Source: Pedobacter schmidteae (GTDB taxonomy: Bacteria > Bacteroidota > Bacteroidia > Sphingobacteriales > Sphingobacteriaceae). Taken from it: a stretch of 42,467 bases of DNA. Below are positions 1 through 42,467 of this stretch, one piece after another (position 1 is the stretch's first letter; every line of letters begins with the position of its first letter). A program made the translations under genes and the position numbers. The stretch covers positions 1-42,467 of the forward strand of contig CAMDKO010000013.1 of assembly GCA_945901155.1 (NCBI GenBank). The letters are read 5' to 3'. Under the pieces are notes generated by a model that was not told where the DNA came from, did not search any database, and worked only from the letters and a program-made list of their open reading frames with translations.

Positions 1-2393
1 ATTTTTAATGAGGCATTATTATTCTGTGGCAATCCAATAATTCTGTCAAAATTCTGAAAATATCCAAGCCTATTCTCTTTTTCCATGTCTTGCGCAACAT
101 TTTTATAAGCTAAACTTAATTCGCTGCCGGGGGCAAAGCGCCAGGAATAAATAAAATCTATATTAAAAACATTGTAATTGGTATGTGTACCCTTAAATTC
201 AGCGCCATCATGGCTCTGTAACCCGCCATCAGCAGTAAGAATATAATATTCTTTATTTCTACGGTTTGACCAGTAATGTCTTACCCTTACCATTAAACCC
301 ATACGGCTATTAAAAGTATAAGTAGCATCTATGGCACTTTCCACCGTGCTCCTATCAAACCTTGAAAATATTACGTCCTTATTGCCGCTAACACCAAGCC
401 ATGCAGAATAATCATATTGCGGCTGTATATTAAGGTCAAGTCCCAGTGATAGTCTGTTCTTAACCCTGAAATTTTGAAAAATCCCGGCAGTATATCCAAC
501 ACCACTAAACTGCTCCCTGAACCTGGCAGAGAAAAATACGCTTACATTATATTTTTTAGCTCTATTTGATCTTAGCGTAAAATTTCCAGAACTACTGGCA
601 GGAGTACTGAACTCTCGTCCTGCTACACGGGGCTCATAAAAATCCTTTCCAATGAACTGTCGGTAAAAATCCATATTCACTGACCAGAAATTTTTAAATT
701 CAAAATATCCACCGGCAGAAGCTCTTGAAGATTGATAGGTACGTGGATTGAATCGCTCGGTACGAAAAATTCCTAAATAGGTATTAAAGCGGTTAAAAAA
801 TTTACCAGGACTAAAACTATTATACCCAAAATCAATGGAGTTTCGGATGAAGTTATTATTATTAAAATAACCTAGATCTGTGGGGTCATAATTTTCGTCA
901 GTCAGATCATAGGAATAACGCCAGGTAAAATTTCCACTTTTCTTACCTGCTTCAATCTCATAATAATATCCGTTGATAGCAGAATTACCGGGGCTCTCCG
1001 GTCCAACATGACTCAGTTTGGCAGCACCATTGACATTATAAATGTTCTGCTTGTTATTGAGATTAAATAAAAATGCACTCACATTTGCATCATAGGCAGA
1101 TCCCTGTCGCAAAACATTCGTATTTACAAAACTCGCTGAACTATTATTTTTTAGAGATTGATCCAATACCAGAATAGTATAATTGCTTAAGGGTTGTGTT
1201 TCAATCAAACGCTCCTCCCCGGTACTGTTTTGTACTGTGGCATAGCCACGTTTTGTGACCGCATTAAAAAACCCTATACCCATCCCGTTTTGTGAACGGC
1301 CTGAAATTTTTGTAGCATTAAGCAGTTTGCTTTCTAGCTGATTTTCTTTAATGATCTCATTAGGAAGGATCTTCGAAGTAATATTTGCTGAATATGCCGG
1401 GTTAGATCCAATGCGCCTGGAATAAAAAAGATTCCCTTTATTGAATAACTCGGTTCCTTCAGTAAAAAACTGCCTGTTTTCATTGAACCTAACTTCAAAA
1501 GGGCTAAGATTAAGAACCTGATTGTCAGATCGAACCTGTCCAAAATCAGGAACAAGAGTCATGTCAAGAGTATAACTTTGATTGATACCATATTTAATGT
1601 CCATTCCGCCATTGAATGTGCTTGTTGTATTTTTTACTCCGGGCTGATTGTGTGGATAGTTATTCATGGAAGAAGAAAGATAAGGTGAGAAAGACAATCT
1701 CAAAGGCGCCTTAATTCCATTTATTCCATTTAATTCACCTTCTTGATTGATAAAACCAGCAACTTTGGGATCAATAAAATTCCAACTGGTTTGCTGATTA
1801 GTCTTTTGACGGCGACGGGTCATGTTTAACCCCCATTGCTGAACATCATTTGAACCAAACCTAATGGCAGAATACGGAATCTTTAATTCTGCGGTCCAAC
1901 CCAGGCTATCAATTTTTACCTGGCTTTCCCAAACGGCATCCCAGCTAACATCTTCCCTGCCCGACTGCGAGTATTTTGCATCAAACTGAGCACCTGTAGA
2001 GTTCACATAAAAACCAAAGGCATTTATGCGATCTAGATACGTATCAAAAACAATCCCCAGAATATCTGAATTACCAAGCTGGTCGCGGGTTACAATTTCC
2101 CTGACAACACTATCCGGTTCATCATACATTCTGGCACCTATATAAATTGCCGAATTATCATAAACAATTTTAACCTCGGTTCTTCTGTCATGGCTTTCAA
2201 TGCGACCCGGTATTGGTTTAATCTCAATAAATCCACTAGCGGCTTTTACCTCATTCCAAACCCGGTCATTTAAAATTCCATCAATTTTAGGCGAATAATC
2301 TGTCCTGGTTGCAGTAAATTTTTTAATTTCCTGAGCAATACAGCAATTACCAATTAGAACAAAAACTACTATTAATACCCACCCAAATTTCAT
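1..2393 (-). CDS. DUF5916 / CBM9-like outer-membrane beta-barrel protein (3' end outside window)
   Basis: The minus frame is open from an ATG at 2391-2393 to the left edge, about 797 codons, so the C-terminus is missing. It begins with a signal peptide (MKFGWVLIVVFVLIG, then a Cys-Cys-Ile-Ala-Gln cleavage region). Residues ~25-200 resemble the carbohydrate-binding family 9-like domain at the start of DUF5916 proteins: IDGILNDRVWNEV, then YIGARMYD, then FGFYVNSTGAQFD. The rest is rich in alternating aromatic/polar strands with phrases such as LVPDFGQVRSDNQ and FFTEG, as in DUF5916 outer-membrane barrels. Family membership is a pattern match and the substrate is unknown. It is divergent from ffh and shares a 171-bp intergenic region with it. 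Confidence 0.8.
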   Translation of the reverse strand, partial: MKFGWVLIVVFVLIGNCCIAQEIKKFTATRTDYSPKIDGILNDRVWNEVKAASGFIEIKPIPGRIESHDRRTEVKIVYDNSAIYIGARMYDEPDSVVREIVTRDQLGNSDILGIVFDTYLDRINAFGFYVNSTGAQFDAKYSQSGREDVSWDAVWESQVKIDSLGWTAELKIPYSAIRFGSNDVQQWGLNMTRRRQKTNQQTSWNFIDPKVAGFINQEGELNGINGIKAPLRLSFSPYLSSSMNNYPHNQPGVKNTTSTFNGGMDIKYGINQSYTLDMTLVPDFGQVRSDNQVLNLSPFEVRFNENRQFFTEGTELFNKGNLFYSRRIGSNPAYSANITSKILPNEIIKENQLESKLLNATKISGRSQNGMGIGFFNAVTKRGYATVQNSTGEERLIETQPLSNYTILVLDQSLKNNSSASFVNTNVLRQGSAYDANVSAFLFNLNNKQNIYNVNGAAKLSHVGPESPGNSAINGYYYEIEAGKKSGNFTWRYSYDLTDENYDPTDLGYFNNNNFIRNSIDFGYNSFSPGKFFNRFNTYLGIFRTERFNPRTYQSSRASAGGYFEFKNFWSVNMDFYRQFIGKDFYEPRVAGREFSTPASSSGNFTLRSNRAKKYNVSVFFSARFREQFSGVGYTAGIFQNFRVKNRLSLGLDLNIQPQYDYSAWLGVSGNKDVIFSRFDRSTVESAIDATYTFNSRMGLMVRVRHYWSNRRNKEYYILTADGGLQSHDGAEFKGTHTNYNVFNIDFIYSWRFAPGSELSLAYKNVAQDMEKENRLGYFQNFDRIIGLPQNNNASLK

Positions 2394-2531
2394 TCACAAA
2401 TTATCAGGATGCAAAGAAATTAAATTGTACCATAATTCCATACAAAGCGATGTTAATGTTACTCTTTTCTTCCAATTTTTAAGAATCTGGGCAGAATGAA
2501 CAATTATTTTAGTCCTATTGTTCAGAAAGAT

Positions 2532-2539
2532 TAACTTTG
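2532..2539 (+). promoter_or_regulatory. Bacteroidota -7 box for ffh
   Basis: TAACTTTG fits the Bacteroidota sigma-ABfr -7 consensus TAnnTTTG and lies 25 bp before the ffh ATG. I do not see a convincing -33 TTG at the expected ~19-bp spacing; the nearest TTG ends at 2520. Confidence 0.5.
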
Positions 2540-2564
2540 CATGAGCTAAAAGCTGATTTATACG

Positions 2565-3905
2565 ATGTTTGAAAATTTACAGGATAAACTTGATAGAGCC
2601 TTTAAGGTATTAAAAGGGCAGGGAAGCATAACGGAAATAAACGTGGCCGAAACCATGAAAGAGATACGCAAAGCTCTACTGGATGCCGACGTTAACTATA
2701 AAACTGCCAAAGCATTTACCGATGATGTCAAAGAAAAAGCACTCGGACTCAATGTACTGACCTCCATATCTCCTGGACAGTTACTAACCAAACTCATGAA
2801 CGATGAGCTGGCAGCCTTAATGGGCGGAGCTGTTGAGGAATTAACTATTTCTGCAAATCCAACGATCATACTGATTGCCGGATTAAACGGTGCTGGTAAG
2901 ACCACATTTTCTGGGAAACTTGCCAATTATCTGGTAACACAAAAGAATAAAAAACCTTTACTGGTTGCTGGCGACGTTTATCGCCCTGCAGCGATTGATC
3001 AGCTGGAAGTTCTTGGTGGACAAATTGGGGTTCCGGTTTATGCCGACCGCAGTTCCAAAGATCCGGTTGCTATTGCAATGGCAGGGATCGCTGAAGCAAA
3101 AAAGAACGGACAAAATGTAGTGATCATCGATACCGCCGGAAGATTGGCTATTGATGAGGGATTGATGAAAGAGATTGCTGAGGTAAAGTCACAAACCAAA
3201 CCGCATGAAATCCTATTTGTGGTCGATTCAATGACCGGACAAGATGCCGTAAATACTGCCAAAGCATTCAATGACCGCATCGACTTTACCGGGGTAGTAT
3301 TAACCAAATTAGATGGTGATACCCGCGGTGGTGCTGCATTATCCATTAAATCGGTTGTAAATAAACCCATCAAATTTATCGGTACCGGCGAAAAGATGGA
3401 AGCCCTGGATGTGTTTTATCCGGATAGGATGGCCAGCCGTATTCTCGGAATGGGCGACGTGGTTTCGTTGGTTGAACGTGCACAGATGCAGTTCGATGAG
3501 AAAGAAGCCGCAGAACTCCAGAAAAAGATCCGCAAAAATAAATTCGATTTCAACGACTTCCTGAGCCAGATCCAGCAGATAAAAAAGATGGGTAATATGA
3601 AAGATCTGATGGATATGATCCCGGGTGTGGGCAAAGCCATTAAAGATGTAGAGATCGATGACAATGCCTTTACTCCTATTGAATCTATCATCCGTTCCAT
3701 GACTCCTTATGAGCGCGAAAACCCAGATTCAATCAACCAGGGCCGACGATCTAGAATTGCCAATGGTTCTGGAACCAATATCACTGAAGTAAATAAGCTG
3801 ATCAAACAGTTTGAAGATATGCGTAAAGTAATGAAGCAATTCTCAAACCCGGCAGCTGCTGCTAAGATGATGAAGGGGATGCCTAAAATGCCGTTTGGGA
3901 AATAG
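2565..3905 (+). CDS. ffh: Signal recognition particle protein Ffh (SRP54 GTPase)
   Basis: This SRP GTPase binds signal sequences and 4.5S RNA and docks nascent membrane or secreted proteins at FtsY. An N-terminal helical bundle (1-~95) is followed by the G domain: P-loop GLNGAGKT (106-113), DTAGR (189-193), TKLD (247-250) and DTRGG (252-256). A Met-rich M domain follows from ~residue 320, ending in a Lys/Met-rich tail. The 446-aa length is normal. The ATG is preceded by a TAnnTTTG box. Codon use and composition match the flanking host genes. Identification is secure from the motifs. Confidence 0.97.
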   Translation: MFENLQDKLDRAFKVLKGQGSITEINVAETMKEIRKALLDADVNYKTAKAFTDDVKEKALGLNVLTSISPGQLLTKLMNDELAALMGGAVEELTISANPTIILIAGLNGAGKTTFSGKLANYLVTQKNKKPLLVAGDVYRPAAIDQLEVLGGQIGVPVYADRSSKDPVAIAMAGIAEAKKNGQNVVIIDTAGRLAIDEGLMKEIAEVKSQTKPHEILFVVDSMTGQDAVNTAKAFNDRIDFTGVVLTKLDGDTRGGAALSIKSVVNKPIKFIGTGEKMEALDVFYPDRMASRILGMGDVVSLVERAQMQFDEKEAAELQKKIRKNKFDFNDFLSQIQQIKKMGNMKDLMDMIPGVGKAIKDVEIDDNAFTPIESIIRSMTPYERENPDSINQGRRSRIANGSGTNITEVNKLIKQFEDMRKVMKQFSNPAAAAKMMKGMPKMPFGK

Positions 3906-4103
3906 ATTTTATTAAGGTCTTTTTCAGGTTGGAGTTTACCATGCCGGCATTTTTGCTATTTTAGTTTGTACAACACCAACCTCAGTGAAAACCAAAAAGG
4001 AAATTAGGACCGGAAGTGAAATAATACCGTTTACTAAATAAATATTACCATTTACTAAACCCCCGCTCAAAATTAGATCAAATGTCTTTTATATTGGCTC
4101 AAC

Positions 4104-4796
4104 ATGCTAGCAAAGACCTTTGGAAGTGCCGTTTATGGGATCGAAGCAATTACCATAACCATAGAAGTGAACGTTTGTGGAGGGCTAAAATATTTTGTTG
4201 TTGGTCTGCCCGATAATGCGGTAAAAGAAAGTATGTTGCGCATTGAAAGCGCATTAAATAGTTCAATCTATCGCATGCCCAGGAAAAGGATCATCGTAAA
4301 TTTGGCTCCGGCCGATATACGAAAAGAGGGTTCAGCCTATGATCTGCCAATTGCGATCGGTATTTTATCTGCTTCAGGGCAATTTTTCAGCACTAAACTC
4401 GATGAATACCTCATTCTAGGAGAACTCTCTCTGGATGGAGGTATACAGCCTGTAAAGGGGGTTCTTCCCATTGCTATTCAGGGTAAAAGAGATGGATTCA
4501 AGGGTTTGATCCTTCCCAAAGAGAATGCTCGTGAAGCTGCAATTGTAGATGATTTTGAGGTTTATGGTGTGAACAGCATTGCAGAAGTGCTCGGTTTTTT
4601 TGACAATAGCCTTGAACTGCAAAGAACCATCATCAATACTAAAGAAGAGTTCAGCTATAATATCAATAATTACGAAAGCGATTTCTCGGATGTCAGAGGG
4701 CAAGAAAATATCAAACGGGCGCTAGAGATTGCAGCCGCCGGTGGGCATAATGTGATAATAATAGGTAACGATAATACCACTATGTTAACTAATTGA
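4104..4796 (+). pseudogene. comM: comM/yifB, 5' half, interrupted by integrated element
   Basis: This is the N-terminal part of a YifB/ComM Mg-chelatase-like AAA+ ATPase, the hexameric helicase that promotes branch migration during natural transformation. Residues 1-217 are host-encoded: a ChlI-like domain (MLAKTFGSAVYGIEA start, IVNLAPADIRKEGSAYDLPI, LGELSLDGG) and the linker DVRGQENIKRALEIAAAGGHNV. After codon 217 (GTG, 4752-4754) the frame runs into the element, which supplies IIIGNDNTTMLTN and a stop at 4794-4796. Walker A and everything after it are lost, so this product cannot be an ATPase. The remainder lies at 18315-19202; joined at the AT dinucleotide the two halves give 512 aa, the usual ComM length. 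Confidence 0.95.
4730..4785 (+). other. attL: left junction of the integrated element
   Basis: Host comM sequence ends at GTG (4752-4754), followed by AT (4755-4756), which recurs at the right junction (18315-18316). Neighbouring bases differ on both sides (G-AT-A on the left, T-AT-T on the right), so the identity is just the dinucleotide, as expected for a serine recombinase. From 4757 inward, AATAATAGGTAACGATAATAC is the element arm; it mirrors the arm at the right end. The crossover position is deduced from reading-frame restoration and this symmetry, not from an observed empty site. Confidence 0.85.
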
Positions 4797-4799
4797 AAA

Positions 4800-5423
4800 T
4801 CACTTGATTAGTTGAGAAACCTTTAATGTGGTATTGATACTCACATTAGTCATTCGTGATACTTCACGGATAGATAATCCTTTTTCAAGGTATTTGATTA
4901 CTTCGGGGTATTTCTTTATGGTCTTTTCCTTAGTATCTCCTGTGTTCTTTGGACGACCCAACACGACACCTTTATTTTTTAGGTTCTGTAACGCCACCTT
5001 GACCCTTGTTTTGAGTGTATGGGTCTCCATCTTGGCAATCTCCGCCATAAGGGATAGAATTAGTCCTGTAATATGATTTTCTTTACCCGTATCGTCTAAT
5101 GTATGTAGGTTGAGGTTCTGAATGTAAAGAGATACGTTATTCTCCGTTAAAAAGGATAGTAGTTGGTGAAATCCCAAACTGGTTCTACTGATACGACTGA
5201 TTTCCCAACACACCACAACTTGTGGTTTCTTTTCTAAAACAACATTCCTTAATTGAGTAATTCCTTCTCTATCCTCATTTTTCTTCGTGCCGGAGATTGT
5301 TTCTCTAATCGTTTCAATAATTTCCCAATCATTTTTTTTACAAACATCAATCAATAAGTTCTCTTGATGTTCGTATTCTTGGATAAGAGTTGATTTTCTA
5401 ATGTATAAAACTACTTTTTTCAT
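4800..5423 (-). CDS. Small serine recombinase, resolvase/invertase type
   Basis: This 207-aa protein is of the size of Tn3-type resolvases and DNA invertases. The catalytic domain starts with VVLYIRKS (nucleophile candidate Ser11). The helix with WEISRISRTSLGF carries the conserved arginines, and a long E helix (SLMAEIAKMETHTLKTRVKVAL) follows. GVVLGRPKNT leads into a C-terminal helix-turn-helix (GLSIREVSRMTNVSINTTLKVSQL). It could resolve element dimers, invert a segment, or help the large recombinase. It ends 44 bp inside attL and is transcribed toward the junction. Its upstream region holds nested inverted repeats that may be its site. Confidence 0.88.
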   Translation of the reverse strand: MKKVVLYIRKSTLIQEYEHQENLLIDVCKKNDWEIIETIRETISGTKKNEDREGITQLRNVVLEKKPQVVVCWEISRISRTSLGFHQLLSFLTENNVSLYIQNLNLHTLDDTGKENHITGLILSLMAEIAKMETHTLKTRVKVALQNLKNKGVVLGRPKNTGDTKEKTIKKYPEVIKYLEKGLSIREVSRMTNVSINTTLKVSQLIK

Positions 5424-5426
5424 ATT

Positions 5427-5499
5427 GGTTATTTTATATAAAAATAGTCATAATCTGGTGATTACCAGTATATTGTGAATTTATTTTGTAATAATAACC
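5427..5499. promoter_or_regulatory. Nested inverted repeats upstream of the small recombinase (candidate res/operator site)
   Basis: An outer pair, GGTTATT (5427-5433) and AATAACC (5493-5499), encloses an inner perfect pair, CTGGT (5455-5459) and ACCAG (5464-5468), with loop GATT. The two pairs are nearly co-centred (5463 and 5461.5). They lie in the divergent gap between the recombinase and the lipoprotein, where resolvases usually bind. The function is an inference. Confidence 0.35.
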
Positions 5500-5553
5500 T
5501 TAATATATTTTACTTAACTTAGTATATCCTTAATTATTAAACTAAAGTTCTGT

Positions 5554-6894
5554 ATGAAAAAATACTTAAAATATATATTGATAATTTCAATATTCTCATT
5601 TTTTCAAAGTTGTGGAAAAAATACAAATCAGAATGATTTAGAAAAGATAAATCTAAAAGGGGATGTTATATTTGTTGGTTTTGATGAAGGGGGGAAGCTT
5701 AGTAAGGATATTTGGGAGTTTGATAACAATGGAAATTTTATAAGAACAATAGAATATATTGATTATGAAAATCTTATTATTTTGTATGAAACTTCTTTCA
5801 CAAGAGATACCACTAATAAACTAATTACTGAAAACAAACACTGTTTTTTTAATTATGAGAGACAACCCATTTTTCCAATTACAAAAAAATATAATTACCT
5901 AAATGATAAATTATCCACAATAACTTATCAAACAATGACTGGTGATGATGTATCAGAAAAATATAAATACGAAAATGATAATTTAGTAGAAATTAAAGAA
6001 GTATTTTATTCTAAAAATCAAGATTTTAGAAGTTCAATTTCGACAACAAATTTTTTTTATAACAAAAAAAATAATCTAGATTCAACTAAACAAATTACTG
6101 TATATGAAGACGGAGCTATTGGAGGTAAAAACACAAAGATTTATCTGCCAAATGGACTTTTAAAAAGTGATGAAAATTATCTTAACAATTTTGATGAAAA
6201 TAAATCCCTCGAAAATTTTACAGTTTCATTAAGAGAATATAAGTATAATGATAATAATGATTTAGTCGAAGAGAAGGTAACTGATTTGAAAAAAAATGAA
6301 GTTACTCAGTCAATTAATTATAATTATATTTATGATAATAAGAATAATTGGATTGAAAAAACAAAAATCTCCAACGATTCTAAAGATCAAGATGTAGTAA
6401 AGAGGAAAATAATTTATAAAGGGGAAAACTACACAGAATTTATTGCCAAATATGATTTATTCATTTTAACGTACAAATCTAGTTCTAAAGAGTTAGATCG
6501 GAGTTCTATAAAATTAGACGAAGAGTCAACTTCTGTTCCAGTTTTTCAAAGTCAAGATAACGAAAATACAGTTTCTAATAATACCCCACAACAACAGGAA
6601 AAAAGAAAATGTTATGATTGTAATGGAACGGGTCAATGTTCAAAATGTTCTAAACCTCAAAGGGTAAGATATAAACAAGGTGAATCACCGCATGATCACA
6701 ATGAAATCCGACAAGGTATGATTGTTTGCCATCAGTGTGGTGGGAATTTAATGGATTTCGGATCAGATAAAAATAAAAGTTGTTATTTATGTAAGGCGTC
6801 TGGATGGTTGAACTGCCGTGAATGTAATTCAAACGGAAATGGACAACATATTGGTCAATGTCAAACTTGTAAAGGAACGGGATATAGAAATTAA
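5554..6894 (+). CDS. Lipoprotein with YD-like repeats and C-terminal DnaJ-type zinc-finger cysteines
   Basis: Unrecognised 446-aa cargo protein. A lipoprotein signal ends at Phe-Gln-Ser-Cys (lipidated Cys20), so it should sit on an envelope membrane. Residues ~60-310 contain loosely repeated strand-turn units of the form KYENDN, EYKYNDNNDL and YIYDNKNNW, reminiscent of YD/RHS-like repeats. The C-terminal ~95 residues hold six CxxC pairs (353/356, 362/365, 392/395, 410/413, 421/424, 436/439), several in the CxxCxGxG setting of the DnaJ zinc-binding domain. It is the only long gene at the left end transcribed opposite to the recombinases. Its 3' end overlaps the next gene by 4 bp tail to tail. 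The role is unknown. Confidence 0.75.
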   Translation: MKKYLKYILIISIFSFFQSCGKNTNQNDLEKINLKGDVIFVGFDEGGKLSKDIWEFDNNGNFIRTIEYIDYENLIILYETSFTRDTTNKLITENKHCFFNYERQPIFPITKKYNYLNDKLSTITYQTMTGDDVSEKYKYENDNLVEIKEVFYSKNQDFRSSISTTNFFYNKKNNLDSTKQITVYEDGAIGGKNTKIYLPNGLLKSDENYLNNFDENKSLENFTVSLREYKYNDNNDLVEEKVTDLKKNEVTQSINYNYIYDNKNNWIEKTKISNDSKDQDVVKRKIIYKGENYTEFIAKYDLFILTYKSSSKELDRSSIKLDEESTSVPVFQSQDNENTVSNNTPQQQEKRKCYDCNGTGQCSKCSKPQRVRYKQGESPHDHNEIRQGMIVCHQCGGNLMDFGSDKNKSCYLCKASGWLNCRECNSNGNGQHIGQCQTCKGTGYRN

Positions 6895-7136
6895 TTATTT
6901 TCATTTTTTTTATAAATATATCTTTCACAAATACCGGCAATAAAATAACTAATGTGGTCTATCTCTCCGTGAAACCCAACTTTATTGTTTTCAGGAAACA
7001 CATTACTTGATTTCAATTTCTCTTCAATTACTTTTTTAACGAAAAGAACTGAATCCTTTTTTCTTGATTTAGGTTTCACTTTTGGGTCTAATACAATTTG
7101 GAATATCACACCTTCCTTATCTTTTACCTTTTTCAT
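6891..7136 (-). CDS. Hypothetical 81-aa basic protein
   Basis: A small Lys-rich protein (KVKPKSRKKDSVLFVKKVIEEKLK) with an ordinary ATG. It overlaps the 45-aa ORF upstream by 20 bp in another frame and the lipoprotein tail-to-tail by 4 bp. It appears to be the last gene of a short minus-strand series (7945 to 6891). I do not recognise a family. Confidence 0.5.
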   Translation of the reverse strand: MKKVKDKEGVIFQIVLDPKVKPKSRKKDSVLFVKKVIEEKLKSSNVFPENNKVGFHGEIDHISYFIAGICERYIYKKNENN

Positions 7137-7254
7137 TTTCTAAAATATTTTTCGTTGAATTCACTAATCGTTTTAATTGAGTTTCATTTATTATGATTTT
7201 CATTTTTTTTTGTTTTTTTGGTGATTTGTTTACTATTAAATCTGTCATTTTCAT
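7117..7254 (-). CDS. Small 45-aa ORF with a phage-like ITExQL-type segment
   Basis: The minus strand reads MKMTDLIVNKSPKKQKK and then MKIIINETQLKRLVN, ending in EKGKR and TAA at 7117-7119. The second part resembles the short I-I-x-[ET]-x-QLKRL[IV] leader seen in many environmental phage proteins; that resemblance is from memory. An inner ATG (codon 18) begins exactly at this segment and could be the true start. It lies between the 224-aa and 81-aa genes on the same strand, with a 16-bp gap upstream and a 20-bp overlap downstream, which supports a real polycistronic gene. Confidence 0.45.
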   Translation of the reverse strand: MKMTDLIVNKSPKKQKKMKIIINETQLKRLVNSTKNILENEKGKR

Positions 7255-7270
7255 ATTGTGTTGATTAGTG

Positions 7271-7945
7271 TTATCTTGAATTTATAGTTTGGTAAACTCC
7301 AGTTTTATTGTTGATTTTTAATCCAAATGGTATAGGTCTCTGTTCTTTTATCTTATAAATTTCATTGAGGACATCTTCACCAAGTTTTAATACTGGGATT
7401 GATTTACAATCAACAGAAACTCCAATTTTAATTGAGTGTTTGATTTTATCTAGGTTATAAACTCCCAAATATTCAAAGGAATAAGTAAAGTGTTTGTTGA
7501 TTTTCTTTAATCTGTATTTAAGTTGTGTATCCATTCTGACATCAAGATTATCTTTATTGGAGTAGAAAAGGAAATGGTTATTAAAAGTTGGATAGTCATT
7601 TTCGTCTTTTTGTTCTATTGAATAATACCTACATCCGCTTTCAACAAACATTCCCCACCATGAACGATTAGACACTGAACTAATTGATGATAATCCATTT
7701 ATTAGTTCCCTCCCAGTTTTCTTTAATGGATCAAGTGAAAAATGGTGATATGTCTCACGGGTGGGTTTGACGGAAATTACTAAATGGTAGAAATGTTTAG
7801 ATAAGATTTGTATATCCTCTTCTATGCCAAACAACTTTGTAATTCGTGATCTGTTGATCTCATCCCTTTTTGTCTGGCATATTTCACATTCAATAAATTT
7901 CGGACATAGGATTTCGTGGTTTTCAATCATAAGTTTCTTTACCAA
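7271..7945 (-). CDS. Hypothetical protein with weak Rep_1-like organisation
   Basis: Unrecognised 224-aa protein. Its layout recalls rolling-circle Rep proteins of the Rep_1 type. There is a Cys-rich start (C14, C20, C23 with CQTKRDE), a strand HLVISVK (54-60), a W-W-G-M-F segment (96-100), then an acidic stretch with E111 and FNNHFLFY (121-128) at the place where HUH proteins have their His-hydrophobic-His pair. Only one His is present there, so if it is a Rep relative the metal site is altered. The 280 bp upstream contain a perfect hairpin (8001-8018), where an origin could lie. No firm assignment is possible. Confidence 0.6.
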   Translation of the reverse strand: MVKKLMIENHEILCPKFIECEICQTKRDEINRSRITKLFGIEEDIQILSKHFYHLVISVKPTRETYHHFSLDPLKKTGRELINGLSSISSVSNRSWWGMFVESGCRYYSIEQKDENDYPTFNNHFLFYSNKDNLDVRMDTQLKYRLKKINKHFTYSFEYLGVYNLDKIKHSIKIGVSVDCKSIPVLKLGEDVLNEIYKIKEQRPIPFGLKINNKTGVYQTINSR

Positions 7946-8000
7946 TAAATAGATTGGATTTGATAAAGAGTGGTAAATTGAGAGTGAAAAATAAAATTAT

Positions 8001-8018
8001 CTCGTCACGATTGACGAG
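8001..8018. repeat. Perfect hairpin CTCGTCA-CGAT-TGACGAG
   Basis: A 7-bp perfect stem (8001-8007 with 8012-8018) with a 4-nt loop, 55 bp upstream of the 224-aa Rep-like gene. It stands out in AT-rich DNA by its GC-containing stem. It has no T-tract, so it is unlikely to be a terminator; an operator or a replication/nicking hairpin is possible. The surrounding gap 7946-8225 has no gene I can support. Confidence 0.5.
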
Positions 8019-8225
8019 GAGGTCAATCCCTTTTGGATAAATAGGGTTAAAAAGTCACCAGACACCCCATATTTTGATTTTAATATATCGGGAGTGGTAT
8101 TATGAGGTTTCAACGAGTGAGTGTCCCAGATTGACTAAAAATACCCAAAAATTTCTTGATCGTTAGGGACATCCATTTTTTGAATAAAGAATATACAGGG
8201 AGGAAGTAGTGGGATACAGGGGGGT

Positions 8226-9224
8226 CTAATTAGGTATTAGAGATTTCTTGAACTTCAATTTTTGAGATAATTCATCATAGTCGTCATAGTTTAAGAATTC
8301 AATTATCTTATCATATTGTTCTATGAATATTTCTGTGAAACGAGTTCCATCTATTAGTTGGATAGTTTCTCTTTCTTTGTCTTGGGCACTCTCAATAGCC
8401 TTTTTGTTGAATGTTGAAAGGGTTATGAAACAACCCTGAAAGTCCTTTTTCAACGCACCCCTAAAACTTCTAATATCCTTTTCTCCAATAACACCCTTTT
8501 CATATCTCTTTACTTGAACTTGTAAATTGATTGATGCGACACCAAATACATCTAAAACTCCTTCGTAATCAATCCCTCCATCACCAACTTTACCTGTTTC
8601 TTGACTTGCGTCAAATCCTAATGAACGAAGAACATATGAGACCAATAACTCAAACTCTGTTGGGTCTAATTGTAAGAACCTTCTTCTAATCAATTCATAG
8701 TTTGATTTAGGTGTGAATATAATTTCCTGGTCTTGTGTAATTGGTGTAATACTTAAAAGTCCAATTTGTGATAATATCTCTTCACACATTACAACCCTAA
8801 AACAAGTTAAAGATGACTTCAAGGTACTTTGTAATGGAACTGAAAGAGTATGTCGGTCAATAAGATCTGGAAACCATCCTACACTTTTACGCCAAGGGTA
8901 AGGAGATGTATCATCTTTCTTGTAGAATATATCACTTGTAATTTTTCCTACTAATAGTTCTTTGGTATTGAAGGGTGAGATTACTATATCCCCGATTTTC
9001 ATTTCATTTACAAAACGAAGTATTTGACCCACATTTTGGTTTATTCTCATAGGAAGGTCTGTTGGATATACCTTTTTGTATTCTTCCTTTAAGGTCTCTT
9101 TATTGGTCAAATCAAATGACGATGGTTGGTTTTGGAACCAACCAATACCTATGTAGTTTTCTTTCTTAAATGTATCAGTATATCTACCGAAGTCTGCCCT
9201 TAAAACGTAAACATTTGGGTTCAT
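8226..9224 (-). CDS. Mrr-family restriction endonuclease with N-terminal EVE/PUA-like domain
   Basis: The C-terminal ~145 residues match the Mrr_cat PD-(D/E)xK fold. TEFELLVSYVLRSLGFD holds E192, GKVGDGGIDYEG holds Asp219, and QVQVKRY holds the QxK pair Gln237/Lys239. Residues 1-~150 form a separate domain, with a start like NVYVLRADFGRYTD and a strand GDIVISPFNTKELLVGKI. This is similar in style to the EVE/PUA-like modules that read modified bases in type IV restriction enzymes. A modification-dependent nuclease is therefore likely (inference). It follows hsdMS by 12 bp and is the last gene of the hsdR-hsdMS operon. Confidence 0.82.
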   Translation of the reverse strand: MNPNVYVLRADFGRYTDTFKKENYIGIGWFQNQPSSFDLTNKETLKEEYKKVYPTDLPMRINQNVGQILRFVNEMKIGDIVISPFNTKELLVGKITSDIFYKKDDTSPYPWRKSVGWFPDLIDRHTLSVPLQSTLKSSLTCFRVVMCEEILSQIGLLSITPITQDQEIIFTPKSNYELIRRRFLQLDPTEFELLVSYVLRSLGFDASQETGKVGDGGIDYEGVLDVFGVASINLQVQVKRYEKGVIGEKDIRSFRGALKKDFQGCFITLSTFNKKAIESAQDKERETIQLIDGTRFTEIFIEQYDKIIEFLNYDDYDELSQKLKFKKSLIPN

Positions 9225-9236
9225 ATGGATTATTTT

Positions 9237-11618
9237 TTATTCACCCCAAATCTTATTGATTCTGTCCTGAATCTTTTGGGTGTAGATTTCAATTAGTTTT
9301 TTATTTCCTTCTATGATTTGTCTTTCACTTTCAATTCTTTCAACTATTGATTGTTGGATTTCTAATGGTGGGTATGGGATTGAAAGTTCAAGAATTGTAG
9401 ATTGTGATATTGATGGTTGTCCTCCAACTTTCGCGTAATTATTTAGATTTAGAGAGGTGAGAATTATTGATAGATATTCTAATTTAATTTCCTTATAAAA
9501 TTGAGTAATGTAGAGTCCATTATCCGTAATCCAACATTTAGGAGAAGTAATATGAACTACTCCACAATATTCTCCAACTCTTCCAATCACGATTGTTTTC
9601 TCTTCAATAAAATAAGAGTTGTGAAATCCACTAATACCATTCCCTCCAAAAACTTCATATTCTCCTTCAATCATATCTCTCTTTACTAACCCTTTTCCAC
9701 TTGAAAGCTTTATTAAATCTTCTAATAAAATCATCTCCCAACTTGTGTCTATTTCAATAACTGGTTTGTAATTATCTACAACTTGTTTGGCACCATCTAT
9801 TATCTTTTGGTATTGTTCTAATTCACGGACGATTTCCTCTTGGACTTCTATTGGTGGGACTGGGATAAGTAAGTCCTCAATTTGATTTTTATTTATATTA
9901 TCAAATATCGCACCTGAATTACCTTTTATTTTGTCTTGATTACCTTTTAAGAAATAAAATAGATATAACCTATCAATCTTTTCACTTGACCTTAAAGCAC
10001 ATAGTCCTCTTCCTATACAAATCTCAAATGGAACAAGATTGACCGGGCCAACTGGAGCCCTAACAGACATAACAACATCTCCATAAATTGATGTTTTAGT
10101 TATTTTTTCAGTGTAGTTTTCTGTTTTATTTAGATATAATAATCCAAAGTCAGTTCTTCCTTGATAAAAAGGAAGTCCAATACCATTTGTATTGTAGAAA
10201 TTACTTTCAGGAGATTGACCTGAAATAACTTCAACTACTTCTTTTAGTTTAACGACAGGAAAAGATGATGTTCTTATGGATTTTGACACATATCTATCAT
10301 AACTCAATCCAATATCAGTCGAACCCAATATCTGTTCTTTGGGAACATAAGTCAGTTTTTTACTTTCAACTACTTTTCCTTTTCTTAATCCTTCCAAATA
10401 TTCTGTTACTTCCTTTGTAAGTATAGGTAAGTCGTTCTTTTCAATTTCTCTTCTTTGAGAACCCAAGTCAAACCCATCATTATCAACTTTCCCAAAGAAT
10501 ATCTTATCCGTCTTTTGAGATAGTTCCTTATCCAAAATTAGGATTGATGTTTTTACTCCACTATAAGGTTGGAATACACCACTTGGGAGAGATATTATAC
10601 CAACAAGATATTTCTCAACCATCGACTTACGGAGTGACTTGTAAGCAATCCCTGATTGGAAGATAATTCCTTCGGGAACAACAATCCCTGAACGACCCTT
10701 TGGAGTTAAATGTTCCATTATGTAATCCACAAATAGAACTTCCGCACGATTTGATTGAATTGAAAATCTCTTATGTGGTTTAATTCCACCTTTTGGAGAC
10801 ATAAAGGGTGGGTTCGCCAATATCACATCATAGTATTCATTCCATCTCTCTTCACTTGTTAGTGTGTCGTATTCGTAAATCTTGGGATTACTGAAATTAT
10901 GTAGGTATAGATTTACCAAAGACAATCTAACCATATCAGGTGATATATCATATCCACTAATATTCTCAACTAATTTATTTCTCTCATCGGGTGTAATTAA
11001 ATCACCAAGATTTTTCTTTGTATTGTTTCTTAAAATGTGTTTGTATGATGATATTAAAAAACCGGAGGTTCCACAAGCTGGGTCTAAACACCTCTCGTTT
11101 TTCTTTGGTTGTATCAACTCGACAATAAAATCTATGATATGTCTTGGTGTTCTAAACTGACCTGCGTCACCTTGACTACCCAAAACTGATAGAAGATACT
11201 CAAACGCATCACCCAACTTCTCACTATGAGAATAATGAAACTCATTTATTCCTTTAAGGAATAGTTTAAGTGTTTCAGGGTCACGATAGGGTAGGTATGC
11301 GTTCTTGAATATATCACGGAATAATTGAGGAATGTTTGGATTAAGGTTCATCTTTACAATACCTTCTCCATAAAGAGAAATCATTTCATTTCCACCTATT
11401 CTTGGATTGAATATATTACCCCAACTATATTTTTCATATTCACCAACAAAATAATTAGGTATTCCTCCCATCTCAATAGATCCCAAATCCATATCATACA
11501 TGAACTTATAGATCATGGCAATAGTGATCTGTTCCACCTGTGATTTAGGGTCGGGAACTTTACCTACAAGTATATTCCTACAATCATCAATCCTTTTCTT
11601 CGTTTCTTGGTCTAACAT
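9237..11618 (-). CDS. Type I restriction-modification HsdM-HsdS fusion (N6-adenine methyltransferase plus specificity subunit)
   Basis: One 793-aa polypeptide joins two subunits that are usually separate. Residues ~1-440 are the HsdM part: QFRTPRHIIDFIV, SAM motif DPACGTSGF (179-187), catalytic NPPF (269-272). From ~455 onward there are two HsdS target-recognition domains (beginning FPVVKLKEVVEVISG and WEMILLEDLIKLSSG). Each is closed by a conserved dimerising helix region (PVPPIEVQEEIVRELE and PYPPLEIQQSIVERIE). It should methylate adenine in a bipartite site and guide HsdR. It is transcribed after hsdR with a 16-bp gap and before the Mrr-like gene with a 12-bp gap. Confidence 0.93.
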   Translation of the reverse strand: MLDQETKKRIDDCRNILVGKVPDPKSQVEQITIAMIYKFMYDMDLGSIEMGGIPNYFVGEYEKYSWGNIFNPRIGGNEMISLYGEGIVKMNLNPNIPQLFRDIFKNAYLPYRDPETLKLFLKGINEFHYSHSEKLGDAFEYLLSVLGSQGDAGQFRTPRHIIDFIVELIQPKKNERCLDPACGTSGFLISSYKHILRNNTKKNLGDLITPDERNKLVENISGYDISPDMVRLSLVNLYLHNFSNPKIYEYDTLTSEERWNEYYDVILANPPFMSPKGGIKPHKRFSIQSNRAEVLFVDYIMEHLTPKGRSGIVVPEGIIFQSGIAYKSLRKSMVEKYLVGIISLPSGVFQPYSGVKTSILILDKELSQKTDKIFFGKVDNDGFDLGSQRREIEKNDLPILTKEVTEYLEGLRKGKVVESKKLTYVPKEQILGSTDIGLSYDRYVSKSIRTSSFPVVKLKEVVEVISGQSPESNFYNTNGIGLPFYQGRTDFGLLYLNKTENYTEKITKTSIYGDVVMSVRAPVGPVNLVPFEICIGRGLCALRSSEKIDRLYLFYFLKGNQDKIKGNSGAIFDNINKNQIEDLLIPVPPIEVQEEIVRELEQYQKIIDGAKQVVDNYKPVIEIDTSWEMILLEDLIKLSSGKGLVKRDMIEGEYEVFGGNGISGFHNSYFIEEKTIVIGRVGEYCGVVHITSPKCWITDNGLYITQFYKEIKLEYLSIILTSLNLNNYAKVGGQPSISQSTILELSIPYPPLEIQQSIVERIESERQIIEGNKKLIEIYTQKIQDRINKIWGE

Positions 11619-11634
11619 ATTATTTCAGTATCAA

Positions 11635-14124
11635 TTAGGATACAAACTTATTTAAAGGAACATAATTTTTGATGTAATCAGGTATAATCTTTCTGTATTC
11701 TTCGGGAACATTCTTGAAAAATTGACCTGATGGGTGGGTATTCAGTAATCCATATTTTTTACTTTCCACAATATCCCTTAATTCTCCGTCAGTTAGGTAA
11801 GAATGGAAAAATCCCTTGATTGTATCGTAGTCATTTGAATTTGGTAAGTATCGGTCATCAAACTTATCAAACTCCTCTTCTAATAATTGGTTCTTGTTCT
11901 TTATGAATGGTATTTTACCGAATACAAGTTGAATAAGTTCCTTTATGGTAATTCTTCTATCAATATCTAATGACTTTCTCAACTTATCTAAATTGAAGTA
12001 TTCGTTAGGTTTATCAAACTTCTCTTTTACCAAGTAATCCTCCAATCCCTCCCAATCTTGTTTTTCTACCATATCAACAATAGTTGAATCACTTTTAGTT
12101 TCTTCCTCAAAATGACCGAAATACATCTTATCAATCTTCATTCCTCCATATCCAACTTCATTTTGTTTAAGTGAAACTAATGGGTCAGGATTTATATTGA
12201 GGTATTCATCTAATGATATGGTTGGTGGTTCTCCTGGTAGTTTAGATTTTCCTTTACCCTTTGGAAGTTCTAATATTTCATCATAATTGAACTTCTCCTC
12301 AAAGTATTCACAATTCCCAAAGAAGTCAAATAACTTGAACTTTACTTTGTTTGGTTCTTCAATTTCAGGTAGGTTATTTTTATCTATATATTGGTTGAAG
12401 AAGTTATGTTTCCTTGTTCCTCTTCCTTTCATTTGGACAAAGTCACTTGGGGAGAACACGGGTTTCATTAAACATACATTCAATAAGTCAGGACAATCAT
12501 AACCAGTCGTCATCATACTACATGTAACGCAAATACGGGTCTTTGATGTGATGTATATTTCGTTGAAATTACCACTACCATTCAACTTATTATTGGTAAA
12601 GTTCGTAGTATATCTTTGAGCATCATCAACATTTGATGTTACTTGGACGGCAAAGTCACTATTATACTTGCCGGGGAACATTTTATCACCGAACTCATTT
12701 AATATCTGTGTGATTTTAGTGGCGTGTTTTTGAGATACACAAAAAACAAGGGTCTTTCCAACTTCACCTGTAATTGGGTCTCTAAAACAATTATCCAATA
12801 GTGTTTTACAGAATATTCTATTGGTTTCATCACTAAAAAACTTTTTCTCAAAGTCCCTTACTCCTAATACTTCCTCAACATCATTACCAATTTCGTCTTT
12901 ATCCTTGAATGTGTAACCTTCATCACTTAAAAGTTGTGTAGTAATTTCTGTTCTTGCGTCAATTACAACAGGATTGATTAAATACCCATCTTTAACTCCA
13001 TCTAATAATGAATACCTAAATGTTGGATTTCCACTATCACACCCGAATGTGTGGTATGTATCCAAAATCATTCTTCTCTCTAATTCACGAGGATCATTTT
13101 GAGATATGTTTTCCTTTTCAATTCGTTTAAGGTAGTCCTTTGGAGTTGCCGTCAATCCTAATTTGTAACCGATGAAATACTCAAATACGGAACGGGAATT
13201 ACCACCAATACTTCTGTGTGCTTCATCACTAATTACGAAATCAAAGTCGTTTGGTTGAAATATCCTCTTGTATTTGTTCTTAAACATAAAGGACTGAATG
13301 GTTGATACAACTACTTCTGCCTTTCTCCATTCATCTTTGTTTTCTTTCCACACTACACAGGTATAATCGTTTTTCAATAGGTTATTGAATGACTTTTGTG
13401 CTTGGTCTTCTAATTCTATTCTATCAACAAGGAACAAAATTCGTTTCGCATTCTCGGTTCTTAAAAATAACTTGATAATACCTGCTGATACACTGGTTTT
13501 CCCCGAACCGGTCGCCATCTCCCATAAAAATCTATCATTACCTTCTTTAATACTTTCTTGAACTGACTTGATTGCCTTGATTTGGTAATCACGGAGAAAA
13601 CAAAGTTTATTATTGGTAATGAACTCTTGTCTTGTCTTCTCGTTTATGAAATCAGGGTGACTTTTGTAAGTAGGGAATTGTGTTTGGACTATAAAGTCAC
13701 TATCCACAACTTCATTGATGATTAAATCCCTTTTTGGTTTATAATCTTCATATCCAACAAGTGTTTCTTGGGTTGGAAATACATTAATCACACGAGGATT
13801 ACCACTTTCAATATCCCACAGGTAATGAATATTACCATTAGATAGAATTATAAACCTCGCCTTGATATTGAGAGCGTAGGTTCTCGCCTGTTCTTTTCCA
13901 ACCAGTGGGTCTCTTTCTTCTCTTTTAGCCTCAACAACAACTAATGGGAAACCTTTTTTATCCAATAAGAGGTAGTCAATAAATCCAATATCGTTAGTAT
14001 CAGTTTGTTTGACTTTCGGTTCTACAATAACATTAGATTTGGTGTCATGGGTATCAACTAATATCCAACCACTTTCTTCTAATAACTTGTTGATTTTTAA
14101 CCTACTTGTTGCCTCTTTTGCCAT
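11635..14124 (-). CDS. hsdR: Type I restriction enzyme R subunit (HsdR)
   Basis: 829 aa. The N-terminal nuclease has Asp50 (GFIDYLLLD) and the E-A-K triplet 65-67 of a PD-(D/E)xK site. The SF2 motor has ATGSGKT (204-210), DEAH (300-303) and LTATPKD, and a C-terminal helicase lobe with TGYDCPDL and MKGRGTR. With the fused HsdMS it would translocate and cut DNA lacking the host methylation pattern. It is first in the operon hsdR-hsdMS-mrr. A TAnnTTTG box lies 23 bp before the ATG, and a divergent ParB/methylase gene starts 82 bp away. No disruption is visible, so it should be active. Confidence 0.95.
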   Translation of the reverse strand: MAKEATSRLKINKLLEESGWILVDTHDTKSNVIVEPKVKQTDTNDIGFIDYLLLDKKGFPLVVVEAKREERDPLVGKEQARTYALNIKARFIILSNGNIHYLWDIESGNPRVINVFPTQETLVGYEDYKPKRDLIINEVVDSDFIVQTQFPTYKSHPDFINEKTRQEFITNNKLCFLRDYQIKAIKSVQESIKEGNDRFLWEMATGSGKTSVSAGIIKLFLRTENAKRILFLVDRIELEDQAQKSFNNLLKNDYTCVVWKENKDEWRKAEVVVSTIQSFMFKNKYKRIFQPNDFDFVISDEAHRSIGGNSRSVFEYFIGYKLGLTATPKDYLKRIEKENISQNDPRELERRMILDTYHTFGCDSGNPTFRYSLLDGVKDGYLINPVVIDARTEITTQLLSDEGYTFKDKDEIGNDVEEVLGVRDFEKKFFSDETNRIFCKTLLDNCFRDPITGEVGKTLVFCVSQKHATKITQILNEFGDKMFPGKYNSDFAVQVTSNVDDAQRYTTNFTNNKLNGSGNFNEIYITSKTRICVTCSMMTTGYDCPDLLNVCLMKPVFSPSDFVQMKGRGTRKHNFFNQYIDKNNLPEIEEPNKVKFKLFDFFGNCEYFEEKFNYDEILELPKGKGKSKLPGEPPTISLDEYLNINPDPLVSLKQNEVGYGGMKIDKMYFGHFEEETKSDSTIVDMVEKQDWEGLEDYLVKEKFDKPNEYFNLDKLRKSLDIDRRITIKELIQLVFGKIPFIKNKNQLLEEEFDKFDDRYLPNSNDYDTIKGFFHSYLTDGELRDIVESKKYGLLNTHPSGQFFKNVPEEYRKIIPDYIKNYVPLNKFVS

Positions 14125-14146
14125 ATCAGGAATTGAATGTATGTAT

Positions 14147-14154
14147 CAAAATTA
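14147..14154 (-). promoter_or_regulatory. -7 box for the hsdR operon
   Basis: The minus strand reads TAATTTTG, matching TAnnTTTG, 23 bp upstream of the hsdR ATG in the 81-bp divergent gap. No clear TTG is seen at -33. Confidence 0.4.
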
Positions 14155-14205
14155 AAGTTAAACCATTTTTTTGCTACATTGAGGTTATATCCTAATATTT
14201 AGTTT

Positions 14206-15684
14206 ATGATTATCAGGAACGTCACATTATCCAATCTATCCAGTCACCCTCTCAATGATGAAATCTATATGGGTAATATGGATATTGACGATTTAATGGA
14301 AAATATCAAACAGATTGGACTATTAGAACCACTAGTTGTCATAAAGTCTGGTAAACCCAAATCATATCTTATTCTGTCGGGTCATAGAAGGTTTTTATGT
14401 TTGCAAAAACTTAATTACGAAAAAACAGATGTCAAATTGATAGAAGTTGAAGAGGAGGATATTCCTCTTTTCATAATTTCTTACAATAGTACAAGACTTA
14501 AAAAAGCTACAACTCTTTTAAGAGAAATTGATATTCTCGAAAAGTACTATTACACAAGTAAAGAAAATAAAAATGATGTCGTCACAAATGCCGAGTTAAT
14601 CAAGGGGGATAAAAGAAAGGTTATTAGTAAAAGGATAGGTATTGCGGAAGGTCAAATAAGTAAATTAAAAACAATTAGGTCAATCAGACCTGAACTACTT
14701 GAAAAGATTGATTTGGATGAAATTTCAATTTCACAAGCACATATACTATGTAAGAGGGAAACTCAAGAAGATCAATCAATTACTCCCAACTTTATAAGGG
14801 GTAAAAAGAATACTTCAAAAGGGAGATTTAATATTTTTTGTAAATCCTCTGTGGATATGTCTGAAATCCCCAGTGAACAAATAAATGCAATCATATGTAG
14901 TCCAGTTTTCTATCGTCATAGGATTTATTCTAAAAAGTCTAATGAACACGGGAATGAGAAAAATGTAGAAGATTATATCAGTAATGTTTGTGACGTTATG
15001 GATGAGTGTTTTAGGGTGTTATCAAAAAGTGGAGTGATGTTCGTTCATTTAGGAAATACGTATGACAAAAATGGTTCCCTAATGAATATTCCACATAAAA
15101 TTGTAATTGAAATGATGAAAAGGAAACCCTTTTTATTAATCAACGAGATTTGTGTCCGAAAGGTCAACCCAATTCCAAATTCAGTAAAGACAAGGTTGTC
15201 TACATCTCACGAGGTAGTGTTTTTCATCACTAAATCAAGAAAGTACAATTTCAATCATTTTAGAATTAAGTCAAAAACTGAAAACAATTCTACACCATAT
15301 CATAGAGGAAATCAATCTGGATATTCCCCTTATTTGAGTGATGGTAAAAAGAACTTACAAGATTATTGGGATAGTGAAATGTTAGATATAATATCAACAC
15401 CTGTTGCAAATCAAATTAAATCTAAAAAACAATTTAATATTCTTCACCCATGTCCATTTCCAGAAGACCTTCGTAGGTCTTTACTTGCGTTAGTTACACC
15501 AAATCTAACTCCTACAAATAGAATTAAAAATATGAGTGATTTCCATCTCCTAGATTGTTATAGTGGACTTTCTGGAGTTCTTTTTGATGGATATACCCTC
15601 GGAATGTCCGTCTGGGGTTACGATACCAATTCTAATTACACGAAGGTTGTGATAAAGGAGTTTGAAAGGTTAAGTAAGGTATAA
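14206..15684 (+). CDS. ParB-like nuclease/CTPase domain fused to a divergent N4/N6 DNA methyltransferase
   Basis: 492 aa in three parts. Residues 1-~100 are a ParB N-terminal-like domain with the SGHRRFLCL box (58-66). Residues ~105-185 look like a ParB/KorB helix-turn-helix region (KRIGIAEGQISKLKTIR, then EISISQAHIL). Residues ~205-492 are a DNA methylase, with EICVRKVNPIPNSVKTR and STSHEVVFFITKSRKY exactly as in the N4/N6 beta class. The catalytic SPPY(W/Y) is here SPVFY (232-236), and the SAM motif DPFxGSGT is DCYSGLSGV (450-458). Activity is therefore uncertain. Such ParB-methylase fusions occur in phages and islands. It is divergent from hsdR, so it could regulate or protect that operon (inference). 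Confidence 0.8.
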   Translation: MIIRNVTLSNLSSHPLNDEIYMGNMDIDDLMENIKQIGLLEPLVVIKSGKPKSYLILSGHRRFLCLQKLNYEKTDVKLIEVEEEDIPLFIISYNSTRLKKATTLLREIDILEKYYYTSKENKNDVVTNAELIKGDKRKVISKRIGIAEGQISKLKTIRSIRPELLEKIDLDEISISQAHILCKRETQEDQSITPNFIRGKKNTSKGRFNIFCKSSVDMSEIPSEQINAIICSPVFYRHRIYSKKSNEHGNEKNVEDYISNVCDVMDECFRVLSKSGVMFVHLGNTYDKNGSLMNIPHKIVIEMMKRKPFLLINEICVRKVNPIPNSVKTRLSTSHEVVFFITKSRKYNFNHFRIKSKTENNSTPYHRGNQSGYSPYLSDGKKNLQDYWDSEMLDIISTPVANQIKSKKQFNILHPCPFPEDLRRSLLALVTPNLTPTNRIKNMSDFHLLDCYSGLSGVLFDGYTLGMSVWGYDTNSNYTKVVIKEFERLSKV

Positions 15685-16171
15685 TATACCCAAAGTTTGA
15701 CCCATGGTCAGTGAACTTGTGTGTATAAATCGAGGATGAAATATTACTTAAAACAGGTTCAACATAAACTACTCCGTGTTTTCCTCTTATTTCATTGTGT
15801 TCAACTACTACTTTTCTGTGTTTATCTATTTTCAATATCTCACCTGTTGTGGGACTTACCAAATTCTTTATTTCTCTAATAAGGATTTCTCTATCCCCTA
15901 TAATCGGTTTTTTAGTAGATTTTAGATTTTCTTGTAGTTGTAATATTAAATCCTTGTCCGATGTCTTTATAAGACTATGAGAATGTTTATGATTTGAATA
16001 CTTGTCATTTTCCCAAACATAACAGATATGTTCATAATCTACACCTTTGAACAGGTATTGTATTTGTCTATTCATTGAAAGTGGTGTAACATTTATTCTT
16101 GGTCTATATCTGACATTATAGTCAAAATCCAGTTTTCCTGTGTTTAATCCATTAAAAATTGAAGTTTTCAT
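15632..16171 (-). CDS. Hypothetical protein with an HxHxH (HUH-like) motif
   Basis: 179 aa, not recognised. The segment EHICYVWENDKYSN followed by HKHSHSLIKT has His61, His63 and His65, with a hydrophobic stretch after them. This resembles motif 2 of HUH endonucleases (Rep/relaxase), where two His bind the metal. Near the C-terminus GYIIPY (161-166) offers a Y-x3-Y pair. These are suggestive short motifs only. Its last 53 bp overlap the ParB/methylase gene tail to tail. It lies just downstream of the large recombinase on the same strand but behind that gene's terminator, so it is probably transcribed separately. Confidence 0.6.
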   Translation of the reverse strand: MKTSIFNGLNTGKLDFDYNVRYRPRINVTPLSMNRQIQYLFKGVDYEHICYVWENDKYSNHKHSHSLIKTSDKDLILQLQENLKSTKKPIIGDREILIREIKNLVSPTTGEILKIDKHRKVVVEHNEIRGKHGVVYVEPVLSNISSSIYTHKFTDHGSNFGYIIPYLTFQTPLSQPSCN

Positions 16172-16343
16172 ATTGTTGTTTGTTAGTATAATTGCATAGT
16201 AAGTGGAATTACCCTCTATGTGGTTTTATTTATTATTCCAAGTGGAAAGGAATATCTATAAATAGTAAAGAGTTGAGAGGAATACCGAGTTGTCTCAAAA
16301 AAAACATTCATATATCATAAGACGATTAAATCAAGAATATTGC

Positions 16344-16371
16344 ATAAAAAAATCCCCAAAATAGGGGATTT
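16344..16371 (-). terminator. Rho-independent terminator of the large recombinase gene
   Basis: An 8-bp perfect stem, AAATCCCC (16350-16357) with GGGGATTT (16364-16371), and a 6-nt loop. Read on the minus strand it is followed by a run of seven T, 39 bp after the recombinase stop codon. Confidence 0.8.
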
Positions 16372-16409
16372 CAAGGGTGTAAAATCTAATACCTTTATTT
16401 TGAGGCAAT

Positions 16410-18248
16410 TTAAGATGGTGACTTTAACTTAAAAAATTGAAATCGATCGATTAAATCTTTGTATTGGAGTAATTGAATTTCATCAAGAGGTATTGTGATT
16501 TCTTTCTTTCTTTTAGATTGGGAATAATCTGTAAGGATAATTCCTTGTTTATCCTCTGTTAATCTTAATTCTTCTGTTGTTTTGTATGTCTTTATGTGTT
16601 GAGTATTTTTTTTGTCTAAAACTACCCACGTCTTTGATTTTAATTCTGTTAATAGTCTGGTTCCCCCGTTTAATTCTTTGGGTACTATTATTTCTGTAAT
16701 TGGATGATAACTATAAAGGTTAAAATTCACTTCAATTATGGAATATCGAGTTCCTTGAAAAGTTATGTTTATCTTAGAAATGAATAGGTTGATATACTTC
16801 TTTAATAACTCTTTAGAGTTTTCAATTATATCAAGATTGGGTTTAACTGAACTAAATAGATTATTAAAATCAATCTCGTTAGCCATTAAACTTATCTGAA
16901 CTTTAGAAATTTGGTTTTCTAAACGATTTCTTTCTTTATCTAATTTTTGTAGTTTCGAAGTAATGGTATTGATGAACTCTATACCTGAGATATTCTTAAA
17001 ATTCCTAAACCCTTTCATCGATTCACTCATTGATGATACTTCTTCATCTATTTGGGTAATTCTTTCTTCTAATAACCTTAATGAGTTCTTAAGGGGCTCA
17101 ACTTCATTATTTGGATTATAATTTGAAATTACTTTGGACAATAAGTAAAAATCTGTTTTAATTAAACTCCATATTACACTATCCATCAATGACATTCCGA
17201 TTGATTTAGTGTTTTTGCAGAATTTCATACCACTTCTACTACTACATCTATAACTACTTCGATCGTAACCATTGATATTTCTGTAATTTCCACTATAATG
17301 ACTTTCACATTTATCACACTTAATCAGTTGGGATAGAAGTGTGATATTTTTAGTGGATTTGTCAACTCTTGAGTTCTTCTGTATTAAACTTGATTGTGCA
17401 AGGTCAAAAGTTTCTCTATCAATGATTATGGGGTATTTTATTTTATTGTTAGTAATAAAATATTTCTCTTCAGACCCACCATCTTCATAATTTAAATTTT
17501 TCCTTTTGTTATTGGTAATTTTTTCTCCTGTATACCCTTCCTCTTTTAATAATTTGTTTACATTTCTCTTACTATGAGTATACTTCGGTAATCCTTTTTT
17601 TACACATTCTATTGAAATACGTCTTATTGATACATTTTTCTCACTTTTATCAATTCCGTTTATATACCAATTAAAAATAGTTCTTACTACTTTAGAGTTT
17701 ACAGGGTCTAAAATATATGTGTTTTTATCTCCTTCCCCTTTTACTCTTTTGTAACCAAATAATAGTTTACCTGGAATTGAATACCCCATTTCCATTAAAC
17801 TTTGTTTTGCCCTTCTAAATCTATCTTTTTTCTGTTTAATTTCAGATTCTGCGAAAAGACCATAAAGGCTAAACATCATATCACCTCCCATCGTCACTTT
17901 ACCATTTTCATCAAATAATGAATACCCAATATCTTTTACGAATAATTGGATTTTATTCTTTACTAACCATTCCTTTATCTGATGTAAAACACTTTGTCGT
18001 CTACCAATTCTTGAAATTTCTGTTGAGAATACAACATTGTATTTTGGATTATCCTTAATAAATGAGAATAGTTGATTAGTCCCGATTTTCTTATCTAAAT
18101 CAGCTAATCCACTTTCTTTTGTTTCAATTATCTTTAGTTGGTTATAACCTAAGGAAAGAGCATATTTCTTAAGATCTTCAGTCTGAGGGTCATTACTCTG
18201 ACCCATAGTACTAACCCTTACTAATAAAATCGCAAACTTTTTTGACAT
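16410..18248 (-). CDS. Large serine recombinase (integrase/excisionase of the element)
   Basis: 612 aa with the full large-serine-integrase architecture. The catalytic domain (1-~150) begins FAILLVRVSTMGQS, with Ser13 as nucleophile, and has STEISRIGRRQ. The recombinase domain (~160-290) contains GYSIPGKLLFGYKR, VRTIFNWYINGIDKS and RRISIECVKKGLPK. A zinc ribbon has CDKC plus later CSS and FCKN cysteines. A coiled-coil stretch (LRLLEERITQIDEEVSSM and LDKERNRLENQISKVQ) precedes the C-terminal part. The gene starts about 70 bp inside attR, the usual arrangement with the attachment site upstream. It is very likely the enzyme that inserted the element into comM. Confidence 0.95.
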   Translation of the reverse strand: MSKKFAILLVRVSTMGQSNDPQTEDLKKYALSLGYNQLKIIETKESGLADLDKKIGTNQLFSFIKDNPKYNVVFSTEISRIGRRQSVLHQIKEWLVKNKIQLFVKDIGYSLFDENGKVTMGGDMMFSLYGLFAESEIKQKKDRFRRAKQSLMEMGYSIPGKLLFGYKRVKGEGDKNTYILDPVNSKVVRTIFNWYINGIDKSEKNVSIRRISIECVKKGLPKYTHSKRNVNKLLKEEGYTGEKITNNKRKNLNYEDGGSEEKYFITNNKIKYPIIIDRETFDLAQSSLIQKNSRVDKSTKNITLLSQLIKCDKCESHYSGNYRNINGYDRSSYRCSSRSGMKFCKNTKSIGMSLMDSVIWSLIKTDFYLLSKVISNYNPNNEVEPLKNSLRLLEERITQIDEEVSSMSESMKGFRNFKNISGIEFINTITSKLQKLDKERNRLENQISKVQISLMANEIDFNNLFSSVKPNLDIIENSKELLKKYINLFISKINITFQGTRYSIIEVNFNLYSYHPITEIIVPKELNGGTRLLTELKSKTWVVLDKKNTQHIKTYKTTEELRLTEDKQGIILTDYSQSKRKKEITIPLDEIQLLQYKDLIDRFQFFKLKSPS

Positions 18249-18270
18249 CTATTTTAATTGTAATAGTGTA

Positions 18271-18278
18271 CAAAGTTA
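18271..18278 (-). promoter_or_regulatory. -7 box for the large recombinase
   Basis: The minus strand reads TAACTTTG, a perfect TAnnTTTG, 22 bp upstream of the ATG. The corresponding -33 region falls at about 18298-18300, inside the attP arm at the right end. Recombinase bound to its site could therefore affect its own transcription (inference). Confidence 0.5.
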
Positions 18279-18289
18279 CAAATTTATAA

Positions 18290-18345
18290 TATAGTATAAT
18301 AGATACCCATTAATATTCTGATCGGTCCGCCGGGAGCCGGCAAGA
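18290..18345 (+). other. attR: right junction of the integrated element
   Basis: The element arm (18294-18314) runs up to AT (18315-18316), after which comM resumes in frame with ATT CTG ATC GGT, encoding ILIG, and then the Walker A motif PPGAGKT. The reverse complement of the arm, ATTAATGGGTATCTATTATAC, matches the left arm at 16 of 21 positions. In-frame stops (TAA, TAG just before 18303) show that the right comM fragment is not fused to an element ORF. Confidence 0.85.
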
Positions 18346-19202
18346 CTATGCTAGCCAAACGCTTGCCAACCATCTTACCGCCACTTGACCTCTATGAAGC
18401 CCTCGATACCACCAAGATCCATTCAGTTGCTGGAAAACTCTCTGCATCCGATTCATTGATGACCATCAGGCCATTCCGATCTCCGCATCATACCATCAGT
18501 GATGTGGCTTTGGTTGGCGGAGGTACCAACCCCCAGCCCGGAGAAATATCCCTTGCGCATAATGGAGTACTTTTTCTGGATGAACTGCCCGAATTTAAAC
18601 GGAGCGTGCTCGAAGTCATGCGTCAACCTCTAGAAGAACGCAGGGTGACCATATCCAGGGCAAAATCAACCGTGAACTACCCTGCCAGTTTTATGCTGGT
18701 GGCCTCCATGAACCCCTGCCCATGTGGATATTTTAATCACCCCGAAAAAGAATGCATTTGTGCGCCAGGAGTGGTTCAAAAATACCTGAGTAAGATTTCC
18801 GGTCCGCTTTTAGACCGAATTGACCTCCATGTAGAAGTAACCCCAGTAAACTTTAATGAGCTCTCTTCCGAACGGCTGAGTGAAAAAAGCAAAGAGATTC
18901 GCGAACGGGTTACTGAAGCAAGAAATATCCAGATTATACGGTTTGAAGATAAAGAAGAAGTATTCTGCAATGCCCAGATGAGTCCAAATATGGTACGGAA
19001 CATTTGCCGCATCAGCGACACCGGACAAATCCTATTAAAACAGGCGATGGAAAAACTGGGTTTATCTGCCCGAGCGTATGACCGGATTCTGAAAGTTTCT
19101 AGAACAATTGCTGACCTGGCCGGTACGGACGAGATCCTGCTGGAACATCTTGCCGAGGCAATACATTACCGAAGTTTGGATAGGGATGGATGGGCTGGGT
19201 AG
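18315..19202 (+). pseudogene. comM: comM/yifB, 3' half, interrupted by integrated element
   Basis: Host sequence resumes with [18 protein letters not shown] (Walker A). It then carries the rest of the Mg-chelatase AAA+ core: [19 protein letters not shown], Walker B-type LFLDELPEF, the sensor region [18 protein letters not shown], and the Mg_chelatase_C end [12 protein letters not shown]. The first usable ATG (18348) is within the P-loop itself, so any product would lack most of Walker A. With the 5' half it reconstitutes 512 aa. The fragment is otherwise undamaged, which implies recent insertion or periodic excision. Confidence 0.94.
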
Positions 19203-19217
19203 TTGGGACATAATCCA

Positions 19218-19364
19218 AAAACTCTTAACATCTTAGTAAAACGTAATAAAAACCTATTTCCAGAAAATTTCAGGCTTCAATTATCTGCAAAAGAGGTTGA
19301 GGATATGGTATCGCATTTTGCGATACTATCCAAACTCAATTCATCTACCAATAAAATCAATTGA
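19218..19364 (+). pseudogene. ORF6N-domain gene remnant
   Basis: An open stretch of 48 codons without its own start encodes KTLNILVKRNKNLFPENF, then RLQLSAKEVEDMVSHFAI, and a stop at 19362-19364. This corresponds to the middle of the ORF6N domain (typically R-F-P-E-x-F-M-F-Q-L-[ST]-K-E-E then SQFAI) found in phage and Bacteroidota proteins. The domain start and the conserved end are gone, so it is a decayed fragment beside comM. A TATCGCA-TTT-TGCGATA hairpin within it is coding sequence in origin. Confidence 0.6.
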
Positions 19365-19375
19365 GAAAATAAATC

Positions 19376-19383
19376 TATTTTTG
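19376..19383 (+). promoter_or_regulatory. Possible -7 box for the TPR gene
   Basis: TATTTTTG fits TAnnTTTG and lies 66 bp before the ATG at 19450. A TTG at 19361-19363 is closer than the usual -33 spacing, so support is modest. Confidence 0.3.
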
Positions 19384-19449
19384 TAAAGACTTCAAAAAGC
19401 AATATCAAGATTAATCAATACTCATATTTTAAAAGCGAATTATCCCAGA

Positions 19450-20934
19450 ATGCATCATAAATATTTGATAACCCTGCTTATTTTCTTTGGTATTCATGAA
19501 GCAGTAAATGCAAACTTCGTATTCAATCCTAATTCAGTAACAGCATATCAGGCTATATTTGACCTTCGTTTTAACGATGCAAGGAAATTGATCCGGGACG
19601 AAAAAATTAATAATCCGCAAAACGGCATTCCAGTCTTGCTCGATAATTATATTGATTTTTTATTCCTCCTTACTTCAGAAAACAAAATTGAATTCGAAAA
19701 GTTTAAGGATAGGAAATCAGGCAGGATAGATGCGATCAGAAAAAATGATAAAACTTCTCCCTATTATCTTTTTGCACAGGCAGAAATTTATCTTCAATCA
19801 GGAATGATTAAGGCTAAATTCGGTGAATACATGTCTTCTACATATGATTTTAAAAAGGCAAAAGACCTATTAACTGAAAACAATCAAAAGTTTAAGGACT
19901 TTTTGCCCAATCAAAAAAGCCTGGGATTGATAGAAGTGATTTTTGGAGCTATTCCAACAAATATGAAAGGGATAGCCAGTATTTTGGGTATTCAGGGAAA
20001 TATTACGAAAGGAAATAAGCAATTAGAACGGTTCAGGCTACAGATTACGAATAGTAGGTATAGTTATTATAATGATGAAATTGTGTTTTTAATTTGTTTT
20101 ACAAATTTAGATGTGATTCAGGGCAGGAATAGTTACAGCGATTTGGCACCACTTTTAAATAGTATGAATGACAAAAGCCTACTCAAAGCTTATTTGCAAG
20201 GTTATACTGCTTTTAGAACCGGACATGCAGATGCAGCAATTAAATTTATTGATGCCGCACCCAAAGGCAACCAATACGCCGACCTTCCACTGATGAACTA
20301 CCTGATGGGTAATGCTAAACTTTGCCGGATGGATTCGGATGCAAATATCTACCTCAGCAAATTTGCGAATGAAACTCTAAGTACCAATTATATTAAGGAT
20401 ACCTATCTAAGACTTGCTTTTTATTATCTGCTAAGAAATAATCTTCCGCAATACAACTATTACCTCAGCATGGTGCGTACCAAGGGTTCAGTAATTAATG
20501 AAAAAGATAAGCAAGCATTGAAAGAAGCGAATGACGTTAAGCCCAATATAACTTTATTGAGGGCAAGAATCTATTTTGACGGGGGTAATTATACGAGTGC
20601 GCTGGCTCAATTAAAATCAATTCAAGTTAGTGATTTAAAAAACCTAAAGGATAAAATCGAGCTTTACTACCGCTTTGGACGTACGTATGATATGATGAAT
20701 GATTTTGATGATGCACTGCTTAATTATCAGCGGACAATTAATTTAGGTAAAAATCAAACCTATTATTTTGCAGCAAATTCAGCCTTAAAATCAGGTACTA
20801 TTTACGAATACATTAAAAACTATAAAAAGGCTACTGATCTGTATAATATAGCCCTTGGAATGAGAAATCATGAGTACCAAATTGGTATTGATACTCAAGC
20901 CAAAGAAGGCTTAAGAAGGTTGAATGAATTATAG
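19450..20934 (+). CDS. Exported tetratricopeptide-repeat protein
   Basis: 494 aa with an N-terminal signal peptide (MHHKYLITLLIFFGIHEAVNA). Helical repeats fill the rest. The clearest TPR-like units are near residues ~375-480: ARIYFDGGNYTSALAQL, LYYRFGRTYDMMNDFDDALLNYQ and AALKSG..YEYIKNYKKATDLYN-type segments. It probably acts as a periplasmic scaffold. It stands alone, 128 bp upstream of the fatty-acid-synthase-like operon, on the same strand. Whether it belongs to that system is not shown by the sequence. Confidence 0.75.
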   Translation: MHHKYLITLLIFFGIHEAVNANFVFNPNSVTAYQAIFDLRFNDARKLIRDEKINNPQNGIPVLLDNYIDFLFLLTSENKIEFEKFKDRKSGRIDAIRKNDKTSPYYLFAQAEIYLQSGMIKAKFGEYMSSTYDFKKAKDLLTENNQKFKDFLPNQKSLGLIEVIFGAIPTNMKGIASILGIQGNITKGNKQLERFRLQITNSRYSYYNDEIVFLICFTNLDVIQGRNSYSDLAPLLNSMNDKSLLKAYLQGYTAFRTGHADAAIKFIDAAPKGNQYADLPLMNYLMGNAKLCRMDSDANIYLSKFANETLSTNYIKDTYLRLAFYYLLRNNLPQYNYYLSMVRTKGSVINEKDKQALKEANDVKPNITLLRARIYFDGGNYTSALAQLKSIQVSDLKNLKDKIELYYRFGRTYDMMNDFDDALLNYQRTINLGKNQTYYFAANSALKSGTIYEYIKNYKKATDLYNIALGMRNHEYQIGIDTQAKEGLRRLNEL

Positions 20935-21062
20935 TTAATTAATTTTCAAATCCAACAAAGTATACCTAATTTAAAAATTATATTTGATTCTTTAATTTAC
21001 AGATATCATAGTCTGTAGCGCTACATAAAGAAAAGATTATCATTAAAACTTATTAGGTTAAA

Positions 21063-21785
21063 ATGCCGGAAAAAAAGATACTGATAACCGGAGCAAGTAG
21101 GGGTTTGGGCCTGGCCATATCGAATGCGTTATCTAAAGAATATACATTGATCTTACATGCCACACGCAAGGAAAGTTTTACCTCTATTGATCCAAAACAC
21201 CACTTGCTCTGTGCTGACCTTAGTGATCCAAACGAACTGAGTGAATTTTGTAAACGCCTTAAAAAAGAGCACGGTGATACGCTGTACGGAGTAATCAATA
21301 ATGCAGGCATAACATTTGACAAACCCCTAGTTTATCAGCCAGAACTGGAGATAGACAGGATACTGCAAGTAAATCTGAAAGCTCCAATAATGATCTGTAA
21401 GGCTGTAATGAAACAATTCCTCTTAAATAAACGGGGGGTTATTATCAATGTTAGTTCATGCGTTGGTGAAACTGGCAATGCATTTCAGGCGGTTTATTCG
21501 GCAACAAAAGCTGGTTTAACAGCCCTTTCAAAATCACTAGCCCGCGAAGTTGCAGCCTTGAGCGAAGAACATAACATCAGAATATTAAGCATAGCCCCAG
21601 GTTTTATTGAAACAGAGATGACTGAAAAGGTGCCTGAGAATTTTAGACAAGAATATAAAAAAGCCATACCTGCAAATCGTTTTGGTAATGTGAACGAGGT
21701 TGCAGATGTGGTTGCTTTCCTAATTTCGGATAAAGCATCATATATTAACGGAACTAACATAAATATAAATGGTGGGATATTATGA
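21063..21785 (+). CDS. 3-oxoacyl-ACP reductase-like short-chain dehydrogenase (FabG type)
   Basis: 240-aa classical SDR. The nucleotide loop is TGASRGLG (9-16), followed by NNAG (79-82). The catalytic Ser132, Tyr145 and Lys149 (NVSS, YSATK) have the same Ser-Tyr spacing as FabG, and the C-terminal NGTNININGG is typical. It would reduce 3-ketoacyl-ACP to 3-hydroxyacyl-ACP in the island. First gene of an overlapping series: its 3' end overlaps the next ORF by 17 bp. The operon context is why I prefer a FabG role over a generic SDR. Confidence 0.85.
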   Translation: MPEKKILITGASRGLGLAISNALSKEYTLILHATRKESFTSIDPKHHLLCADLSDPNELSEFCKRLKKEHGDTLYGVINNAGITFDKPLVYQPELEIDRILQVNLKAPIMICKAVMKQFLLNKRGVIINVSSCVGETGNAFQAVYSATKAGLTALSKSLAREVAALSEEHNIRILSIAPGFIETEMTEKVPENFRQEYKKAIPANRFGNVNEVADVVAFLISDKASYINGTNININGGIL

Positions 21786-22368
21786 TAAGGGCAAACATGT
21801 AGAAAGTCTGTGTTCAATACATCCGAGAGAAATACTGATTGCCTACGGTCCTAAAAAGCTTCTTGTAGATAAATATCACTGGCACTCACCAAAAATAGGC
21901 GTAGTAGCAAGCTATACTCCTACTGATTTTGATGTAGAAGACCACTTTGGAATTTTTAGAGGAGTAGATCAGATAGAGTCATTTGTTCAGGCCACGACTG
22001 CTTCTTTATCCATGTTTTTAATCTGTCAGAAAAATAGTTGTGCTCCCATAGATTTAAGAACAAAATCAGTCCCAAGCTTTATTAGCGTAGGTAATGTGAA
22101 CTTCATGTCTGCACTTGAAAAGGGCGATACTTATATTATGCTGGGTAAAATAACCTTTTATAAATTCAAACAAATGGTTTGCGATGGAAGGATTTACAGA
22201 TGCCCCGATGGCTTAAACCTTGACGAATATTTAAAAGATTTTAACGAAGAGCGTTTACTCAAATATGATCTCTCACCTGACTTTAAACTTATTTCTGATT
22301 TCTATGATATAACAGGGAGAGAAATTGATATAGAATATTTTAGAGCAAAAACAAAAAGTAAAATTTAA
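21769..22368 (+). CDS. Hotdog-fold protein, probable divergent 3-hydroxyacyl-ACP dehydratase
   Basis: 199 aa. The core resembles FabA/FabZ. VEDHFGIFRGVDQIESFVQ aligns with the GHFPGxPxxPGVLxxEAMAQ signature, keeping the catalytic His (His59) and acid (Glu70). The loop between them is three residues shorter than in FabZ (11 versus 14). The N-terminal SIHPREILIAYGPKKLLVDKYHWHSP resembles the hotdog entry strands. The C-terminal ~60 residues extend beyond normal FabZ length. It sits between ketoreductase and ACP, exactly where a dehydratase is needed. Role inferred from motif plus context. Confidence 0.7.
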   Translation: MVGYYDKGKHVESLCSIHPREILIAYGPKKLLVDKYHWHSPKIGVVASYTPTDFDVEDHFGIFRGVDQIESFVQATTASLSMFLICQKNSCAPIDLRTKSVPSFISVGNVNFMSALEKGDTYIMLGKITFYKFKQMVCDGRIYRCPDGLNLDEYLKDFNEERLLKYDLSPDFKLISDFYDITGREIDIEYFRAKTKSKI

Positions 22369-22629
22369 ATGGAAAGAGAAGAAATTATTGACGGTTTGAT
22401 AGAGGTGCTTAAAACTGTAAGAATGATAGAGCCTGAAAAACTAGTTGGAGTAACAGAAGAAACTGATTTTTTAGCTGATATGAATGTACCATCATCTCAA
22501 ATGATTGCAATAGTTGCCAAAGTCGAGCAAAAGTTTGATATCGAATTCGAAGACGATGATATTGATGGTTTAGGATCAACAGTTAAGGACGTTATTGATC
22601 TGATCTTAAAAGTAAAAGCGCGTGGCTAA
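22369..22629 (+). CDS. Acyl carrier protein
   Basis: An 86-aa acidic four-helix protein. The prosthetic-group site is atypical: where most ACPs have DSL it reads DMNVPSSQMIAI, with Ser43 (or Ser42) as the likely phosphopantetheine serine. Downstream VEQKFDIEFEDDDIDGLGSTVKDVIDLI is typical of ACP helices II-IV. It starts directly after the dehydratase stop and overlaps the ketosynthase by 8 bp. It is therefore a dedicated carrier for this island rather than the housekeeping AcpP. Confidence 0.85.
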   Translation: MEREEIIDGLIEVLKTVRMIEPEKLVGVTEETDFLADMNVPSSQMIAIVAKVEQKFDIEFEDDDIDGLGSTVKDVIDLILKVKARG

Positions 22630-23977
22630 TATACCTGGCCGAAAGGTGGCAGTAGTAGGCATGGGAGGAGCGTTTCCAACCTGCAAGAATCTTTCTGAGT
22701 TTACAAATAAGCTATTTGCTAACCAAAGTCTAATACGAACATTCGGTGAGGCAATGGCTTATGAAAAGCAGGTCAGGTCTACAGTAGCGGGTTTCATCAC
22801 AGAGTCAGAAATGGATCTGGAGGTAATTTGGGATGCAATGGAAGGCACCTATCCGGAAACCTATATTGATAAATTGAACCGTATCCCGGATGCGAACCTG
22901 GCAACTTCAGACGTAGGTAGCATCTGGACAATGCTGGCAACACAGGATGCCATAAAAATGGCTGGCTGGTCAACAAGCCTAGTGCAGTCAGAACAAACCA
23001 GCGTGGTGATAGGTTCTGGTGGTTCAGCTAATGTAATTCTCAGAAACGGATGGCACAATTTTTACGTTTTTGGCAGAAAAACACGGCATTCAGGTGGTCA
23101 TACTGTTGACCGGACAATGACCTATCGCGAAGCAGCCAATGTTTCGGTCCTCATCAAAAACAAAGGGGTTTGCGAAACCATTAGCTCTGCTTGCGCCACC
23201 GGACTCGGTAATATTGGACATGCCTACCGACTAATCAAATACGGGCTACAAGATCGTGCAATAGCAGGCGGTGTAGAAAGTACGTCACTTGAAACCTTTA
23301 TTGGTTTTGATGGAATGATGGTTTTAAGCCGGGGTTTTAGCCCGGAAGAAAGCTCACGACCTTTTGATATGAACAGAAATGGGTTTGTTTGCTCATTTGG
23401 TGCAGGTATAGTTGCCCTTGAGGAATATGAGCAAGCGGTATCCCGTGGTGCTGAAATCTTAGGAGTGATTGATGAATATTTTAATAATTCAGACGGCGAT
23501 GGAGATATGTTCTATCCATCATTTGAAGGTCAGCAAAGGTTATGGAAAGGAGTAATGGCCGGTTCAAACCAAAGACCCGATGTAGTAAAAGTACATGGTA
23601 CATCTACACCATCAGGAGATGCTATTGAACTGTTAAGTGTAGTTGATGCATTGGGTGAAGAAGGCTACCATATTTCTGCACCAAAATCACAATTCGGACA
23701 TATGCTGGGTGGTGCAGGTTCCGTAGAATTTATAACTGCATTACTGATGCTTAAAGAGCAAAAGGTATTGCCCTGTTTAAATTCTACAAACCTCAACCCT
23801 GAATTGGAAACATTTCAGAAAAATGCGGGATGGACAGGTCCGATAAAACCATTAGCGGCTTATCGTCATTTAATCCCACAAAAAAGTTTTTCAAAACCCA
23901 TTAATAGCATTGTATGCCTTAATTATGGGTTTGGTGGTACTAACAGTGCCTTAAAATTGTCAAAACATGATAAATAA
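22622..23977 (+). CDS. Beta-ketoacyl-ACP synthase (FabF/KAS II type), GTG start
   Basis: 451 aa thiolase-fold condensing enzyme. Cys191 sits in SSACATG, His325 in HGTSTPSGD and His360 in KSQFGHMLGGAG, forming the Cys-His-His triad; NYGFGGTN closes the fold. It elongates acyl chains by decarboxylative Claisen condensation with malonyl-ACP. The start is GTG at 22622, inside the 3' end of the ACP gene, which indicates translational coupling. There is no malonyl-transferase in the cluster, so it must borrow the housekeeping FabD. Confidence 0.92.
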   Translation: MANIPGRKVAVVGMGGAFPTCKNLSEFTNKLFANQSLIRTFGEAMAYEKQVRSTVAGFITESEMDLEVIWDAMEGTYPETYIDKLNRIPDANLATSDVGSIWTMLATQDAIKMAGWSTSLVQSEQTSVVIGSGGSANVILRNGWHNFYVFGRKTRHSGGHTVDRTMTYREAANVSVLIKNKGVCETISSACATGLGNIGHAYRLIKYGLQDRAIAGGVESTSLETFIGFDGMMVLSRGFSPEESSRPFDMNRNGFVCSFGAGIVALEEYEQAVSRGAEILGVIDEYFNNSDGDGDMFYPSFEGQQRLWKGVMAGSNQRPDVVKVHGTSTPSGDAIELLSVVDALGEEGYHISAPKSQFGHMLGGAGSVEFITALLMLKEQKVLPCLNSTNLNPELETFQKNAGWTGPIKPLAAYRHLIPQKSFSKPINSIVCLNYGFGGTNSALKLSKHDK

Positions 23978-24782
23978 TTCGGGTAAAGTTGCAGCAATTT
24001 TCGGAGTTAGAAATGAAGAATCTATTGCTTATAATATTGCTGTAAAACTACATCAGTCAGGCTGCAAAATTGCATTAAGCTATGTGGAAGATACGCGCGA
24101 CGAAGTGTTGTACCTGCTTGAAAAATTAGGTCTTGATACCCAACTTGCGATGCAGGTTGACGTTAGAGATGAAGCTCAGATCAGTAACTTTCTGAATGCG
24201 GTATACAATACCCATGGCCCCATTGATTACGTATTGCATGGAGTTGCCTTTGCGAATACCAAAGTGCTATGTTCCAATTTTATTGGTAGCTCAGGCCCGG
24301 TTCCAGCTTATATAGATATTCCTTTCGAAGACCTGATGGACTCTTTTAATATCAGCGCCTATTCTCTGTTAAGAATAGCCCGTGTGGCCGAAAATATATT
24401 ACAGAAAAATGCATCCATCTTAACCCTTACTTATAATGCTGCTAACAGAGTTATTCCACAATATGGAGGAATGGCAATCAATAAGGCGGCTCTTGAAAAT
24501 ATCATGTTGTACTTGGCAAGCTACTTTCGTAACAAGCAGGTGCGGGTAAATGCAATTTCTGCCGGACTGGTTATGACTACTTCATCGGGTGGAATCAATG
24601 GTGTTCGTAAAATGCGTAAATTAGGCAAATACATGGCTCCATTAGGGAATATTGATGCAAGCGATGTTGGAGATGCTGCACTCTATTATTTCTCTGATTT
24701 ATCGAAAAAAGTAAGCGGCAACATTCATTTTGTGGATGGTGGATTTAATATCATGGCAGTACCTGTTATAGATGCAGAGTAA
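23967..24782 (+). CDS. Enoyl-ACP reductase (FabI-like)
   Basis: 271-aa SDR of the FabI subgroup. The cofactor loop GVRNEESIAYNIA corresponds to FabI GxxxxxSIAxxIA. Catalytic Tyr156, Tyr166 and Lys173 have the FabI spacing (10 and 7), within LTYNAANRVIPQY and INKAAL. It would reduce the enoyl intermediate so that the chain becomes saturated. It overlaps the ketosynthase by 11 bp and the transferase gene by 11 bp. Confidence 0.87.
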   Translation: MINNSGKVAAIFGVRNEESIAYNIAVKLHQSGCKIALSYVEDTRDEVLYLLEKLGLDTQLAMQVDVRDEAQISNFLNAVYNTHGPIDYVLHGVAFANTKVLCSNFIGSSGPVPAYIDIPFEDLMDSFNISAYSLLRIARVAENILQKNASILTLTYNAANRVIPQYGGMAINKAALENIMLYLASYFRNKQVRVNAISAGLVMTTSSGGINGVRKMRKLGKYMAPLGNIDASDVGDAALYYFSDLSKKVSGNIHFVDGGFNIMAVPVIDAE

Positions 24783-25167
24783 GTTGGAAATATCTGTAAA
24801 TCAATTAACTGCACAGCGTACATTTGCTGTGGGCAATGATTTGGTACACATAGAAAACTTTAAACTTTCGCTCAACGATCTTTTCAAAAATAAGGTATAT
24901 ACCCCTGCCGAAATCACTTATTGTGAGAGCTTCGATGATTCCATTCAGCGCTATGCCTCTACCTGGGCAGCTAAGGAAGCGGTTTATAAAGCTGTTAAAC
25001 AACTGGATCCATCTTCTCTGGGATGGAAAAAAATAGAAATCATCAGGGCCAAAAAAGCAGGAATGCCAACGGTAGTATTGCCCGAACATCTTAAAAACCT
25101 CGAAGTTAGCCTTACCATATCACATGATGCTGAATATGCCTGGGCACTGGCATTAATTAATACTTAA
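24772..25167 (+). CDS. AcpS-type 4'-phosphopantetheinyl transferase
   Basis: 131 aa. Both AcpS/PPTase signatures are present: GNDLVHIENF (21-30, Asp23) and WAAKEAVYKA (65-74, Lys68, Glu69, Lys73). It moves phosphopantetheine from CoA to the ACP serine. A private PPTase beside an ACP with an unusual site suggests that the housekeeping enzyme may not recognise this ACP (inference). Confidence 0.88.
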   Translation: MQSKLEISVNQLTAQRTFAVGNDLVHIENFKLSLNDLFKNKVYTPAEITYCESFDDSIQRYASTWAAKEAVYKAVKQLDPSSLGWKKIEIIRAKKAGMPTVVLPEHLKNLEVSLTISHDAEYAWALALINT

Positions 25168-25176
25168 TTTAATCCA

Positions 25177-25998
25177 TTGACCTCTCATTTTTATAGCTCC
25201 GATTTTGTTGATCTCCATTATTATAAATATGGGACAGGTGAGAAGCACATGCTTTGCTTTCATGGTTTTGGGATGCATGGAAAACAGTTTCGGGGATTAG
25301 AGCTGGAATTAGGAAATAAATATACTTTTTGGGGATTCGATTTGTTTTTTCATAAAGCTACAAAGCTAAAGGATCAAAGTTTGGATACTGTAAAAGCAGG
25401 ATTAACAAAAAGTGCATTGGCCAACCTTATTCTGGAGTTTTGTAGTGCAAATAAGATTGAACGTTTTTCAGTAATAGGTTATTCAATGGGTACCCACTAT
25501 GCAACCACAATTGTTGAAGAACTTCCCGAAATGATTCATGAATATATTATTGCGGCACCATCATCCATTAAACCCGGAAATATTATCCAGTTTTTTAGTA
25601 GAAATAAAATCGGAAATAAAATCATTGAGAAAGTATCTTTAAGTAAAAATACCATAGTTAACATGTTAAACATGCTTAAGCGGGCTCGATTCATAGATGC
25701 CGACGGACATAGAATTCTTTTAAATGAAATTGCAACGCATGAATTAAGGTTTAATCTATACGCCAGCATCACCTATTTACGATTTTTAATAACCGATGAA
25801 GCAAAACTTGTATATAATTTAAACAAGCATCCTATTCGAAGTATTTTCATTTTTGGGAAACATGATCATGCATATCCGATTGCCATTGGGAAAACCTTTT
25901 TACCTCAAGTTAAAAACGCGGAAATATTGAATTTAAATGAAGGACATGAATTGATCAATAAACGTTTTGCCAAAGTTTTAGCAGATTTGTTATTATGA
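25177..25998 (+). CDS. Alpha/beta hydrolase, possible thioesterase or acyltransfer enzyme, TTG start
   Basis: 273 aa. Oxyanion segment FHGFGMHG (28-35), nucleophile elbow GYSMG (Ser103), Asp230 in FGKHDHAYP and His257 in NEGHEL: a full triad. The TTG at 25177 is chosen because an in-frame stop (25165-25167) lies just upstream and the first in-frame ATG would remove the first beta strand. It may release acyl chains from the ACP, but that is inferred from the operon. It overlaps the next gene by 4 bp (ATGA). Confidence 0.78.
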   Translation: MTSHFYSSDFVDLHYYKYGTGEKHMLCFHGFGMHGKQFRGLELELGNKYTFWGFDLFFHKATKLKDQSLDTVKAGLTKSALANLILEFCSANKIERFSVIGYSMGTHYATTIVEELPEMIHEYIIAAPSSIKPGNIIQFFSRNKIGNKIIEKVSLSKNTIVNMLNMLKRARFIDADGHRILLNEIATHELRFNLYASITYLRFLITDEAKLVYNLNKHPIRSIFIFGKHDHAYPIAIGKTFLPQVKNAEILNLNEGHELINKRFAKVLADLLL

Positions 25999-26651
25999 TC
26001 ATTAAATCAAAACCCTTATCGCTTTTCTGGTTAAAAGTGGGTGGCTACTGCCTAACGCAATTTTTCAGGATATTTTACTTTAATAAGTTAGTCATTAAGC
26101 CTGTTGAGATAAAATCAGAACATTCTTATATTTTATCGTGCAATCACTTTAGTTTCGGTGATGGCTTTTTAGGCTTTTATCTAGCCTACCAAGTACTTAT
26201 TAAACAGGGCAAAATGAAAAGACTCTACATTATGTCCTTAAAAAAGCAAATGGAATTGAATTGGTGGCTAAGGTATCTTGGTTCATTTTCTATTGAGCCA
26301 GGTAAATACTCTGTCAAAGAAAGTATGGCTTATGCTGCTGAAATATTAAATGAACCCGGTAACTTATTGCTCTTTTTTCCACAAGGGAACCTGGAGAGTG
26401 TACATATCAGAACAATAGAATTTCAAGATGGCATATCAGAAATAGTGCATGAGGTAAAAGGCGATTGCCAACTGTTATGGAGCAGTAATATTGGTGAATA
26501 TTTTGAAAGTATCAGGCCTTCTGTTTATTTTAACATGCTCGATTGCGGCACTGCTCAGAATTTTGATTTTGATCGGTTTAAAGAAGAGATAAACCGGCAT
26601 CACAAAATGTCAATAAAACAGAATATACGTTTTACACAAGAAGAAGATTAA
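25995..26651 (+). CDS. PlsC-like acyltransferase
   Basis: 218 aa with acyltransferase motif I NHFSFGD (His51-x4-Asp56) and motif III FFPQGN (127-132), where most PlsC/LPLAT enzymes have FPEGT; the Glu to Gln change is worth noting. It probably transfers the island's acyl chain onto a lipid or other acceptor at the inner membrane. It is the last gene of the operon. Confidence 0.78.
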   Translation: MIIKSKPLSLFWLKVGGYCLTQFFRIFYFNKLVIKPVEIKSEHSYILSCNHFSFGDGFLGFYLAYQVLIKQGKMKRLYIMSLKKQMELNWWLRYLGSFSIEPGKYSVKESMAYAAEILNEPGNLLLFFPQGNLESVHIRTIEFQDGISEIVHEVKGDCQLLWSSNIGEYFESIRPSVYFNMLDCGTAQNFDFDRFKEEINRHHKMSIKQNIRFTQEED

Positions 26652-26731
26652 AAAATTGATTAACCCACTTATTGATCCAGAAAACAAATCTATACGATAT
26701 ATTGTTACGTATCTTAAACTAAAGTATTAAA

Positions 26732-27379
26732 ATGAAACGCCATCTAAGTATCATATCCGCATTATCACTAATCCTAGTTTTATTTTCCTGTGATGCCATA
26801 TCTCAGAAAAAAACTGATGTTAGAAAAGTGAAACTCACAGCACCTAAAGGAAAGGCCATTGCAGCTTTTGCTGAAGGATGTTTCTGGTGTTCAGAGCATA
26901 TTTTTGAAGCAGTAATTGGCATAGACTCGGCTATTTCGGGATATGCCGGAGGTACAGTGCCAAACCCAACCTATGATTTAGTAAATACCGAAACAACCGG
27001 ACATGCAGAAACAGTACTAATTTACTATGACCCTAAAGTAATTTCATATGCTGAATTATGTAAAGTATTTTTTGCTTCACATGACCCTACAACTCCCAAT
27101 CAGCAGGGACCCGACCGAGGTTCATCTTACCGCTCCATATTATTTTATACCGGGCCAACAGAAAAATTGGCCGCTCAACAGGCTGTGAAAGACATTACGA
27201 ACTCCGGAAGGTTTAGAAAGTCAGTAGTAACTGAATTAAAACCACTCACAGAATTCTACAGAGCAGAAGAGTACCATCAAGATTATATCGAACACAATCC
27301 AAATCAGGGTTATGTAAGGGCGGTTTCTATTCCACGATTTGAGTTGTTCAAAAAGACGTATAAGGGGAAACTGAGGTAG
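26732..27379 (+). CDS. msrA: Peptide methionine sulfoxide reductase MsrA, lipoprotein form
   Basis: 215 aa. A lipoprotein signal with LFSC (Cys20) puts it in the envelope. The catalytic motif GCFWC has Cys50 as nucleophile, followed by GYAGG, GHAETVLIYYDP and YHQDYIEHNP. It repairs oxidised methionine (S-form) in exported proteins. The last codons and stop (AAACTGAGGTAG) form the first, incomplete unit of the tandem repeat that follows. Confidence 0.93.
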   Translation: MKRHLSIISALSLILVLFSCDAISQKKTDVRKVKLTAPKGKAIAAFAEGCFWCSEHIFEAVIGIDSAISGYAGGTVPNPTYDLVNTETTGHAETVLIYYDPKVISYAELCKVFFASHDPTTPNQQGPDRGSSYRSILFYTGPTEKLAAQQAVKDITNSGRFRKSVVTELKPLTEFYRAEEYHQDYIEHNPNQGYVRAVSIPRFELFKKTYKGKLR

Positions 27380-27495
27380 GGGAACTGAGGTAGGAGGTAG
27401 GGGAACTGAGGTAGGAGATCTGAGGATATCGGAAATCAGGCTTCATACTTTAGACATCAGACTTCAGGCTTCAGACTTCAGACCTCCGACATCCA
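27364..27495. repeat. Tandem repeats after msrA
   Basis: A 21-bp-period duplication gives two identical 23-bp copies (27373-27395 and 27394-27416) of GAGGTAGGGGAACTGAGG plus TAGGA, seeded by the msrA 3' end. It is followed by degenerate units of the type ACTTCAGAC/GGCTTCAGA (about 27440-27480). There are no spacers of CRISPR type. They look like slippage repeats. Confidence 0.8.
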
Positions 27496-27532
27496 CTTCT
27501 CATTTGCTAATTCTATTCTCTACCTTTACTAA

Positions 27533-28762
27533 ATGGATTACCAGGTTCACCAGCTGCAAAATGGAATACGTGTTTTGCATAAACCAAGCCCTTCAAATAT
27601 TTCGCATGCCTGCATTATAATCAATGCCGGTTCGCGCGATGAAGATCAGTCTAAAGATGGAATGGCCCATTTTATTGAACATCTATTGTTCAAACAAACC
27701 GAGAAAAGAAATACAAACCAGATATTAAACAGACTGGAGCTGGTTGGTGCAGATTTGAATGCCTATACCACCAAAGAATATACTTGTGTTCATGCCTCTT
27801 TCTTAAAACCACATCTAGAAAGATCACTTGATCTTTTTGAGGATATCCTATTTCATTCTGTATTTCCTGAAGAAGAAATGAATAAGGAAAAAGAGGTTAT
27901 TCTAGATGAAATCTCTTCGTATCAGGATCAGCCTGATGAAGCCATTAACGATGATTTTGAGGATCTGCTTTTTGAAGGTCATCCATTGGGCAGAAATATT
28001 CTGGGAACCCCCGAATCAGTAAAAGGCTTTAAGAAAAAAGATATTCAGCTGTTTATGAAATCCAATTATCGTACAGATGAAATCATCATTGGGATTTTCG
28101 GAGATTATGATTTTAAGACAGTTATCCGCATCAGCGAGAAGCTTTACGGAAAGGTACCAGCCAATTTAACGGAGAGAGTACGCCAAAAAATAGGGAACTA
28201 TAGCCCAAAACACAGTATTTTTAGTAAACCTATCAATCAGGCACATTGTGTGATTGGCAACCGATCGTACTCTTTTCACCATAAACACAGGACAGCCTTT
28301 TTGCTTCTGAACAATTTATTGGGCGGAACAGGTATGAGCTCACGTCTGAACCTGGAAATTCGAGAAAAATATGGCATTACCTATACCATAGAGTCGAACT
28401 ATACCCCAATGAGCGATTCGGGTATTTTTTCTATCTACTTTGGAACAGATACTGAAAAAACTGAAAAGGCTATCAAACTGCTCGAAAAGGAACTAAAGAA
28501 ACTCCGGGATCAAAAACTAGGGCCCGTTCAATTACAGCAGGCCAAACATAAATTCATAGGTCAGATTGCATTAGGTGAGGAAAACAGAATGGGACTGATC
28601 ATTTCTATGAGTAAAAGCCTACTAGACTTTAACCGGGTCGATTCTCTGGAAGAGGTATTTGCTAAAATTAACAAAGTGACTGCCCCTCATTTGCTTGAAA
28701 TTGCCAATGAAATGTTTGATCCAACGCAATTAAGCACGCTGATATTTAATCCGAAAGAATAA
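27533..28762 (+). CDS. M16-family zinc metallopeptidase
   Basis: 409 aa. The inverted zinc motif HFIEH (46-50) is followed by the distant Glu in EKEVILDEISSY. An N-terminal M16 domain is joined to a C-terminal inactive M16_C half (NRSYSFHHKHRTAFLLLNNLLGGTGMSSRLN, then GITYTIES). There is no signal peptide, so it is probably cytoplasmic, like the bacterial processing-peptidase homologues. It is preceded by the repeat tract and stands alone. Confidence 0.92.
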   Translation: MDYQVHQLQNGIRVLHKPSPSNISHACIIINAGSRDEDQSKDGMAHFIEHLLFKQTEKRNTNQILNRLELVGADLNAYTTKEYTCVHASFLKPHLERSLDLFEDILFHSVFPEEEMNKEKEVILDEISSYQDQPDEAINDDFEDLLFEGHPLGRNILGTPESVKGFKKKDIQLFMKSNYRTDEIIIGIFGDYDFKTVIRISEKLYGKVPANLTERVRQKIGNYSPKHSIFSKPINQAHCVIGNRSYSFHHKHRTAFLLLNNLLGGTGMSSRLNLEIREKYGITYTIESNYTPMSDSGIFSIYFGTDTEKTEKAIKLLEKELKKLRDQKLGPVQLQQAKHKFIGQIALGEENRMGLIISMSKSLLDFNRVDSLEEVFAKINKVTAPHLLEIANEMFDPTQLSTLIFNPKE

Positions 28763-28813
28763 ATTAAGCTTTTGAAAAAAGTCCTAATCAATCAGGATTA
28801 AAGGATTTGATTA

Positions 28814-28850
28814 AAGGATAAGGATCATCTGCACGACAATACTTATCCTT
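28814..28850. repeat. Inverted repeat AAGGATAAG / CTTATCCTT
   Basis: A 9-bp perfect stem (28814-28822 with 28842-28850) and a 19-nt loop, in the convergent gap between the M16 peptidase and the minus-strand operon. It has no T-run, so terminator function is doubtful. Confidence 0.4.
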
Positions 28851-28872
28851 AAATCATGAATCCAGAATCAAA

Positions 28873-29070
28873 TTAATTGTTTTTCTTTGATGCTTTTGAA
28901 GCTTTTTCGCTAGTCTTAGACTTGTCTGAGCAACAGCTCATCTTACAGTCTTTACCCATTTTACATTCCATTTTTTCTGCTGGCTTTGGAGCAGATTTAG
29001 GCTCTTGGGCAGTTACCGATAATGTTGCTGCAAAGAATGCGATCGCTAAAAATCCTGATATTTTTTTCAT
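28873..29070 (-). CDS. Small exported Cys-rich protein
   Basis: 65 aa. The signal peptide MKKISGFLAIAFFAATLSVTA is followed by a short Lys/Pro segment and a cluster of cysteines (36, 42, 46, 47; pattern MECKMGKDCKMSCCSDK), then a Lys/Ser-rich tail. Possibly a metal binder. It starts 9 bp after psd on the same strand. The plus-strand ORF covering the same DNA is a mirror image without a plausible domain. No family is recognised. Confidence 0.7.
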   Translation of the reverse strand: MKKISGFLAIAFFAATLSVTAQEPKSAPKPAEKMECKMGKDCKMSCCSDKSKTSEKASKASKKNN

Positions 29071-29079
29071 GTTATTTTC

Positions 29080-29742
29080 TTAGTTTTTTAAATGTGCTAA
29101 AACTGTGATGCCTCCTTTTACAGTTTCACCAAGTCCTACTTTGATTTCAGTTCCTAAAGGTAAAAACAAGTCTACTCTGGAACCAAATTTAATGAAACCG
29201 AATTCCTCTCCCTGCACAGCTTGCTGACCTTCTTTAGAATAACAAACAATTCTTCTGGCTAAAGCACCTGCTATCTGACGGAAAAGAACTGAAACGCCTG
29301 CTTTATTCTCAATAACAACCGTGGTTCTTTCATTTTCAGTAGATGATTTTGGATGCCATGCTACCAGAAATTTTCCAGGATGGTATCTGTAATATTTAAC
29401 GATACCCGAAATTGGATTTCTATTAATATGTACATTGATTGGCGACATGAAAACGGAAACCTGAATACGCTTATCTTTAAGAAATTCCGTTTCTTCCGTT
29501 TCCTCAATCACAACTACCTTACCATCTGCAGGGCAAATTACATGCTGATCATTCATTATTACCGTAATTGCCGGACTCCTGAAAAACTGAAGTATGATCA
29601 CGAACAAGGCAAATGATAAAATATAAATAATCCAAGTAAACCAGGCAGTATTGGGAAGAAGGTAGTGTACAACTGCATTCAATACTAAAATAAAGAGAAT
29701 ACAGAGTGCGATTGAAGTATAGCCTTCTTTGTGAATAGTCAT
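29080..29742 (-). CDS. psd: Phosphatidylserine decarboxylase, archaeal-type short form
   Basis: 220 aa with two N-terminal membrane helices (IALCILFILVLNAVV and WIIYILSFALFVIILQ), then PADGKVV, FMSPINVHINRNP, and the self-cleavage site Gly-Ser in KFGSRVDLFLP, where the serine becomes the pyruvoyl group. It converts phosphatidylserine to phosphatidylethanolamine in the inner membrane. It lies 73 bp downstream of hpt. Confidence 0.92.
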   Translation of the reverse strand: MTIHKEGYTSIALCILFILVLNAVVHYLLPNTAWFTWIIYILSFALFVIILQFFRSPAITVIMNDQHVICPADGKVVVIEETEETEFLKDKRIQVSVFMSPINVHINRNPISGIVKYYRYHPGKFLVAWHPKSSTENERTTVVIENKAGVSVLFRQIAGALARRIVCYSKEGQQAVQGEEFGFIKFGSRVDLFLPLGTEIKVGLGETVKGGITVLAHLKN

Positions 29743-29815
29743 TTTATAATGGTTAGTTCCGAGTAAAAATACAATTTTTCAAATTAAACTTCTATTGACT
29801 GTTTACTATTTATGC

Positions 29816-30349
29816 TTAAACTGCTTTGTAAATATCTCTCAAATTACGACCTAAACCGTTATAATCCAGGCCATAACCCAGAACAAACTCATCCGCAATT
29901 TCAAACCCGATATAATTTATCTTATCAATCTTGACTTTTAATGATTCCGGTTTAAATAAGAGTGTACAAACATTAACAGAAGCAGGATTTTCCTTATTGA
30001 TCATCTCTAGCAGATATTCGAGCGTTTTACCACTGTCAACTATATCTTCCACAATGATCACATCACGATCCTTTAAAGGCATCTGCAGGCTAATTTCTTT
30101 TTTTATCTTTCCGCTACTTTTATCTCCTTCGTAAGATGAAACCTTCACAAAGCTTACTTCACAAGAAATATGGATCTCTTTAATCAGATCGGCAAGGAAT
30201 ATGAAACTGCCATTCAGTACTCCAATAAACACCGGAATACGATTCTCGAAATCAACATTAAGCTGAATAGCTAAGAGGCGAATCCTTTTCCTGATCTGCT
30301 CATATTCCAGCATTAGCTCGAAGTTTTTCTCATCAATTTCTATCTTCAT
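29816..30349 (-). CDS. hpt: Hypoxanthine phosphoribosyltransferase
   Basis: 177 aa type I PRTase. The PRPP loop VIIVEDIVDSGKTL is canonical, with GVLNGSFIFLADL before it and IADEFVLGYGLDYN at the flexible/C-terminal part. It salvages hypoxanthine and guanine to IMP and GMP. Its ATG overlaps the stop of the transglycosylase gene by 4 bp (ATGA), so the two are co-translated. Confidence 0.94.
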   Translation of the reverse strand: MKIEIDEKNFELMLEYEQIRKRIRLLAIQLNVDFENRIPVFIGVLNGSFIFLADLIKEIHISCEVSFVKVSSYEGDKSSGKIKKEISLQMPLKDRDVIIVEDIVDSGKTLEYLLEMINKENPASVNVCTLLFKPESLKVKIDKINYIGFEIADEFVLGYGLDYNGLGRNLRDIYKAV

Positions 30350-32508
30350 TGCTTTAATTTGGAGATATATTTACTAATTCCTTTTTTAATTTTAGAGTCC
30401 CTCTCCAATTTTCTCTGCTCCCGTTTGTCTTTTCGAGTACTTGGCGTCCTTATTATAACACTGTCTCTAGGAATATTCTTTGGCTTCGGGGCTTCCTTAA
30501 CTTGTAGGCTATCTATTCGTTTTTTACCAAATAGCTGCTGCAGAATTCCATCCTGTTCCTCGGCACCAATGTCAATCAGCAAGCTATCTGAAACCAGCGA
30601 ATCAAGGGGTAAACCAGATCGTAAGCTTTCTTTTAATCGGACAGAATAAAATCCGTAATAAGTACTGTCGGGGGGAGTCAATCCGCGGCTGGCCATAATT
30701 CCACCAATAAAATTAAAATAGGATGATAGCCCAGATCTTAAACTTCCATCACCTTCAAACCGGTACAAACCTGATTTAGGCTTTGGAACTATACTGGCAA
30801 GAAAAATACTCTCTCCGATAGTAAGCTCTGCCGGATTCTTACTAAAATAGTATCGAGACGCTTCACCAATACCATACACATTTCTGCCCCACTCAATCAG
30901 GTTAAGATAGGTTTCATACATGCGTTCTTTACTTGACAGACGGCCATTTTCCATGATCCAAACAATCAAAATCTCTTCAATCTTCCTGGCCAGTGTTTTT
31001 TGTCGGTTCAGATAAACATTCTTTACCAGTTGCATAGAAATGGTGCTTCCGCCTCTCTTGAATGCTTTTTCTTTAAAATTAGTAGCGATAGATTTTCGGA
31101 TAGATTCTTCAACAAATCCATTATGGCTATAGAATGAAGGGTCTTCTGCAGTCAGCAGCGCATTTTTTAAATAGGGAGAAATTTGGTCAATTGGGGTATA
31201 ATCCGGATTTTCAGGACCTATAATAATATCCCGCATCGGTACACCATATTCATAAGGGGTATAAACAAAACTTCCATTGATCTTCTGAAGGTTCGCTTTT
31301 CCCCATTTTTTTACTTTGAACCCTGAATTTTTTAGCCTGGAATTAAAAATAACATCGTCCGGCTTTTCAGAGTCGAGGTAAAAATCAAGTTTGTATTGCA
31401 GTTTCCCAGCAACCTGGATACCTTCTAGTGATTCGAACAATCCTTGCGGGAATGAATTAATCAATTGCTGGGCATCAAGCTCTTCTGTAAAGATTTTTAA
31501 TTCGTAAATTTTAGAGGGCGAAAGGGTATATTTTAAATAAGGATGAATGTCAATATCCTTTAAGTGAATGGTTGAAGTGCTATCGATTGAAATAAAATTC
31601 TTGCCAATCAACATATCTGCATCCAATGCGGCATCCTGTACAATTATATCATTCAATGAAATGCGGGAATGGTTTACCAGCAAGTTTTTAACTTTCCATG
31701 AGCCACTGATCTGGAGCTCATCTCCGCTTCGATTAACCCCTCTCATCTCGGTTGATGCCGTATCAAAATTGAGTTTTAGTCCGAATTTTTTTTGGATAAT
31801 GGGCAATTCAACCTTTTTATTATCTGCAAAAAGCATCAGGTTGAGTTTTTTATCGCCCGGAGCAACGCTGCCCTCTATATGCCAGGTTGATTCATTTCCG
31901 TTTACTTTAATTGTTGAACTGACATCACCCCCATCAATTGTTGCAGTTGTGGTATGGATATCAACAAGGCTTGAGTCATCGGTAAATTTTATTCTAAAAT
32001 CCCTGATATCCATATCATCCGGAATTTTATACAACATTTTATTGATCAGATTATTAGCAAACTTTGCCAAGTCTAATTCAGGCTTTGCTTTTGTAGTATC
32101 AGACTGCTTTTTGCGAAAAAGAAAATCATAATTGCTTGTGGAATCTTTTTTGACCAGGTTAATGATTCCGTTATCCAGATTTATTTCAGCAATTTTTATA
32201 TCTCCAAAAATCAAAGGAAACAATTTGATACCTATTTCAAAGTTTTGAATTTTTGCCAAACTATCTCTTCCCCTTGGCACGGCAGTTATATTTTTAAAGT
32301 TTACGCTGCTCAACCCAACAAATTTAGCGCTTTCAATTTTCAGCTCCAGATCAAACTCTCTATCCGCTTTATTGATCACCTTTTTGATAGCCGCATTAAG
32401 TAAAGCTTCACGTTTGGCAAAGGCTATCCCAGCCGCAATGAAAATAATTGCAAGTAGGCTAAGCATTGAAATCCTGGTAATCTTATAATATTTTTCGGGT
32501 ATCCGCAT
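30346..32508 (-). CDS. AsmA-like domain fused to a GT51 peptidoglycan transglycosylase
   Basis: 720 aa. One N-terminal membrane helix (~14-30), then a long periplasmic beta-rich part (~40-420) of AsmA-like character. After that comes a GT51 (MtgA/PBP1-type) domain: AEDPSFYSHNG with catalytic Glu455, GGSTISMQLVKNVYL (486-500), then YLNLIEWGRNVYGIGEASRYYF. There is no transpeptidase domain. A Lys/Arg-rich tail ends it. It polymerises lipid II into glycan strands; the AsmA-like part may link this to lipid or outer-membrane processes (inference). First gene of the minus operon with hpt and psd. Confidence 0.88.
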   Translation of the reverse strand: MRIPEKYYKITRISMLSLLAIIFIAAGIAFAKREALLNAAIKKVINKADREFDLELKIESAKFVGLSSVNFKNITAVPRGRDSLAKIQNFEIGIKLFPLIFGDIKIAEINLDNGIINLVKKDSTSNYDFLFRKKQSDTTKAKPELDLAKFANNLINKMLYKIPDDMDIRDFRIKFTDDSSLVDIHTTTATIDGGDVSSTIKVNGNESTWHIEGSVAPGDKKLNLMLFADNKKVELPIIQKKFGLKLNFDTASTEMRGVNRSGDELQISGSWKVKNLLVNHSRISLNDIIVQDAALDADMLIGKNFISIDSTSTIHLKDIDIHPYLKYTLSPSKIYELKIFTEELDAQQLINSFPQGLFESLEGIQVAGKLQYKLDFYLDSEKPDDVIFNSRLKNSGFKVKKWGKANLQKINGSFVYTPYEYGVPMRDIIIGPENPDYTPIDQISPYLKNALLTAEDPSFYSHNGFVEESIRKSIATNFKEKAFKRGGSTISMQLVKNVYLNRQKTLARKIEEILIVWIMENGRLSSKERMYETYLNLIEWGRNVYGIGEASRYYFSKNPAELTIGESIFLASIVPKPKSGLYRFEGDGSLRSGLSSYFNFIGGIMASRGLTPPDSTYYGFYSVRLKESLRSGLPLDSLVSDSLLIDIGAEEQDGILQQLFGKKRIDSLQVKEAPKPKNIPRDSVIIRTPSTRKDKREQRKLERDSKIKKGISKYISKLKQ

Positions 32509-32634
32509 GTAGTAAAATATTCATTAATTGAAAGAAAAGGCTTTTAGATAAAATAGGTTTCAGGCTGATTAATAATTGCAGGTCAGTTCACTGTAAAAAC
32601 CTTCATCTTCTAACAATAAACTTAGTACTTTTAG

Positions 32635-32642
32635 TAGATTTG
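32635..32642 (+). promoter_or_regulatory. Possible -7 box for mrp
   Basis: TAGATTTG fits TAnnTTTG, 43 bp before the mrp ATG, in the divergent gap with the transglycosylase gene. No clear -33 TTG is visible. Confidence 0.35.
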
Positions 32643-32685
32643 AGATAAACATAATCAAAAAATATTATCTCCTTAATATTCAAAA

Positions 32686-33747
32686 ATGATCACGCAGGAA
32701 CAAATATATAATGCACTTCGTAATGTAGAGGATCCCGATCTAAAGAAAGATCTGGTTACACTCAATATGATTGAAGATCTAAAGATTGATGGCAACAAGG
32801 TAAGTTTTTCAGTAGTATTGACCACACCGGCCTGTCCGATGAAAGCAATGCTTGAAAATGCCTGTCGAAATGCTATTCTTCATTTCGTGAGCAAGGAGGC
32901 AGAGCTAGCTATTAATATGACCTCTAGAGTAACCAGCAGACCAGAAAGGGCCTTGGCTGGAATCAAAAATATTATTGTAGTTGCATCCGGCAAAGGAGGT
33001 GTAGGTAAATCAACTGTGGCAGTGAACCTGGCACTTGGACTGGCTAAAAAAGGTGCGATTGTAGGTTTGATTGATGCAGATATTTACGGACCATCTATCC
33101 CTATGATGTTTGGAGTAGAAGGTGCCCGTCCTAAATCCACTCAGAATGCTGAAGGTAAAATACGGATAGAACCCATAGAAAAGTACGGCATCAAATTACT
33201 TTCAATCGGATTTTTTACTGATCCCAACCAGCCGGTTCCATGGCGTGGCCCAATGGTTTCAACTGCAGTAAAGCAGTTATTCAATGATGCCGACTGGGGT
33301 GAACTTGATTATTTGGTTGTAGATCTTCCGCCGGGCACGGGCGATATTCACATTACCGTTGCCCAAGGATTTCCAATCACGGGTGCTGTAATTGTTACTA
33401 CCCCGCAGAATGTTGCACTTGCTGATGCTCGGAAAGGCGTTGGTATGTTTTTAATGGACTCCATCAATATTCCTCTGCTTGGAGTAGTTGAAAATATGTC
33501 TTATTTCAGTCCAGCAGAACTGCCCGATAATAAGTATTATATTTTTGGTAAAAATGGAGGTCAAGACCTCGCTAAGCAATTTAATACCCCATTTTTAGGT
33601 GAGATACCCTTAGTGAAAAGTATCAGTGATGCAGGAGATCTTGGAAAACCTATAATTCTGGAAGATAATCATGCGATGGGTTCAGCTTTTTTGGAGATTG
33701 CTGAGCGTGTGGCACAACAAGTGGCTATTCTGAATGCTGTTAAATAA
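32686..33747 (+). CDS. Mrp/ApbC-type P-loop ATPase, iron-sulfur cluster carrier
   Basis: 353 aa. An N-terminal MIP18/DUF59-like domain (1-~75, TTPACPM with Cys50) is joined to a deviant Walker P-loop GKGGVGKST (102-110), IDADIYGPS and VVDLPPGTGD. In many Mrp proteins a CxxC near residue ~270 holds the bridging cluster. Here that place reads MSYFSPAELPDNKYYIFG with no cysteines, a form I recall from Bacteroidota. It lies 40 bp upstream of the Nfu gene, which supports an Fe-S delivery role. Confidence 0.9.
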   Translation: MITQEQIYNALRNVEDPDLKKDLVTLNMIEDLKIDGNKVSFSVVLTTPACPMKAMLENACRNAILHFVSKEAELAINMTSRVTSRPERALAGIKNIIVVASGKGGVGKSTVAVNLALGLAKKGAIVGLIDADIYGPSIPMMFGVEGARPKSTQNAEGKIRIEPIEKYGIKLLSIGFFTDPNQPVPWRGPMVSTAVKQLFNDADWGELDYLVVDLPPGTGDIHITVAQGFPITGAVIVTTPQNVALADARKGVGMFLMDSINIPLLGVVENMSYFSPAELPDNKYYIFGKNGGQDLAKQFNTPFLGEIPLVKSISDAGDLGKPIILEDNHAMGSAFLEIAERVAQQVAILNAVK

Positions 33748-33787
33748 CATTTTTTAAAAAAATTGTATCTTTATAAAAAGAAGAATC

Positions 33788-34066
33788 ATGGATTTGTTGC
33801 AAAGAGTTGAAAATGCATTAGACACTATCCGCCCTTATTTGGAAGCCGATGGTGGAAATGTATCCATTGAGGAAATAACGACTGATAATGTTGTGCGGCT
33901 TAGATTGTTAGGCTCATGTGGCTCATGCCCGATGAGTATCATGACATTAAAGGCTGGTATTGAGCAGGCTATTAAACGTTCCGTTCCGGAAATTGAGTCT
34001 ATTGAAGCAATCAATCTAACTGATATAGATGATCCTGAGGCGGTTTTACCTGAACGATTGAAGTAA
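33788..34066 (+). CDS. NifU-like C-terminal domain Fe-S scaffold/carrier (Nfu)
   Basis: 92 aa, just the NifU_C domain. IRPYLEADGGNVSIEEI leads to LLGSCGSCPMS, with Cys44 and Cys47 as the cluster-binding CxxC. It acts as a small Fe-S carrier. It follows mrp closely and is probably co-transcribed. Confidence 0.92.
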   Translation: MDLLQRVENALDTIRPYLEADGGNVSIEEITTDNVVRLRLLGSCGSCPMSIMTLKAGIEQAIKRSVPEIESIEAINLTDIDDPEAVLPERLK

Positions 34067-34148
34067 ACTTAACTGCATAATAAATCATTATATTGTCTGT
34101 ATTAAATACTATTTAACACTATTTAACATCACTCCTATACGATTTTAC

Positions 34149-34156
34149 TAACTTTG
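34149..34156 (+). promoter_or_regulatory. -7 box almost touching the start codon of the CarboxypepD_reg-like gene
   Basis: TAACTTTG, a perfect TAnnTTTG, ends 4 bp before the ATG at 34161. Transcription from it would begin at or next to the start codon, giving a leaderless message, unless the real promoter is upstream. Confidence 0.35.
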
Positions 34157-34160
34157 AAGC

Positions 34161-34796
34161 ATGCGAAATTGGTTATTCCTTATTTTTCTGTTTTGTTCTC
34201 TTTCTGGGTTATCCCAGGTTAGTGATAAGAAGCTCGTGCAATTTTCAGGAATAATTATGAACCGCGACAGTAATACTGTGGTTCCATATGTAACTATTAC
34301 CAATGTAACTGGCAGGGATCAGTTTTTTTCAGCCAACTATAAAGGTTATTTTTCATTTGTTGCCAATGAAGGCGATACATTGGTTTTTACTGCTGTTGGT
34401 TATAAGCGTGAAGGTGTTGTAATCCCAATAAATCTATCTGATAATAAGTATACCATTCTGATGAAGTTGCAGCAGGATGTTATTAATCTGCCAATGGTGC
34501 GGGTGTATCCTTGGGCAAGCACAGATGAATTCAAGAAAGAATTCATGACGCTAAAATTTGCAGACGATGATCTTGAAATAGCCAAGAAGAATGTTTCACG
34601 TGAAAGTTTATCTGCCATGATGGCCAGCCTTCCAAGAGATGGTGCTGAAATGCAGAGTTTTAATTTCCAGAATAATCATAACCGCCTGGTTAACAGGAAT
34701 ATCAATCAGCGTCTGGCAAATCCATTGCTGAATCCTTTTGCATGGGGAGCACTTATCCAACAAATTATGCAGGGTGATAGGAGTAGGGAGCAGTAG
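34161..34796 (+). CDS. Exported protein with CarboxypepD_reg-like domain
   Basis: 211 aa. The signal peptide is MRNWLFLIFLFCSLSGLSQ. Residues ~28-105 form a carboxypeptidase-regulatory-like beta sandwich: FSGIIMNRDSNTVVPYVTI, then NYKGYFSFVANEGDTLVFTAVGYK. The ~100-residue C-terminal part is polar and has no domain I recognise. In Bacteroidota this domain is common at the N-terminus of envelope proteins. Function unknown. Confidence 0.8.
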   Translation: MRNWLFLIFLFCSLSGLSQVSDKKLVQFSGIIMNRDSNTVVPYVTITNVTGRDQFFSANYKGYFSFVANEGDTLVFTAVGYKREGVVIPINLSDNKYTILMKLQQDVINLPMVRVYPWASTDEFKKEFMTLKFADDDLEIAKKNVSRESLSAMMASLPRDGAEMQSFNFQNNHNRLVNRNINQRLANPLLNPFAWGALIQQIMQGDRSREQ

Positions 34797-35140
34797 AGGT
34801 CTTTGAGTTGTAAGTGTTAAGTTGTAAGTTATAGGTTTAGGTTATAGGTTGTAAGTTTTGAATTCTGGTTTAAATAAAAATTCTAAAAGATCCTGCTGTC
34901 ATTGCGAGGAGGAACGACGAAGCAATCTCAAGATCTGAATTCAATTATAATTTGAGATTGCCGCGCTGCGCTCGCAATGACAAAGTTAAAAGGGGAAAGC
35001 TGAAGGCAAAAAGCTGAAGGGTTTAATTTTAAGAGTAAAAATCAGATTTTTAATCAAAAATGAATAGTCAAAGCACTCTCATACTAACTACTCAATACTA
35101 ACTACTCAATACTCTATACTAATTACTAGATTCTAACCAC
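34797..35140. repeat. Gene-free gap with several repeat families
   Basis: 344 bp without a gene. It begins with TAAGTT/GGTTATA-type simple repeats (about 34805-34860), then a long imperfect palindrome (separate entry), then a 14-bp tandem ACTAACTACTCAAT at 35083-35096 and 35097-35110 with a decayed third unit. I see no promoter or RNA gene here. Confidence 0.75.
34898..34981. repeat. REP-like imperfect palindrome (CATTGCGAG type)
   Basis: The left arm begins GTCATTGCGAG (34898) and ends GCAATCTCA (34930). The right arm begins TGAGATTGC (34953) and ends CTCGCAATGAC (34981). The outer 11 and inner 9 bases pair; the arm middles differ. This is the kind of mobile extragenic palindrome seen in many copies in Sphingobacteria genomes. 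Confidence 0.7.
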
Positions 35141-35713
35141 CTACCTTCTACTCTTCTTAACCGAAGGAAACTTCATTTTATAATCAACCTTCACCATTCC
35201 CTTTGAAATTGAAGTCAGTCTATTTTTGAGCATGGCTTTACGTAGTGGACTTAGCTTATCGACAAAAAGTTTACCATCAATATGATCGTATTCATGCTGA
35301 ATAATTCGCGCTGCTAGCCCGCTAAACGTTTCTTCATGCTCCTGCCAGTTTTCATCAAAATAGGAAATGGTCACATTTTGCTTTCTTTCGATATCTTCAC
35401 GGATATCAGGTATGCTTAAACATCCTTCATTGAAAGGCCATTTTTCGCCGTTCTCTTCCAGAATCTCGGCATTGATAAATACCTTTTTGAAATCTGTAAG
35501 TGCAGGTTCATCTTCCGCAAAAGAAGTGGCATCAATCACAAATAAACGGATCGATAATCCGATCTGAGGAGCCGCAAGACCTACACCATGTGCACCATAC
35601 ATGGTTTCAAACATATTAGCGATCAGAACATTTAAATCAGGATAATCTGCAGTAATATCTACACCTTTTTTACGTAGAACAGAATCTCCGTAGGCTATGA
35701 TGGGTAATTTCAT
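35141..35713 (-). CDS. def: Peptide deformylase
   Basis: 190 aa. All three motifs are present: GVGLAAPQIG (43-52), EGCLS (96-100, metal ligand Cys98) and QHEYDH (139-144, ligands His140 and His144, catalytic Glu141). It removes the formyl group from nascent N-termini. It is on the same strand as the rhamnose operon and 58 bp from it, but functionally unrelated. Confidence 0.96.
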   Translation of the reverse strand: MKLPIIAYGDSVLRKKGVDITADYPDLNVLIANMFETMYGAHGVGLAAPQIGLSIRLFVIDATSFAEDEPALTDFKKVFINAEILEENGEKWPFNEGCLSIPDIREDIERKQNVTISYFDENWQEHEETFSGLAARIIQHEYDHIDGKLFVDKLSPLRKAMLKNRLTSISKGMVKVDYKMKFPSVKKSRR

Positions 35714-35771
35714 ACTGTAAAAGTAGAATCTTTAGTCGAGCTTACAAAGCGGAGGCGTTTTTGAATAGGAA

Positions 35772-36092
35772 TTAATCCAAATGAAAAACAATTTCAAGAG
35801 GTTTTGAAACCGGTGAATTATCCGCATTCGTATCCATAATATCAGCCATATAAGCCCACCATCGTTTTAGGATTTCATTTTTACTCAGATCTTGCGAAGT
35901 GCCCGTTCCCGAGATTTTCTGAACAGCAAAGAGGGTATTCGTCTCTTCATCCAAAAATATAGAATAGTCGTGAATACCATTTTCTTTTAAAAGAGCACTC
36001 AATTCAGGCCAGATTAGGTCGTGACGGCGTTTGTACTCCTCTTTAAAACCGGGTTTCAGTTTCATTTTAAATGCAGCGGTCTTCTCCATCAT
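35772..36092 (-). CDS. rhaM: L-rhamnose mutarotase
   Basis: 106 aa, the length of RhaM. FKMKLKPGFKEEYKRRHDLIWPEL holds the catalytic-type His24, then SIFLDEETNTLFAVQKI, and W-W pairs near the C-terminus (KRWWAYMADIM). It interconverts alpha and beta L-rhamnose for the isomerase. Last gene of the rhamnose operon, 49 bp after the kinase. Confidence 0.93.
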   Translation of the reverse strand: MMEKTAAFKMKLKPGFKEEYKRRHDLIWPELSALLKENGIHDYSIFLDEETNTLFAVQKISGTGTSQDLSKNEILKRWWAYMADIMDTNADNSPVSKPLEIVFHLD

Positions 36093-36141
36093 TTTTCTTT
36101 TATACCAGGTTATTCATCATTGTCAAATTAATCTCCAAAAT

Positions 36142-37479
36142 TTATTTTCTAGAGTAAAACTTCAGCTCAATTAAATCGCTGGGCAATGGGATATCTCCCA
36201 ATGATTGATGAACAACTAAAGCTGTACCCATTGCAGTTGCCTGTGCCATGGATGCGGCAAAAACCTCCATTTTCGGAAACATAAAGGATAACAAATTCAT
36301 GTAAATGGAGTTTTTACTAAACCCTCCATCCACAAAGATTCTGTTCACATTTGATCCATTTAGAATCAACTGTGTTGATCTTTTTTGCTTTTTTATCAGG
36401 TTTAATATCAAGTGATGATAGGCTTCTGCATCCGATGAAAAAACAGAAAGATCTTGTTTTGAGAAATCCTCTTCTTTCAATTCTATATTTTCCAGATTCA
36501 GAAGACTCTTGTCAAATGACATTTCTTCAAATCTAGATTTAGGCTGTCCATAATATTCAGCGATGCGGTTTACTTCCTGCTCATGCTCATGGCCGGCAAA
36601 TATGCGCGATGCCTTAACCGGTGTGCCCTTGTATTGTAAATAACAAAGGCAATCTGATTCAAGTTCTTCTTTGGTTAATGGGCTTGCATTAAAGGGGTTT
36701 AAACTAATGCACCAGGTACCGGTTGAGATCAGTACAAATGGCTCTGTAAAACTGATTAGGTACGGGATTAGTGCTGCAGAGCTATCGTGAAGACCTATTC
36801 CTGAATCAAAAAAATGGCCCTCAAAGCTGCTTTTAATTTGTTCATCTGAGGCGGCAATTGGAGCCAGCTTATCCAAAAGATTTTCATCTCTGAGCCATTG
36901 ATGATATTCGTTTTTGCTGAAATCCCAGAAATTGGTATGGCATCCGATACTGGTAATGTCGCTAACTAATTTTTCAGAAATGAGATAACTCAGATATTGA
37001 GGTAGGTGTAAAACAGTCTTGATTTTATGGAGTAACTCTGGCCGTTCATATTTTATTCGGTAAAGCTGCATCCCTGAATTTAAGCTTCCCAATACCGGCG
37101 AAGCTGTTTTGTAAGCAAATTCTTCCTTGCCACCATAGTTTGAATAGAACTGCTCCAATAGATGATCCGGATAAGGCTTCAGGTAATTATACAGCGGTGT
37201 TAATGGCTGTCCGTTTTCATCCAAATAAACGAGGCTTGCCCCATACGATGAAAAATTAACAGCCCGTATATCAAAATTAGTATTGCTGAAAATTGATCTC
37301 ATTGTATCAAATACAAAGAGACTTAGGCTCTCCAAATCTTCACAAGGAAAGCCATCCTCATCTACCGTTTCGGCAAGGTTTCTAGATTGCTCAAAAACTA
37401 CCTGATAATGTTCATTGAACAAAAGAAGTTTTTTATTAGTTTTCCCAATGTCAAAAACTGCAATAACCGGGATCTTCAT
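36142..37479 (-). CDS. rhaB: FGGY carbohydrate kinase, probable L-rhamnulokinase
   Basis: 445 aa. The ATPase-fold phosphate loop VFDIGKTNKKLLLF is at the N-terminus; later come ISTGTWCISLNP and the C-terminal VDGGFSKNSIYMNLL. The expected reaction is L-rhamnulose to L-rhamnulose-1-phosphate. It lies between isomerase and mutarotase, 13 bp from the isomerase gene, so rhamnulose is the best substrate. Sequence alone does not exclude fuculose or xylulose. Confidence 0.82.
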   Translation of the reverse strand: MKIPVIAVFDIGKTNKKLLLFNEHYQVVFEQSRNLAETVDEDGFPCEDLESLSLFVFDTMRSIFSNTNFDIRAVNFSSYGASLVYLDENGQPLTPLYNYLKPYPDHLLEQFYSNYGGKEEFAYKTASPVLGSLNSGMQLYRIKYERPELLHKIKTVLHLPQYLSYLISEKLVSDITSIGCHTNFWDFSKNEYHQWLRDENLLDKLAPIAASDEQIKSSFEGHFFDSGIGLHDSSAALIPYLISFTEPFVLISTGTWCISLNPFNASPLTKEELESDCLCYLQYKGTPVKASRIFAGHEHEQEVNRIAEYYGQPKSRFEEMSFDKSLLNLENIELKEEDFSKQDLSVFSSDAEAYHHLILNLIKKQKRSTQLILNGSNVNRIFVDGGFSKNSIYMNLLSFMFPKMEVFAASMAQATAMGTALVVHQSLGDIPLPSDLIELKFYSRK

Positions 37480-37492
37480 ATCTTTTTTATGA

Positions 37493-38767
37493 TTATAAAC
37501 CAGTAGCTACCGTTTCAAACCCCCGCTCTTTGATCAATTCTTGCCTTACCTCAAGCTTGCGGAATAAACCGATCGGATCTAAGGCTCCTCCTGCTCTTAA
37601 ACGAGCTTCGGCAACTAATGGTCTGACATCAGTGCGAAAACTATCCTGCAGGATCTCCTGCGCTTTGGCTACATCATTTTTTAACTGAGCTTCCTTTAAT
37701 GCAACTCTGTCTACGATCAATGCCTGAGTGTAGGCAATCATAATGGCCTCAACAGATTGTAAAAGATCTTCGAGTGGATCTTTGACATTATGTGATGCAT
37801 CGATCATCCATCCCAAATCAGTAGCATGATTCATTTTACGTACATCCATCCCTTCAATCAGTTCATTGAAAATCAGAAATAGCTGGTATGGTTTGATACT
37901 GCCAGCAGTGAGATCATCATCACCGTATTTTGAATCGTTGAAATGAAAACCACCCAGTTTGCCTTCCATTAACAATAAAGAAACAATCTGCTCAATATTG
38001 GCATTGGGTAAATGATGGCCTAAATCTACTAGCGTAAATGCTTTCGGTCCTAATTTACTGGCATATAAAAGCGATTGCCCCCAGTCGCCAACAGTAGTTG
38101 AGTAAAAATTAGGTTCATACGCTTTATACTCAATGAACATTTTCCAGTCGGCCGGTAAAGCAGCATAAATCTCTTTCAAGCTGGCCAGCGTATTTTGAAA
38201 AGCAGTTCTGAAATTTAACTGACCCGGGAAGCAGGATCCATCTGCAAGCCAAACAGTAAGTGACTTAGAGCCCAGCTCAATGCCATGTTTGATTACCTCG
38301 ATATTATGATCAATAGCCTGTTTCCTAACAGCCGGATCAACGTGTTGAAGCGATCCATATTTATAGCTTTCTTCCTGTCCATTCTGATCCTGAAATGTAT
38401 TGGAATTCATCGCATCAAAGTGCAATCCATGTTCATTTGCCAGATTTCTGATCGCCTGATAATCTTTCGGAATATCCCATGGGATATGCAGAGAAATGGC
38501 ATTCCCTGAACAGTTCAGTTTATGAATCAATCCCACATCTTCGATCTTTTCTTCCAGGTTTCTGGGTTCACCGCCACCCGGAAAACGACCAAAACGAGTG
38601 CCCCCATTGCCCAATGCCCAGCTAGGAATGGCAATCTGGAAGTCGATCAGTTTCGATATAAATGATTCAAATTGAGGTATTTGTGACTTCAAAAAATCAA
38701 ATTTCGACCTATGAAGATCGATAGATCTCTGGTTATGTTCAGCAATTAAATTATCATTAAGCTTCAT
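37493..38767 (-). CDS. rhaI: L-rhamnose isomerase, Pseudomonas-type TIM barrel
   Basis: 424 aa. IPSWALGNGGTRFGRFPGGG, then NCSGNAISLHIPWDIPKDY, FIEYKAYEPNFYSTTVGDWG and LVDLGHHLPNANIEQI, with the metal/substrate His, Glu and Asp residues of this xylose-isomerase-like barrel. It converts L-rhamnose to L-rhamnulose. It follows the aldolase/dehydrogenase gene by 6 bp. Confidence 0.9.
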   Translation of the reverse strand: MKLNDNLIAEHNQRSIDLHRSKFDFLKSQIPQFESFISKLIDFQIAIPSWALGNGGTRFGRFPGGGEPRNLEEKIEDVGLIHKLNCSGNAISLHIPWDIPKDYQAIRNLANEHGLHFDAMNSNTFQDQNGQEESYKYGSLQHVDPAVRKQAIDHNIEVIKHGIELGSKSLTVWLADGSCFPGQLNFRTAFQNTLASLKEIYAALPADWKMFIEYKAYEPNFYSTTVGDWGQSLLYASKLGPKAFTLVDLGHHLPNANIEQIVSLLLMEGKLGGFHFNDSKYGDDDLTAGSIKPYQLFLIFNELIEGMDVRKMNHATDLGWMIDASHNVKDPLEDLLQSVEAIMIAYTQALIVDRVALKEAQLKNDVAKAQEILQDSFRTDVRPLVAEARLRAGGALDPIGLFRKLEVRQELIKERGFETVATGL

Positions 38768-38773
38768 ATACTT

Positions 38774-40888
38774 TTATCTTACAAAAGCCATTGCAACACC
38801 GCCATCCACATTCAAAACATTTCCTGTTGATTTGCCCAATAAACCTCCCACAAAAGCAAAGCAGGCATTGGCTATATCTTCTGGTAAAATGGTTTCATTC
38901 AACAGGGTACGTTTGGCATAAAATGCAGGAAGTTCGGCCACTGTGATTCCATATGCTTTTGCTCTGCCTTCTGCCCAGGCGCCTTCCCATATTTTACTAT
39001 CGGCAATCACGGCATCTGGGTTAACTACATTTACTCGGATCTTATCGGGACCCAGTTCAGCGGCATTCAAACGACTGAGATGTAACTGTGCAGCTTTTGC
39101 AGAGCCATATCCCGCATTATTGGGTCCTGAAACTAGGGCATTTTTACTAACAATATTCAAAATATCACCGCCTCTTTTCTGTTTTCTTAAAACGCTCACC
39201 GCTTCTTGTGTGATTTTAAACTGTCCCTTAACAAGAACATCATAAAGCAAATCCCAATCTTTATCGGTATGCTCTTCAATTGGTTTTGAAATTGATAACC
39301 CGGCACAATTAACCACAATATCGATTCCGCCGAAGTTTAAAGCCGCTTGCGAAAAGGCATTTTTTATACCGGCATCTTCAGTAACATTCAGTTGTACAGT
39401 AGCATAGCTGTCGCGTCCAAATTCTTTCAGAAACTGAGCTCCGGCAGCTGCCAGTCTATCCTGATCTAGATCATTCAATACAACAACAGCGCCCTCTTCA
39501 GCAAACTTTCTAGATATTGCTTTCCCTATACCGCCTGCACTGCCTGTTACCAAGGCGATCTTTCCGCTTAATGATTTAGGTTTTGGCATTCGCTGAAGTT
39601 TTGCTTCTTCGAGCAACCAATATTCAATATTGAATGCTTCCTGTCTTGGAAGTGAAGTATATTCTGAAATAGCTTCTGCACCGCGCATCACATTGATTGC
39701 ATTAGTATAAAATTCTGCAGCTACACGAGCCGTTTGTTTATCTTTTGAGAAAGAGAATAATCCAACTCCCGGGTAAAGTATAATAACCGGGTTTGAATCT
39801 CGTATAGCAGGAGAGTTTGAATGCTTGCAGCTAGTATAATATTCAGCATACATCTTTCTGTAGGCTTCAAATAATGGCTCAATCTGAGCTCTAAGCTCTT
39901 CAACATTATTCAGATCAGCTTCTGGTTTAAGATTAAGAATCAGCGGACTAATTTTCGTTCTTAAAAAGTGATCTGGGCAGCTGGTTCCCATTGGAGCCAG
40001 TCTATCAAGATCATTTGAATTGATAAACTCTAAAACCCGTGTATCATCTGTAAAATGCCCAATCATGGAACGTTCAGATGAACATAGCCCGCGTAAAACA
40101 GGTGCAATTCTTGCTGCCTGCTCTTTTCTTTGCTGCTCTGCCAGTCCCTCAATTTTCTTCCCTCCAAATACGCTTCCATTCTTTCTCACACTTTCTTCAA
40201 TGTATTCGGCACATTTTTCAACTACTTCTAATGTATTGACATACGATTCATAAGCGGTATCGCCCCAAGTGAATAGTCCGTGGGAACCCAACATAATTCC
40301 TCTGATTCCCGGATTACTATCCAGGCAGGCTTTTAGCTCTAAGCCTAGTTCAAAACCCGGCTTTCTCCAGTCAACCCAGCCAATGGTATTATCAAAAAGC
40401 TCTGCTGTAATACGCTTGCCATCTTTGGCCGCTGCAATAGCAATTGCCGCATCGGGATGAAGGTGATCAATATGCTTGAACGGAAGAAAACCATGAAGGG
40501 GTGTATCAATTGAAGGAGCTTTTGAATTTAGATCATAGATACAATGATTGAAAAGTTCAACCATTTCATCCTCATGCTCCAGTCCGCGATAGATATTTTT
40601 TAAGTTAATTAAACGGTCATTATATAATGCTGCCAGTCCGCTGCGCTTAAGGGTACCAATATCGCCACCAGATCCTTTGATCCACATGATCTCAGTCTCT
40701 ACTCCAGTTAATGGATCCTTAGCCATAGCCTTACAGGATGTATTGCCACCTCCATAATTGGTTAAACGAAGATCAGCACCCAACAGGTTAGATCTGTAAA
40801 TCAGCAAACCCACTTCATCATTGGCAAGTTTCGCGGCTTCAGCTACGTCCCAGAGGTAGCTTACATGTTTATAATTTGTATTTGACAT
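38774..40888 (-). CDS. rhaD: Bifunctional rhamnulose-1-phosphate aldolase / L-lactaldehyde dehydrogenase
   Basis: 704 aa in two enzyme domains. Residues 1-~410 are a class II aldolase (GGGNTSCKA, HVHP-like HLHPDAAIA, GSHGLFTWG with zinc ligands). Residues ~435-704 are an SDR (VTGSAGGIG, Tyr/Lys in YGSAKAAQ, C-terminal NVLNVDGG). The aldolase yields DHAP and L-lactaldehyde, and the fused dehydrogenase can oxidise the latter to lactate. Fusions of this type are known in Bacteroidota and other phyla. It lies 6 bp after rhaT. Confidence 0.92.
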   Translation of the reverse strand: MSNTNYKHVSYLWDVAEAAKLANDEVGLLIYRSNLLGADLRLTNYGGGNTSCKAMAKDPLTGVETEIMWIKGSGGDIGTLKRSGLAALYNDRLINLKNIYRGLEHEDEMVELFNHCIYDLNSKAPSIDTPLHGFLPFKHIDHLHPDAAIAIAAAKDGKRITAELFDNTIGWVDWRKPGFELGLELKACLDSNPGIRGIMLGSHGLFTWGDTAYESYVNTLEVVEKCAEYIEESVRKNGSVFGGKKIEGLAEQQRKEQAARIAPVLRGLCSSERSMIGHFTDDTRVLEFINSNDLDRLAPMGTSCPDHFLRTKISPLILNLKPEADLNNVEELRAQIEPLFEAYRKMYAEYYTSCKHSNSPAIRDSNPVIILYPGVGLFSFSKDKQTARVAAEFYTNAINVMRGAEAISEYTSLPRQEAFNIEYWLLEEAKLQRMPKPKSLSGKIALVTGSAGGIGKAISRKFAEEGAVVVLNDLDQDRLAAAGAQFLKEFGRDSYATVQLNVTEDAGIKNAFSQAALNFGGIDIVVNCAGLSISKPIEEHTDKDWDLLYDVLVKGQFKITQEAVSVLRKQKRGGDILNIVSKNALVSGPNNAGYGSAKAAQLHLSRLNAAELGPDKIRVNVVNPDAVIADSKIWEGAWAEGRAKAYGITVAELPAFYAKRTLLNETILPEDIANACFAFVGGLLGKSTGNVLNVDGGVAMAFVR

Positions 40889-40894
40889 AATTAA

Positions 40895-41971
40895 TTAAAT
40901 TGAATTTCCGTAGCCTACCAGAAGTACGGAAATAATTATAGTACTTATTCCTAAAATAAAAGTTGTGAATGTCTTTTTGCTCACTGCCGACCATTCCTTC
41001 AGGAGCAGTCCCCACATATTAGCGATCAGAATGATAAAAGCCATGTGCAATATCCACGAGCTTGCTCCATTTCCTAATTTACTTTCTCCCATACCGTAAA
41101 AAAAGAACTGAAGAAACCAGGTTGTGCCTGCTATGGCCGAAAAAATATAGTTTTTAAGAAGCGGAGTTTTCGTGTTCGCATAATCTCCGAACGTCTTATT
41201 ACGAGCGTTCAGAATTGTACACCAAATCAAGTTTGTTGTTAGTCCTCCCCAAAGCAATACCACATAGGTTACGTTATTTTGGAAGAGAAATTCAGTGGTT
41301 TCTGAAGGATTAGCAGCTTTCCATAAAGAATTTGCCGCTTCTGCCATTGGTTTTCCAGCTTCAATTCCAAAATTGAAACAGGCACTTAAAACTCCTGAAA
41401 TAATGGCTACAATGAGTCCTTTGACCATGTTAAACTCTTGTATAGTTTCCTTTTTTATTTCTTCGCTCAGTTCACGTTCTTTTAGCATTCCCGCTCTCCC
41501 ACAAAGGAAAATACCAAAAAGGCATACCAGCACACCAAGAAGCACGATACGTCCGCCTTCGCTGTTAAGCATATCGGTAAAACTAATTTTTCCTATTTGC
41601 GGATACAGATCGTAAAATACGGGTGGCAAGAGGGAGCCTAATGCTGAGCAGAAACCCAAAACTACTGAGTTGCCAAGTGACATGCCCAGGTATCTAACTC
41701 CAAGACCGTAGGTTAAACCCCCAATCCCCCATAGCAATCCCATGATAAAAGTAACCTTCAAAATGGAGTTATCCGTATTACTGATGATCTCGGCAAAAGC
41801 TGGAATAGTGAGGTATGCAGCTAGAGGAGGAACGATTAACCAAGAGAATAAGCCTCCAATTATCCAGTAGCTTTCCCATGCCCAACCTTTAACCTTTTTA
41901 AAAGGAATATAAAAACTCCCGGAAGCAGCTCCGCCAATAAAATGAAAGATAACACCTAAAATTACTTGCAT
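40895..41971 (-). CDS. rhaT: L-rhamnose/proton symporter RhaT
   Basis: 358 aa, about ten membrane helices of the DMT fold. FHFIGGAASGSFYIPFKKVKGW is at the N-terminus, GIGGLTYGLGVRYLGMSLGNSV follows, and a large cytoplasmic loop is rich in charged residues (AGMLKERELSEEIKKE). It imports L-rhamnose across the inner membrane. First gene of the rhamnose operon visible here. No regulator is inside the window; it may lie beyond the right edge. Confidence 0.93.
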   Translation of the reverse strand: MQVILGVIFHFIGGAASGSFYIPFKKVKGWAWESYWIIGGLFSWLIVPPLAAYLTIPAFAEIISNTDNSILKVTFIMGLLWGIGGLTYGLGVRYLGMSLGNSVVLGFCSALGSLLPPVFYDLYPQIGKISFTDMLNSEGGRIVLLGVLVCLFGIFLCGRAGMLKERELSEEIKKETIQEFNMVKGLIVAIISGVLSACFNFGIEAGKPMAEAANSLWKAANPSETTEFLFQNNVTYVVLLWGGLTTNLIWCTILNARNKTFGDYANTKTPLLKNYIFSAIAGTTWFLQFFFYGMGESKLGNGASSWILHMAFIILIANMWGLLLKEWSAVSKKTFTTFILGISTIIISVLLVGYGNSI

Positions 41972-42070
41972 GGATGAGATTTTAAAGAGTTTGAATATAT
42001 CTAAAATATGGAATTTATTCGTTGTTGTTTATTGTTTTTTTTAAGATGCCCATGGTCTCGTAGTACCGCC

Positions 42071-42410
42071 TCGGCTATGAGTGGGATGAAATTATGAATG
42101 GCAGGTAGCTAAATCCAGGAACAGGAAAACTTATATCAATCTTAAACAAATCGTCCATTCACTGAACCTCCGTTCACCTCTCTTCCGCATTGTCCCGATA
42201 GCTATCGGGAGTGTGCGGCTATTACTGTCCTAGCCCTCGCAGAACCTTTCATAGCAGCAGGCGCAGCGGTGGCGTTTTTGGTACTTTTTTGCCCGTCCGA
42301 ACGGATTCATCCGGGCGGGCTACAGAAAAAGAACTAAGCCCCCGCGGCTATAAGCGGAATGAAATTATAAAATGCTTAGTGGGTACCACCAAACACAAGA
42401 AAATGTTCTT
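42071..42410. repeat. Two imperfect direct repeats flanking a palindromic core
   Basis: Copy one (from 42071) reads CGGCTATGAGTGGGATGAAA and copy two (from about 42345) reads CGGCTATAAGCGGAATGAAA. Similarity continues through ATTATRAAATGC-like bases and a later CCA-AACACAAGAAAA-like part. They flank about 270 bp including the 42185-42218 palindrome. Confidence 0.65.
42185..42218. repeat. Extended palindrome around TCCCGATAGCTATCGGGA
   Basis: The 18-bp perfect palindrome at 42193-42210 lies inside matching CCGCA (42185-42189) and TGCGG (42214-42218). It is a typical extragenic palindrome of Bacteroidota; no function can be read from it. Confidence 0.75.
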
Positions 42411-42436
42411 ATTAAATCTCAGAAAACCTTATAAAC

Positions 42437-42467
42437 GAAAAAACCCCCCGAACATCATCCGGGAGGT
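42437..42467 (-). terminator. Rho-independent terminator read from the right
   Basis: The minus strand has CCTCCCG, a short loop, CGGGGGG, then a run of T. This implies a gene beyond the right edge transcribed leftward. It may instead be a leader attenuator for rhaT, but the 460-bp distance makes that less likely. Confidence 0.6.

Follow-up and report, generated by a model that had tools for sequence, protein, structure and literature searches.

Magnesium chelatase and ATP-dependent protease genes are enriched targets of large serine recombinases (LSRs), accounting for 12.4% of the predicted site-specific LSRs of Durrant et al. 2022, and competence genes are enriched as targets as well (PMC10083194). 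Like the island described here, the elements of that survey disrupt this kind of gene, and distantly related LSRs converge on the target; unlike here, the main-text passages on them name no residue, palindromic core or opposite orientations (PMC10083194). The recombinase sr1WO of phage WO uses the magnesium chelatase gene of Wolbachia, and is again an LSR whose element is flanked by the gene parts (PMC9203015), but it belongs to a prophage, whereas no phage structural family was found among the scanned proteins of our island. In Acinetobacter, AbaR and other islands likewise disrupt comM, and some carry defence genes (PMC11472951); AbaR is Tn7-like, unlike the island studied here, and an Acinetobacter record breaks near residues 286-288. 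Listeria phage A118 shares with our locus an LSR that enters a competence gene and a pseudo-palindromic attP, but its native core is the asymmetric GG, symmetric cores having been made by mutation, whereas the core here is AT (PMC3556126, PMC3783163). LSR insertion in comM-type genes is already known as a kind, and most of the novelty first claimed for an LSR in comM at this locus is already in print (PMC10083194, PMC9203015). The literature searched, mostly open-access and without supplements, yielded neither a paper naming residue 218 nor a natural LSR that has a palindromic core and islands in both orientations.

The window, that is, the whole stretch of DNA analysed, comprises 42,467 nucleotides of a Pedobacter schmidteae contig. 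The nearest named comM records point to Bacteroidota as the likely phylum. The comM gene of the window lies in two parts, whose cut points are 13,560 bp apart (Table 1). Joined as 4104-4754 plus 18315-19202, these parts give 1539 nt, or 512 codons and one stop, and align without gaps with the intact comM of three same-genus genomes, with 1437/1539 (L005), 1450/1539 (L006) and 1225/1539 (L007) identical bases. The uninterrupted gene of L005 reads CATAATGTGATTCTGATCGGTCCG over the joint, where its codons are GTG ATT CTG ATC GGT. It matches the left flank of the window through GTGAT and the right flank from ATTCTG onward, so that AT alone is common to both junctions; this AT (4755-4756 = 18315-18316) is the first two bases of codon I218. 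A motif scan of relatives from the same genus, family or class found Walker A uninterrupted in 28 of 29 loci; the 29th, L013, does not match the motif and its comM has a TAG. In the genome from which the window comes, the 3′ part of comM has a single match, and the ChlI Pfam domain, found in three places, is strong only at the window's comM.

Table 1. Features of the split comM gene and of the island within it (positions in the window)
Feature	Position	Strand	Remarks
comM 5′ part	4104..4756	+	reading frame runs on to stop at 4796
AT core, left junction	4755..4756		
SSR-side attP arm (predicted)	4757..4781	+	
Small serine recombinase (SSR), 207 aa	4800..5423	-	Resolvase domain; invertase-type PHROG
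Unknown protein, 446 aa	5554..6894	+	Pfam: no family; sub-threshold DnaJ zinc-motif match only
Unknown protein, 224 aa	7271..7945	-	in all three islands (window, L130, L131)
Mrr-type nuclease	8226..9224	-	Pfam; PADLOC candidate PDC-S02
Fused type I methylase and specificity protein	9237..11618	-	Pfam, PADLOC
Type I restriction protein HsdR	11635..14124	-	Pfam, PADLOC
ParB_N domain fused to DNA methyltransferase	14206..15684	+	Pfam
Unknown protein, 179 aa	15632..16171	-	L130 has one too
Large serine recombinase (LSR), 612 aa, likely integrase	16410..18248	-	Pfam, PHROG
LSR-side attP arm (predicted)	18290..18314	-	
AT core, right junction	18315..18316		
comM 3′ part	18315..19202	+	begins just ahead of Walker A loop

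The island has a GC content of 31%, compared with 38-40% in its flanks, and its LSR and SSR occupy opposite ends, with type I restriction-modification genes between them. Pfam assigned to the nine island proteins of at least 100 aa no Tn7-like family (TniA/TniB/TniQ-type), no relaxase or conjugation family (three of the nine being without an assigned family) and no phage structural family; PHROGs, applied to six of the nine, likewise gave no phage structural gene. The predicted model of the 224-aa protein has a mean pLDDT of 40.7 and its fold search gave no match at 0.001, and it was therefore left unused. A second SSR, 61% identical to that of the window, is present in G000:C97 (L070:1403-2071); near it are a gene 26% similar to the window's ParB-type methyltransferase (L070:3310-4752) and genes for tRNA-Asp and tRNA-Lys.

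The LSR carries Resolvase, Recombinase and zinc-ribbon domains, and its gene starts at 18248, adjoining the junction at 18315. The sharing of AT alone between the two junctions is as expected for serine recombinases. Our preferred explanation is that this is probably a 13,560-bp site-specific integrative island, integrated by its LSR at codon I218 of comM. The initial annotation had described an exact insertion by a serine-recombinase island into an otherwise intact comM, and each part is borne out: by the gap-free join, by the full 512 codons with their stop, by the LSR domains and 2-bp shared core and, in the comparison with related genomes that it had proposed, by an uninterrupted sequence in all three same-genus relatives that matches the predicted joint. 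As proposed here, the LSR, rather than the SSR, would do the joining: it would recombine an attB within comM with the attP carried by the excised circle and exchange strands at AT in codon I218, immediately ahead of the Walker A loop. Insertion would break comM, presumably leaving ComM inactive, and would import a type I restriction-modification system, an Mrr-type nuclease and a ParB-fused methyltransferase; excision of the island would restore comM, and the palindromic core might let it enter in either direction.

Where else is comM broken in this family? We surveyed 400 same-family genomes at least 90% complete, in 390 of which comM was matched, and chose by eye 53 with a weak best match (best E weaker than about 1e-190); three in-between genomes (G129, G079, G415) and the ten without a match lie outside the 53. 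Fifteen of the 53, with frameshifts, fragments or nothing usable, were excluded from the break counts. The 5′ part ends at residues 280-289 in 13 of the 53 and the 3′ part begins at 347-351 in 28, with both breaks in three genomes and thus either in 38. None of the 53 showed an island at residue 218: the breaks of G466 and G120 near 212-228 have contiguous pieces and are not islands at that site. G464, one of the uncounted genomes, also has contiguous pieces, one of which ends at residue 282.

Among the 13 breaks at 280-289, eight come with an LSR and with both junctions readable, these falling on different contigs in G033 and G290; all eight have GA in common between their junctions. In G371 (L078:13324-17166) and G385 (L080:1069-5537) the break, at about 286-288, holds TniB and TniQ genes adjoining a Mu/rve-type transposase within comM, with a TnsA-like gene as well in G385; this is the region where an Acinetobacter record breaks (~286-288; L137, L138). 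G063, G208 and G253 make up the remaining three. Two statements of the initial annotation are touched by these data. Its different target point stands, at residue 218 against about 286-288 in one Acinetobacter record; its contrast of recombination chemistry by phylum does not, since the comM of one and the same family has LSR islands and Tn7-like genes.

For the 28 genomes with the 3′-part break (site C), the 5′ side was fetched in 18, and a full LSR gene lies beside comM in 13 of these, its 3′ end facing comM every time. G396 has LSR pieces beside the break, and so does G419, where the end of the fetched sequence cuts them off; none were found in the fetched 5′ sides of G120, G295 and G208. 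These site-C islands (G431, G362 and others) resemble that of the window in having an LSR beside a split comM, but they differ in their break, near residue 352, in their core, which reads TG by eye where both sides are clean, in their single orientation (13/13) and in their recombinases, all 13 of which form one supported clade of the LSR tree, separate from the window LSR. comM is therefore a multi-site hotspot in the family, where Tn7-like elements and LSR islands from different clades break it at 218, 280, about 286-288 and 352. Two genomes, G356 (L086) and G419 (L089, L125), have comM broken twice, at residue 280 and about 350, with LSR genes or pieces at both. G007 has a whole comM and an extra 3′ part from residue 352, behind a site-C-like island end (L074:3137-3622, 7324-8862), perhaps a remnant left by an island since lost, with a renewed gene next to it.

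Scanning genome_contigs with the window LSR turned up two relatives, L130 and L131. The LSR of L130, a MAG labelled Emticicia agri, is 99.7% identical and adjoins the same (3′) part of comM, which is about 65% identical to that of L005; L130 matches window positions 10288-18596 at 97%, and its contig ends within the island, so that one junction is present. The same MAG (G866) also has a whole comM (L132), 68% identical to the split comM part of L130, and the L130 contig may belong to another organism, possibly through a mixed bin. Either way, a nearly identical island in distant hosts suggests recent transfer. The two islands differ in their specificity part (window 8226-10288 versus L130:17961-18876), the Mrr-type gene did not turn up in L130, and specificity and cargo seem to have been swapped. 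In L131, from a MAG that goes by the name uncultured Bacteroidetes bacterium, the LSR is about 53% identical to the window LSR and the island interrupts comM at the same codon but faces the other way, with LSR(+) by the 5′ part and SSR(+) by the 3′ part; its junctions share ATT, which includes AT. As its SSR is 50-56% identical to the SSRs of four site-B islands (those at residue 280) and only 31% identical to that of the window, SSRs seem to be exchanged between islands. L130 and the window being one lineage, the independent islands at residue 218 number two.

Elsewhere the window LSR has no relatives in viral_contigs and only weak ones in phages and plasmids. Its own genome aside, it gave no match better than 1.3e-11 among 200 relatives and none among 395 phylum genomes at 1e-12 or 395 class genomes at 1e-30, and a PDB profile search with three LSRs as queries gave 0 matches. 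No LSR in the tree exceeds 27-28% identity to it; its own branch there is long (3.62) and its placement unsure, and no kinship is drawn for it.

Does the island insert either way round? AT is its own reverse complement, so that the core cannot set direction, and orientation-free integration is plausible given this palindromic core and the near-mirror predicted attP arms. A bolder reading, given a little short of an even chance, is a natural LSR with a palindromic AT core and a mirror-symmetric attP that inserts its island into comM either way; it could then flip the island on the spot, or excise it and so restore comM, possibly under the control of the SSR. Outward from the core, the LSR-side and SSR-side arms read ATTAATGGGTATC and AATAATAGGTAAC in the window and TTAAATAGGTAAC and GAATATAGGTAAC in L131, and the LSR-side arm of L130 reads CATAATGGGTATC. 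The two predicted arms mirror at 10/13 positions in the window and in L131 alike; AT-flanked places sampled from the window island, the one background used for both, score 3.7 on average, and a fraction of 0.0005 attains 10. All 5/5 arms read carry GGT at +8..+10, against 39/2997 island places, the five including window and L130 as one lineage and so not being independent. GGT also occurs in the right attB half of each host, as the glycine codon of Walker A. Against the preferred explanation, the left attB half has no GGT at +8..+10 in either host, and the L130 arm departs from the window arm at 2/13 positions, both adjoining the core. A search of viral_contigs for the attP pattern gave 0 matches.

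The opposed islands of the window and L131, the one mirrored pair among the two independent islands at residue 218, fit two-way recombination of symmetric cores. The A118 integrase, whose native core is asymmetric, recombines in either direction once mutation has made the cores symmetric (PMC3556126), and work cited in PMC3783163 has the central dinucleotide setting orientation. At site B, however, the shared GA core is asymmetric, yet LSR genes lie in both directions (L075, L076, L077, L079, L086, L089), those of G456 and G419 being opposed to each other although the two LSRs are related (51% identical). A mirrored island thus needs no palindromic core, and can arise otherwise, for example via a changed attP. 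This lowers the odds of orientation-free integration and of the preferred explanation, and raises those of a second one, in which insertion takes one fixed orientation and one lineage was later inverted, by the SSR, by the LSR acting on attL/attR or by recombination of the mirrored arms, or had its attP rearranged. In both window and L131 the SSR lies at the end opposite the LSR, the window SSR matches an invertase family and the mirrored arms are inverted repeats at the island ends, all of which would suit an inversion, as do the two arrangements at site B. Recombinase inversion across AT would, on the other hand, need the same palindromic core, and the SSRs of window and L131 are only 31% identical. 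We regard later inversion or rearrangement as a real possibility, though not a probable one.

That the SSR itself is the integrase is very improbable. In the window, about 44 bp separate its end from the left junction, and an SSR lies inside seven of the eight LSR-bearing site-B islands, the eighth being outside the fetched stretches; but the window SSR has a Resolvase domain only, and window and L131 have different types of SSR but the same LSR type and target. It is less probable still that the split comM is an artefact of an assembly comprising 191 contigs, since one contig holds both junctions and other assemblies show junctions too, both in L131 and one in L130. Tn7-like transposition of the AbaR type leaves a 5-bp target duplication, and the junctions here share 2 bp only. 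Although AbaR islands target Acinetobacter comM (PMC11472951) and the comM of G371 and G385 contains Tn7-like genes, the nine island proteins hold no such Pfam family and the insertion lies elsewhere in comM than the Tn7-like breaks, so that this route is the most improbable of all, verging on excluded.

ComM helps transformation with divergent DNA, a possible route of mobile-element loss, and elements in comM have been argued to guard against their own removal by transformation (PMC11472951, PMC4774983). With several break sites used by different elements in one family, the idea that comM is a repeated target becomes directly testable. The notable part of the observation is the palindromic core together with a mirrored relative. 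Orientation freedom is known from engineered symmetric cores and here, if true, would be natural; such an integrase would test how serine integrases set orientation, which matters for their use in genome engineering.

Finally, cut comM genes also occur in two phage records. In that of Acetoanaerobium phage ANDSL2_ph1 the gene lies beside an integrase and its match fails just after NPCPC (L139:2983-5143); in that of an Evtepia phage the match ends at residue 305 (L140:4205-5110).
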